Part shown: positions 1 to 64,000 of the stretch, piece by piece | Numbering within the stretch: the first letter of the stretch is position 1 | How the letters are laid out: each line of letters opens with the position of its first letter | Assembly (NCBI GenBank): GCA_022605405.1 | Contig: JABYQQ010000005.1 | Coordinates: 1,302,001-1,366,000, forward strand | Source of the DNA: Earliella scabrosa | Lineage: Eukaryota > Basidiomycota > Agaricomycetes > Polyporales > Polyporaceae | Length of the DNA: 64,000 bases | Reading direction: 5' to 3' | The notes under the pieces: generated by a model | Databases searched by the model: none | What the model was told of the DNA's origin: nothing | The model's input: only the letters and a program-made list of their open reading frames with translations | Program-made: the position numbers and the translations under genes

Positions 1-3
1 GAG

Positions 4-766
4 ATGAGACCCAAGCCGAAGAAACGTTCACCGCAGCAAGCCGCAGAGGCGATCATCTCCGCGGCCGCTAGGCATATCGAGCTACCGGATGCGACCCTGG
101 ACGACCAAGCTCTGCAATTGCAGTTCTTGCGAGCGCTATTCATACCCTCGAAGACGGATTACGTTGCGTTGCCCCGTGCGATGTTCATGTCCGCGAAGAT
201 ATGGGTTGCAGCGGCGAAGGTCCTACGTCGTGCTGCACAGGATGGTACAGAGGAGGCTCAAGAAGTCTATCTGGATGCAATGGATGCGTTCTCTGGATCG
301 ATGTATCCCCTGAGAAGGGAGAGCCCAGAGGTCGCAAATTCGATGGTTGCCCATTGGTGCACATGTGGGTTGTTCAAGGTCTTGAACGACACGGTTGACT
401 TTATAATCAAGATTCGGGGCGCACCCAGTGCGTAGATCGTGGGGTTCCCTTCTTGCGGAAGTGCTACAACTGACTTGATGTCCCATAGTGACTCTCACAC
501 TCATCTTGCAGACCATCAACGATGCCCTACCGAACTTGAGTCCAAACACACGCTCGCTCCTACGGTCTCAGCTATCTACCACGGGGCGGCTAGGTTCAGT
601 GCTTATCTCCTCTGCAATCAATGCCGACCCGCAGGAGCAAATCCTCCAACAAGCGACCTTCATGGCACGTATGGACGTTACGGGCAAGCTTGATCCGAGT
701 AGTCCGGTCTGGCGGCAGGCCGCTTGGGAGATGCTTGAAGCCGCGACTGAAGGTGTTAGAGAATGA
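4..766 (+). CDS. Hypothetical basidiomycete protein, two exons
   Basis: An ATG at base 4 opens a lysine/arginine-rich helical protein (start MRPKPKKRSP) whose reading continues after one intron, acceptor near 511, into a second exon beginning TINDALPNL and ending in GVRE at 764-766. The exact donor is unclear: a GTGCGT at 428 is the best-looking site but leaves the phase unresolved, and GTTGAC near 391 would keep the frame. The style (FLRALFIPSKTDYVALPRA) resembles a family of Agaricomycete proteins that, as I remember it, often carries a C-terminal MYND zinc finger. No cysteine-rich MYND pattern is visible in or just after exon 2. The gene may start left of the window. Function unknown. Confidence 0.55.
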
Positions 767-1232
767 TGAAGAGACGCTGCAACGGTCACGGAAGAGCTAT
801 AGTGTATGTGTTGGCCTCTCCGCGTCTTGCACTCGCCTGCCTATTGGACATGGTCTTTGCGGTCATACTCCCAGCGACTAGGAATACCATCGATCTCGAG
901 TACAGCGCCAATTGCCGACCATCGTACCTACGGTGTCTTGAAGTTGGCTCCGGTATACCAATGTAGTACGTAACAGATTCCCGACTCGTTCAGCCCATGC
1001 TTTTGTATGACTAGCAGTGTATCATCTATGTACAACAGTACTAGTGTACACTCAGCGACATAGAGTCGACCCTCTTGTTCTGAATGTAGTGAATGTGCAT
1101 GTGACCGCGCGACGCCAGCGCCGCGAGTCACTTAACTCGCACGCGAGGGGGTGCACGATTCTTCCGCCAGACATCCAGTGTCCCTTTTCTGCGCTCCCAC
1201 TTGGCTCCCCCTCTGACCTCTGACCGCCTCCC
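767..1232. other. Intergenic, LYS12 upstream region
   Basis: No convincing coding sequence. The right part is the LYS12 promoter and holds a Gcn4-like site, listed separately. The open frames here are short and lack protein-like composition. Confidence 0.6.
1125..1130 (-). promoter_or_regulatory. Gcn4/Cpc1-like core site upstream of LYS12
   Basis: The minus strand reads TGACTC followed by G, six of the seven bases of the TGA(C/G)TCA consensus bound by Gcn4/Cpc1 bZIP regulators of amino-acid biosynthesis. It lies about 105 bases before the LYS12 start codon. General amino-acid control of a lysine gene makes biological sense, but a six-base match is weak on its own. Confidence 0.35.
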
Positions 1233-2823
<1,591 letters not shown>

Positions 2824-3525
2824 TCGTCAAAATGTACAGCGGGCGGTCCAAGAAAGCTGCCCTACCTTCGTATTATGTAGCGAAATACGCACGTTCTTGA
2901 CCTGGTACATTTACCAATCTAGACCTCCTATCTGGAAACACCTCAAAGGACGGCGACGGCAAACAGATGAATTTCACAAACTTCGTGCTGCGGATTCCCC
3001 TCGCGACGAATCAACAAGAGGTAACCGTAACAGGAGGTACCCGGTGAGAGCCTAGAGGTGTTCAAGATCCGGGAGGCACAACGTCGCGCCTGTGATGGGA
3101 AAGGAAAAAAACTCTTTCGCCAGGAGTACGTCCGTCCGTCCGAGACTCCATTTCATCCGGTATGAGCATATATACTACGTGTAGTGCTCATGGAATGATG
3201 TTATCAGGATTTGTAGGTTTGGCAGGAAAGTGCAGGCCAGTGAAGTGAGGATGATCCGCCGCCATACACAAACCACGGGCGCTCCGACGTGCGTCACAAC
3301 GCTTGGCGAAGGAGTCATAGCATCAGGCTGAGGGCTCTGCCATCAGCCAATGCGCGCAATACGGCTCGCGTTCATTCTCGATCGATCCGCCGGTGCCCCG
3401 TCGCCGCTAGGTGCTCCGGGTTGTCGCCGCTCCAAATTCGTTATATACCTTGAACCGCAGAGCACGAGGATTACGTCTGTCAAACGACCCCCTTTTCCCC
3501 ACTCATCACTGTCTTTTCTCAGTCC
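2824..3525. other. Intergenic, MFS transporter promoter
   Basis: No gene recognised. Near the right end there is CCAAAT at about 3432 and a TATA-like ttatatac at 3441-3448, roughly 80 bases before the transporter ATG. A second AT-rich catatatacta lies near 3165 beside the palindrome ctacgtgtag. Confidence 0.5.
3441..3448 (+). promoter_or_regulatory. TATA-like element of the MFS gene
   Basis: The sequence ttatatac lies about 80 bases upstream of the ATG at 3526, a normal place for a TATA element in a fungal promoter. Confidence 0.35.
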
Positions 3526-5385
3526 ATGAGTATGGATAGCACGGTGATTCAACCGCGCCTCAGCGAGCTTCCGGAACAATATGAGCTCTCAAGTCTACAG
3601 CCAGAGAGTGGCCAACAAACGCCCGCGAGCACGCCATACTCCGCGCAATCATCGCAGGCTGCACTACAAGCTGCACTCGACGACGGTCTAACTGTGCAGG
3701 AACTCGCGCCTCTGGATCGTGGCATCAAGGCGTGGACCTTCTGTTTCTCCTCCTTCGTGCTGGAGATGATGATTTGGGGTTTCTGTTTCAGGTGTGTCAC
3801 CGGTATTCCTTATGTGGCAGACTGGCACACCGTGACTCACGACTCAATCTCACAGTTACGGTATCTTCCAAGGTAACATAATATTGCCGCCTTTGCGGAC
3901 CTTCCTGACCTTGGGTTCTCTGCATATAGACTACTACACGACGCACCCACCTTTCAACAAGGCGTCGGGAATCTCAATCGCCGCCGTCGGAACGATCGCT
4001 ATCGCACTCCAGTACGGAGAGGTGAGGTTGCAGATGTCAAGTGATTGGAGGGGGGACTGAACGGCGCCCACCGCAGGCCCTGATTATATCTTGCCTCTTT
4101 GGCCGTTACCCTGACTACATGTCATGGGGCATGTGGGGTGGGCTTGTTCTATACTTCCTGTCGATATTCTGCTCCAGCTTTGCGACGCATGTAAGGCATT
4201 CCCTTTCTTTCAAGCCAGTCCCCTGTTGCTGATGTAGCCCGTTCGAATGAAGGTGTGGCAGCTCATCCTGCTCCAAGGAGTCTTGTTCGGCATTAGCGGT
4301 GGTCTGCTTTACGTCCCTGTCATCAAGCTGCTGCCCGAATGGTTCAGCGCACGGCGAGGTCTCGCAGGGGGCATTATCTTTGCGGGAGGCGGTGTCGGTG
4401 GTAAGACGTTTCTCGACAGATCGACGAAACCGTGGCTAATGTCGACTGGCCACCCAGGCTTTGTGTTCCCGTTCATGCTGACCGCACTACTGGAAAAGGT
4501 AGGCTTGCCATGGACTCTCCGTATTTGGGCGATTGCCACAACGATCTGCTGCGGCGCTGCCCTGTTAGGCCTGCGCCCTCGCCTGCCGGTACCAAAGTAC
4601 ACGATGGGCCAGAAGCGACCGCGTTTTATTCCTCCCGCGCTGGGCTTCACCAAAAATCCGTTGTTTTGGAGCGTCGTAAGTGCAGATCAAATGCAGCTGA
4701 ACTCGCAGAGTTGAACTGAGACAAACCCCTCCAGTCCGCCACCATTCTCCTGCAGGGCTTCTCGTACTTCCCCGTGTCACTGTACATTGCAAGCTTCACG
4801 CGCACTCTCTCCGATCCACTCACGGCTACCGTCGTCCTCTCGATATTCAACTCTTCCGCCGTCGCGGGTCAGATTATCCTCGGCCATATGAGCGACCGCT
4901 TCCCCTATCCCTGGGTAATGTTCTTCAGCGCCGTGGGGAGTGGAATCGTCGCCTTCTTGCTGTGGGGTCTCGCGAACGCCGCGACCCAGCTCTACTTCTT
5001 CGCTATCATCTTCGGTGCATTAGTGAGTAGCATCCGTGTGTCCATCGCTCATCCGTTAGCCTGAAGATGAACTGTTCAACAGAGCGGCGGCTTTTCCTCG
5101 ACCTGGCCGAACGCTGCATTCGAGTGCGCAGGGGGCAAACCCGAGTACACTGGCATCGCAATTGCCTCGACGGCCATATTCAAGGGCATCTCCGCCATCG
5201 TTGGCCCCATCCTATCTGGAGTTCTGCTCGAGGCCGGCAAGGGCTCCTCCATGGGCGGGATCTTCGGCCGTCAGGGATATGGAGCGGTCGAGATCTTCGT
5301 CGGCTCCTGCGCGTTCGCTGCAGGGGCGTGCAGCATGGTCATTGCATTCTCGAGACGGCGTATCGGGCTCAACTTTGCGGCATGA
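3526..5385 (+). CDS. MFS transporter, monocarboxylate-transporter-like
   Basis: A membrane carrier of the major facilitator superfamily. The first exon encodes a hydrophilic, Ser/Gln-rich cytosolic N-terminus of about 60 residues, then the first membrane helix (AWTFCFSSFVLEMMIWGF). Later exons give DYYTTHPPFNKASGIS, the glycine-rich ILLQGVLFGISGGLLYVP, and WFSARRGLAGGIIFAGGGVGG, which matches the cytosolic loop after helix 4 of the fungal MCT (monocarboxylate porter homologue) group. The second half has further helices, including VLSIFNSSAVAGQIILGHMSDRFP, a typical helix 8 plus loop. The protein ends RRRIGLNFAA at 5383-5385. About six short introns are present. The substrate cannot be told; fungal members move monocarboxylates, riboflavin or unknown solutes. 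There is no neighbouring biosynthetic cluster to suggest one. Confidence 0.88.
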
Positions 5386-5691
5386 ACCATGGTTGGCAAG
5401 ACGTGTTCGAGTAAAATAATGGTGTCCCCCGTCACGCGATCGACGACACCTAAATATCGGACATCTAGACACTACACCATAGTACGCACTAGATTACGGT
5501 AGATCGCTTGTAATACTAGACACGACACGAACGACGATACGAAGTTGACGAGCATCCTGCACTGGATACGTATCGGATGGGACGTAGAGCTAGGTGGAGT
5601 TTCTAGTCTAACGTCGATACTCTGTCTTGAATCTCTTAATAGGCCCTATGGTGAATGTCAGTCAAGGATGCAATCATGCGTGTAGAGCATC
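5386..5691. other. Convergent 3' intergenic region
   Basis: Space between the ends of the transporter gene (plus) and the unknown gene (minus). Rich in short CGA/TAG-like words; nothing coding seen. Confidence 0.5.
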
Positions 5692-7669
5692 CTATGCACC
5701 ATTCTGGTACTCCTCCTTCACGCGTTTCGGAGGAGCGGGTGGTGCTTGGTTGCTGGCTACTTGGATAGGCGGTCGAGCACCATGCTCCGTCTTGACTCTA
5801 ACGTCTCGCGTACCTACAAATCTCTCTTCCTCGGGCCGTTTGTTGTCAACAGAATTACGCTGCCCATCTGCAGTCGTTCCGTTGCCTGTATGGCGGGGAT
5901 CCTTGTCAGTCATTGCAAAAGATGGTGATTTAGAGATCGAACCGGATCGGGGCGCGGGAAGTCTGCCATTTGTAGCCATGAAGGCCTCCGATGCTGAGCC
6001 TAATGTCTGTCTATCCTCGCCTTTCACCGCTCGGGCTGTAGAGGAACTGAGTACACCGTAAGAAAGGCAGTTTCGTATGATAACCCACCTTGCGAGCCTT
6101 CATCAGCTTGGTTGGCAGCTCCATGGCGTAGCGCGGTAGTCACACTGCGTGTTAGCTCCTCTACCTTGAGCTTCCTATCATCGCTATGCACAGCAAGTCC
6201 GCTCGTAGAGGGCTCAGCTGTATTCGCTGTCCTGGAACGAGATTGCAACTTTTCGACGGTCGATCTGAACGCGTCGGAAGGCGGATAAGATTGCTCTTCG
6301 TGTTTGACCCCTTCGGACTTCACGCGCATGTCCGACGCTGAATCTTCTCTCTTCGGCTTGGGTTCATAGTCATCTTCCGGCGTATTGAATGTAGAGGTTA
6401 CGGCTGCGCCGGGTGTTACAGAACCGGACTGGTGTATGTGCCGTACGAGCTGCCGGAAGGGTTCCGAGGGTGCGTATGGCTCCTCTCTCTTCGGCTTGAT
6501 GTCCTGAGTAAGAGGGTTCGAGTTGCTGACATCCGGGACACGTGGATCCGGGTCTGCACCTTGTGGCTGTTGGAGCCGTTCGATCTGAGACCTGAATGCA
6601 TTGGAGGGTTCATAGGGATGTTCCTCTTTGATGCGAGCCTTCACATCTGTCTTTGACTCCTGTCGGAGAGACTCAGAGGCATCTGCCTCTGTGGGGATCC
6701 GAGACACGTCAAGGCAAACAGGTCAACAAACAACGCCTGCACTAACCTTCATCATACGGATCTAATTTGCCGAGCCTGCTTGAACCAGAGGGCTGCAGTC
6801 GTTGTCCCGCCGCTTCGCGCCTTGCCGCCTCTGCCGCTGCTTCAGCGTTACTGGCCGTAGTCGCCGTCAACTGCGTGGGGTGTTGGTAGGGTGTGAACCG
6901 ACTCTGCGACGACCGCATTCGTCAGTAAGCCTTATCTCACGGTGAACGTTTCACAGCATACCGTGTCGGGGATCGGAGTGGGTTGACGTGTCGGAGGCAA
7001 TGGCAGAGCCAGATCGGCACAGTTTTTCCCTCTGGGGGTTGCATAACTGACGTGTGGGTACGGATACACGACGGGGAACTCGAGCTTTGCGGGCGGGTCA
7101 CCGCTTACAGTTGGGTAGGTCTCCTGCCAGTTGTCTGTACGTGTCAGTGGTATATGGTCCATATATTCCATGCGTCTCTACGGCCAATCAAGAATTACCT
7201 ACGTTTGGCTGGGTCGCCCTTGTTGCGGTAATTGTATGCAAAGACGTACGAGACGCGGTCGATGTCTTTCTTGTCTCCCCTTGCCAGGAATCTCCTCCAC
7301 GGGTGAGCGCCGACGATATTGACGATGTCTGCCTCCTGCGGGAGCTGTACTATGACCTCATTGCGCTGTGTATGTGCTTCAGTGATCAGACAGTACTAGC
7401 AACTCTTGAAGTGCGTCGAGAGAGCGACAAGCCAGATCTTTGGGCAGCATCACACGCCAGTTATGCCTTGTACATACCGTGTTAACATGGTATATGCATT
7501 CAACTTCAAGGGTCTTGCCCAGCATGAATCGCACCCATGCAGACAGATGGTTGAAGAACATGAGTTGGCGATCCTTGCCTGTCGCGTTGCCGGGCCATGG
7601 GTCTTCAATCACGATGTACTTGCACCCAGGGTCGTCGTCGTATGGAGGCCCACGCTTGAGCTTTTGCAT
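5692..7669 (-). CDS. Conserved hypothetical protein with internal repeats
   Basis: Spliced gene of unknown function. The first exon starts MQKLKRGPPYDDDPGCKYIV and continues IEDPWPG and MFFNHLSAWVRFMLGKTLEV. Following exons give IVNIVGAHPWRRFLARGDKK, then DRVSYVFAYNY, then a proline-rich part (LALPLPPTRQPTPIPDT). This N-terminal part looks like a folded domain found in Agaricomycete proteins of unknown function. The C-terminal half is acidic/basic low complexity with a motif repeated three times: PYEPSNAFRSQIERLQ, PYAPSEPFRQLVRHI and SYPPSDAFRSTVEKLQ, each preceded by K-rich-E-E residues, and a possible fourth degenerate copy (LGSASEAF). It ends EEYQNGA at 5692-5694. A start further upstream cannot be excluded. 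The repeats suggest short linear binding motifs in a disordered tail. Confidence 0.7.
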
Positions 7670-7915
7670 GGCATGGAGGGTGCAGACACTGGACAGACGA
7701 CGAACGTTATGTGTGCCCTGAGAACAACGACTGCCTCGTTCAGCACGCAGCACAGCTGCTCTCGGAGTTCGGAGCGGAATCCGATGGGCGCTTCTATACA
7801 TACCGTAGTACTACACAGAGGCAAGTTGGAGACTACATAGGTTCGCTACAGAGTGTTACGAATACATTTGGTGTTGTAAAGCTATGCAACGTTCGACTAT
7901 TGCTTTGTGATGAGT

Positions 7916-10900
7916 TTATGTCAACAACTCGAGGACGACACCTGCACACTGGCTGTCAGGAAGTTGTGCAAGGGGATCAACATGAAGTTAACGCACCCGC
8001 CCCAATGGTCTCGCCCGCTCGCCTGAGTAGGATCCTCCCCATCTCTTTGTTCACGGAGAATGCTTCTAGAGGTATTGGAAGAGCTCTCGATGCTGGACCG
8101 GAGTATGTTGAGCTTCGTAGGCTGATCTCCACTTCGGCAGACATGTTCTTCGTCAGCACCCTGTTGATTGTTCATGTTCACCATTAGACCCATACGCGCT
8201 AGGTACTGCGTACCTAGGTTTTCTCTTGACTACACTGCCGTTGGATCGGTCTAGAACAGAGACTAAGCGGGATATCGATGCAGGGACATCTCGGGAATGG
8301 TGGAAGAGCTCGATCTACATCGTCGTCAGCTTGGGAACGTGGTCTGGCGGAATTTGTACTCACCGACGTGCCGGCCGTGATGGGTATCTGGATGTCGAAC
8401 ACGATTATCTTCGCAGTGAATGATGATACCAGAGGCACGATTTGCCCAGGACGACAGAGTACACTGCCGATGTTGAGAGAGATGGGGTCAACCCCGGTGA
8501 GTGTGAGGTTCACGTTAGAGCCCGCACCGGCCCACGGGAGGCTCTCGCCGTCACTGTCGATTGCTATGAAGGGCGTGGATCAGCTGGCATCACAGAGCTA
8601 CGGGCAAATTGGCCTACCTTTCACAGTAGCGGATTCGTCGCCGGGGACAATCCTCAGACGTTCACCAGCAACAATGATTCCACCGCATACGCGTCCTGAA
8701 ACCGCTATGCCAGACGTGGAGCCTTTGAACACGTTTGAGATAGGGAACCGTAAGGGAGCATTGATGTCGCGTGTTGGAGGGTCTAGGACATCTGGTTGTA
8801 CACTTTAGATACGGCGAGGTACCGATACCGTAGGCTTCCGAGACTTACCCAGTAACTCAACCAACGTTGGACCTTGGTACCAGGTAAACAGAGCGCAACT
8901 CTTCGGCTCACGTTGCGCAAGGTTGACACCTTCCATTGCTGCAACAGGGACGAACCTGGTCTTGCTCGGATGGAAGCCAGACTGCGCCAGGAACGGCTTG
9001 AGCAGGTCGCAGATCTCCTCATACCTGGACTTGGACCACTCGACCTGCGACCCTATCAGCAACACTCTATCTGAGTCGTTCGGCGAAAAGGAGTCTCACT
9101 TGGTCCAACTTGTTGACGGCGACGATGACCTGGCTCACTCCGAGACTTCTGACGAGCAATAGATGCTCACGCGTCTGTCCACCCCGATCGAACCCAGCTT
9201 CGAACTCTCCAACAGCCGCGTCCACCACTAAAAGCGCAGAGTCGGCTTGAGATGCTCCTGATATCATGTTCGGGATGAAGTCCTTGTGGCCAGGCGCGTC
9301 GAGAATGGTGATGACTCGGTGAGGGGTAGTAAGAGTCTGTAGTGCGATGTCCATCGTGATTCCACTATAGAAGGATGTTAGTGCTAAACCGTCTGCAATG
9401 GTGCATTGACGACATACCGCTCGCGCTCCTCCTGCGTTCCGTCGAGCTCCCATGCCCAGCTGAAGCTGCTCTTACCCATCTTTGCACTTCCCCGCTCATT
9501 CGCAACCCGCTTCTTCTCATCCACCCTGCCCAGATCGTACAGTAGCCTACCCATCATGGTGGACTTGCCGGCGTCGACGTGACCTGAGTACACCACATGA
9601 TGAGGCAATCATAGTTACGGCACAACCGGAGCGTACATACCAACCACGACCATGCTGAGAGAGCGCTTCTCTCCTTTCTCTTTCGCTGCCAGCACGGCCT
9701 TTGCCTCTTCAATAAGCTTCTCGACGGCGGCAGGAGGCTTCGCAGGCTCGTCAGGAATGACTTCCGCAGGAGCTTCATCGTTGAGGTTTAGTCCAGCGAT
9801 GTCAAGCTGACTCTGATCCACAGCGACAACTTTCTTCGTCGTATTTGCAGCAGGGGTGCCTGGTGTTTTCCGTGATCCGGGAGGCGCCTTCTTCGTCGGA
9901 GTTGCCCCAAGAGTGGCACCTTTCTTGGCTTGCTGAGCCTGCGCCTTCGCGGCCTTCTCTCGTTCTTTGGCAGCTATATGTTCATTGCAGGCGTACAGTG
10001 TTAGTACATGAAGACGAGTGGTCCGCGCATATAAAGAGACAATAAGACAATCCCCATAGGAACCAAAAAAATCAAGTGGAAAAGGTGAAGGAAGGAGGTT
10101 TGTGGACAACGGGCGGGACCCCGTCAACGCGCAGCAGCAGAGAGAGCGGAGTGGGTGGAGGACGTTGATCTCTGGGCCAAAGATGTCCCTTTCCTTGCGT
10201 TGAACACGACATCGTCGGGACTCGGCACATCAAAGGCGAAGCCTCGCAGCAATGGCAATGGGCTAGGAGGAAGGGGCACCTCTCGTTCCTTGTGCCTGTG
10301 ACTCCGCGGTTTGGACGCATCGGACCCGCCCTGGCTGCGTCTACGCTCCTGTTCAGCTTTGTGGTGCTGACACAGATAGGTCCCATCGGAGCCGTTCTCC
10401 GAGACAGCGTCGGGCTCTTCGCTCACGAGCAGCGTGGCGAACGCGGACGGTGGTGCGCGCGAGCGGATCGCGCTAGGAGAGAACATAGGCACCTCAATAA
10501 CAGGAGCGTTTTCCTCCAGATCCGGCTCCGGCTCCGTAGCCTTCGCACGAGCAGACTTGCTCTTCATAGCAAGCTTAGACTGTTTCGGCTCCGCCTTGTG
10601 CGACGTCGCAGAGCCAACCTTGACGGCAGGAGGCGTAGGCGGGGCCATAGGGGGAGGACGCTTGAGTTGATTCTTCGTCAGCAGCCCGCTCAGCGACTGG
10701 TAGGAGGTGGTGATAGCAGTGGTCGCTGTCGGTCCATTGGCCGTTGGAGTCAGGTACTCGGTGTGCGTCCGCGGTAGGATCAAATTGTGATGCTGCGTGG
10801 ATGGCGTTCTAATTTTCCCCTGCTCCTGAGCCTTCGCCTGCGCTAGCTTCGCAAGTTTGGACATCTGTCTAAGTTGGGGCTGCGGTGATGAGGGAGCCGG

Positions 10901-12812
10901 TTGCGTACGAGGGGGACTCGAGGGAGGCGAACGAGATGAGGTGGGAGGGGAGCGTGGAGCCGAAGATGGTGCAGGTGAAGCATTGGGAAAGACAGTGGGA
11001 GGAATCGGGACTGGAGACGGTGACTTCTCGATGCGGCCCTCGGACGGCGTCCTAGTGCGAGTGCTTGGGGGAGACGTCGGCGGAGACTTGGGAGGGGGCG
11101 TCGGCGGCACTGTCGATGGCGCGATGGAAGGCTCAGCTTCAACACGGGCTTGACGGTCCATGGCCTCGAGAACCAGGGCAGTTTGTATGGCTTGCTCCAC
11201 GTTCCGATCCAGGGAGGATGGTGTAGTAGAGTCTGTTCTGATACTCGAGACGGGTCTAGGAGGAGGCAGGAGCGAAACGAAGGAGGCAGCCGCAGGTCGC
11301 AATGCAGGGTATGTCATGGCGGTGGCCACTTCTGTCTCAGTGACAGACGAACGTGAGCTTGCGCTGCTGGCGCTTGACTTTGCATGCGATTTCAGACTGG
11401 ACTTCGCACTGGACCTCGAGCTTGCCAGCGCTGAGAGCTTCGACTTCTTCTCCGCTTGGCTGCTCTTCTCGCTCGCCTCGCTCCTGGTATCCTCCGCAGC
11501 TTTCATAGACTTCTTGGTCAAGAGCGAGGCTTGGGACTGTCCCTGAAGAAGCGGAAGACTCGACTTCGACTTATAGTCCGGGATGTCCGGCATGTTGTCT
11601 ATGGGCGGCAGTTCGATCACCGTCGGAGGACGTGAACTGTCTGTGGTGTCAGACGGCGAGGACCAATTAATTTGGGGAGGACCGGTCGGAGAGCCTAGCC
11701 CGTCGAGGGACAGACGTCGAAGCGCAGAAGATGACGGAGATGGAGGTATCTCGTTCGGATCTATAGGCAGCGGTTGTCTTTCTGTTCGAACGGTTGGCGT
11801 GTAGTTCTTGCACATATGCAAGTGAGCCACTCACCAATGACTTGGCCATAGTCGGTCGTGACGGAGGATATGATGGTAGTTCGCGAGCCTGGCTGAGCAT
11901 GGATGAAGGGAGGCGGGTGAGGATGAGGGACCGGCGCCCAGTCTCTGCTGTCCTCCGTGCGTTCCGTCATCTCCGTAATTGTATACAAACTTCCGGGCCT
12001 CGTTGATGCCCTGGTGGTCTCTTGCTCCGAAGACGAGACATACTCGCTTTGGGTCAAGCGAACAAAAGGGACATGGTGACGACCAGAAGCGGTGTCCGAT
12101 GGCGGGGACCAGTCGGCATAGTCTTCGGGCGGTGGCATAGGAGGCATGGGAAGCGGCTTTCCGTCAGCGTCGTATGGTGCCCAGACGTCTGGAATTGTCG
12201 GTCTGATCAGTGTACTGCCAGACGAGGGTCTCCAGGTAGGGACAGGACGTGCACCTTCTCGCTGCCGCGCAGTCTCCAGTAGCAAGGGCACCAGTCCGCA
12301 GACCCACGCAAAGGGTACAAACAAGGGAGAGGGGTGGGGGAAGGAAGGAAGAAAGGATTAAGTTTGACGAAGCTCACCTTTCCTCTCCTGGGCCACGCGC
12401 CGCCTCTCTTGCTCCCCTGTGAGAACAGGTCACAACCTCAAACGATTGGCAAGCAAAGTTGTAACAAACCAAGAAGGTAATCAGTAGCCTGCTCAATGTC
12501 CCAGTAGCATTGGTACAAGGCATCCTTGATGTCTGCATCGGATAAGTTCGAGTGCTGTTCGTCTCCCAACATCCTCCGGATATGCTCCAGTCCATTCATC
12601 ATATGTTCTGATGCATGTTCAAGATAGATTAAGATGCTAGTTGGAGACCCTGCGCACCATAATCCTGTTGGCTGAGATCTTCATAACCGCCGTCGGATAT
12701 AGCATCTTCTTCGAGCTCCTCTGCAGAAGGGCCTTCGTAATTACTCCTCAGCGCATAGCAGGCAAAACATACCGTTAATGTCAATATTGCGTACAAATCT
12801 ATGGCGAGACAT
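7916..12812 (-). CDS. HBS1: HBS1-type ribosome-rescue GTPase with SKI7-like insert
   Basis: Translational GTPase related to eRF3/EF-1alpha that, with Dom34/Pelota, splits stalled ribosomes (no-go and non-stop decay). Exon 1 reads [14 protein letters not shown], the standard HBS1 start; next comes the HBS1 N-terminal helical domain ([17 protein letters not shown]). A very long disordered Pro/Ser-rich middle follows (about 12,320-10,125), containing [40 protein letters not shown] and [18 protein letters not shown], segments I associate with fungal Hbs1/Ski7 proteins. The GTPase core shows G1 [10 protein letters not shown]3 DAPGHKDF and G4 NKLD, plus the switch segment GITMDIALQ. The beta-barrel ends [21 protein letters not shown] 55-base GT-AG intron then leads to a last exon coding GVVLELLT, which matches the family C-terminus better than reading straight through to the stop at 7977. 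Divergent from RIM1, 219 bases between starts. Confidence 0.88.
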
Positions 12813-13031
12813 GATGGTAGGGGTACAGAGGGTGAAGTACAGAGGTACGCAGGCGGTGGAGGAGCAGACGACGATCGAGATGAGGTCAACCGAGTGTGAC
12901 CGTCGTGACGTACGCGCCGTGACATTAAGTGACGTAACGCGGCGTGTGACTCAAATGCAGCTGCTGTCGTGTCGACAAGTTTCCTGGTTTCCTCTCACCT
13001 GCGTCCACTGTCCTTGCTTGCGTGTGTCACG
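12813..13031. promoter_or_regulatory. Divergent HBS1 / RIM1 promoter
   Basis: 219 bases separate the two start codons, so both transcripts must start here or overlap. Contains several CGT/TGACGTAA-like words, including gtgacgtaacg near 12928, a possible CREB/ATF-like half site. No clear TATA box. Confidence 0.45.
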
Positions 13032-13645
13032 ATGTTCTCACTCTCTGCTCGCGCTGCTCTTCGCGTGCCCTCGCGCGTATGTATCCTCATGTCATTTTCA
13101 CTGCGCACGCTCACGTCTGCCATGCCAGGCATTCTCTACAACCTCCGCGCGCTCCGCCGATATGGCGAAGATGCTCCTCATTGGCCGTTTGGGGAAGGAT
13201 CCTGAGGTGCGCTACACAAAGTCGAACAAGGAATACGTCTCGTGCGTCATTCATTCCTATCAGCGTGGCACGCTCCTAACACGAATGCGCTATGCCGGTA
13301 GGTATTCGATCGCGACGCAGAACAACACTATCGGTCTGCCTGAGGGTGCTCAACCGACGACGACGTGGCATAACGTCTTTTCCTTCAACCCGTCAGCAAA
13401 CAACTTCTTGCGCAATCTCAAGCGGGGCTCGCTCGTCTATGCCGAAGCCAACTTTGAACTGCGTCAGCCCGACCCGAGCGCGGACCCGGACTCCCCTGAG
13501 GGACAACGCCAGATTTTCCTGAGACACGGTGCGTCGTTCTTCGCCCGTGAATGGCTGGTCAAAGTCTCATGTCTCGACAGAGAATATTCGCGTTCTCCGC
13601 CAGCCACCAAAATCTTCAGAGGAGACCGATCCTGACGTCGAATGA
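13032..13645 (+). CDS. RIM1: Mitochondrial single-stranded DNA-binding protein
   Basis: OB-fold protein that coats single-stranded mitochondrial DNA during replication. Exon 1 begins MFSLSARAALRVPSR, an amphipathic arginine-containing transit peptide; an intron starting GTATGT near 13079 joins it to AFSTTSARSADMAKMLLIGRLG. Next are KDPEVRYTKSNKEYVS, then IATQNN, TTWHNVFSFNPSANNFLRNL and KRGSLVYAEANFELRQPD, the strand-helix-strand pattern of the bacterial-type SSB family. A last short exon gives ENIRVLRQPPKSSEETDPDV and stops at 13643-13645. Length (about 150 residues) is normal for mitochondrial SSB. It lacks the acidic DDDIPF tip of bacterial SSBs, as expected for mitochondrial members. Confidence 0.88.
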
Positions 13646-13852
13646 TCAACCCTAGCACCTCCCATCCACATATACCTATTCCCCACCCTCCTCCTTTACT
13701 GACAATGCGTGTATAATACTCCCCATTCAGCTAATCTCTATACTCTGACTCATGATAGTCGTCATGTTCGTCCTCGTGGTCGTGGTGACTGCGATGGTCG
13801 CGGATACTTCTGGATGCAGGCTCCCGGACCCACTCCTGAGCGAGAAGCAACT

Positions 13853-14908
13853 TCAGTGGGTCGCTCCGTGCACAAGAGAAGGTCTTCTGCCTACCGCCGC
13901 GCTGTCGGGGCGCTGAGGGATTGACTGGACCGAGCGGATTGTATGACCTGTGTGCTGCATCGACATGATTGTGGGAATGCTTGTACCCATGCTCGTGCTT
14001 CCCATACTTGTAGTGCCCATGCTGGTCATCATACTGGAGGAAGGTGCGGGTGCGGGGTTCTCCCGTCCAATCTTCTTCAGGTAGTCCCGCACTGCCGTGA
14101 CCACCAGCTGGAGCGAATATATTCAACGATGCCCCACAACGAAGGGTCGTGCGCCCACTCACATGGTGATCATCCTGACTAGACCCAGAATAGCAACCGA
14201 CAACGGCGATAGGACAGCATGGTGCATTCTTGGGAAAGCATCACAGCTTCAGCCACCAAAGATCGACGTCATACGCATGCACTGGACTTCACCTCAAGCC
14301 ATATCGGAAAGGCTACATCGACCAGCAATGAGTCAATAGACCGGTAAAACGAGAGAAGGCACGTAGACTAACCTCCGCCGTTGATTTTGTAGTCTGTCTG
14401 GATGCCAAGTTGTTTCGGAGTCTTGCCCATCGCGTTCATGCCCTTCTCGACGTAATAACTCGAGTGTCCTGTCCGTCGAACGACGGAAATCATCCCCTTG
14501 TGCCCGGAAGCGAAGCAACAGCATACAGTCACTCCCTCCATCCTCGCCCTCGCGACAAGGAAGCGCAAGCCAACTGAGGAAACATACCTCCAGGCATGCC
14601 CAGCTATCCAAGCTGACGTCACCGCTGCCGTCCATTCCACCCAGGTTCCCGACGGTACACGAGAAGAGGTTGTGGCCAGCGATGGTTTGTATTGAGATGA
14701 CCATACCGCGCACTTTAACATGGCGCGAGGAGGAGCGGAAGCGTTTGCGGAGAGAGAGGCCCAACATGACGGCAGCGTCGGCATCGAAGGAGGGGAAGCG
14801 GTAGAGAGCCTCTTCGTTGAGGGCCTGGGTGGCGAGCTCAGCCTCGCTGGGTGGCATGTGTGTGTTGAAGCCGTTGAACATCGGAAGGGTCGTTTTGGGG
14901 TAAGACAT
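13853..14908 (-). CDS. UPF0303 / HbpS-like (heme-degrading-type) domain protein
   Basis: Begins MSYPKTTLPMFNGFNTHMPP and carries the UPF0303/DUF967 pattern: LYRFPSFDADAAVMLGLSLR, GMVISIQTIAGHNLFSCTVG, SLDSWACLE, then GMISVVRRTGHSSYYVEKGM and PKQLGIQTDYKINGG. The next coding block, PCCPIAVVGCYSGSSQDDHH, is followed by a clean intron and LVVTAVRDYLKKIGRENPAP. Relatives belong to the GlcG/HbpS-like fold; some bind or degrade heme, but function in fungi is not established. Two oddities: the junction between KINGG (about 14375) and PIAVV (about 14215) cannot be closed in frame with standard splice sites I can see, and the tail has two possible ends. Reading straight on gives a Met/Ser-rich tail ending at 13853; a possible 53-base intron shifts to a His/Asp-rich tail ending at 13731. 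Confidence 0.6.
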
Positions 14909-15551
14909 GCACAGAGAGTGTTAGCGTGATACCGTTCGGGTCGTGTGGGGCGGCCGTGAGGTAGTCTGACAAGTTCGAGATGTCTCGAGTCAATGAGCAA
15001 CAGTTTCAGCAAGTGTCCAAGGCATCCACTCGACCACGAGCGAAAGGCATGAAATGCAGCAGCCAAGTGGAAGGTTTGAAAGGAGGCAAGCACGCGGAGA
15101 GGTGCTTGCGAGAAGCGAGTGCGCGACATGAGGCGGCTCAGGTTCGGGTTTGACGCGTAAGCTCATTCACTGACCCATGTTCTCTCTTCCGTGAGGGTGA
15201 GATATCTTACCGACCCCTCGTGCAAGCACACGTCGTGAATGACTACCAACGCGTGCACTGTCCTCAGCAGAGAAACATTTGGATCTGCGAAGCCTGAGCA
15301 GGCATCCGCTTCGTCGGCCCGATCACCCCATTTGGGAAGTTGCGGCCACGTGCGCGACATATGTTGGACTGAACCGTGACGCACCGCGAACCTCGAAGTC
15401 TGTCTCTGCTTCTCCTCCGTCTCCCCTTCGGGGCTGCCCTCTCTCCTCCCTCTGTACTCTATCAGGTGTGTATAGTTTGTGTGGAACTCGCTCTGAACAA
15501 GCTCACAGTCGTCTTTGTAGGTGTCAGTGATCATCGAGCCGCGCCGTCGTT
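14909..15551. promoter_or_regulatory. Divergent region between UPF0303-like gene and ALE1
   Basis: No supported gene. Open frames are present on both strands but have no recognisable protein features. An in-frame upstream exon for the UPF0303-like gene (frame opening at 15129) is possible but unsupported. Confidence 0.4.
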
Positions 15552-17620
15552 ATGGACGCGTTCTTCGAGCCCATTGCGGACGCAACAGGCGGATCTGTCG
15601 ACCAAATCAAGGTATATCTTCGCCGCACCTCCCTCGCAGGCTGAGCCCTTCTCATGCCGTTTGTGGCAGCTGATATCATGTCTATTATTCTCCTACCCAC
15701 TGGGCAGCCTCTACATCCGCATACCATCATCGCATCCTGAACTCAAGCACGCGTTCAGCGTCCTCATCTCGTTCTTCTACCTCGTTCCGGTGCTATGGCT
15801 GTGGGGAGGGGCCCTGCAACTGCTGGCGAGTGTGATCACAACCTACTACATCGCGCAGAGGAATCAGACGCGAAACATGCCTTGGCTGGTCTTCCTGTGA
15901 GCACCCTCTCTTTCCTTCTCCCGTACATCAGTATTCAAATCCACACGGTGTCACTAAGCTTTACGATGGCCCACCTAACTGTCAAGTGAGTCCCTAACAT
16001 TCATTGTGATGTCTCCCACTGAAACCGTTGACCAAGTCACATAATCCGAACCTTCGATGACGCTGGCTACGAGACAATCGAAATTTCTGGACCGCAGATG
16101 GTCCTCACCATGAAATTAACGACCTTCGCTTGGAATGTTTGGGATGGAAGGAGACCGGCTGAGGTAGGTCATGATGGATTCACGTGCGCAAAACATATGT
16201 GACCTCGGATGGTAGGATTTGGACAAATGGCAGACCGAGCAACGGGTCACAGAGTTCCCCACCCTCCTTGAGTTCCTTGGATATGCGTAAGTTCCCTCCA
16301 TACTCAGACTACGTGCAATTGTTGAAACATGCGGAATAGTTTTTACTTCCCCGGCTTCCTCGTCGGTCCCTTCCTCACCTACAACGAGTACCAGGCTCTA
16401 GTCACCGGTTCTCTGTACAAGGCTGCAGAGAAGAAGGAAGAGGACGCGGTGAATGAGACGAACCATCTGACCAAACGGCTTGTCCCTCACGGGCGCAAAC
16501 GAGTAGCGTTCAGGAAAATGTTCACCGGCCTTGTGTTCCTCGCCCTCTTTGTGCTGTTCTACCCTGAGTGCAACTTCCACCTGGTGATTGAGGATGACTT
16601 TGAAGCCAGGCGTCTTATCTCTCGGTACGTTTTACTTTGATGTCGGCTTCCTAGCGTCTGACTGTGATGTTCACAGCATCGTCTTCTTGCAATTCTGCGG
16701 ATTCTTCGAGCGGACGAAGTACTACGCTATATGGACACTGACGGAGGTTAGTACTGCCTGTGAGCATCCTATTCCCCTTTGCCTAACGTCACGCAGGGAG
16801 CCTCTATCCAAACCGGGCTGGGCTTCACTGGCTACAACGAGTTTGGTGGCACCAAATGGGATGGTGCGGCGAACGTGAAGATCTGGAATATTGAATTTGC
16901 GGAGAACACGAAAGTGTTACTTGACTCCTGGAACATGAAGACCAACGTTTGGCTGCGTGAATGCGTCTACAAGCGCGTCACACCCAAGGGCAAGAAGCCC
17001 GGCTTCAGGAGCAGCCTTGCCACGTTCGCTACAAGTGCTTTCTGGGTCAGTCTGCATAACCCGTGACAGCATGATAGTTGTAAATGGCTGATTCATCGTT
17101 CCTCCAGCATGGCATTGCTCCAGGATACTACCTCACATTCTTCTTCTTTGCCTTCGTCCAGACTTGCGGTCGTCTCGCGCGCTCCTACATCCGCCCCCTC
17201 GTTCTGCCCGCCAACTATGTTCCAGTGCGTGGTGCTCCTCCACCTCCCCAAACGAGCGCGAAGCAAGCCTACGACTACCTCGGCGTGATCACCACCGTGA
17301 TGCTCACGAACTATGGCACCTTGCCCTTCATGCTGCTCTCCGTTGACGACTCTTTCGTGGCGTGGAACAGCGTCGTCTGGTACGGCCACTTCTTCATCGG
17401 CTGCGCGCTCATATTCTTCTACCTCGGCGGCATGGTCCTCCTCCAGCAAATGCAGGCGGTGCGTGTCAAACAAGCCGGGTACCAGAAGGAGAGGGACGAG
17501 ATCAACCGGACGGTCAAGTCGGGCGCAAGCACTCCCGCGAGGGCGCCAACTCTGCCGCCTTTGGACGAAGCAGCGCAGGAGCTGGAGAACGAGCTCATGC
17601 ATGTCAAGAAGCGCAAATAA
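15552..17620 (+). CDS. ALE1: MBOAT lysophospholipid acyltransferase
   Basis: Transfers acyl chains from acyl-CoA to lysophospholipids (Lands cycle) in the ER membrane. Starts MDAFFEPIADATGGSVDQIK. Several membrane helices follow (LFSYPLGSLYIRI, VLISFFYLVPVLWLWGG), then YFPGFLVGPFLTYNEY, the loop expected in the Ale1/LPCAT group, and the MBOAT core: TKYYAIWTLTEGASI, GFTGYNEFGGTKWDGAANV, WNMKTNVWLRECVYKRV with the conserved Asn, and SAFWHGIAPGYYLTFFFF with the invariant histidine. The end is a charged tail ELENELMHVKKRK; a di-lysine-like KKRK end fits ER residence. Seven or so short introns. All the catalytic positions I can check are intact. Shares its upstream space with the UPF0303-like gene. 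Confidence 0.92.
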
Positions 17621-17993
17621 TGTCGTCTGCGCTGCGATTCAGGGATGTTCCTGGGGCGGAGACGGTCTGGCGATGGGCTCGGTGCAGTCGGTGACCAGCT
17701 ATATATACTGCTGTCCCTCATTTGCATACAAAGTACGTTACTGTAGATACCACAGTGCTCTCCTAGGTCACGATTGCTGCAATGTCATCATGATTTCTGC
17801 TACGTCGATGTTAGACAGGGAACGCTGGCGCTTACCGGGCGCGTCTCGTTAGTTCAAGCGTTCTCCTCAGCCACCACCATCCCAGCTTCTGGATACACTC
17901 ACTTCTGGCTTGCATCTCACGATCCAAAGACGGCGGGACCTCTATCATACCGGCGCGCTCTGCTCACAGTCCGTCTGAATATACTCACTCAAT
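17621..17993. promoter_or_regulatory. Intergenic, ALE1 terminator and TAF9 promoter
   Basis: About 370 bases between two plus-strand genes. A TATA-like ctatatatac lies near 17699, too far from TAF9 to be certain. Nothing coding recognised. Confidence 0.4.
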
Positions 17994-18872
17994 ATGTCAC
18001 GAGCAGCGGTGACCGACACAATACCGCCGAGCGCACGAGCGATTGCGCTACTGCTCGCTTCCACCCCGACAGTGCAGGACGCACAACCCGGCGTGCTGCA
18101 CCAACTGCTCGAATTCTCAAACAGGTACACCGCGCAGGTGCTGTCCGACGCGCTCGTCTACGCGGAACATGCAGGACGGTCGGGCAAGGTCGAGATGGAG
18201 GATGTCGTGCTCGCGGTGCAAGCACGCGTAGGATGGGAGTTCGGGGGGCGCGTCCCCAAAGAGGTGCGTTTCTCGCTCTCGTGCAATCATACAACATATA
18301 CGCCTCGCGCGTTTTCCACCCCGAAGTACGGGATCAGCTCCAACATGCTGGCTAACCGTGATCTTCTCCCCTCCGCATAGTACATGCTCTCGCTCGCCAC
18401 GCAAACCAACTCCGTCCCACTCCCCTCCGTGCCCGAGGTGTACGGCGTACGGCTTCCGCCCGCGTCCGAGTGCCTCACCGCGGTCGACTTTGACCTCGTG
18501 CCGAACAAGCCGCCGCCGGGCGTGAAGCTCTTCGACGAGGAGGTCGAGGAAATCGAGGAGTCCGAGTCCGACGAGGACATGGAGCCCGCACCCCTGCCCC
18601 CACACCACACATCCCAGTCCCAGGCGCAGGCGCACATACCACCCGTCGGTCCGGTGCATACGCCGTCCGATGTCGACATGCTCACACCGGGGGGCTTGCC
18701 GGCTGAGGAGGGCAGCGAGGGAGATGAGGAGGACGGGCTGTTCGCCGGTGGGGACGAGGAGGAGGAGGAGAGCGGGGACGACGCCATGGAGGACGTCACT
18801 GCGTCCGGCGCGGCCGCCGATGCTGCTAATGGCATGAAGCGGAAACTGGTCGAGGAGGAAGATTACGACTGA
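17994..18872 (+). CDS. TAF9: TFIID/SAGA subunit TAF9, histone fold
   Basis: Histone-fold TAF shared by TFIID and SAGA, pairing with TAF6 in the nucleus. Exon 1 gives PPSARAIALLLASTPTVQDA, VLHQLLEFSNRYTAQVLSDA and YAEHAGRSGKVEMEDVVLAV, which are the three helices of the TAF9 histone fold. A GTGCGT-TAG intron (18264-18380) leads to YMLSLATQTNSVPLPSVPEV, the conserved TAF9 extension just after the fold. The rest is a long acidic disordered tail (EEVEEIEESESDEDME and GDEEEEESGDDAMED) ending KRKLVEEEDYD. Start fixed by the first ATG, about 15 residues before the fold. One intron only. Converges on SEC12. Confidence 0.9.
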
Positions 18873-19105
18873 ATCATCTGAGACGACTATTCCACGGTCG
18901 GTCTCACTGTTGTGTTCATGTTCGAGATGTGCTTTCGTGAACGGACGGTCTGTAGATGTTTACCGTGTTGTATAGTATAATGCATGGCCATGGATCTAGT
19001 CATGATACATGAAGAGAACTCCGAAAGTATAAGCATAACGAACAATCATGTGGGCCACGAAACAGGAGGGGTATTGGCAGATCGTCGACCCCTCGGTCAG
19101 AGGCG

Positions 19106-20753
19106 CTACAGGACACCCTTTGTCATCTGCTGTGCAAGTATTGCGAACAACACGACCAGCAAGGCCACGATGAAGAGTATCCATGATCCCCACGCTATGA
19201 CGGCAGGTCAGTGGTTGGTCATAGATAGAAGAGATAGTCGACCTACAAGTGGCACCGAGGTTGGATGGAACAGTTACTACCCGTACTGTGTTATCCGCAC
19301 TCCCAGACACCAGCATCTCGGAGGTGGGGCTGAAGCGAATCGTGGTAGGAGGGAAGTCGTGCGCTTTCAAAATAGTCAACAACGGCTACATACGTATGCA
19401 GTCCTCGTCAGTCAAGTACTACGAGGGAACATGCCTAGTGATACTCACAGCCAGCGACTGAGCGTCGAGCACACCGACGGTCAAATCGGAAGAGCCGAAC
19501 GCCAGGAGCTTCCCATCGGGGCTGCGGAGGACCATGAGATATGTATGCTCAGCTCTATACACGCGCCCTCACTTACCTGATATCGAAGCATGTTACTCCA
19601 CGGTCGCTGACTTGACGGGACTTCGTAACCTTCCAAGTGTCAGTATCCCATTTGCATACGAAGGCGCGTCGGGGTGATGACTTGGTCCGTGTGCGAGGTG
19701 GCACAGTATTCGAGATGGAGTAGAGGACTTTTCCGTCGGAAGGGTGGAACCTGGATGGAGGGCTTCGATACACACATCTCAAGCAGTATAGACGAGTGGC
19801 TTACCTTACGGAACGGAAACTGCTACCAGCGTCCTTGCCCGGAAGCGTGGGCCTGTCGATGCTCTGCAGCAACTCTAGCTCCTTTGGTTTCTCTGAGGCT
19901 TCCCCGTCTTCGGAAGGGAGCGCGTACACGAGGAGATTGACTGTGGTAGCTACCACTAGCTGAAGTGGGAGTCAGTTTGTGTACCAAAGGGCTGGCAGGT
20001 CGCTCACCGTCGTCGAAGAGAACGCGGCGTCATATATTTCTCCCTTGTCTAGGTGTATGGGCGATGCTGCAGGCACGAGGGATGGATAACGGAGAATACA
20101 TAGCTGTGAGAAGGTAAGACATAGCCGCCCCAAAGCATGGAAAGAGTCCTCACATCTCGTGTCCCGCTAACGGCCAGCAAACTCCCATTGGGAGAGAAGA
20201 CAGTAACTTTCTAAGCGGTCATGAGCGTTAGCATGGCATGCGATAGCCATGAGACTGACCTGGTAGTCATCATCTGCTGCCTGTAATACGAGGGTACTGC
20301 AAGTCTGGGACAAGGACAGCCTACAGTGGTGTATTAGGTATGCTCGGACGCGAGAAAGGTTGGAAACGTACTTGTTGTCCTTGATGCTGTAAACTCGACA
20401 GTTCTGGTTGGGCCCGCTCTTGAGCGCGTCCTCAGAACTGTTGATGCCACCGACAATCTCGCTTCTTTGTGGATGCGAGGCCATGCTCATGGGCGCGTCC
20501 TCGCCGCTCGCTAGCTCCAACTCGTCCAGTAGCTCTACTTTCGCGTCGCCTTCAACATGATACAAACGCTGGCGCATATCTCGCCTGAGAACCTCCGAGA
20601 AGAGCTTGTGGAATGGACACATACCAGCTTGTTTTTGATACCAGTCTTGGATTGCCCACCTCCACCTCCGAGGACGAACTCGGTGGGAGTCACGAACGCG
20701 GCAGAATATACCGGAAACGCAGGTAGTGGGTGAGCTGTATGTTTAGTCCGCAT
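19106..20753 (-). CDS. SEC12: SEC12, ER guanine-nucleotide exchange factor for Sar1
   Basis: Type II ER membrane protein with a cytosolic beta-propeller that loads Sar1 with GTP and so starts COPII vesicle budding. The start MRTKHTAHPLPAFPVYSAAF leads to VLGGGGGQSKTGIKNKL, the glycine-rich K-loop region typical of Sec12 and needed for exchange activity. WD-like blades follow: KVTVFSPNGSLLAVSGTRD, FRSVRYHPSDGKVLYSIS, FDIRPDGKLLAFGSSDLTVG, and TIRFSPTSEMLVSGSADNTV. The last exon has one hydrophobic helix (WGSWILFIVALLVVLFAILA) and a short end at 19106-19108, so the lumenal part is almost absent, as in mammalian PREB. About eight short introns. An in-frame ATG at 20924 exists upstream but its added residues do not look like the family. 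Divergent from the NIPA gene. Confidence 0.87.
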
Positions 20754-21177
20754 GTGTGGCAACGTTTGTGAGCGGAGGATGAGAATCGAGGGGTAGTGCA
20801 CGAGGCCGGGAAGAAGTCCTAGAGAGAAGCGAGACGCGAGGACGAGAAAGGAGGTACGGGAAGGGGCGTGTAGGGAGGCAAGGTGCTTGCTGGTGCTTGT
20901 TGGCTTAGGGCCACTGGCGGACACTGGACGCGGTCTCTCAGTTGTGACGCGGTGGGCGCCTAAGGCGATCGGCGGGCCGGAGCCGGGAGCTGAAGGGCAC
21001 TCGCGAATCGCGACTCGGAGTGTGGCTCCTGGCCTGCTTCTGGCTCCCTCCGCCTCCTCCTCCTCCTCCTCCTCCTCCCTGCTAACTTATGTTTCGCTCT
21101 GCTTGACTTACTCTCTCTCTCGCTTGCTTTGCATGTATAATTCCTGCTAGATCTCGCCTACACATACCGAATTTGCC
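20754..21177. promoter_or_regulatory. Divergent SEC12 / NIPA promoter with CTC repeat
   Basis: 424 bases between start codons. It contains a pyrimidine tract on the plus strand, including a CCT/CTC repeat at about 21048-21079 and a short CT repeat near 21112. Polypyrimidine tracts just upstream of the ATG are common in fungal promoters; the microsatellite may vary between strains. Confidence 0.5.
21048..21079 (+). repeat. (CCT)n microsatellite
   Basis: About nine consecutive CCT units with one flanking imperfect unit in the promoter of the NIPA gene. Confidence 0.8.
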
Positions 21178-23241
21178 ATGCACATACGACTACCACACAT
21201 ACACGGTCTCGAAGACATCCCAGACGGCATCGATCTCCCGCAAATATCGCCCTCTACCGCCGCGGGAATATGCGTCGCAATCGCAGGCAACATTCTCATC
21301 TCGCTTGCCTTGAATTGTCAGAAGCTCGCGCACCGACGTCTCGAAAGAGAGCGCGAAGCGGCCCCGCGGCCACTCAAGCCTACAAGCACCAATGGCCATA
21401 TCCTAGGCGACTCGCAACAGCATGAATACTATGGCGCATCAACCCAGAGCTTACCAACGCCTGTACCCCCGGAAAGAGTGCCCTTGCTGGAATCTGCCCT
21501 TGGCACTGAGGCGGACGCGCGGTCAGAGAGACGGTGGTTCTTTTTCCGCAGGACGCCGTACCGATACCACGCGCACGAGGCCGACAGGTCCCATCTCGCG
21601 AGTACCCATGCCCTCATGCCTGTCGAGGCCGTTACTGTTCAACCACATGCTCCTGCATCCCATAACAATAGCGAGCGGAAGCATCTGAACGAAGGCGCAA
21701 GCGAGAGCGACTACCTGAGGTCTAAGCTATGGTACATCCATCCATCTTTCCCTCTGTGCTATCCTCTAACCCATAGGCAGGTGGCTGGGCTTCCTGCTCA
21801 TGAACCTTGGCGAGATGGGCAATTTTATATCGTACGCCTTCGCCCCCGCGTCTGTGGTGGCGCCTCTGGGAACTGTACGTATACTTCCATCTACTTGCTG
21901 AACATATGATCAGACCTTGCCGGTAGTTTGCTCTTATCGCGAACTGCATATTTGCTCCTATAATGCTCCAAGAGCGTTTTCGCAAGGTCAGTGTGTCATC
22001 AGGACACGGTCGCGCTTCCCCTCTGAACTGTCTTTCTAGCGCGACTTCTTGGGTATCATAATTGCCGTCCTTGGTGCAGTCACTGTTGTACTATCAGCCA
22101 ACCCCTCGGATACCAGGTTGGACCCGGACGCTCTCATCAAGGCTATCACTCAGAGGCCGTTCGAGATATATGCGCTTGTGTATGTTGTTGGTATAGTCAT
22201 CCTGTCCGGCCTGTCGGAGGGACCAGCAGGAAAGCGTTGGGTCTACGTCGATGTCGGACTATGCGCGCTCTTTGGTGAGGTGATTACGGCAGAAACTTCG
22301 GATCGCAGCACTCATCACTTCTGCAGGAGGGTTCACCGTGCTTTCGACCAAGGCAGTGTCTACGCTGTTGACCATGGAATGGCTCCAGATCTTCAAGGAA
22401 TGGATCACGTACCCTGTCATCGCTGTTCGTAGTCTGATGCATATATGTGTGGACATTTGCCTAACTGTCAAGTCAGGTGCTGCTCGGTACGGGCATAGGA
22501 CAAATACGGTACCTCAACCGTGCTCTCATGCGGTTCGACAGCAAGGTGCGTGCGCTGGACAGGGAAGCTGCCATATAGCCGTAGTGTAACGTAATCTGGT
22601 CAACCGAACAGATCGTCGTCCCTACGCAGTTCGTCATGTTCAACCTCTCCGCCATTGTCGGCTCCGCGCTGCTCTACGGCGACTTCAAGAAAGCGACGTT
22701 CCACCAGCTCGTCACGTTCCTTTACGGCTGCGGTGCGACGTTCGCCGGCGTCTTCATCATCGCATGGGCGCCGGGGTCAATGCCGCCTTCGACCGAGGAT
22801 GAAGATGACGATGACGACGGGGATGACGACACCATGCACACGTCCACGCTACCCCCGAGCCGGAGCGACCCAGCCTCTTCCGTCGCGGCGACACTGAGCG
22901 AAGACGGCGTGCCGTCGAGCGTGCGCACGATGAAGATGGGCAGCCTCGCGCGACGCAACCGGGCGACGCTCGTCATCCCCGACGGCACGAACCCAGACGG
23001 CTCGCCCATCCTGCGCCACCGCCACAGCATCGTGAGCCTCTACGGGTTCTCGCCGGCCCAGGTAAGCTAAGCGGTCTCTAGTCTCCATCGGCAGTCGTCA
23101 TCGCGGACTGACAATGCCAAATGGTGCTTCGCCCATCAACAGCGCGTACTGCTGATGAGCTCACCGCCCCGAGACGAGTTCGTCCGGCCGAACATGCAGG
23201 ACCGGAAAAAGCCTCTCTTCCTCCTACCACCACCATGGTGA
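21178..23241 (+). CDS. NIPA-type magnesium transporter, truncated by LINE
   Basis: Multi-pass protein of the NIPA (DUF803) family, proposed Mg2+ transporters within the DMT superfamily. Exon 1 gives a first helix (TAAGICVAIAGNILISLALN) and a long hydrophilic insert of about 130 residues. Then come WLGFLLMNLGEMGNFISYAF, VVAPLGTFALIANCIFAPIM, LQERFRKRDFLGIIIAVLGA, CALFGGFTVLSTKAVSTLL, and QFVMFNLSAIVGSALLYGDF, all characteristic. The tail is acidic then arginine-rich. An 81-base intron (23062-23142) precedes the last exon, which reads RVLLMSSPPRDEFVRPNMQD before hitting the LINE after codon CGG at 23203-23205. Translation would run into element sequence for 11 codons to a TGA at 23239-23241, so the last 76 native residues are replaced. 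All membrane segments are kept. Confidence 0.85.
23193..23205 (+). repeat. Target-site duplication, left copy
   Basis: The 13 bases catgcaggaccgg stand immediately before the 5' end of the LINE and again, identical, at 34801-34813 after its poly(A). Two more matching A bases precede both copies, but on the right these may belong to the poly(A). Confidence 0.93.
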
Positions 23242-23250
23242 ACTTTCCCA

Positions 23251-23278
23251 CGGTCCTGGCAATGAGGCGCCAGGACCG
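23251..23278 (+). repeat. Perfect 10-bp hairpin near LINE 5' end
   Basis: Arms cggtcctggc (23251-23260) and gccaggaccg (23269-23278) are exact inverse complements around an 8-base loop, starting 45 bases inside the element. The right arm shares caggaccgg with the target-site duplication. Confidence 0.7.
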
Positions 23279-24205
23279 GGAAACTTGTATTAAACGCAAC
23301 ACTTTGAGCTCATGAGGAGCGATAATATGCGAAGTGCGTGTGCACGCTGTGAGAACAGCTGAGCCTGGTGAAGGCGCGGGGCATGGCCCACAACAGACGA
23401 CTCTAAGGTCGTCGACGTGGCGAGAGCCAGGACTGAGACTCAAACAAGGAGCATCGGATCCCCAGGCGGGGCGCAGGATGGAGAGAAGAGAGGAACCTGC
23501 ATACGGCGAAAAAGCACGCACTCCCAAGCCAATCCACGACGAACGGCAAGACCGGATGAGCTGGCGGGAAGCCCAAGACATGAGACCCCCTGGCGCTAAA
23601 CTGACGGAGCATGCGGGGCGCCGATGCTGACTAACCCCGAGATAACGCAGGCCGCCCATACTCCCAGCTTGCCCAGAGTCCCCCAAGCTCCAATATTGTG
23701 GGGAAGAAGACACAATGGAACTGGCTGCACCAAAGCCTACCCAACGACTGAGAACCCCAAACGAGAACTGAAGCAAGCGAGCGAGCGAGCGAGCAAGCAA
23801 CATATAAGCAATGGATGAGATAAAGCCCCAAAGACTTCACAAGAGAACTCAAACACAAGCCCCTGCTCAAGTGTGCACATAACATGATGACCAAATGACG
23901 CGATCAGGAAACACTCCATTCCCCAATGCCCCCCTGACCCACCCAGCCCCAGGCTAAGTATGAGATGGGCCCTAATGTTAGCAACTACCAAAGCGCTCCG
24001 CCCAACCCTCTTCCCCCAGTCTCCTTGCCAAAGACAGAACTTCTCTGAGCATCCCTGAATCATACATTCCTTGAAGCGAACAATCAGGCTGGTACCTGAG
24101 CTAGCAGCACCAGTGTTCAAAACCTAAGGAGTGGCAGGACACACACACTATCCAGACCTCCAGCAAAGTCCCCTCAGACTCCACGACTCCCAACAACAAC
24201 AACAA

Positions 24206-24250
24206 CCCCTCCCCCCTCCCCCAAAGACCCTAACCCTACCCCACGCCCCA
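24206..24250 (-). repeat. C-rich tract with telomere-like CCCTAACCCTA; G4 on minus strand
   Basis: The plus strand has runs of four to six C, then ccctaaccctacccc. The reverse strand therefore has at least five runs of three or more G with short spacers, a strong G-quadruplex pattern, and includes two adjoining TTAGGG-like units. It sits just before the 257-codon ORF of the LINE leader, preceded by a (CAA)n stretch. Confidence 0.7.
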
Positions 24251-24284
24251 CACACACCGCCCAACACACACCCTGCCTGCTGTA

Positions 24285-25058
24285 ATGACTGCTGGAGCGC
24301 AAAGGACGACGGGGAACCTTGACAGTGCGCCAACACCAAGACCCGTTGAAGTCCTTGCACACTGGAAAGGGTATGGCTATCCGGCGCCGACAAGTGACCA
24401 CCCGGTGGGGACAAACCACATCTACGAGATCGCGAGCGACATCAACGTAGACCTAAAGAGAGGAGAAAAGGTCAGACTCATCGCAACATCTCCAACCCCA
24501 TACCACTCGCCTGAAGCCCCGAGAAAGACATCCGACACATACGACCCACACGTAGTCGGAACGGTGGAAGATGTAACGGGCCCACATGAAGGAGTGACGA
24601 TAGTTGGAGTCAAGAACCTCTGCCCGAAGAACAAGGTCCGGAGAGTGGAGGTAATCATCCCAAGGACGCGAAGGAAAGTAGCGCGAGGGACAAAGCGCCT
24701 CTGGGTGGAGGAGGAGACAGACGGCCAGGAGGCGACGGGGAGAACCGGCCCATCGGACCAGCCCGGAAGACCGGGAGACACGGGAGAGCAGATGAAGCCG
24801 GAAATCAGGGACACGTGCGCCCGGACCTGCGGAGCGGAAGCCTGCGCGCTTGAGACCCATGACTACGGAGAAGGGGGAGCAGGACTGGGAGAATACGCCC
24901 TGCCGTGGTCCATAGATGGGAGGAAGGTAGCCAGCGAGAGGCGGAGAAAAAGAAAAGAGAGAGAAAGAGAGACTGAGCGAGGAGGAAGCGAAGAGGAAGG
25001 AGAGAGAGAGGACTGCAGCCGCAAGCGCGGACAGAAGGAAAAGACGGCGGACAAATAG
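24285..25058 (+). CDS. Uncharacterised leader ORF of the LINE (ORF0-like)
   Basis: A 257-codon open frame in the long leader of the element, on the coding strand. Residues about 20-145 look like a folded, strand-rich domain: VEVLAHWKGYGYPAPTSD, IYEIASDINVDLKRGEKVRL, VVGTVEDVTGPHEGVTIVGV and KVRRVEVIIPR. The pattern is loosely like small beta-barrels (SH3/KOW or chromo-like), but this is only an impression. The C-terminal third is very charged (RRKRKERERETERGGSEEEG) and could bind nucleic acid. I do not recognise it. It ends about 0.9 kb before ORF1. Chance is possible in a GC- and purine-rich stretch, yet the switch from globular-looking to charged composition argues for a real protein. Confidence 0.45.
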   Translation: MTAGAQRTTGNLDSAPTPRPVEVLAHWKGYGYPAPTSDHPVGTNHIYEIASDINVDLKRGEKVRLIATSPTPYHSPEAPRKTSDTYDPHVVGTVEDVTGPHEGVTIVGVKNLCPKNKVRRVEVIIPRTRRKVARGTKRLWVEEETDGQEATGRTGPSDQPGRPGDTGEQMKPEIRDTCARTCGAEACALETHDYGEGGAGLGEYALPWSIDGRKVASERRRKRKERERETERGGSEEEGEREDCSRKRGQKEKTADK

Positions 25059-25714
25059 GATATGATCAATGTCTCGGAGGACGAGAAAACGCATGCACAC
25101 GACCGTAACAGCCGCGGAAACTGCCTAAGAAGACAGGAAAAGACATAAAGCCCCGGAAACTGCAGGACAAGCCCAACAAGACATGCGACCAAACTAGGAA
25201 AGTAATTCTGAAGCCAAGCCAACGCCCGCTCAACAGAGACGGGCGCGCACGACCTTCCCCCGCGCGGGCCGACCCGACAAGACGACGGGGACAGACAGGA
25301 GGAATGAAAAGAGAGCCTAGAAGCAAAGAAAAAAGACGGCGGCTCGGATGACGAGTTTGGCGCTCGTCGGCAAGGAAAGGTTTCCCTACCTAATTGGGCA
25401 AGCACACCCAATTAAGAAACTCAAGGGAAACAAACCACAGGACGCGAAAAACGAGCTCGCGATCGCGACCCCGAAAGTGCAGGGCCTGTAAAGCCTGCCC
25501 TGGACAAAGAACGACAGGAAACCGCGATGCGAGAAACGATAGCAAGCCCGATGACGCTCCCCAGGGCGCGGGAAAGCGATGGACGAAGAGAGTAGAGACC
25601 CGAGGCAAGGCGCCCTCCCGCGCCCTCGCCCTTGCCTGAGCCTCCTCCCCTCCCACTACCCACCCCTGCAGCGCGAGGAGACGCGACCCACCCCTGAGCT
25701 CTAAGAGCCACGCC

Positions 25715-26119
25715 ATGACTCCCCACCCGACCACGACGTACAGAACGACTGGAGGGAGAACCAAGACTCCCCCGCCAGCCCAAGGGAAGATCCTCGTCCC
25801 TGCGACGTCGCAACCAGCGGAAGACGTGCCGTACGCTACCTCTGACGACGAAGGGAGCCACATGCTCAAGGAGCAGGAGAAACTGAGGAAGGAAAGGAGC
25901 GGGGACGCGAGCGTTGGTGGAACCTGGATGGTTGCTCAGAGGAGCACAGGGCGTGAACAAACGGTGAGCCTCCCTCATGCATCGAGAAGCAATGCGTACA
26001 AACCGCACCCCCTACCCTATCCTTCCACCCCTCCCAACGCTGGCGCCACAGTCGTCCCTCCCTCCGAGCTCCCCAGCGCTGGCACAAAACAAAAACCGCT
26101 ACCGCGTCCTAGCGATTAG
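25715..26119 (+). other. Open frame overlapping the start of ORF1
   Basis: A 134-codon frame (start MTPHPTTTYRTTGG) overlaps the first 143 bases of ORF1 in another phase. It is Pro/Ser/Thr-rich and holds PYATSDDEGSHMLKEQEKLR, in keeping with a disordered ORF1-type N-terminus. It could be the true beginning of ORF1 joined by a +1 shift near the A-rich cacaaaacaaaaacc at about 26086-26100, or simply a shadow. Confidence 0.3.
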
Positions 26120-29009
26120 CGACGACGACGAAGATCGGGCCGCGTCCCCCCTAGCAAACTCCACCACTAGAGAGAGCAGAGCACCCACCGAAACTCTGGG
26201 CCCCGTACGCACGACAGCGGGGACGGAGCAAATGTGGGCCGGGCTGGAGACACCGCCTCCTATAGGACCTGGCGGCCTGGACGGCGACAAGCAAGTGGGA
26301 AGCAGACCTGAAGGAGCAACGACGGATGAGTCCGACACAACGATCAGGAAAGATCGAAGGAAACCAGGCGAGCGGACTCACAACCAGGGGAGTGCGCGCG
26401 ATGACGGTCCTGGGGGAGGAACCCCTGCACTGAAGCACGGCAAAGGCGGGGACCGCGGAGAACGCGCCGACGAAGGAGACAACGACGACGACGGCAGCGG
26501 TGAAGGCAACGAACAAAGGAGCGCGCGCAAAGGAGGCCCCGAAGAACGCGACAAGGGAAGAAAAAACCCCGCAGGGCCCGGTAACACCATCATAATCAAC
26601 GGTGGTGGCGATGACGATCGGATCGACACCGAACCGCAGAACGATCCCTCGAGAAGAGAAGAACGCGCCCGCCGGAGCCTAGGACCTGATCGCCGCCAAT
26701 CCCGACCCCCCCAGGACACAACATCGGGAGAGCCACGACGAGGAGCATCCAACAGGACAACGTCAGTCGTCATCATCCCCCAGAAGCGCCCCCACCATTT
26801 CTCCCCGCAGCCGGACGAAGACGACAGGGAACTCCCGAGACTCCGTCTCACCTCCCCCCCGCCGCCGAAGAGCGTCAGACTCCCCTCGTTCAAGGAGACC
26901 TTCCGGAACCCGTGGGTCCAGGAGAACGAACCCGGGAACAAGACCCAGCCCCCCTACCTCTTCGATCCGGTGGCTGCATCCACGCCGAGACCGCACAACA
27001 GGGCTGCGCCGTCAGCGAGCTACGCTAAGACGAGCCCGAACTGCTGGGACGAACGAGAAGGCCTAAGCGCCCAACTGAACCGAGCCAGCAGCGAGGCCTA
27101 CCAAACCCCGCTCCCCTCATTCCAGCCACCGCTCCACCTCCAAACGTACCCGAACAGCCCGGCAAGCTGCGCAATGGACGTCGACGGCCCCGATACATCC
27201 CCTGGCCCCAGCGAGCGGGAGAGAGCCGAAAGCGCCCGTACGGACCCAAACCTCGACTCGCACCCCTTGCTCCAGCGAAACTCGCGCGACTGGTCGATCG
27301 GGGCCCCGGATGAAAGACACGAGACGGAGCTTGGGGAGCGAAGGAAGAAGGCACTCACCAACGTCTTAGACAGGACGGACGAGCGCCGCCGAAGCACCCA
27401 GCGCGAGTACGACGAGAGGAGCCAGACGCCGATGGCGCCCCGTGCGTACCTCGAGCCACGAGACGCCCCGCGTGGAAAGGAGAAGTACCGGCCAATCCCG
27501 GGGACGAGGGCTGAGCAATACCTGAGAGAGAGAGAAAAGGAGGAGATGAAGAAGGAGCTCGGGGCAGGAATGGAGACCGAAAGGACGTACCTCTGGAAAG
27601 AACACACCGTCGAACACCCCCAAGCCCCGCACCCCCAGGAGATGATCCGTGGCGGATACGTCCGGGCGGAGAACCCTGCGATGGGTGACTATGATAGACG
27701 CGTGGACGAGAACGGTGCTGCAGAACGGAGACCTCGCAAGGACGACCTCGAGATCATCAGAGCCGGGAGAGCGAGGTTGCAGACAGAGGAAGAAGAAGGT
27801 GAAGTCCTTGAAGGCGACGAATCGGCAGAGTGCAGACCCACCTTCCTCGACGACCAGCGGGAGATCGCTGACGAAACCTTCACCCCGATCCCGTACAACG
27901 GACGCGGAGACCCCGTGATACACCACTTCGACCCGGAGGATCTCCTGAGGATGGCGACCAGACCGTGGATGGAAGACCTATGGAACGCGCCGAGGAACAC
28001 GGTGATAGTCGTTGAGATCTTCAATGGCTGGTACACGACCATCCCGGAGAAGAACCGAACCACTGCCCAGCACATCAGCGAGGTAGTGACGAAGATCACT
28101 GGACTCACCGATTTCGACGTCATCCCGGTCGAGCCGATCGAGACAAAGACCCCGACGCCTGGCAGACAGATGCCAACAGCATGGGTGATCAAGAGACTCA
28201 CCCCGAGAGCGACGGAAACAATCCTGCACCGCAAAGTCTACTCGCTCCGCAAGATCACCATCATGCCTGCGCCTCGGAGCATCACCATAAGCGGGTTCCT
28301 CTTCACGCTGGACGGATACCTGACGAAAAACATCGTCGCAATCGAGGACGGGATCAAGAGCGTCCTGCGCCGGGACGACTTCGCATCCATGATCGCGGAG
28401 ATGGCCAGGGGAAATCAAGCCTTCAACGGCCTCACGATACAAGGGGCTGTCGAGCGCACAGTCGACTCCCTCCGCGTCGAGATCCTTGAGCTGAGCGAAC
28501 GCAATTTCGTCGCGAACGCCTACATCGTCCCGCCTACGAGGAAGGTCGAGCTATGGAGGAAGTTCGTGATTGAACTTCGTCGCCTATCGTACGGCAACTA
28601 CAAAAACGGAGTTGGAAGAGTCCGCGTACCACCCTTCCTCTACCTAGGCTGCAAAGCTGCTGACCACCCCTCCCAACTGTGCCCCTTCCCCAACATGCCC
28701 GACTGGAATGGCGCGAAAGCGCGCACTGACGAGGAGGCGACGGAACTGGAGAGGAGGGATATGGAAGCGAAGGAGAGGATTGACCGACGACAAGCACAGG
28801 CGATGGGCCAAGCGAGAGGACGAGGAAGCGCGATGACATCCGAGAGCAGGCGCAACGACCTGACCATTGGAGAGGGCGGGACGTACGGCTACCAACGCAG
28901 GGGAGGAGGGGGCTATCAGACGGGACGAGGACGAGGCTTCGGCCGAATCCCCCGAAACCGGATGCCCCCGCCCCCGACCCAGAGAGGCTGGTACGACAGA
29001 CCGCTCTAG
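25977..29009 (+). CDS. LINE ORF1: RNA-binding-type protein
   Basis: A 1010-residue protein expected to bind element RNA and form the RNP. The first 600 residues are disordered, rich in Arg/Glu/Asp/Pro, with KNRYRVLAISDDDED near residue 40. A folded region follows from about residue 640: TVIVVEIFNGWYTTIPEKNR, TTAQHISEVVTKITGLTDFD, and NFVANAYIVPPTRKVELWRK. Then a degenerate zinc knuckle: Y889-x2-C892-x4-H897-x4-C902, where the first cysteine of CCHC is tyrosine, followed by PFPNMPDWNG. The end is RGG-like (RRGGGGYQTGRGRGFGR), a common RNA-binding tail. This combination is known to me from ORF1-like proteins scattered in Agaricomycete genomes. The ATG at 25977 is the first in this frame. Confidence 0.85.
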   Translation: MHREAMRTNRTPYPILPPLPTLAPQSSLPPSSPALAQNKNRYRVLAISDDDEDRAASPLANSTTRESRAPTETLGPVRTTAGTEQMWAGLETPPPIGPGGLDGDKQVGSRPEGATTDESDTTIRKDRRKPGERTHNQGSARDDGPGGGTPALKHGKGGDRGERADEGDNDDDGSGEGNEQRSARKGGPEERDKGRKNPAGPGNTIIINGGGDDDRIDTEPQNDPSRREERARRSLGPDRRQSRPPQDTTSGEPRRGASNRTTSVVIIPQKRPHHFSPQPDEDDRELPRLRLTSPPPPKSVRLPSFKETFRNPWVQENEPGNKTQPPYLFDPVAASTPRPHNRAAPSASYAKTSPNCWDEREGLSAQLNRASSEAYQTPLPSFQPPLHLQTYPNSPASCAMDVDGPDTSPGPSERERAESARTDPNLDSHPLLQRNSRDWSIGAPDERHETELGERRKKALTNVLDRTDERRRSTQREYDERSQTPMAPRAYLEPRDAPRGKEKYRPIPGTRAEQYLREREKEEMKKELGAGMETERTYLWKEHTVEHPQAPHPQEMIRGGYVRAENPAMGDYDRRVDENGAAERRPRKDDLEIIRAGRARLQTEEEEGEVLEGDESAECRPTFLDDQREIADETFTPIPYNGRGDPVIHHFDPEDLLRMATRPWMEDLWNAPRNTVIVVEIFNGWYTTIPEKNRTTAQHISEVVTKITGLTDFDVIPVEPIETKTPTPGRQMPTAWVIKRLTPRATETILHRKVYSLRKITIMPAPRSITISGFLFTLDGYLTKNIVAIEDGIKSVLRRDDFASMIAEMARGNQAFNGLTIQGAVERTVDSLRVEILELSERNFVANAYIVPPTRKVELWRKFVIELRRLSYGNYKNGVGRVRVPPFLYLGCKAADHPSQLCPFPNMPDWNGAKARTDEEATELERRDMEAKERIDRRQAQAMGQARGRGSAMTSESRRNDLTIGEGGTYGYQRRGGGGYQTGRGRGFGRIPRNRMPPPPTQRGWYDRPL

Positions 29010-29375
29010 AGGGTCGTATGGTAAAGGACGGCAGACATGACGAGGACGAAGCTGAGCAGCGCACCATGATGAGGACGGCGAATGTATTTCTTGACGAATT
29101 TTTTGAGACCTGAGAAAAGCGACCGTGGAGAGGAACGGAAAAACGGAAGAGAGCGAACATGACATAAGCCGGTAAGCAGAGCAGAGTATGGAAACCTACG
29201 GCACAACCGGCACGGCAACACAGGACCGAGGTGGCCGACGGTCCGTGTAACCGAGCGGGCGAAGCGCGGGACGCCTGCATTTCTCGGAGGCCCCTCCTAG
29301 AGCCCAAATATACTGGCCCCGGCGCAGGAAAGCTCTGGGAGGCCACACACACATCGGTGAGCCTATTTAGGCGAG

Positions 29376-32300
29376 GTGAGCCGAGCTTTAGCGAAGCGGA
29401 GGAATGCGAACAGACCCGCCCTGGAGCCGCACCCCGCACACCACCCGAGGCGGAGGGAACACCGTCTAGAGCCAGGCTATGGTTGTAACCTGGCTGACAT
29501 CCCAACCCCCACAATTGCACACAACGTTACCATAACTGAAACGGAACACACACACGGACCTGGACTACAGCGCCCCCAGGCCCCGAGAGGCCAAGCCGGT
29601 GAGAATGTCGACCGCGAAGCCGAAGACCGGGGCCAGGGAATCGGAGACATAGGCGAGCAGAGCGGGCGCGACGGAGAAGAAGGGGAAGATGACCCTGAGA
29701 AACAACAAACTGAGGGACAGAAGCGAAAGAGGAGAAAAAGGAAGAGAGCAAAGAAGGCCAACAAGGCAAAGAAAACAAGGGCGAGAATCAAGGTAGCTAC
29801 CCTCAACATGAGAGGAGTAGGAGGAAATGGAGAAGGAGGAATCCCTGAGAAGTGGCTGCGCATAAACCAACTCATCCGAGACAAAAAGATAGCCGTCCTA
29901 GCGCTGCAAGAAACGCACCTGACTCAGGAGAGAATTGACAACCTAAATGAGCTCTTCGCGGCCACTATGAAAGTCTTCGGAAGCGCGGACGAGCAGAACG
30001 CAACTGCTGCAAGAGGAGTGGCCTTTGCGATAAACAAAAGGCTCCTAGATACAGAGATGGTCAGCACAAAGACCCTAATACAGGGGCGAGCCATGGAGGC
30101 AAAATTCATGTGGTCAACCACCAGGGAGATGAAAATACTGAATGTATACGCACCTAACGACGCAAGAGAGAATGCTGAATTCTGGAACGAGATAAGCCAA
30201 ACCTACGCAGACCCAAATAACGGGCGACCCACGATGATACTTGGTGACTGCAACATGGTGGAGAGCCCGATGGACAGACTCCCTGCGAGAAAAGACGCAG
30301 ACGAACAAGCAGACGCGCTGAGAGCGCTAATGAGACAACTCGACCTGGTGGACGGGATGAGAGAGCGAAACCCTGCGACAAGAATGTTCACATACCTGCA
30401 AGCCGCGACTGGAAGTCAGTCAAGAATAGACAGAATATACGCTGCACGCGATATCATGAAGAGCACGGCAGACTGGAAGATCGACGCACCCGGAATAAGA
30501 ACGGACCACCAACTGGTCTCCATGTCAGTCGCGAACTACGGAGCGCCCCACACTGGAGAAGGGAGATGGACCATCCCAAGCGCCCTGCTGTCAGACAAAA
30601 TATTCATAGAAGAAATGAAACAGTTGGGCATGAAAGCCCAAACTGAGATTGAGAATCTTAAAGAGAGAACAGAACGGGACAACATACAAAGGATCTACGA
30701 CAGATTCAAGTACAAACTGCGCGACACCGCCAGAGCGAGGGCGAAGGCTGCAATCCCCAAGCTAGACCGAGAGATCAACGCCCTCAAAAAAGACCTCAAA
30801 ACAACCCTAAACAAAGAAAAAGAAGCGGACTCTGAACCGAGCATAAGCAATGCAGCCATCCTACAAGAGAGACTGGCAAAACTGACGGAAAGACGGTTTG
30901 GACAAAAACGGAGCGCGGTAGCGGCGAACGACTGGGCGAAAGGGGAAACGGTATGCAAATATTGGACAAAAATGAACGCTACCCCCCTCCCGAGCACAAC
31001 AATAAATGAACTGGAGGACCCAAATGCCCCCGAAGGAGGGCCCAAACGGTACACCAGCAATACGGAGAGAATGACTGAGATCGCCAAAGAACACTACGAC
31101 CGACTTCAGGAGGATCCAGACCTGGAACCTACCGAACACGAGAGAGTGACGAACGAAGTACTTGAACTAGTGGACGCAAGGATGAGCACAAGGGAGAAAG
31201 GGGAAATGGCCAAGAGGACAACGAACAGCGAGGTTGAGACTGCAATTAGAGAAGCAGCCACGAGTAAAGCCGCGGGGCTGGATGGAATCCCCGCGGAAAT
31301 ATGGAAAACCCTCCTCAAGCAAATGGAGAGCGACAGAAAAGCTGAACGCCCTGTCCTGAATATTGTGACCATGCTCAGAAAGGTATTCAACGACATCGAG
31401 GAGCACGGAGTGGTGAAACTGACGTCCTTCACGGACGGATGGATATGCCCAATCTACAAGAAAAAGGACACCCGCCAGATCGTCAACTATAGACCGATCA
31501 CCCTCCTCAACGCCGACTACAAAATTTACACTAGAATCCTAGCGAACAAAATAGCCAGAGTAGCGGACAAACTCATCCACCCTGACCAGGCGGGTTTCGT
31601 CCCGGGGAGACGGATTTTTGACCACATCAAGCTGACAAAACTAATGATCGACTATGCGGAAGCTGAAGAAATAAACGGGATGATTGTAGCCCTAGACCAA
31701 GAGAAAGCTTACGACAGAATCAACCACAACTACCTGTGGAGGACCCTAGAACGCTTCAACTTCCCAAACAATTTCATTAGGACGGTTCGGAACCTGTATG
31801 AAGCGGCGGAGAGCCTGGTGATAGTCAACGGCGAGAACAGCCGAATGTTCAGAATAACGAGAGGAGTACGACAAGGCGACCCAATGTCATGCCTACTATT
31901 CAATCTCGCAATCGAACCTCTGGCGTGTGCGCTGAGAAAGTCGGACCTTAAGGGACTGGAAATCCCTGGATTAAGGGAGAGACTGATTGCAACACTATTC
32001 GCGGACGACACGACTGTCTACTTGAGTGAACATGATGATTACGAGGCCCTCGTGGCAATACTAGATAAATGGTGCAAGGCGTCTAGAGCGAAGTTCAACG
32101 TTGAGAAGACGCAACACATACCGATCGGCGAGAAGAACTTCCGGACGGAGCTAACAGAAGGAAGAAGCACGAGCAAGCTGGCAGCTACCCTGCCAGAAGG
32201 GGCCGAAATAGTCGAAGACGGCCAATCCATTAGAGCCCTAGGCGCCTGGATAGGAAACAACATTGACAATGGAGCACCGTGGACGCCGATGATCGACACA

Positions 32301-34610
32301 ATAGAGAGACACCTCAAAAAATGGAGCTTGAGGAACCCGACAATGCACGGGCGAAGGCTCGCTGTGGGAATGGAAGTGGCCGGAAGAACGCAGTTCCTGA
32401 CAGCCGCACAAACCATGCCTCCCAAGGTCGAACAGAAGATCATCAAGATTATAATAAACTTTGTATGGAAAGATGACCGGCATCCGCGAATTAGTAGAGA
32501 GACACTGTATAAACCAATAAGCGAAGGAGGACTGGGACTAGTAGACATCGCCGCGAGGAACGAAGCGATAGACCTCATGTGGCTCCGAAGCTACCTAACG
32601 CTCGGAGAACGGAGACCGAAATGGGCCTACGTGGCGGACGCCCTGATTGCGAGGGCAGTGATCGCCGCAGATAGAAACGTGGAGGAGGCAGCTAAAGTAA
32701 ACCTCTTCCTCCAAACATGGAAAGTTAACACGAGGAGAGGAAGAGACCTCCCGGAAGACCTGAGGCGAATGCTGAAGGCCGGCGAAAAGTACAAAGTCCG
32801 AATTGAAGCCCCCAACCCGGCTAAGAAGATGAAACTGGCCCTTCCCCTCTGGTACCACATAGGACGAAGTGAGGGAAGGTCAACTGCAAACTCAAAAGCC
32901 AGCAAATGCCTAAGACAAAACCACGGGGTAGCAACAGTCCTAGACGCGACAAGAATAACCGCGAGACTCCGAAACAACGGAGAGGCAGGAGAGCACCGGG
33001 AAAACCCTAGGTGCACGTGCAAAGACTGCATAACGGACAGGAGAGACCGAGGATGCGACAACCCGGACAGATGCGCCGGCGCGGCGAAAAAGCTCCTCGG
33101 GAAGATCATCCCACTCTGGGCCCCGGAGGACGATACGCCTGAGGATGGGCTAACACTGACGAAGCGAAGAGAAGGAAGGAATGAGAGGGAAAGAGCGAGG
33201 GAGGGAAGAGTAATATTCAACCCAACGCTCACAGACAAGGACGACCTCACCGATATCCTGAGAGCTTTCGTTGACGAGAAGCCTGGAGAGACAAGAACGC
33301 GAGCGGCGAGAAGACCGCCGCGAACACACAACGTGTGGGAGGAAGAGACCGAGGTCTTCACAGATGGCTCCGCAATGAATAACGGAGCGGCCAACGCTTC
33401 GGCGGGAGCTGGGATTTGGTTTGGACCGAACGACCTGAGAAACAAAGCGGTTAGAGTCCCGGGGAAGAACCAGACAAATCAAGCGGCTGAGATCTACGCG
33501 GTAGCTGTAGCGGCCGCCACGGTCCCGCCCTTCGCCCCCCTGCATCTAGTGACGGACTCGACACATGTGATGGACGGGCTGACAAAGCACGTAAACGAAT
33601 GGGAAGCTAGAGGATGGACCGGAATAAAAAATGGGCCCCTATTTGCAGAGGCTACAGCGAGACTGAGAGCACGCTCGGCCCAGACAACGCTTCGATGGGT
33701 CAAAGGCCATAACGGTGACGTGGGAAACGAAGGAGCAGACAAACTAGCCAAAATAGGAACGGCGCAAAACGAAGACGAAGGGAGGATCCCCCCTGCACCA
33801 TGGGAATACCTGAGGAGGGGGATCAAACTAACCGAAATGACGCAAAGACTGGCCTACCGCAGAATCAAGATGACGGAAAAAGGGGAGCAAAGGAGAGCAA
33901 CAACGCTCACTGTAGACCGGGTGCTGGCGACCCTGGAAAGCGACCTCAAACTGTACCTGGACCCCCCGTCGCTATGGAAGGCGATCAGAGGGAATTTAGT
34001 GGCCCGCAGAATAAGAGATTTCATGTGGAAAGCAACGCATGACGCCCTCAGAGTAGGGAAATTTTGGGAGAACATACCGGGGTACGAAACAAGAGCAACA
34101 TGCGGGGTATGCGGAACCCTAGAAACGGTCGAACACATCCTGACGGAATGTGAAGCCCCGGGGCAGAGAGAGGTGTGGACCATGGTCAAGAAGGCGCTTG
34201 CCCTCAAGGGAGCCCCAAACTTCCCCCTCACGTACGGCACAATACTAGGTTCCCCAGCAATAACACTTGCAAAGCTAAGAGAAAAAGAAAATAAGCCGCT
34301 TGACAGACTATGCAAGATCCTAATCCCCGAAGCAGCTCACTTCATATGGAAAATTAGATGCGAGCGGGTCATACGAGACGGGAATGACCCCACCAAACGC
34401 CTGACGGAAAAAGCCATACGAGCAAGGTGGACGAGCGCAATGCAGCGCCGAGCGCAGCTTGACTGGGTCGAGGCAAACCGCAAGCTGAGGAAAAAACCGA
34501 CTGCAGCGGTGACGATCCTAGACACGTGGAGAGGGATCGAGTGGAACGGAGGGAGAACAAACTCGAGGGTTTTAGTGGGTACACCAGAGGCGACGACTGG
34601 GGTTGGCTAG
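29376..34610 (+). CDS. LINE ORF2: endonuclease, reverse transcriptase, RNase H
   Basis: A 1744-residue polyprotein. After a lysine/arginine-rich N-terminus (RKRRKRKRAKKANKAKK) the AP-type endonuclease starts at LNMRG (residues 143-147) with LQETHL, ILNVYAPND, ILGDCNMVE, SRIDRIY and TDHQLV. The reverse transcriptase shows VNYRPITLLNADYKIYTRIL, DQAGFVPGRRIFD, VALDQEKAYDRI, RGVRQGDPMSCLLFNLAIEP and the active-site FADD at 875-878. Between RT and RNase H is a cysteine cluster, CTCKDCITDRRDRGCDNPDRC-type spacing, C-x-C-x2-C-x8-C-x5-C. RNase H begins at FTDGS (about 1328) with E in AAEIYAV, D in VTDSTHV and D in NEGADKLA, so all four acidic residues are present. A CCHC motif follows (C1576-x2-C1579-x7-H1587-x4-C1592). 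No stop or frameshift was seen, so the enzyme may be active. The N-terminal start is uncertain. Confidence 0.93.
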   Translation: MSRALAKRRNANRPALEPHPAHHPRRREHRLEPGYGCNLADIPTPTIAHNVTITETEHTHGPGLQRPQAPRGQAGENVDREAEDRGQGIGDIGEQSGRDGEEGEDDPEKQQTEGQKRKRRKRKRAKKANKAKKTRARIKVATLNMRGVGGNGEGGIPEKWLRINQLIRDKKIAVLALQETHLTQERIDNLNELFAATMKVFGSADEQNATAARGVAFAINKRLLDTEMVSTKTLIQGRAMEAKFMWSTTREMKILNVYAPNDARENAEFWNEISQTYADPNNGRPTMILGDCNMVESPMDRLPARKDADEQADALRALMRQLDLVDGMRERNPATRMFTYLQAATGSQSRIDRIYAARDIMKSTADWKIDAPGIRTDHQLVSMSVANYGAPHTGEGRWTIPSALLSDKIFIEEMKQLGMKAQTEIENLKERTERDNIQRIYDRFKYKLRDTARARAKAAIPKLDREINALKKDLKTTLNKEKEADSEPSISNAAILQERLAKLTERRFGQKRSAVAANDWAKGETVCKYWTKMNATPLPSTTINELEDPNAPEGGPKRYTSNTERMTEIAKEHYDRLQEDPDLEPTEHERVTNEVLELVDARMSTREKGEMAKRTTNSEVETAIREAATSKAAGLDGIPAEIWKTLLKQMESDRKAERPVLNIVTMLRKVFNDIEEHGVVKLTSFTDGWICPIYKKKDTRQIVNYRPITLLNADYKIYTRILANKIARVADKLIHPDQAGFVPGRRIFDHIKLTKLMIDYAEAEEINGMIVALDQEKAYDRINHNYLWRTLERFNFPNNFIRTVRNLYEAAESLVIVNGENSRMFRITRGVRQGDPMSCLLFNLAIEPLACALRKSDLKGLEIPGLRERLIATLFADDTTVYLSEHDDYEALVAILDKWCKASRAKFNVEKTQHIPIGEKNFRTELTEGRSTSKLAATLPEGAEIVEDGQSIRALGAWIGNNIDNGAPWTPMIDTIERHLKKWSLRNPTMHGRRLAVGMEVAGRTQFLTAAQTMPPKVEQKIIKIIINFVWKDDRHPRISRETLYKPISEGGLGLVDIAARNEAIDLMWLRSYLTLGERRPKWAYVADALIARAVIAADRNVEEAAKVNLFLQTWKVNTRRGRDLPEDLRRMLKAGEKYKVRIEAPNPAKKMKLALPLWYHIGRSEGRSTANSKASKCLRQNHGVATVLDATRITARLRNNGEAGEHRENPRCTCKDCITDRRDRGCDNPDRCAGAAKKLLGKIIPLWAPEDDTPEDGLTLTKRREGRNERERAREGRVIFNPTLTDKDDLTDILRAFVDEKPGETRTRAARRPPRTHNVWEEETEVFTDGSAMNNGAANASAGAGIWFGPNDLRNKAVRVPGKNQTNQAAEIYAVAVAAATVPPFAPLHLVTDSTHVMDGLTKHVNEWEARGWTGIKNGPLFAEATARLRARSAQTTLRWVKGHNGDVGNEGADKLAKIGTAQNEDEGRIPPAPWEYLRRGIKLTEMTQRLAYRRIKMTEKGEQRRATTLTVDRVLATLESDLKLYLDPPSLWKAIRGNLVARRIRDFMWKATHDALRVGKFWENIPGYETRATCGVCGTLETVEHILTECEAPGQREVWTMVKKALALKGAPNFPLTYGTILGSPAITLAKLREKENKPLDRLCKILIPEAAHFIWKIRCERVIRDGNDPTKRLTEKAIRARWTSAMQRRAQLDWVEANRKLRKKPTAAVTILDTWRGIEWNGGRTNSRVLVGTPEATTGVG

Positions 34611-34764
34611 ACGCCCCCCTACACCAGCCGAAGGAAGTCCCACACTACAGCGAAAGCTGTGTGCGTAAAGCATTTCCCTCGACGTGGTGCCCGAAGGATC
34701 TCCCCTTCAAAACCTGCTTAAACCTGACGGGGGGCTATAACTGGCCCTGCCCCAGGCATGCACC

Positions 34765-34766
<2 letters not shown>

Positions 34767-34800
<34 letters not shown>
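34767..34800 (+). repeat. Poly(A) tail of the LINE
   Basis: 34 uninterrupted adenines immediately before the right target-site duplication. A long pure run suggests recent insertion, as such runs shorten and mutate. Confidence 0.97.
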
Positions 34801-34801
<1 letters not shown>

Positions 34802-34813
34802 ATGCAGGACCGG
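34801..34813 (+). repeat. Target-site duplication, right copy
   Basis: Identical 13-base copy of 23193-23205; the NIPA reading frame resumes in phase directly after it (GAC at 34814). Confidence 0.93.
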
Positions 34814-35044
34814 GACCCGGAGCGCGACGCGGGCGTGTCGCCAGAGTCGTTCGGCCGGCGCCGCGCGGTCAACTGGCTCGACGAGGACTTCAGCAGGCAG
34901 ACGAGCCCGCGCGCATCGCGGCGGTACGGCGCCACGTCCAATGCGACATCGAGGGAACAGAGCAGGGCGGGCGAGCGTGTTCCTGTCGCGGCTAGCCTGA
35001 GCAGGAGCAGAAGCCGCAGCGCGAGTCCGGATCCATTCACCTAG
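34802..35044 (+). pseudogene. Severed 3' end of the NIPA gene last exon
   Basis: 81 codons including the stop (TAG at 35042-35044), starting with the duplicated ATG CAG GAC CGG and continuing DPERDAGVSPESFGRRRAVN and VNWLDEDFSRQTSPRASRR to the end SRSASPDPFT. It is in the same phase as the last NIPA exon left of the LINE, so the two parts were one exon before insertion. The Ser/Arg-rich tail is a likely phosphorylated cytosolic end. With an internal ATG at its front it could still be translated alone from a LINE-derived or read-through transcript, but there is no evidence of this. Confidence 0.88.
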
Positions 35045-35727
35045 GCGAGGGTGCCGGGGCCTGTAGGTGTTTGTGCGGAAAGAAGTCGAAGATGTGCAGG
35101 AGGATGTCTGATGTAGGTTGATGCAGGGGTATATGATTGCTCGATGAAGGACAGTACTAAAAATATACAGTAATTTAGTGCACGTACTGTGTCTTAACCA
35201 TATGCTGCCTGTGCGTCACCGTTTCACATGCACCTCACAGCCTTCAGGCACACGAGTATGTGATCGTTCATCCAGACATTGGCTTCAAAGTCCAAGGCAG
35301 GGTCCATGGACAAGTCAGGACGTGGCTAGATATGTGCATGCGAAAACACTAGACGATATGGACCTATGTAAGATATACGCCAGACATCGCGAAGCGAGGG
35401 AAGATACAGATAACCCAAGGGAATACAGCCAGATGTGTGATGTGCGAGGGCGGAAGAGATGGCAGCAACAGGATGGGATTCGGACTGCGGGATAGCATGC
35501 TGAACAAAGTACTGACGAAGCCGGGAGTGGGACACACCCGACTTCGCAATAAGATAGCCCACCCACGCCGAGATGCTCGACAAACTCCTGCTGCCCATCA
35601 ACAAGACAACACCCTGCTACCTCGGACCCTGAGTTGACGTATGGCTGGACGATGGTGGACTCCTCCGATGCAACGTACACGACTCTAAGGGTGGCGTGAT
35701 GACGAGGCACTAGGCTCGAGCCGTAGC
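35045..35727. other. Intergenic, 3' of NIPA
   Basis: Nothing coding recognised in 680 bases; the original NIPA 3' UTR and terminator must lie at the left end. Confidence 0.5.
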
Positions 35728-36507
35728 CTACGCAGCGGCCAGAGGCTGGACCTCCGAGTTGTCGTTATCATTGCCCTTTGAGGGCGCGGGTTCCTCTGGG
35801 ACGATGGCCATCCGGGAGGGCATGGCGCGATGGTCACGCCAGACCCGGTCGTGGATAGAGGGGGTTTCAGCATCCTGAGCGTCCACTCTTGCACCGATGA
35901 ATTCTCTGTCAACCGCGACCGCACGGGTCAGGGAAGAGAAATCAATCTCGTTGTCGGGGACGAGACCGAACTCGAGGTGGGGGTGGTTGCTCGCCACGCG
36001 GTGCAACACGACGTGCGAGGCCATGATAAAGAACAGCACGAAGAGGAGGAAGATCGTGCGGATGCGGCTCCTCAAAGAGAAGGCGCTGCGGTCATCAAAG
36101 GAAGTCTTGAAGGGCGTCGCAGGCAGTTGGATCTGCGACGGCAGGTACGATCGGAACGACGGAACCAGCGTGGACAATCGCTGACCAAACGTGGGGCTCG
36201 GGGGAGGTGCAATGAATGCGATGAAAAACTCGCTCTCGAACACCGGGGACGACGGCGTGACGATGATGGCAGGGAGCTCGGCCTTCTCGTCAACTAGAGG
36301 CAGGGTGAGGTCTGGGGTACAACATCAGTGTCACGGTCGTGTGTTCACGTTGCATCGCGCGATGATTTCGTACGTACCCAACGGCGCAGGGATAAGCGTG
36401 TAGTCAAGCCTCTGGGGCAGGCGGTTAAGACGAGGGGCTACACCGTAGTATTCACCACGAACGGCGAGGTAACGGCCATGAGCTCTCGACTTCCTGCAGG
36501 AGGGCAT
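35728..36507 (-). CDS. Hypothetical single-pass membrane protein
   Basis: Two exons. Exon 1 runs MPSCRKSRAHGRYLAVRGEY to RLDYTLIPAPL; an intron beginning GTACGTACG (near 36378) and ending CCCAG joins it to DLTLPLVDEKAELPAIIVTP. Exon 2 has FESEFFIAFIAPPPSPTFGQ, then a single hydrophobic helix preceded by arginines (SLRSRIRTIFLLFVLFFIMA), and a soluble tail ending EVQPLAAA at 35728-35730. The positive residues before the helix suggest the N-terminus faces the cytosol. An in-frame TGA lies just upstream of the chosen ATG, fixing the start unless there is another exon. I do not recognise the family, though it has the look of a conserved Agaricomycete protein. Divergent from the WDR89-like gene. 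Confidence 0.65.
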
Positions 36508-36970
36508 AGAAGGCAGCGGTGAGACTCACGAGCGCGACGCATACTCGTTAAAGGAGTATAAATAATACAGGAGGGAAGAAGGCGAAGATCTGAAGTCTAT
36601 GCTGGAGATTTTGCGGGAATGCGAAAGGAGCTCTAGGGCCGGAGGGTGATCGGTCGTCTAGAGCGACTGAGGGGCGAAAGGAGCGTGAGGTAAAGGAGAG
36701 TGGTTTGCGAGCGAAAGCAGGGCGCGACAGGGTCGGCGACGTCGTAGACAGCTAAGGCGACGACGGGAGACAGCGAGGGCGACGACGACGAGGAGGAGAG
36801 AGAGAGGGAAAGGATGCGGCCCAGAACCAGCGCACGCCGCCCTTTGCACCCGCCCATGAGGCGCCCGTCGCTACCCTGCTGACGTAAACATGTTGTGCCC
36901 AATCTGGCGACCGATCACGAATATTTCATTCTGCGCTTCGCCCGCCAAGCGAGCTCTCTCTGCCTCCGCC
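36508..36970. promoter_or_regulatory. Divergent promoter, membrane protein / WDR89-like gene
   Basis: A TATA-like TATTTATA on the minus strand (about 36556-36565) lies some 50 bases before the membrane-protein ATG at 36507. The rest is GA-rich on the plus strand, with a (GAC)n-like stretch at about 36775-36795. An in-frame ATG at 36890 could extend the WDR89-like protein by 27 residues. Confidence 0.5.
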
Positions 36971-38508
36971 ATGTCTCTCCTCGACGCCCCCGCCTTCTCG
37001 TCCTCCACCACGCCCGTCAGGTCTGCAAGGCTGCCCGAGGAGGCCTACGTGCTCTCCATCGCGTCCCTGCCCTCCTTCTACGCCGTCGCTGCCTCCGCAC
37101 CCTCAAACGCCATCCATCTCTTCGACAGGGAACGCCTTCGGAACGTCAAGACGCTCCCCGGACACGCATCCTCCATCACAACGCTCAGATCAGTTCCGAA
37201 TGTTGCAAACGCCGTCACCCATGCCCTTCTATCATCAGGGAAGGACGGCGTGGTCCATGTGTGGGACGAGCGCGCCGGGTCAGCCGCACTCCGCTGTGAG
37301 CCTCCGTCCCGCATCTTTGACTTGCAATGTACCTACGACTCAATGGAGAATACGATACATGTTATTTCAATGCCAATCATACACTCCTTCCTTGCTACCG
37401 CTCCTGAGCAGTGACGGCATCAACCGCTGGCAGTCCCCGCGCGCTACTATCCTGTGATGTTTCTGCAGACGGATTGACCATCGCCGCCGGCACAGAGCTG
37501 CAAGGCGATGATGCCTACATCTTGTACTGGTAAGTTGAATTGGAACGTGCTAGCACCACTAAGCACTGCTTCGTATGTATCGTCTGCCATGTTGATTGCA
37601 TTTCATTTGCAGGGATGCCCGCAGTCCGGCTGCGCCCCTACGGGTGCACTCTTCGACGCATTCGGACGATATCACAGCCGTACATTTTTATCCCAATGGA
37701 GACGTACTTCTGTCTGCATCTTCGGACGGACTGGTGTGCACATCGAACGCCGTTGAGGCTGACGAGGACGAAGCTGGCCTGCACGTTGGGAACTGGGGCT
37801 GCAGCATCGCCCAAGCTGGCTGGCTGCATGACACTGCCGGGCGTCCGGGAATTTGGGCCTCAAGCGATATGGAGACCTTCAGTGTGTGGACGAACGAGGT
37901 GCGCTCTCCTAAGATACAAGAAGAGTATGGAATGTACCTCATGCGCCATCAGCTCGACCGTATCCAAGATGTGGACATCCGACAGCCGTCAGTGCACAGA
38001 CAAGACAGGACCTGGGTAACCGACTACCTGATAGGCTGTCACACCGGGTCTTATCCCATAGGAGGATCTGATAATGATCTATGCGTCTTTGTTGGCTCGA
38101 ATGAGTGCGTGCCTGCACCCTGTCTTTCTGAAGTGTTTCGCTAACTCCGTGATTCTTTGGCACACAGGGGTGATGTCGCGCTGATCACCAAGCCGACGTT
38201 CTCGGACGCCAACGCACCGTGGCTCCTGCAGCGCACTTGGTCCACTGGTCACGTTGGTGTAGTGCGTTCCGCTATGTGGGATACGGCAGTACGTCCTATC
38301 AGACCGCCAATGGCGTTAACAACTCTAACGCAGACATCTACAGAACAATGTCCTGTTGACTGGAGGTGAAGACTCAAAGCTCAATGTGTGGACTGCGATG
38401 GCGCCAGAACCGGTAGTATCGCCTGGCAAAACCAAACGTATAAACGATGTCGATCCCATGGAACTCGACGAGGACGACATTTCCGGACGCAAAAAGCGGC
38501 GTGCTTAA
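36971..38508 (+). CDS. WD40 protein, WDR89-like
   Basis: Begins MSLLDAPAFSSSTTPVRSAR, then WD-like blades: SNAIHLFDRERLRNVKTLPG, HASSITTLRSVPN, ALLSSGKDGVVHVWDERAGS; a later exon gives LSCDVSADGLTIAAGTELQG, DDAYILYWDARSPAAPLRVH, DDITAVHFYPNGDVLLSASS, DMETFSVWTNE and NNVLLTGGEDSKLNVWTAM. The C-terminus is a basic patch (DEDDISGRKKRRA), a likely nuclear signal. The order and spacing recall WDR89/Gtb-like proteins, whose role is poorly known. About six introns. An ATG at 36890 in the same frame would add a basic leader (MLCPIWRPITNISFC); I chose 36971 because WD40 relatives start close to the first blade. Converges on the MCC gene. Confidence 0.8.
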
Positions 38509-38664
38509 TTGCACGATGTACTGTTGACGGGTGTGGGATCATGTCCCAGAAGTGCGCAAGAACCGAAACATGTGTTATACTTACTATCCAACCGACGAGA
38601 GGGTGTAATGTACATCGTATGCAGCGTAGTCCACTAACATGGGTCATAGATGGGTGCCATGCGC

Positions 38665-40894
38665 TTACATCCTGAAAACGCCGAAGCCCTTGGCATCGCC
38701 GTCCCAAGTCGTATACGACCTGTGTCCTGATGAGCTCCCAAGGTTGCGCTCTCTTGCGGCCAGTGCCAGCGCCAAGCCGACAGTATCCCTAGTGTCCACA
38801 GGCTTGATGATTCCGTCGTCCCACAGGCGTGCACTGGCATAATAGGCAGTGGACTGATGTTCAATCTCATCCTTGAGCTTGCTGTGCTTCGTAGGGTCCC
38901 TGAACGGTGGACAAGGTGAGCAATGGGGAGTATAATCGAGTAGGACCTGAACGGACTTGGATACAGTGGTCATGACTTGGGAAAGTTGACCAGGACCCAT
39001 AACGGACACCTTCGCATTCTGAGGGAGAGAGTGCTTAGCTCGTCAGACAGTCTCCACGATGCCGCCACAATCACGCACCGGCCACATCCACAGGAACCTG
39101 GGAGAATATGCCCGACCACACATACCTACGGTGATGTGATTAGACAGCGCATATATGGAATCACTAGTATAACAAACCGTAGTTGCCAGCGCCGTAGCTT
39201 CCGCCCACAATCACGGTGAGTTTAGGCACGTCCGCACAGGCGACCGCGCGGACCATCTTCGCACCGTCCTTCGCGATGCCCCCCTTCTCCGCCTTGGATC
39301 CCACCATATACCCGGTGACGTTCACAAGGAACAGCAAGGGAATCTGACGCTGAGAGCAGAGTTCGATGAAGTGCGAGGCCTTCAGCGCCGATTGCGAGAA
39401 CAAGATCCCGTTGTTGGCTACGATGCCGACTGGATAGCCATGAACGTGGGCGAAGCCCTGGGACAAGAGGTCAATGAGGTAGAGTAGACAATCGTACTTG
39501 GCAAAGCTGCTTACGGTGACTATGGTCGTACCGTACTCCTTCTTGAATTCGCGGAACCGACTGCCGTCGACTACACGGGCGATCACGTCCCGCATGTCGA
39601 ACGCTTGACGCAAATCGGTGCCCACAATACCATGTAGCTCATGGGCAGGATATAACGGGTCTTCTGGCACCGCAGGAGGCTACAGAGAGCACCGGTGAGT
39701 TATAACATAAGCAATGTGTCGCTGGCAGACATACAGGCACTTCCCGCGAGCCGGCTTTCCCAAGGTCGCTTACAATTCCTCTTGCGATAGCGATGGCATG
39801 CTCATCATCTCTAGCAAGGTGATCTGTTACACCACTCTCCGAGGAGTGCATGAGACCACCGCCGAGCGTCTCCTCGTCCACTTCTTCACCGGTAGCAGCC
39901 TTGACAAGTGGAGGACCGGCCAGAAAAATTCGACCCTGTTCCCTGACAATGATGTTCTCATCTGCCATCGCTGGGACATATGCACCGCCTACATGCATGC
40001 GTATTAGAATACAGCACTGAGCTATAGACGTGAACGTACCTGCAACGGAGATCCCATGTACTATGGCAATCTGTGGGATGCCTAGTGCAGACATTTGGGA
40101 CATGTTGTAGAATATCCGCCCGAAGTGCTCTTTGTCGGGAAATACCTACGTGCAAGGCTTAGTGCATGCAACGACTCCGAACATGCAAGTGAAGTACATT
40201 GGCCTGGTGCGGCAATGCTGCACCTCCAGACTCCACTGAGTTCCAAGGTCAGCGACCGTTCATCGTGAGCATAGGTCTAGTTACCCACCAACATAGATGC
40301 AGGGCAATCCATGCTCTCGGGCGATCTCTTGCGCACGGATGTGCTTCTTGACCTGCACGGAAACAGTCTGCCACTGCGACTCGAGATAGCATATGTTCTT
40401 ACTCACAGTCATAGGATAGTAGGAACCACCCTTCACAGTTGCATCATTGACCACAACCACGCACTCGCGTCCGGATACGCGACCGATGCCAGTGATGATA
40501 CCGGCTGCGGGGACAGAGTCTTCGTATACTTCGTGAGCTGCAAGTGGTGACAGCTCTAGGAATGGCGAGTGAGTATCGAGCAACAAGGCAAGTCTGTAAC
40601 GCTGTCAGCCGTCTGGTACTTGTCAGCATGGAGCGGCCGTACGCACCTCTCTCTGGGCAGTTTCTTCTCCTTGCTCCTCATCCGTTCCGCCGCTTTCGGT
40701 CCGCCTCCTTGCCTAACCGCAGCTAGCTTCGTCTCAAGATCTGCCACCAGAGTGTCCATTGCCTCCGACTTAGCCTTGAACTCCGGTGACGCGGTCGAGA
40801 TGAGCGAAGGGAGTACAGACGGATGGTAGCATCTCCTCCCGCTCGCCGGTAAGGCCCTATGGGCCATTTGTACTGTCCTGGTGGCCAGCCGCAT
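38665..40894 (-). CDS. MCC2: Methylcrotonyl-CoA carboxylase beta subunit, mitochondrial
   Basis: Carboxyltransferase subunit of 3-methylcrotonyl-CoA carboxylase, which moves CO2 from biotin to methylcrotonyl-CoA in leucine breakdown. Starts with a transit peptide ([20 protein letters not shown]). Core features: [75 protein letters not shown], then [80 protein letters not shown] and [13 protein letters not shown], and finally [16 protein letters not shown]. These fit MCC beta better than propionyl-CoA carboxylase beta, and the end KGFGVFRM is typical. Around nine short introns. The biotin-carrying alpha subunit is not in the window. Confidence 0.93.
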
Positions 40895-41300
40895 AGTGAT
40901 TCCTCGTCAAGGTGCAACAGGGATAGTTTTTGAGGGGGAGAGAGGAGTACAGTGAACAATGAAGTGGTTGGGTGTCCCGTCCGGAGCTTGGACGAGCAAG
41001 GTACCCCGCACGATCAGCTGAGCGCGTACGCGCCCGCGTCATCGTCGGATCTCAGATCGCGTTCGGAGTAAGTATACGGAAAACGTTTTGTTTGCGTTTT
41101 GTATGCGACCATCGCGCACTCGGGGGTATGGCGTACAGCGCACGACGATCAATGAATAGATTCACGATCGCACGTATTATAGAGACGAGAATCCATGCAA
41201 CATAAGAATACAGTAAGGACGAAACAAACTACCTAGGTCGCGAACATACGGGACGGAGTTGGGGGGAGTATAGTATCAGGGCATAGTCCATAGTAGCGCA
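40895..41300. promoter_or_regulatory. Intergenic, MCC beta promoter and EPL1 3' end
   Basis: About 400 bases between two minus-strand genes; no coding sequence recognised and no clear TATA element. Confidence 0.45.
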
Positions 41301-44300
41301 TCAGTAGCCTGCAGCCCCAGACCCACCCACGAGCTGCCTCGACTGCAAGGACGGGGACGGTGTCGGGATGGCGGGTTGCGGCGTGCGTGTCGGCGACGTG
41401 TGTACGTTGACCTGGGCTGCCGCAAGGTTGGGGCTGAGCATATGGGGTGATGGGGAATGCGGAGTGAGGCGTGCGATGTGGGTGGCAGGAGACGCCAAAC
41501 CCGAAGCAGCGTTGGACATAGCTGCAGCCCGAGCGATTTGAGGCGTACGGATGCCATTCGCGGAGGGCGTCCGTCCGGGCGAGCCAGCTCCAGAAGGTGT
41601 CGTACTGCTGTCGACGCCAATGGCGTCCGTCCTGCTGTTCTGCGAGGAATGCTGACCGCCCATAGACCACTGCATCGGTCGCGTAGCGGCCATTTGCAAC
41701 GAATACGCTCCGTTGGGCAAGACATACGGCCCCTGCTGTCGGAGAGCAATGTTGTTCACATTGGTGCTATCTGGAAGCATCAACTGTTGCATCTGCTGCA
41801 GGTTGAGAGCATTGTGGCGCGTGTTCGCATGCATGTAACCGCCTTTGGGCATGGAGCCGTAGTTATTCACCGAGGAGATGTGATAGCCGTTCGATATGTT
41901 GGGGACATTGACTCCGGCGGAGGTGGGGGGCTTGGATGGTGCGGGAGACGGGGAAGCCAACACGGTCGCAGATGGATCGGGCTGTGGAGCCACACCAATG
42001 GGACTGCCCTGCTTGACATCGTGCTCGGTCTTGATCGGTGAGCCCTGAGCCTCTGCAAACCCAGTGGCGGACGCGCTCGAGGGAGGGGTGGCATGGGGCG
42101 AAGCGGGATGCTGTGCACCATTTGGTCCGGATGGAACGCGCATACCGCCATTGGAAGAGATGCGCAGATGCGCGAGAGAGTTCGCAGGCTGCTGCGGCAG
42201 CTTCTTCACTTGCGTTGGAACAGCTACTGGCGTTCCGTTCGCAATGCTGGAAACAGCAGACGGACCCGCGGAACTGATTGAGGCTACCGGAGGGACGGAC
42301 GGTTGTCGTGAAGAAGGATTGGGTGGGCGCATGGCGACGGGGAGCACTTGGGGAGGGCCGAGTATGAACGGTTTGATATCACCCGACGCGAATTTCAACG
42401 TGGGGTCGGTCAATAGTTTTGGAAAATCTTCAGGGTGAAAGATAGACATTGTGACCGAGAGGTACCTAGAAAACAACATTAGCGATCATCAACAATCGCC
42501 GTCCTTCGAAGGAGCATACCTGGCTTGTACTTCGTCGATGAGCTTGCGATCATGTTCGTCTACCCCTGGTGGTCCCACAGAGTAACCTTCATCGCCATCG
42601 TACCGGAAACGCTCCTCCATACGTCGAAGGCTTTCCTGAACCTCCGGGTCATGTTCCTTGTCAAAGACGGCAGGTTTCAACCTGCAGTTGACGCTACGAT
42701 CCACTGTCCTACGACCACCTCGACCAACCCTAGAACGCAGGTTGGAGTTGAGTGAGGGCGAGTCGTCGAAGTGCGAGGACGACCTCGGAGCAATCGGCTT
42801 GAAGAGTCGAGAACTGTGGGACACAGGTGTAGGTTGGTATGGATACTGAAACAATTGCATTGGTCAGTGCCAGCTCCAACCTCCACAAAGGGGCGTACTC
42901 ACGTCGCTCGCGTCTTCCCATTTGTTGTCCCGCTCTTTGCAGCGTTGTAGGTCCGTCTCCACTTGCGCCTGAATGTTGGCAGTGCGTTCCTTGGGTCGGA
43001 TATGAGGAACAAGCGGAGCGACTGGGGAACCCGTGTCGCCGTTCTCCCGCGGATGACGCAACTTGATTGAAGTGCGACTGGAGGCGGCTGCACGTTAGGG
43101 AGGATCATGATATACCCGATAATTCACTCACGTTGTGTCGACCTTCGGCTTCTTCGGCGGCTTCTCCTTGTCCAGGAAGAGTTCGTCGTCCTCCTTTGTA
43201 CCAAGGGAAGGATGCGCTCGTTTGAGATCTGCCAGGGTATGTCGCTTGTCCCAGACTATGTGATTGTGGGATGAAACCTCCTGTTTGTAGGTTTCCCGCT
43301 GATGCACTAGTCGGACAAGGTCCAAGGCCGTTGATAATTCGCTCTGAAGCCGCGTCATCCGATCCGAATACGATGTCTGAGACGCGCGAGTCTTGCGAAC
43401 AGCCTTGATCTCGCGTCGTCTGAAACAGATATACGACTCATTCTTGGTGTCACTCTCATCGAGCTGCGAAATATAATCAAGATCGGTGTGAGTAGGTGTT
43501 TAGGGACATACGCACATTCACCGCGGGTATTATGCGATGACCACCGCGCTCCAAACGTCGTTCACGCCAGTAGGGGTAGACGATCCGAGCGAATCGTAGC
43601 ATTTGCTGCGGTGAGGGGATCCACTCAGGTACAGCATAGACGGCGAACATGCTAGGCTGGAGCTTGAAGGCGAAAGTATCTTGGTAATCCGAGAACGGAG
43701 GAAATGGTGCGCCCTGCTCCAGTCCCTGGACAGACGTTAAACGTGTGGCAGTGTGCAATGTGCATAATAGTACACGCACATGATGGAGGAACTCCGTCTT
43801 CTCGTGGGTGACCTTCTCGAAGATAGCCATGACGAGCTCGAACTCGTCTTCGTTCATAGTAACAGGCTGGACGATGTCGGGTTCCTTCCCCTTAGCTTTC
43901 GCACTGCGACCGGATCGGGTGGACGTAGATGCAACCCCTTGTGTACTCATTCCCTCGCCACGGGCTTGCTCGTTGTTCTTGTCCAACCACTCCTGGTCAC
44001 GTTCGTCCATGTGATAGATGAACCCGTCGGAGAGGGCAAAGGACGTCGCTTCCTCCACGGTATCGGAGGATTTCACATAAGAATAGGGCTCCTTCCAGCG
44101 ACCGGGTGCATACAGCTCTTCATAGTTCTGCACTATACCGGTACTGTCAGGAGTCGGAATGTATGCGGCGGGGGCGTTGTCTTTCTCGCCCGACCGGGTC
44201 GAGCGCGCCGAGGCCTGATGCCGAGACGCGGCAGCGGAGAGGACAGCTTGGAGGTGATGTTCCTAGATTGGAAAGAGATAAGGATTAGTCAGCATTCCGC

Positions 44301-44576
44301 GGAACGAGACTCCCACGCTCTCAGCCAATCAGAGCTCGCCACACAGGGGCCTCCAACATCGACGCACGCAGCGAGCAGGAGGGGAAAAACGGGACGTACA
44401 TTGGCATCCTCTGCATCCACACCAGCTGTAGAGACAACCCTGGCCTTCTCCTCGTCTTCGTCGAGAACGATTGAGTCGGCTTCAATGGTATCCCTGATGA
44501 CCTTGAGGCGTGTCTTGTTCGTGACCCTGTTGCGGTTCCGGAGGGCAGCGGGACCTGGATGCGTGGCGCGAGGCAT
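41301..44576 (-). CDS. EPL1: Enhancer of polycomb-like protein, NuA4 subunit
   Basis: Scaffold that joins the Esa1 acetyltransferase to the NuA4/Piccolo complex on chromatin. Starts MPRATHPGPAALRNRNRVTN, then KTRLKVIRDTIEADSIVLDE; next AGVDAEDANEHHLQAVLS, the EPcA region for Esa1 and Yng2 binding, with YIPTPDSTGIVQNYEELYAP typical of Epl1. Then FIYHMDERDQEWLDKNNEQA and FELVMAIFEKVTHEKTEFLH, and YPYWRERRLERGGHRIIPAV followed by DTKNESYICFRRREIKAVRK, TRLQSELSTALDLVRLVHQR. The C-terminal 390 residues are disordered, Pro/Ser/Ala-rich, ending QLVGGSGAAGY. About nine introns. Length near 890 residues is ordinary for basidiomycete Epl1. Confidence 0.92.
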
Positions 44577-46091
44577 ATCATGGAGCGAGGAGGGGAGAAG
44601 TGTTGTGGTGAAGTCGTTTGAGAGGTGGTTGCGGCGGGGACGGCGCCTTGCGCGCTGGAGCCGGTCGAATATCGTGCGTGGGGGCGGGCCGAGCCAGTGG
44701 GAGGCGGAGGGATCGCCACATTCCTGTGCTTACATAACCGCAATTCCTAAAAAGGGAACCCATTGGCGCTGTCTTGCCCTCACAAAGTGTTCGTTGTGGG
44801 CGAAGTCGACTCTGCAGAAGTAAGGACAAAGAGCAACTCATATTCTCGTATTTTTGCTTGAATGGTGTGCTATGTACATCTGTCAAAGCAACCGGGTATG
44901 AGTGATTCAGATCAGGGCTGGGAAACACGATGAGGGTAGCACTCACGTATTGACCCCATCCCACTGGTGGGTACTCATCGAAATGCAGTCGACCGGATGT
45001 AAACCCACGAGGTACTCGGTAATGGCTGCGATAGAGTGACAAGCCACAAATCACCGTCGCTGCAGCAACCAGGCGAGGGTGTAGTGCGGCGGCGCCCTCC
45101 GCGCTATGCACGCCCTGACTACAAAGTACTGTAGAGGCACATAGAGGATACGACAGGTGAGACTTGACGATTTTCAGTTAGACTCATAGAACTCACCTGC
45201 AATGGTGCCCACCACATGCTCCACCTGAATGACGGGAGGACCAACCACTGAGCTAGACACACACCTCTATCGGTTGAACACCGCTCACCCAGGGTGTAGA
45301 TATGCTGCTGCAATATCGTCCCCATGCCAGAAGGCATGCATACATGAGGTTGAGGAGGCGATTGGTATCTCGCAAGGAGAGCCTAGGGTCATCCACCGAT
45401 GCAAGGGTGCACGTACCTGTGCTATGTATGTGTAATCAGTACGATTGCTAGTGACGCAGCTTGAGAGTTTGAGAGGGAGCAAAAGATGGGCGATGGAGGC
45501 TGGCTACGGCGTCGTGGCTCCCAACGATGAGGACGGGAAGGAGGGAGGCAGGAAGGAGTTGTCTCGCACGCCCGGCCCTGCTTCACTGTGTGCACGTGCG
45601 GCACGTGGTTGAGCCACCGTAGAATAGGCGCCCTTAACTGTACAGTCCCTCGCGAGTTCAACCTCAATTTGTCTTTTGGGCACGTCGATTTATGGCCTTT
45701 CTTATCCAGATTTCTCTCTCTGGGTATCTTGTGCTGTGAATTTCCTGCGCTGATAATCCACCCCGTACAACAGACTGGGACTGGTGGTGCAGCGTCCGAC
45801 CGCTGAAGAACACAGATCGAGAGGTCTCTCCGTTTTCTGCGGCACAAGGAAATATCTCGGGGTGTGTTTCTCGCTATTCAGAACAGGCCACAAAGTCTCG
45901 CGTGTCTCTGTTACTACCCCATACCTAATAGTAACTGACTGACTGACCGCCGATGACGACTCGGAGACTCGGGTTCGGAGATCTACGATCTACGCTTCCT
46001 GTTCCGACCAGCGCTTGCCCACACGAAGCGCTCACACGCGTTCCTCTCGAACGTCTCTACCGCGACCCAGCAGCAACCATCCTCTTCTGTC
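44577..46091. other. 1.5-kb intergenic region, EPL1 to PRP31
   Basis: Divergent promoter region without a firm gene. On the minus strand between about 45,440 and 44,960 there are coding-like pieces with good splice signals (ALLARYQSPPQPHVC, MGTILQQHIYTLG, GAAALHPRLVAAATVICGLS), which could be exons of a small unknown membrane-type protein. I could not join them into a convincing protein and do not call it. Confidence 0.35.
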
Positions 46092-48156
46092 ATGAGCTCC
46101 CTTGCTGACGAACTTCTTGCTGACCTCGATGGACTGTCTGGAGAGGAAGACAACTATGAAAACGATGAAGAGCAGCCCGAAGCCAGCACGTCTACTTCTG
46201 CCGGAGCCAAACGCAAGGCGCCTGGTTCGGACGACGAAATGTCTGAAGGCGAGGGAGGAGGGGACGGAGCAGAAGATGGGGACGACAAAGCAGTTGGGAC
46301 GTTGGTGCTGGAAGGCGGGATGAAGCCCGCAGAGGAGCTAGATGCTGAGGAAGTGCAACGCATGGAGTTGGGTGGGATTGAGGATGTGAGGAAGGTGGCC
46401 AAACTCGAGGGAAGCAAGCGGATGAACGACATCCTGCAGGTGCGCTGTGCCTCGAGTGCCTAAGAGACCGAAGGAACTCATGTATTCCAAAGGAAATAGA
46501 GAAGTATCAGGCGAACCCTAGCACGCCTGAGCAGATGGCGCTCCCGACGCACTCGAACCCCGAGTATAATCTCATTGTACAAGCGAACAACCTGGCGGTG
46601 GACGTGGACAATGAGATCATGGTTGTGCACAAGGTACACCACCTGCTCTGGACAATACGTACGTTGAAACTCACCCGTGCACGTTCATAGTTCATCCGAG
46701 ACCATTACGCACCAAAGTTTCCTGAACTTGAGCAGCTCGTGTCCGACCCTCAAATGTACATCCGATCCGTACGAGCGCTGGGCAACGCTGAAGACCCGAC
46801 AAAGGTTGACCTACAAGGTGTTCTTCCCCCCGCTATCATCATGAGTGTTCTTGTTACCGCCACCACAACGTCTGGTCAACCCCTTTCGGAAGCGGAGTGG
46901 CAGACTGTGCAGAAAGCTTGTGACCTTGCTGACCGCTTGGAAGAGGCTCGGAAGAAGGTACGCTATGATTCTTCGCTATGTCCATGACGCGTGTGCTCAT
47001 GAGGAGGCAGATTTTCATGTACGTCAGCTCACGAATGAATATCCTTGCTCCCAACCTATCCGCTATCGTCGGTACCACCACAGCTGCGAAATTGCTCGGT
47101 GTTGCGGGTGGTCTGTCTGGTATCGCCAAGATGCCTGCGTGTAATGTCTATGTACGTACCTTCTGCTTTCCATGCCCGCTTCAGTACTGACCCAGCTCGC
47201 GTTCACAGCTGTTAGGCGCTCAGAAGAAGATTGCGGCTGGATTTTCGTCTATCACCCAGCGGAGACATACAGGCTTCGTCTTTCAGTCGGAAATCGTTCA
47301 AGGAACACCTCCAGAGTACCGCATGAAGGTTCAGCGCACAGTCGGTGCGAAATGCACGCTGGCCGCCCGTATGGACTTGGAGAGGCAACGTAGAGATGGT
47401 ATGTCGTCATGCTCCACCGAATTCGCAACTTGTCATACTGACCATTGCTACAGGTTCATATGGCCAGCAGCTCCGAGACAAGATCGAGAAGCACATTGAC
47501 CGTCTCGCCGCCCCGCCGCCTAGCAAAATCGTCAAGGCCTTGCCTATCCCAAACGATGGTCCCAAGAAACGCCGTGGAGGGAAGCGAGCCAGGAAGGCGA
47601 AGGAGGCATACGCCCAGACCGAGCTCCGCAAGCTGCAGAACCGCATGGCGTTTGGCGAGGCTGAGGAGGAAGTGGGCGCGTTCGACCAGACCAAGGGTCT
47701 CGGTATGATTGGCACCGGGAAGGTGCGCGCTGGCGTAGGCGAGGCAAAGAGCCGAGGTGCGTGCCCTACCACTTTCGCGTCCACATCCTCGGAGCCCCGA
47801 GCTCCAGTGGCTTCGCGGGTTCTTCGATCGTCTGTTTTGCTGATGCTGGTCTTCTCTTACGTATCTACAGCGAAGCTGTCCAAGGCGAACAAGCTCCGTG
47901 TGGCTGCATTGACGAAGGCTGCCCAGAGTGGCACCGCGACTTCAGGAACTGCGACTTCGCTCACGGTCACTCCAGTGCAAGGTTCGTGTTTGACGCGTTC
48001 CCTCACGTGCCCGCGGATGCTGACGAATATTCCACAGGATTCGAGCTTTCGAATCGTGCTGCTGCTGCTCAACGCGTGAAGGAGGCAAATGAACGCTGGT
48101 TCTCCTCCGGTACATTCTCTTTCGTTGGTCAAAAGGGAACATCGACTCAGAAGTAG
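46092..48156 (+). CDS. PRP31: Pre-mRNA splicing factor PRP31
   Basis: U4/U6 snRNP protein needed for tri-snRNP assembly. Starts [20 protein letters not shown] with an acidic leader. Then [20 protein letters not shown] and [40 protein letters not shown], the coiled-coil and Nop domain with [20 protein letters not shown] and [20 protein letters not shown], the RNP-binding surface for U4 5' stem-loop and 15.5K protein, followed by NVYLLGAQKK and [20 protein letters not shown]. The C-terminal Prp31 domain has [20 protein letters not shown] and [20 protein letters not shown], plus [11 protein letters not shown]. Ends [13 protein letters not shown]. Eight or so introns. Complete, with no unusual feature. 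Confidence 0.93.
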
Positions 48157-48310
48157 CGTGTGATATGAACCAAGCAGTGTTATTGCTCATGGGGATGCAT
48201 ATAGTAGAGTATGAGTGTATGATGCAATGTGATACTACGCTAATGCATGATGAAGGGCTACAAATACACAGACAACAACGAACGAGACTTCACAAGAAGA
48301 CCACAGCACC

Positions 48311-49057
48311 CTACGATGATGACGGAGGGTGAGCGGTGGCAACGGTCTCGCCCGTCGCCGCGCTTTGAGAGACGTCGATGAAACCTGATTTCTTGGGATT
48401 GCCGATCTTTGACCGCTTAGTCCTGTAGTCACGGATGGCAGAGCGGATGGCATCCTCAGCAAGCACTGCTGGCGTGTCAGACGACAGATACTAGAAGGAA
48501 GAGGCATGGGACTCACTCGAGCAGTGGAGTTTGACCGGAGGCAGACACAACTCCTTCGCGATCTCCGTGTTTTTGATCTTTTCAGCCTCCTCCAACGACA
48601 AGCCCTTGACCCGCTCGGTCATGTACGAGCTCGACGCAATGGCACTCCCGCAGCCGAACGTCTTAAACTTGACGTCAGAGATGATACCATTCTCGTCGAC
48701 ACGAATCTGAAGCTTCATGACATCGCCGCACCTACCGACGGGACATAGGGGTCAGCCGATGACGCCGACAAAGACACGAACGGGGAGCAAGAGACGTACG
48801 CAGGAGCACCGACCAGCCCTGTGCCAACATCGACATCGTTCTTGGGAAGAGAACCGACCTGTTGAAGGGGATGGGCGCATGAGTTATCTGATAAACAGAA
48901 GAGGGAGTCCAGGCCGGACGAGACATACGTTTCTGGGCTGCTCGTAATGGGAAATGACTTTCTCATGGTACGCGCGAGCGATGACGGGCCTAGCAGCGAG
49001 CCTGCTCGCGCGGGGGGAGGCATTGACAAGGGACCTTGCGATTGACGAGCGAAACAT
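48311..49057 (-). CDS. ISU1: Iron-sulfur cluster scaffold, mitochondrial
   Basis: Scaffold on which 2Fe-2S clusters are built by Nfs1/Isd11 before transfer by Hsp70. The leader [20 protein letters not shown] is a clear transit peptide, followed by [20 protein letters not shown] and [20 protein letters not shown] with the first ligand Cys and the Asp two residues later; then [20 protein letters not shown] with the second Cys, and the Hsp70-binding LPPVK followed by HCSMLAEDA with the third Cys and His. All cluster ligands are therefore present. The gene has about four introns and ends [14 protein letters not shown]. Divergent from GPC1, with 330 bases between starts. Confidence 0.94.
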
Positions 49058-49387
49058 GGCTGGTGGTGGTGGGGGTGAGAGGGAAACTTGGCTGCTGAGC
49101 TCAGCGGTCGCTCCGGACGATTGCGTCGGCCGTGGGTGAGGCGTCCACTCGCCCTCCAATCGCTCCACGTGGCAGAGCCACGTGCTGGGAGCGACTGCGT
49201 CAGCTTAGCTAAGCAGAATTTCCGTGTTTGGGCGCGTGGGATGGAGTGTGATTGCTTTGGCGTTGGCGGAGGCCACTGAACGCGTCGCACATGCGTCCTC
49301 TCCTACTGCTTTGCCAGTCTCCCTTGCCTCCTGCTTTCTCCCTCCTCTTCTCCGCCCTTTGTCTTGCGTCCGCCCTCACGACCAGCT
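49058..49387. promoter_or_regulatory. Divergent ISU1 / GPC1 promoter
   Basis: 330 bases between start codons. Contains the inverted repeat cacgtggcagagccacgtg at about 49166-49184, with two E-box-like CACGTG cores, a possible bHLH binding site. Confidence 0.5.
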
Positions 49388-51223
49388 ATGTCTACCCCGG
49401 CGTCCTCACGCCCGCCGTCTCCACCACAGATGCGTAGACGCGACAGCGGAACAGGCGTATTCTCCGTCCCCTTCGAGCGTTTTGTCCGCGACGAAATCTC
49501 TGACTGGGCCAGCGGGTTTACCCTCCTAGGTGCGCAGCTCTCTGGTATCTGATAAGTCTCGTGTGTCGACGCGTTCGCAACTCAGATACCATGGAGACAT
49601 ACTTCGACTCCCACCTGGACCTCTTGCAGCGTAACCTTGCGAAGACAAGCGACCGCCTCAAGATGCGCGCAGAGGCCAAGCTCAATGATATCAAGAAGGA
49701 CGTGCTCAAGGATGGCCCTCTCAAACTGGTTCCCACCGCTACCAATATTCAGCTCGAGCGCGAGCTACAGAGGTACAAGTTGAAGGTACGAACGTGCGCC
49801 CCTGGTGGACCCATCCTGGTCCGATTATTGACCGCCTAGTCTGCTATAGGTCTCGCAACGGCTGCTCAAGGTGACCCAAACATGGCATTCGGCCAAGGTC
49901 ATCAGAACCCGAGAGAAAGTCACGTTCTTCATGGGCGTTATGTCTTTACTCCTGACCGCTCTCCTCTTTGGCATGGCGCCAGAGTACGTCGTTCCGCAGG
50001 TCTTCACCTCAGCCTCAATCTAACCTGTCCTGATAGATGGATCCATGTCGCTTACTCGGTCCAAGCCGCATACTATCTACCTATGCGGGTATACATGTAC
50101 AAGAAGCGGGCCTGGCACTACTTCCTCTTCGACCTTTGCTACTACACGAACGTTCTCGACCTCGTCTTCATTTGGGCGATGCCTTCAAGTGCTGCTTTGT
50201 TTGTCGCCTGCTATTGCATATCCCTTGGATCCTTGGCCAGCGCCGTCATTACATGGAGAAACAGTCTGGTCTTCCATGACTGGGATAAAGTCACCTCACT
50301 GTTCATCCATATCTATCCCCCTCTGGTCTTCTCTGTTATCCGGTGCGTTCTGCCGTACAAGTCCGGTTATCGTATACTCACCCCATTTCAGACACTATTA
50401 TCCAGATGCCCACGCACGGTTCCCAGCGCTCAGGGACGTTCCCCACCTACAACCTTGGAAAGCGCTCCTCCTCAGCGGCATCATCTGTATGACGTGATTT
50501 CACTTGCCCATAATGAGATCGTTGACTGACAGAACCGTAGACCTCATCTGGCAGCTGCTCTACTGGAAGGTATACTCTAGATCTGTCGATGGTCTTGACC
50601 TCTATTCTCACAATTACTGGCAGTTCGTCTTGATCGACCGCCGCGCGAAGGTGCAATCTGGCCAAAGGATCACGTCCTTCACATGGATGCTCAATGACAA
50701 GCGTGGAGCTATCGGTCGGACCTTGGCGAAGATACCCCCACAATATCGAGAAGTCTCTTTCATGGCCGGGCAGTTTGGTACGTGGCGTTCTAGATGACTG
50801 GTGCATCCGTTGACCATATGGGATTGGCGCAGTCTACTCTATCGTCACGGAGTTGCCCGCGGTGTTCCTGTTGTACGAGAGCGCCTTCTGGAGCTCTGCG
50901 TATATTCTTTTCCTATTCGCCGTCTGCGCTTGGAACGGTGGAGGCTTCTACATCGAGGTGTTCGGTCGCAAGTGAGTTTTCTGCACAAATCCCGATGTTC
51001 TTGACTGCTCACCGTGTTGCACAGGTTCGAACGAGAACTTGAGGCACTGCGTAAAGAACTCGCCGAGGTCAATGCACGTTCGGAACGCTCGAGTCCTACA
51101 CTTGGCCCGCAAAGCGACGATGATCTCTCGATTTCTGCTGGCTCGCCGAGGGTCCTTTCACCCGTCGTGTCGGCTGTCGATCCGCAAGATAATATTCCTC
51201 CTATCAACGGCGACGCCCGGTAA
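49388..51223 (+). CDS. GPC1: Glycerophosphocholine acyltransferase
   Basis: Acylates glycerophosphocholine to lysophosphatidylcholine with acyl-CoA, in the ER; the family is known by DUF2838. Starts MSTPASSRPPSPPQMRRRDS. The N-terminal coiled part includes DTMETYFDSHLDLLQRNLAK and KLVPTATNIQLERELQRYKL; membrane helices follow: REKVTFFMGVMSLLLTALLF, YLPMRVYMYKKRAWHYFLFD, LCYYTNVLDLVFIWAMPSSA and HDWDKVTSLFIHIYPPLVFS, then RHYYPDAHARFPAL and WKALLLSGIIYLIWQLLYW. Late helices include YSIVTELPAVFLLYESAFWS and AVCAWNGGGFYIEVFGRKF. The tail is acidic and serine-rich, ending NIPPINGDAR. The histidine- and tyrosine-rich segments agree with the family. ALE1, in the same window, can act on the product. 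Confidence 0.9.
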
Positions 51224-51671
51224 CGACCACCCCTAGACGACGTCTTGACATGCTCAAGTTAGATTCACGCTGTATCACGAACTGTAATGACTGTATTTTT
51301 CCACGACACGCTTGGTAGTCCGTGCAGTGCGGGGACTACTTGATACTTATTGTCTTACAGTATATCAGGGATGGTGTTGTACTATGCGATACCCCCACGC
51401 TCCATAATGACATCTAGTGCTAGTTTTTGTGTCTTATTGCGTATTTGCGAAGCTGGGACTGACTGGGATTATGTACAGTTATAGAATCATGTCGCATCGG
51501 CGGTCGATGCATCTGGCACAGGAGTGACGGGCCTGACGGCCCAGGACTGGAGTTGACTCGGACATGGTCCGCTTTCCCCCAGCACGTTGCTCAGTTGTCA
51601 TGACGATCTGCAAGATAGTACACCAGTGATTTCTTGTCAACAATGAGGAAGGTCCACGTCAGAGATACCCG
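51224..51671. other. Convergent 3' region, GPC1 / F-box-like gene
   Basis: Space between a plus-strand and a minus-strand gene end. No gene seen. Confidence 0.45.
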
Positions 51672-51683
51672 CTACAACCCGAT

Positions 51684-51716
<33 letters not shown>

Positions 51717-53297
51717 CCAAAGATCCGCCGGTGCCGGGGGCCGTTCCGGGATTGGGTCGAACCTGGTCCATCGGGTGCCAGTACCGTCAGCCACATAGAC
51801 TCCCGAGGGGCGAAGGTTCAGAGCGACCCGGGTGACCAGCCACGACGGTCTTTGGCTGTATTGCCATCTGCAACGTGAGCGATGCCGCAACGAGGGCGGA
51901 GGTGAGAACGGGGCATACATGAGTATGCACAGGAGGGAGCACCTACTCGTTGATGGGACGCGGGAACCCTCCGCCGACGCGGATCTCTTCCAACGCAGGG
52001 AACTTGGCCTTGCAGTAAGTGGTGACGTACCGAGTGAAATCCGACCAGTCCCGAAGCTGCTCCTCGAGAGTATGGACTGAGAGACTATCAGGGCTAGTGA
52101 AGGTTGAGACGTCAGCACATGAAAGGGCAAAAATAAATGCCGCGTACATGATAGAAAGGTTCAACAGCGTCAGCTGGCGCAGGGCCGGATTGGGCTTCGA
52201 CCTCGCGAGGAACGGTATATGCGTAGTCTGGGAGACCAAAGCCGTCAGCGAACAGGCCCGGTGGCACGCGATGGGCAAGGTTGATCATGTACGGACGGGC
52301 AGGCGGTTTGTCAGACGCAGCTCAACGAGGTTTGGACACCAGTCAAAGATCGGCTGCTTGTACGACTCCAGGTTTCGGTCGCTGTCGATCGTGAGTGTGG
52401 TGATCTTCATCCCGTGCACCTTCACAAACTCGAGGACAGGCGCAACGATGGTGTCACTCGGCCTGAAGCAGAGCTCGCGAAGACGTGGGAGACTGCCACC
52501 ACACAAGGTGAGCCTGTCATGCCAGTAGAGAGCACGCGTGCCCACGTACCTCATCACCCGGAACACCTTCATAAGCCCGATACCTGGGTCATACAGCGCC
52601 AGGCTTTCCAGCTGAGGCAGCTCGACTTGAGGCACCTCGTCAAGCCTGCCGCCGCATCCGCCATGGAGAGACACATGTCGGAGATGAGGCATCTGAAGGA
52701 ACATGGCCGGGGTAATCATCTCGGTCTTGGCCAGTCGCTGCTGCATCCACTCAAGCGGGAGCGGGACGTCGGGAGATGCGTACTTGAGCAAGTCCGGGAA
52801 GACTTGCACGCGCTCGGTGACGCGAACGAGGTTTACTAACGGCGCGGAAAGACGTTCAGGCCGCCGGTGATGGTGCTCGTCGTAGATCATCCGGAGGACG
52901 CGAACGTGAGCAGCGATATCTGGCGATTGTTCCAGGGTGTCCAGTAGCCGTTGCGGATTATCGCGGGGCCGGAAGAAGGGGACAGCATACATATGCGGCA
53001 GACCGATGCGCTGCGAGTGCTTTCGTCAGTGTGACAGCTCCACAGAGAGATGATCAGACGACTGACGTAGAATCGCTTGCAAACGAGGAGAACGTTCCGC
53101 CTCGTCACATTCGGCGAGAGGGGCGCACGGCGATGAAATTGGATGATAACGATATGATGACCCTCCGGGTACTCTATCTCGGCGGATTCAGTGGCGAAGC
53201 CCAGGATGCGCGACCAGATATTGTCTGAAAGATCTGGAAGGCGGCTGGACAAAGTCGTGACCTGACCTATTTCAGGGAAGCCTGCAAGCGAAACCAT
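51672..53297 (-). CDS. F-box/LRR-like protein A with poly-Asp tail
   Basis: Begins MVSLAGFPEIGQVTTLSSRL, then LSDNIWSRILGFATESAEIE, an F-box-like start, and VTRRNVLLVCKRFY before the first intron. The next exon is long and reads like leucine-rich target-recognition repeats: PLVNLVRVTERVQVFPDLLK, FLQMPHLRHVSLHGGCGGRL, LPQLESLALYDPGIGLMKVF and CPNLVELRLTNRLP. Following exons give PFLARSKPNPALRQLTLLNL and FPALEEIRVGGGFPRP. The protein ends in 11 aspartates coded by pure GAC repeats, then DIGL-type end at 51672. Such genes are numerous in Agaricomycetes and target proteins to SCF ubiquitin ligases, but F-box function here is inferred only from the pattern. The splice joining the two middle exons is not canonical-looking (GTCCGT donor). 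Confidence 0.65.
51684..51716 (+). repeat. (GTC)11 microsatellite in coding exon
   Basis: Eleven perfect GTC units; on the coding minus strand GAC, giving eleven aspartates at the C-terminus of F-box-like gene A. Length likely varies between strains. Confidence 0.9.
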
Positions 53298-53335
53298 GCT
53301 GTGCGGTCAACAGATCAGTAAAGAGGAGGAAGACT

Positions 53336-54254
53336 TCAACACTTGAACATGTACACGCACTTCCTCCCCTCGCCTAGGTAGAGTTTCTCCCGCCCGTAGG
53401 GTTGCCAAGTAGAGGGATAATGCTTCAACCACTCCACACCGTCTCGAATCTGCAGGATCCTGAGCGAGGGATGCGACAGCATGGACCCTATGTGGTCGAG
53501 CAATGCGTTTGGTCTGGTCCATCTGTACCAGAACTGCGAGATATACATGCTGAAGTGCTCCACACGTGGCAGCATCGAGAGATTGGTGACTAGTCTATCG
53601 GGAAACGCCACCGAGGGGCTTAGATCGACTCGTTTCTGTGGCAATGAGGGTATGAGCCAGGTACCCTTGGGAAGGTAGATTGTGAAGCGTTTCAAGACTT
53701 ACCAATCTGGTCCACTGAGCTGCACTGTCAGAGACGGCCTCATAGAAGGGTCGGATGATGCTTGTAGGCTCCGGAAGCAGTTCAGGCAGGAGTGAGTCTA
53801 GCATGAGTCTAGACGGGTTGATGCTCTGTAGCGCGGAAGCGAGACCTCCCAGCTGGTCCTCCGTCGATAGATCAAATGCGAGGAATAGTTCTGCGATGTT
53901 ACTGCACGCATACAGAACATCGTTGAACTCAGCGCAATAGGAAGCTTCCATCCGTAGCCGGCGCAGATATTGACCCAGCATGAGTCCATCCTTGTTGGGC
54001 TTGCTGACCGCCTCCGCAAAAGCGAGGACTTCCTTCCTGGTACGAAGTATGACTGTTCCGTAGAGGAGCGGAATGCCTATGCGATACCACCGCGAGCATG
54101 TCGGAAGGATTCCGATTATGTTGGAGCTCTGGTTGCTGGTGAAGGTTTTCGGTGTACGCCACCTCTCGAATTGACCTTGCGGGATGCAGAGGACGTAGGA
54201 AAGTATTTGATCCAGAATCTCATCTGGGGCGGTTTCTGCCATCTTATGGACCAT
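53336..54254 (-). CDS. F-box-like protein B
   Basis: Starts MVHKMAETAPDEILDQILSY, a good F-box-type start, followed by IIGILPTCSRWYRIGIPLLY and GTVILRTRKEVLAFAEAVSK, the 'returns to its rank, moves to house' pattern usual in Agaricomycete F-box proteins. Then LGQYLRRLRMEASYCAEFND and repeat-like LACSNIAELFLAFDLSTEDQ. A GTAAGT-CACAG intron in phase (after QWTRL) leads to KRVDLSPSVAFPDRLVTNLS, then FWYRWTRPNALLDHIGSMLS and HPSLRILQIRDGVEWLKHYP, ending RKCVYMFKC. Two exons. Its stop lies only 38 bases before the start of gene A on the same strand, so the pair looks like a tandem duplication, or one may be a fragment of the other. Length about 280 residues is short for the family. Confidence 0.7.
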
Positions 54255-54509
54255 TATATGTAAGATCAAGTACCAGGATGTTGAATGAGGCTTACCCCTG
54301 TGGATCCTAAAGCTTCGAGTTGGTAGGTGATGGTCAAGACGTTGGAAGGCGCCCAATATATGCCTATTGATGCGCCACGAGGCGGCGGTCCGGCATGCGC
54401 AGCTGGTGTGTCGGTGTACCTCGGCGTAAGTACTTGCCAATTGTCTGGATGTGGCCGAGATTGGCCTCAGAAATCCACATCATCTATACTACCCAGTGGC
54501 ATGGACTCG

Positions 54510-55977
54510 TCAAGGCAGAGTCGCCAAAACGTTGCCAGTACAGTCAAAATCCTCCCACTCGCGCCCACTCGCTATCCAGCCTTCGAAAGGCCCACCTGGG
54601 CCCTTCAGAGCGTTTCTCGCGAGCTGATAGTCGAGATCCATCTGTTTGCTCTCGTAGTACGACTCGTCGCTTCGTGGCGAGGTCAGCGCTCGAACGATCA
54701 AAACCTTCGAGCAAATGGACGTACGTCCCCATAGACACACCAGCTTGCGCTGCGACTTCTCGAAACAAGACATACAAGGATAGTTTCGAGAGCACGGGTC
54801 TGCGGATGTTTATCTCAGGGAGGCGACAAATGAGGTGTTCAATGCCGACCAACCTGAACTTGGGGTCGTGACGATGTTTGGGAGACACTCCACGCCGGAT
54901 GCCATTGATGAGAATCTCTTTTGACCGTTGCGATCCTGCGATCCAGCACAGAGCTGATAAATTGGCTTTCACATCCCGTCACGTTGCAACGATAGCTGAA
55001 CTTACAGTCATTGCAGCCACCGGTGACTTCAGGCCCTAGTGCAGACCGTGTGTGGACGAAGACAGCCGACGTGAAATCTATGCGAGGTTCATGTAACCAA
55101 AAGCCATCCGGCAATCCTGCATATAACGTCAACGATTATAGGGCATCGTCGGTGCGGCGGGTTGATCGACTGACCACGGATGCAACGCAACCTGGAGTAA
55201 AGAGCTCTAGTGCAATCTTCGATAACGACCTCACGCATGGACGGCTCGACATCACCAATGACGATTTGGTCAATGTATATAGGTCGCATAAGACGAGATA
55301 GTAGCGCTCCTTGTATGCCTAGCACATTCCACGAGGCAATCTTGTCACTGCAAGACATGGATAGTGTTGGAGGCGAGTCCGCGCGGCCCGGTTTGGTGCG
55401 CATGACGCCATAGAGGGTGTAGTTGTCGCGACCTCTGGAGGTGGTGTTCGCAGGAAGGTCTGGGAGACGTGTGGAGTCTTTGAGCGCAGCCATCTCAGCG
55501 TCTTGAAACGACGCCAGGAACCGGGTGGAAGCGTCCCCGCCTAGTCACGGGCGCACGTCGTTAGAGTTGGAACTTTTGAGTCATGGATATCCACTCACAA
55601 GGAACGGTGGATATGTACATAATAAGCGTTGTCCCTTCCCTCAGGGCGAACTTCCCATCTTCTCTTCTGCGGATCCAAGTTGTTGTGGCTACCGATGCAG
55701 AGCAGCTCCTCGCAATCTCCTCCAGGAACCAACGGATGGCGCCTCTGCGAGCGAGAACTTCAGCATGGCTGTCGTGCAGAGCGTCTCCGTTGTGCGGTAG
55801 TCTGGATGCGGGAAGACATTTGGATCCGGTTCCCAGAGATATGACTTTCAGACTTTCCCCGCTACGTAGAACGAAGCCAGCGAGGATGGTGAATTGGCCA
55901 TCAGGGGGCTTGAACTTCTGCTCAGCGTACTTGGAGAGCACCAAAGCGGCAATCGTGTCCGGAGAGTCTTCCACCAT
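54510..55977 (-). CDS. TAD1: tRNA-specific adenosine deaminase, A37 editing
   Basis: Adenosine deaminase that makes inosine at position 37 of tRNA-Ala, related to ADAR. Starts [20 protein letters not shown], then [20 protein letters not shown], the zinc motif [20 protein letters not shown] with the His-Ala-Glu catalytic core, STVPC with the first Cys ligand, and [20 protein letters not shown] with the second, followed by [20 protein letters not shown]. The rest gives [20 protein letters not shown], then C-terminal parts [18 protein letters not shown] and [53 protein letters not shown], typical for the end of Tad1. Ends [10 protein letters not shown] at 54510. Several introns. An ATG at 56136 in frame would add 53 residues of poor quality and is not preferred. 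Confidence 0.9.
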
Positions 55978-56387
55978 ACATGGCAATGCCGAACTGAGCA
56001 AGCGTAGACCGGAAGTGGATGTGGGTGGGAGCGAGTCGTGGTGGGCGCTTGCAAGATGGCAGCGATTGTGTGACAGCGTGACAGTAGCCGGTGGGGCACG
56101 CGTCGCGCGTGGATGGAGCTTGACCGCAACGAGCATGTCTCGGAGCCACGCTCAGGGCGCAACGGAGCTTGCCCACAGCTGCTCTCCAGACTCTCCACCG
56201 CGGGGATCCACCACAGCAGCAGAGCGCGTTATGACGTTTTGTGTCGCGTATCACATAAAAGAACGTTCTGCTCCCGTTGTCGATTGCAATACAGTAGCTT
56301 GTACAACGTGCAGTCCATACCCGTCACCACAGCATCTCAACCACACTCTCATCCTCGTACCTTGCACACACATTCCACCACACCAAC
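55978..56387. promoter_or_regulatory. Divergent promoter, TAD1 / small basic protein
   Basis: About 410 bases between start codons. A TATA-like cataaaaga lies near 56251, about 135 bases before the basic-protein ATG, and a gaacgttc palindrome follows it. Confidence 0.4.
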
Positions 56388-56845
56388 ATGCCGCTCTTTG
56401 GCCACCGCAGCACAACACACACACCCCGCAAGACGTCCACCCGCCGTCGCACCGGCCGTGGCTTCACCAGGCCGCGCTTTGGCAGGAAGGACCCAGACCG
56501 CGTCGCCGGAGGCTATAGTGCGTGTTCTTCTTCATTTCCTGCTTCCGAAGCACAGAACACGCGAGCTGACCACGCTTGTTTGACACGCACAGAGGCCGCC
56601 CTCGCGAACCCCAACACCACGCACTCTGGCCGAAAGCACGCCAAACGCGAGCTCAAGCTCATGGTGCGTCTCCGTTCACTCACGGGACCTTCCCGCTCGC
56701 CTCAGAGTCGTGTTGACGTCGTGTTGGATGCTCGTAGGGCCGCGGAAAGGAAACTCATGTCCCTCTCATGACGAAGATCAAGCGCACGCTTGGAATACGC
56801 AGCACCCCTCGTCGCGAGCGTAGGACCCTGCGCAAGCGTGTCTAA
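56388..56845 (+). CDS. Small basic protein, conserved in fungi
   Basis: Three exons give about 100 residues with a very basic composition. Exon 1: MPLFGHRSTTHTPRKTSTRR, RRTGRGFTRPRFGRKDPDRV and VAGGY; a GTGCGT-CACAG intron joins it to KAALANPNTTHSGRKHAKRE; a second intron (GTGCGT, acceptor CGTAG) joins to GRGKETHVPLMTKIKRTLGI and RSTPRRERRTLRKRV. Both junctions are in frame. DPDRVAGGYKAALANPNTT and GRKHAKRELKLMGRG appear, from memory, in small basic proteins across Agaricomycetes and Ascomycetes with no assigned function. The charge suggests nucleic-acid or histone-like contact, but that is inference. TAD1 is divergent. Confidence 0.8.
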
Positions 56846-57343
56846 GCCCACAGCCGCACGATGATCATGAGAGCGACGAATGTTATTCCGGTGGACACTC
56901 GCTAAGGACTTTTGTATACCGTATCCTTAATGATCCCTCAGTCTGTAGTATGCTCCGCCGCTGTATCAATAGCAGATACCCATGTTCCGTCCGATGCTTT
57001 CTCGGAAGTACTAAGTGCCGGTGTGTCCTAGGGTGACGTGGTCTCTCGCCGGTTCGTGTGACGGCGTGGATGCATTGATTTGTGATGCGTATAGTAGTGC
57101 TACAGGGGGCCGTGGCGTGTCGTATTCTACAGTCGTGATATGTCGTGAAGCTGGGAAGTGAAGTAATAAAAAGAGAAATATCCGAAAATCATACTGGATG
57201 CTAGCTGCTTGACCCGCAAGCTTAGCAAATGACCCCTGCATGGGGTCGGGGCCTATGAAACCGAAATATACGAGAGCGGTGAGGAGAACAGAACGAAAGC
57301 AGGGACGAGGGATACGGTGAAACGAACGCACGCCACGAGCCTT
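56846..57343. other. Convergent 3' intergenic region
   Basis: 500 bases between the basic-protein gene and the DUF6741-like gene. No gene recognised; a possible polyadenylation-like aataaa on the plus strand lies at about 57170. Confidence 0.4.
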
Positions 57344-58345
57344 TCAGCTGGTGGAGAGGACGGGCTGCCAGGTGCCGGGGGAGATCTCCTCCAGGTGGTA
57401 GAGGATCACACGGTCCCAGGACACAGGGATCATGTTTGCCTGCAACACAGAGACGGAGCGTAAGTGGCGCAGCTTCGAAAAATGGAGGCACGGGACAGCT
57501 CTGCGGCTGCGGGCGCAACAGAACGCGTGCTTACCTGCAAGAAGTGCACGCACGCCCGTGCGATCCTCCGCGCGAGCGTCTGGAGCTCGACTCGCCCGTC
57601 GTACGTGTCGGCCGGGAGCTCGTATGTCATCGAGTTGTACCCTGTCCACTACCGTCGTCGAACGTCGAGGATGAGCACAGGGCAGGTATTGCACAGCCAG
57701 TATATGGGGGAGACTCACCCTGATTTTGAGGATGATACGGCCGCGTCCATCGGCGTTCAGGTCGTAGAGGGAGTACTGGTCGTTGCTGCTGAGGTGCGCG
57801 TCGGCCATGGCCTCACCGAGCGTGATGCCGCTCCGGAAGCCGCCCTTGCGCTTGAACTTGATCACGCTGGAGCTCATTCGACGATAGTCGCCGAGAGCTG
57901 GTCGGCCCATGCGAGAGAGGGAGCGCGAGAGGGAGCGAGACATGGAGGACGAGCGGCGGTGGCGACCGCTGTAGCCCCGGTCAGCATAGTAAGGGTCTCG
58001 GAGGTCGAAGTCGTCGTACGCTGCAAGCCAATGCGTTAGCATACGTCGAGGCACAGACAGTGGTGTAGGAGCGCTCACCTCGGCCGTATTGGCTGACGGT
58101 ACGTTGAGGGGTGTACACGGGGTAGCCGCCCGTTGCATAGTTCTGCTTGGGCCGCGTAAGCACTGTGACGAACTCGGGCGCGAGAGAGGGCCACTTACTG
58201 TTTCGTACACGCCGCCATATGCCGGGTCGGCGAATCCGTACTCAGTAGGGTGGACGCCATACATGGGTCCATGAGAGAGTGAGTGTTGCATGGGGTAACC
58301 AGCGGCGAACTGGTTGTTGTACGGCTCGTACGAGGTGTACGCCAT
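57344..58345 (-). CDS. DUF6741-like protein of unknown function
   Basis: Begins MAYTSYEPYNNQFAAGYPMQ with a Tyr/Gly/Pro-rich leader, then a basic Ser/Arg patch (RHRRSSSMSRSLSRSLSRMG), and the conserved part: FKRKGGFRSGITLGEAMADA, LSSNDQYSLYDLNADGRGRI, GRGRIILKIR, then LTYELPADTYDGRVELQTLA, RRIARACVHFLQ, and NMIPVSWDRVILYHLEEISP ending GTWQPVLSTS. This C-terminal region is very familiar in Agaricomycete proteins of unknown function (DUF6741 from memory). Four introns. The SR-rich patch and C-terminal domain suggest a nuclear or RNA-linked role only by composition. No catalytic residues are known for it. Confidence 0.75.
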   Translation of the reverse strand: MAYTSYEPYNNQFAAGYPMQHSLSHGPMYGVHPTEYGFADPAYGGVYETVSGPLSRPSSSQCLRGPSRTMQRAATPCTPLNVPSANTAEVSAPTPLSVPRRMLTHWLAAYDDFDLRDPYYADRGYSGRHRRSSSMSRSLSRSLSRMGRPALGDYRRMSSSVIKFKRKGGFRSGITLGEAMADAHLSSNDQYSLYDLNADGRGRIILKIRVSLPHILAVQYLPCAHPRRSTTVVDRVQLDDIRAPGRHVRRASRAPDARAEDRTGVRALLAGKHAFCCARSRRAVPCLHFSKLRHLRSVSVLQANMIPVSWDRVILYHLEEISPGTWQPVLSTS

Positions 58346-60192
58346 GGCGAGATAGTCAAGGGGGTCTCAAGGACGTGAAAACCAGAGTGGGCGGACGCGA
58401 TAGGTTTGCGCAAGAGACAGAGGGCCGCCCTTGGAGGATGAGGATCTTATACGGATGGGATACGGAGGCATGCAGCGACGGGCAGGACATGCTGCAGTTG
58501 GAGACCCCCTCCACATTCACATCTCGCAGCGCAGACGCTGAAGCCTCGAGGCGAGCGATGATGGAGGCACCTCGGAGAATGCAACGACAAACGAACGTCG
58601 CAGATGGCTTGCTATACAGGTTGCTGATGGATAAGCACGGAAGGAGGCGCGACGCGCTGACGCCGATGGACATGCAGATGCTGTCGCAGAGCCTGAGCGC
58701 AGGGGATCCTCGGGCCTCATGGAGACCCTACGCCCTAGCGACGGATGGTCTGTGGCCTGTGGTAGACGGATTGGCTGTGGGTCAAACATATGCAGCTGGA
58801 ATGAGATCGAGGCATGGAAGGGGATATCACAGGGGTCGAATGAAAACCTGGGAACGCGAGCGATTGAGAGAATACCCGAGATTGGGGAGGGCCACGAACC
58901 TAATACGTCCGGAGATGAAGAAGTTGTACGCGGGCAGGCCGGCATGATGCCTAGCGGCGAACACGCGCACTGGACCCGCAAAGTACCCACGTCACTGGCG
59001 AATCCCCTTCCATGTCAGGACCTTGGTTGCGTCGGGGATGTTGTATTGTCCGAGTGCAAGTGTAGACTCGGAGATCATCGCATTCTCTCTGCTGCATGGC
59101 TGCCACAGAAAGCACAGAGATGAACGCCTGCACGGACCCGAGGGCGGAGGTAATTGATGGGACAAAGGAAGCTTTAGCCTCTGGCCAGGCCCTGGTCGGT
59201 GTTTGCCGCCACGATGTGCGCAAGCTGTGCAGGCGGCCACACCGCGGCCCTGTTCTGTCCTCGACCAAGTACGATCGAGTCTCCCACCGACTTGACAGCA
59301 CTTCACGGAAGAATAATTATCGGGGGTCCGAAGTCTAGCAACACATACACTTGACGTAAACGACTGCGGAAGGTGTCAGTGGCCGACGGCCGCCTCCTTC
59401 ACAATACTTATCGTCCCACTGTGGCCCGCTCAGCGGGCCTGCTGTGGATGTGGCAAACAACGCCCAAGTATCTTCGTCCGATCACTGCCCTATTCGTCTG
59501 AATGCCCTCATTGCTCACGGTTCGACTGTGGTCTAGCCTTGCGTTGCTTGCGAGGCCACCGTGACCAGAGAGCCCAGCCCGAGCTGTCGTATCCACCCGC
59601 TGATCATCCGTCGACCCTGGTGACCTCTTAAAACATGGCAATGAATACGGAATTCATTGTGACACGTTCGTCGGGAAGCAACCATTCTACCGCATCCATA
59701 ACTCAGGATGTGCAGAATTGCTGCGTGCTCCATGCGTTTGCCATGCTTCCCCAGTTATTGACCGTGCAGATCCTCCGATGCTCTGGAACGCCTTCCGCGC
59801 GAAGGCACTGACGATGCCGACATGTCAGTCACGTAAAGCACAGAGGATGGACAAGGAACGACGCTATACGCGTATTTTATAGAGCACGGCACGACAAAAC
59901 ACACGTCTCCAAGAACTACTCTAGACTACATGCATGCACATAAGCTGTGATACGGTCAACTCCAACCAATCCGACCTGATATTTTGGTGAGCGCAGCTGG
60001 CTCTGCGAACTATCCTCCGTGTACAACACTTTTGTGCGATCCTCACGACCGACGGGGAACTGGATGGGCGAGGCGAGCTTTGAGGGCGCGGAACATGCTC
60101 CGGGCTTTCAGGAACAGAGCGTCCACGCGTCGAGTGATACAGCTTGACTGTGATCGAGTCGGCGGCGCATTGAGGAGACGTCGAAAGAGGAT
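58346..60192. other. 1.8-kb region with no supported gene
   Basis: Contains the DUF6741-like promoter at its left. A 222-codon plus-strand frame (58279-58947) overlaps this; its composition is mixed and it has no recognised features. The remainder holds only short frames. Confidence 0.45.
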
Positions 60193-60626
60193 TCAAAAAA
60201 ACGCGCGCACCTTAGCCCACAGTCCCCTTCTGAAGAGCTTGCTATATCCTAGCGACCGAATTCCATGCTCGTTGTTGCTGGGGTCGGGAAAGACGAAGCT
60301 GGAGTCGTAGGAAAAGATCGGGGACGGGGGGAGTTTGTGCAAATAGCCAAGGATTTCCAGGGACTCGACGCTCCCCAACGCGTCGGAGAGGTCGGACGAG
60401 GAGGAAACTTGCTCAATGGGAGCGGTGGGAGGGGCGACCCAGTCAGATGAAGGAAAAACACGCTGCCGGACTCGTGAAGATGCTGAATGGGCGTATGTGG
60501 CTCAGCAGGACCGCATACCTGATAGAGATGGTTCTGCGACGGATAGAAGTCATAGACATCGTATTCCTCGTCTTCGTCAGACGCGATGGTGAAGATGCGT
60601 TGGCGCTGCGGGACGAATTCGTGCAT
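60193..60626 (-). CDS. Small hypothetical protein, two exons
   Basis: Starts MHEFVPQRQRIFTIASDEDE, then EYDVYDFYPSQNHLYQ, a 56-base GTATGC-CGGCAG intron, and RVFPSSDWVAPPTAPIEQVS, SSSDLSDALGSVESLEILGY, KLPPSPIFSYDSSFVFPDPS and the basic end SLGYSKLFRRGLWAKVRAFF. Spliced length about 119 residues. The reading frame across the junction is clean and the composition is protein-like, so I believe it is real. No family recognised. A TATA-like tatata motif at about 60715-60722 (minus strand) lies about 90 bases upstream of the ATG. Confidence 0.6.
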
Positions 60627-63600
60627 TGCGGGGGCGTGTGGGTGGGGGGCGGTGCGCGTGGTGGGAGGGTTGGGAGAGGCGGGGAGGACGAGGGGCGGGA
60701 TCCATGCTGGCGAGGTATATATGTGGCCGATATGAATGTCGTAAAGAGCGCACCTGAGCAGCTAGCGGGCACCCAAACCGGGCGAGAAGCGCAGGGTCAA
60801 TCGGCAGCCGCGCGGGGCTCCCACCCAAACGGCGACCTCCCCTTCCACCATGGCCCACAGGCTCGCCCTCCGGAACCGCATCTGGTAAGGCTCCCGAGTG
60901 GATTCTTCCAGCCGTTGATTTGGCACGAACTACGGGAGAAGGGAAGCGTCCTCCGCTCGTCAAAGTTTGGGGGCGCAAGCACTCCAGCCTGAGTGGACGA
61001 GGAAGCTCCGACCAATGGAGGGATTGGGATCAAGCCTGTGCCTGTACCCACAACGGCGACATGGATGTCGACAAGAAGGGCCAGAAGACCGCCATAGCAC
61101 CCTGGAGACCCGCAGCACTTGCGGACTAGGACATCCAGAAGTGCCGCCGTCGGTGCGTATCTTCGCCTCTCCGCAATCCAGAATACGTCGGGGACCCGCA
61201 ATTCTGACTGATGGTTTCCCAAGCCGACGATATGACCCTGAAGACCGCCGCCGTTCTTCCCACCGCTCCCGACTGCGGCAAGACGGACGAGTCAGGCTTG
61301 ACACGCCTCGCGGTGCCGGCCTCCCTTCTAAGGACGCGAGAGGAACGGTCACGTGATGCGACGAGTCAGAAGCGCGCGGCAAACGCTGACGGGAGCGAAC
61401 GGCGGTGCTTCTCCTGGTTAGGAACCACCACCGACGCCCGCCGTTAGTGGTCGCAACATGTTTGCCTTGCCGCAGCGACTTCTGTGTGATCTCGCACCGC
61501 ACCTTGGCGTGGCCTTGAAGATCCATCGTCGAGTCGACAAGCCTGTAGCAAGACGCGTGGCCTCCAGGGAGACCGCCAAGCTGGATGATGGAGCGAGCCC
61601 AACCACGATTTGGCCAGAGCACGAAGACAGACCTGTGTGCGAGGGAAGACCGACCAGCACGCCATAGAAGGCAGCTCCTACCGAGCTGTTGCAGGGGCCG
61701 TCCTCATGCCGAGGTGGTTCGGAAAATTTTCTCCCGTACTGCGCCCCGAGCCCTGTGGAAGGGAGAGATGGAAACAAGTCCACAGACAAAACACGCACCG
61801 AAAATCCGACACCGAAGAGAGTGACCACCCAACCCCAACCATGCCAAAGATCCGACCATTTGGACCGCTAAGGCGGCGTAGACGTCGCCAGGGAAGCATA
61901 CCATTGCGATCCGGTGCATTTGGTGAGCATGACTCGGAAGAGACCGGTCGATGTGCTCTCATCCCGCATCCTAGAGGGGGCGGGACGAGAGCATATTCGG
62001 GGCGGCGTGGCGAGATGGTTTTGGGATGAGTTCGGGTCCGTCGTTTGATCGACTCCGTTGAGTGCGTGGACACATGAGAGAAGGACACAGTCTCGACCGT
62101 GCATTTCTTCACCAGCCCGTCTGGGTGTTGGGGAGGTGTCGAGAGGTGTTGTTCAAGGAAGAAAAAGGTGGAGGAGCAGCCGACCAGGTCGCCGTCGATC
62201 GCGTCAGCCGCCTCCGCTCCTCTGATCGGTTGTGATCGAGAGGCGCACCAGCTTGGCACGTGGAGATGTCGGACGATGAGGCGGAGACATTGAGGTTGAC
62301 CAGACACAGCGCAGAAGGGGGCGGTCACCTCATCGAGCAGAGGACGTATGAACTGTGGGATTATGCCTCGTGGGTGGGGCGCCCCCAGAGCGGGAGGTTC
62401 CCCCACCACGAATGAGCGGCAAGCCTCCCGATTGTTTGGTCGCGGACTTGGAATCGTTCGGCTAATCACTCGTCTCTTGCAGGCTGCTTGCAGGTACTCC
62501 GTACCCTGACCACCATACGACACTCCCGCTACCAAGCAGGCTCGCCCCCGTAACCATTGACAGTGCAACTGAAGTCGATCTTCGGCAATCGCGGATGCGC
62601 CATATGGATGGACCGATAGCAACGTTTTCAACTACAAGCACCTTCGGCAGGTCGGGCAGAGAACGCTGCTTAATTGACAGCGTCGCTGACCCCATATCCT
62701 CAACCGTGGACACAGAAGCCCCATTAAGACCCGGTCGTCTAGGACTCTAGGTAAGTGCCGCATACGTATCCGCATGCTCTCTAGCCGTTGGCAATATGGC
62801 ATGCGCAGTCCCACAGGCCTTTCGCGACCGAGTCCCTTGACGTGAGGCTCACTGTGCAACATGAGAACGCGCAGCGATGAGTGGCCGTGCAACTCTGCGA
62901 ACCAACCTGAAAATATGACTTGTTATATCCCAACATCCGCTCAAAAGGGAGTCGGGGACGCTGCGTCCAAGGAGGCTCCTACAGTAGACGCCCTCCACGC
63001 CCTAATCCACTGACTTCCAAACCAGGGCCAAAATCGGGGACAACGCAAGGGAAAAGCATCAGCCCAGCTCGCGCGAATCCACAGTTATGTGAGTACGGGA
63101 CGTGCAGTACTTGAATAGAATACTCACGTTTCGGATCGCGCACATCGCACAGCTACAGCGGCCATACACTACGCCTGGCTTTCCGGACGCGGCATTGACC
63201 TCCAGTTGAGGTGAGGATTGAGGAGGTGGGGATCCAGCAGGCCCGGATCCGGGACGCGGCGAGGCGCCATGAAGATCCCGTACTAGATCACGGAGCTGGG
63301 AAAGGTTGGCACTGAATTTTGGGTCTTTTCCTCCTGCTTGCTCTAGGACTGTGCCGAGAGCCAACAGCGACGTCAAGTGCCCCTTCTGGCGCAAAGAGAA
63401 CGAAGCGAGAGCTGAACACCATCCCAAGGGCCAAGACCGGTTTCATGGCGGGTGACGAACGCGAAAACTCATACATCTACTCCTCATCCCAGCGCGTGCA
63501 TCGCTCCTTCCAACCAAGGCCATTCTAGTATGCCCGCGGCGTGCGGGGGCGGCCGCCCATTCGCTCACATACTCGAGGTGCGCACTCACTCACGGTTACG

Positions 63601-64000
63601 CTGTTTGACTGTATGCAGCCCTGCCTGCCTCACAGCGTGCACTGGCTTGGATGAACCTAACATCTCCACATTATTAATATACAAGGTCACGTATACGTCA
63701 AGCTGTCAGGTTCGTTACCAGTGTCGGTACACGCTGTTGAGGCCCTTTGAAACGATGCCATGACGCTCTGCATATCTTCTAGCGGGATGCGTGGCAGAGA
63801 GCTCAGTACTCAGTGCGCACGTCGGAAGGAGGAGGCACCTATCCCATCCACGCGGTGCGCTCATGAGGTGCGAAATGAGGTGCGAATGATGGTGTCGCTT
63901 TCGTATCTTTCCTCGCGCTTTCAGGTTGGGTGTTACCTTCGTGTCCAAGTGGCAAGGCACTTGCTACCTCGGGCTCACTGACGTCGTCGGTGGGCACGGG
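60627..64000. other. Right-end region with only low-confidence coding pieces
   Basis: Open frames of 140-320 codons exist on both strands (for example 61678-62631 minus) but lack recognisable protein features. On the minus strand two stretches look coding: about 63132-63427 (ALGTVLEQAGGKDPKFSANL, CSCAMC before a GTGAGT donor) and about 62632-62892 (RLESMRIRMRHLPRVLDDRV, LRR-like). They might be exons of one F-box/LRR-type gene or decayed copies. Confidence 0.3.

Follow-up and report, generated by a model that had tools for sequence, protein, structure and literature searches.

A recent full-length LINE insertion in the terminal exon of a NIPA gene of Earliella scabrosa, with a polymerase frame lacking an AUG ahead of its endonuclease

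Results and Discussion

The Interrupted NIPA Gene

The window, i.e., the whole stretch of 64,000 nucleotides analyzed here (G000:C5:1302001-1366000, from an assembly of 51.67 Mb in 48 contigs), contains a gene of the NIPA family of magnesium transporters whose last exon is interrupted by an element of 11,595 bp (23206-34800). The features of the gene and of the element are collected in Table 1. A single full-length relative of the element was found in the same genome, on contig C4, and serves as the reference for all comparisons below (the C4 element).

Table 1. Features of the interrupted NIPA gene and of the inserted element (window coordinates).
Feature	Position	Strand	Basis or remark
NIPA gene ahead of the insertion (exons 1-8)	21178..23205	+	Gene model, seven GT-AG introns; PF05653
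Target-site duplication (TSD), left copy	23193..23205	+	Exact repeat of CATGCAGGACCGG
Element 5' region	23206..24284	+	87% match to the C4 copy over bases 2-47; both copies start alike
ORF1, 257 aa	24285..25058	+	Open frame; dN/dS 0.245 against C4
Candidate gag 5' exon, 83 codons	25715..25963	+	Ends ...ACG before GTGAGC; comparison with C4
Putative 88-nt intron (GTGAGC...CACAG)	25964..26051	+	106 nt in C4; conserved at the ends, diverged in between
Gag-like ORF (1010 aa counted from its first ATG, 1068 aa together with the 5' exon)	25977..29009	+	Knuckle in C-terminal part
Tyr codon in place of the first knuckle Cys of C4	28641..28643	+	Comparison with C4
gag-pol junction block, non-coding and conserved; possible RNA structure	29194..29513	+	Alignment with C4
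Pol frame, open over 1744 aa from a non-conserved GTG	29376..34610	+	
AP-type endonuclease	29859..30464	+	PF03372; homology to L1 ORF2p from 29784
Reverse transcriptase	31458..32120	+	PF00078; FADD box at 31998
RNase H	33342..33758	+	PF00075
zf-RVT-like stretch	33978..34157	+	PF13966, below its cut-off
3' UTR	34611..34766	+	Much of it highly conserved with C4
Poly(A), 34 A's	34767..34800	+	
TSD, right copy	34801..34813	+	Exact repeat of CATGCAGGACCGG
Remainder of the NIPA last exon, 76 residues and stop, in phase	34814..35044	+	Gene model

Our model of the host gene has eight exons, separated by introns of 49-81 nt, with coding sequence from the start at 21178 to 23205 and from 34814 to the stop at 35044. 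When the flanks are joined, they encode a coherent protein of 617 aa, in which Mg_trans_NIPA (PF05653) matches residues 166-420, i.e., profile positions 33-289 of 295, with E = 5.6e-59 and 200.2 bits at a cut-off of 26.2. A first-pass annotation had described the host frame as breaking at the left junction of an element of about 11.6 kb and resuming in phase at the right one, and both the frame and the element length are borne out by the model. A CCT microsatellite (21047-21078) lies upstream of the start codon.

The Pfam domain is complete before the insertion, which falls after residue 541 and cuts off the 76 C-terminal residues. The claimed insertion into the last exon stands, with less damage to the gene than it implied, since the domain ends well before residue 541. 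The filled allele is 552 aa long, composed of 541 residues of its own and 11 read from the element; it would retain the whole transporter domain, while its tail loses 76 residues and gains the 11 from the element. As only the tail is cut, the gene may survive the insertion into its exon. In the same genome, 20 pieces match PF05653, 19 of which are marked as exceeding the cut-off (some only together with their neighbours); three belong to the interrupted gene and the rest are located on contigs C1, C3, C7, and C10. Given these further pieces, other members of the NIPA family could buffer a defect.

Class and Architecture of the Element

The three open ORFs of the first-pass annotation are present; they measure 257, 1010, and 1744 aa, the last counted from a GTG. 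Exo_endo_phos (E = 1.1e-7), RVT_1 (E = 3.3e-37), and RNase_H exceed their cut-offs in pol, and zf-RVT stays below; motifs such as the FADD box were also located. ORF1 and the gag-like ORF have no Pfam match at E ≤ 0.1, and the structure of ORF1 predicted from the single sequence reaches a mean pLDDT of 39.7. Direct-repeat families in 22000-36000 number at least 60; the 20 largest include no long terminal repeats, the longest repeat among them measuring 30 nt. Endonuclease (EN) and reverse transcriptase (RT) in the same ORF, the poly(A), the TSD, and the lack of long terminal repeats among the families examined identify the element as a LINE (non-LTR retrotransposon). An LTR or DNA transposon was rejected, given the EN-RT ORF and no terminal repeats among these families.

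The best solved-structure match of pol is L1 ORF2p (E = 1.2e-63 across EN and RT), which is not to be read as clade membership, few LINE clades being represented in the PDB. Human L1 shares with the window element the AP endonuclease and RT, aligned over pol residues 137-1059, as well as the poly(A) and the TSD. The window element differs from it by an RNase H in pol and by a third ORF, neither of which is known from human L1.

Another point of comparison is LINE-Tad-like-RtPc5 of Paracoccidioides, a member of the Tad1 clade with 5905 bp and two ORFs of 572 and 1312 aa according to PMC4427930. As in the window element, a single ORF encodes EN, RT, and RNase H, an upstream ORF lacks known relatives, and the 3' end is poly(A); in contrast, the window element has 11.6 kb and three ORFs. 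The non-LTR clades Inkcap and Deceiver, named in PMC9674265, PMC3411680, and PMC4427930, are reported from mushrooms.

The 5' tip of the element (23206-23252) is conserved, and both copies have an ATG there whose context is ACCACCACCATGG. The filled NIPA allele takes its 11 extra residues and its stop from this tip.

Relatives in the Genome

Copies were counted with three DNA queries, namely the 3' end, 3.3 kb from the 5' end, and the gag-pol junction, and the counts are lower bounds: the 3' end matched at least three places, the junction at least two, and the 5' query, besides itself, at least six pieces, all on C4. None of the three queries found a close parent copy; hence the source copy was not seen, and the element cannot be dated by how far it has diverged from one.

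The C4 element (reverse strand, 2252723-2264355) is 11,633 bp long, is delimited by a perfect 16-bp TSD and A27, and agrees with the window element in architecture and in both ends, with ORF1, gag, junction, and UTRs in common. It differs in that its gag is split over two frames and in that a pol AUG and a canonical CCHC knuckle are present. Both elements align over 11,299 bases at 66.7% identity, and their pol frames are 77% identical over 1659 codons. Because the ends are perfect and the identity is only 66.7%, each full-length copy appears to represent an old lineage of its own. A piece of a PF01425 amidase is located about 0.4 kb upstream of the C4 element on the same strand, and the flanking translations read as if this element, too, had apparently inserted within an exon, that of the amidase.

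The remaining relative, on C11 (about 1633990-1634790), is a 5'-truncated, diverged remnant of the pol C terminus and the 3' end. Within 19 kb, pol matches only from residue 1536 and DNA only near the 3' end, while gag or ORF1 matches and a run of 10 A's are absent. Among viral contigs, one stretch matched a pattern and none encoded a relative of the element.

Comparison with C4 yields dN/dS ratios of 0.245 for ORF1, 0.426 for the candidate gag exon, 0.42 and 0.20 for the N and C parts of gag (separated on account of the frame break in C4), and 0.081 for pol; all are rough, as dS is near saturation (0.92 in the short gag exon, 1.2-2.0 in the other frames). Based on its ratio, ORF1 is very likely translated.

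Insertion Mechanism and Age

The 13-base repeats reported in the first-pass annotation are exact, and neither strand of the window holds a further exact copy of CATGCAGGACCGG. Leftwards, the match can be extended to 15 bases, with two A's common to duplication and tail and hence ambiguous. The 34-A tail is pure, as had been noted, and constitutes the only run of at least 12 A's or T's in the window.

Target-primed reverse transcription is the established insertion mechanism of LINEs. TSD, poly(A), the EN, RT, and RNase H domains, a 5' end in common with the C4 insertion, and a host exon that resumes in phase together support the original reading of the locus as a target-primed LINE insertion, and we are confident that the locus represents a full-length, recent LINE insertion by this mechanism into the NIPA last exon, in sense orientation. 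In this scheme, the element endonuclease would have cut the bottom strand where the duplicated sequence starts on the left, and the nick would have primed reverse transcription of the poly(A) RNA. The duplication would then stem from a cut in the second strand at a distance of 13-15 bp. The event itself is ordinary in mechanism. As a clean recent LINE in a coding exon, the insertion constitutes a presence/absence marker for typing strains and nuclei.

Recency, also claimed at the outset, is upheld by the open frames, the pure A34, and the perfect TSD. If neutral decay is assumed, 2875 open codons limit the age (95%) to 0.2-1.05% substitutions per site; the assumed indel rates run from 0.15 to 0 per substitution, and transition weights between 1 and 4 were used. 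The perfection of the TSD alone was discarded as a clock, since 13 bases carry too little information.

Start and Integrity of gag

The conserved gag-frame peptide SSLPPSSPA begins before any ATG common to both copies in that frame, and the shared Met (MWA...) comes later. Gag may thus begin in a separate 5' exon upstream of 25977. The candidate exon has an ATG in both copies, 38 of the first 47 aligned residues are identical with C4, its second half is poorly conserved, and it ends at ACAAACGGTGAGC, identical in both. Past a diverged stretch of 88 nt in the window and 106 nt in C4, an AG is followed by the near-identical TCGTCCCTCCC... in the gag frame.

The stretch 25964-26051 fits a spliceosomal intron; read in the exon frame, it shows a dN/dS of 1.05 over 29 codons. 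A +1 frameshift fits it as well: the frame offset is the same after the 88 nt of the window copy as after the 106 nt of C4, and neither stretch closes the exon frame. The host NIPA introns are shorter than either putative gag intron, and such an intron would pose the question of how it is retained through an RNA cycle.

The element had been called apparently intact. This holds insofar as the three ORFs contain no stop or frameshift; it is weakened by the pol AUG, which is missing before the endonuclease, and by the knuckle of gag, where a Cys is replaced. In C4, the knuckle reads C-x2-C-x4-H-x4-C, its first Cys being Tyr in the window copy; gag as such has no Pfam match. The canonical knuckle in C4 suggests that the lineage of the window copy lost the Cys, the direction of change not being provable from one relative. 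With its gag over two frames, the C4 element is likewise not pristine.

In the window copy, the pol frame has its last stop at 29358, and no in-frame ATG follows before 29784, where endonuclease homology sets in. The next one, at 29808, is located inside the endonuclease motif. The C4 element, on the other hand, has a pol ATG at 7591 (reverse-strand numbering), which heads a frame of 1663 aa. Both 25977 and 29376 were rejected as true starts, as they are not conserved with C4. Due to the lack of a pol AUG before the endonuclease and the missing knuckle Cys, the window copy may not be self-sufficient; it is recent, but not demonstrably active. Nor is it demonstrably polymorphic, as had been suggested, the 2-kb right flank being single in this assembly.

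The gag-pol Junction Block

Conservation of the junction block is firm. Aligned with C4 over 29194-29515, 281 of 325 columns are identical (about 86%), with 39 substitutions, five single-base gaps, and a run of 57 bases without any difference. The block is far more conserved than the coding DNA next to it and than the synonymous sites of the ORFs, where differences (pS) of 0.53-0.70 are near saturation. The single-base gaps disfavour one conserved reading frame in the junction. They also speak against a shared frame for an antisense ORF (28534-29520, minus strand, 328 aa), which was rejected as a gene; in C4, an antisense frame likewise seems to be open across the matching stretch. Gene conversion between the two elements is a possible cause of the conserved junction.

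A conserved RNA fold of the block is moderately supported by the two copies. Their joint fold, chosen to fit both rows, has 81 pairs, five with compensatory changes and none broken, and scores z = -4.1 against 60 column shuffles. The compensatory count alone is no proof, since the less conserved element 5' end (143 of 233 columns identical), used as control, gives seven compensatory pairs and none broken. When the fold was derived from the window copy alone, three compensatory changes were observed against 0.55 expected (P = 0.013), and 15 broken pairs against 15.1; other single-copy folds show 2-3 compensatory and 2-13 broken pairs. Single-sequence stability of the junction is not unusual (z = -0.87, 19 of 100 shuffles as good). 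In an Rfam search of 23206-34830, the block matched no family at E ≤ 10; elsewhere, there were four weak matches, all on the minus strand and below the gathering score.

Alternative Explanations

An assembly artefact that misjoined the element into NIPA may be considered, as a single assembly is available and the 2-kb right flank of the insertion occurs once in it. A misjoin is not expected to leave a poly(A) tail next to a perfect TSD, and the host frame resumes in phase, so we regard such an artefact as extremely improbable. Hardly more credible is an old insertion in which selection on the element at this locus has preserved the open frames. No close copies are available to date against, which would leave room for it, but a pure A34 and a perfect TSD are features for which no selection is expected.

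The single-copy state might reflect a recent arrival from another lineage by introgression or horizontal transfer, rather than a source copy lost by segregation. One copy, one relative at 66.7% identity, one truncated fragment, and no close copies found would agree with this. However, the lineage is resident, given that ORF1, gag, junction, and UTRs are common to C4, and a foreign source is unneeded: in Marasmius oreades, LINE-6 and LINE-7 are reported as single copies that are active masters and have moved (PMC9674265, section 7). Single copies are on record for a Deceiver element in Laccaria bicolor (PMC3411680) and for MarorLINE-6 (PMC9674265, section 7). We hold a foreign arrival to be unlikely. 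Somewhat less unlikely, though still doubtful, is a copy made in trans, whose RNA was reverse-transcribed by the proteins of another element, its own pol being unstartable and its knuckle altered. The absent AUG, the Tyr for Cys, and the presence of both features in C4 would fit. Against it, the three ORFs are free of stops and frameshifts, pol shows a dN/dS of 0.08 along both lineages, and non-AUG, internal, or spliced pol starts are possible. PMC9674265 describes LINE insertions of M. oreades as varying in length at the 5' end, in contrast to the two full-length insertions found here.

Expression of pol

The junction block ends about 60 nt before the protein conservation of pol sets in (CAG at 29568-29570, followed by phase-0 pol codons, in both copies). 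We tentatively propose, as one possibility that we do not favour over all others, that pol is expressed by way of a structured RNA or of splicing, without an ordinary AUG. The block of about 320 nt might provide internal entry, or it might be a processing element. Alternatively, the gag 5' exon, which ends at 25963 in phase 0, might have two splice partners: 26052, giving gag, and the CAG whose last base is 29570, giving pol, the latter in phase 0 in both copies; the unspliced RNA would then be the template for insertion. The junction block and the possible gag intron thus raise the question of how a three-ORF retrotransposon would start its polymerase without AUG, and we consider the expression plan of the element to be of more interest than its insertion.

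Other Features of the Window

No tRNAs were found. Three of four neighbouring ORFs have no Pfam match. A 333-aa ORF on the minus strand (57344-58345) matches DUF6741 (E = 1.9e-37).
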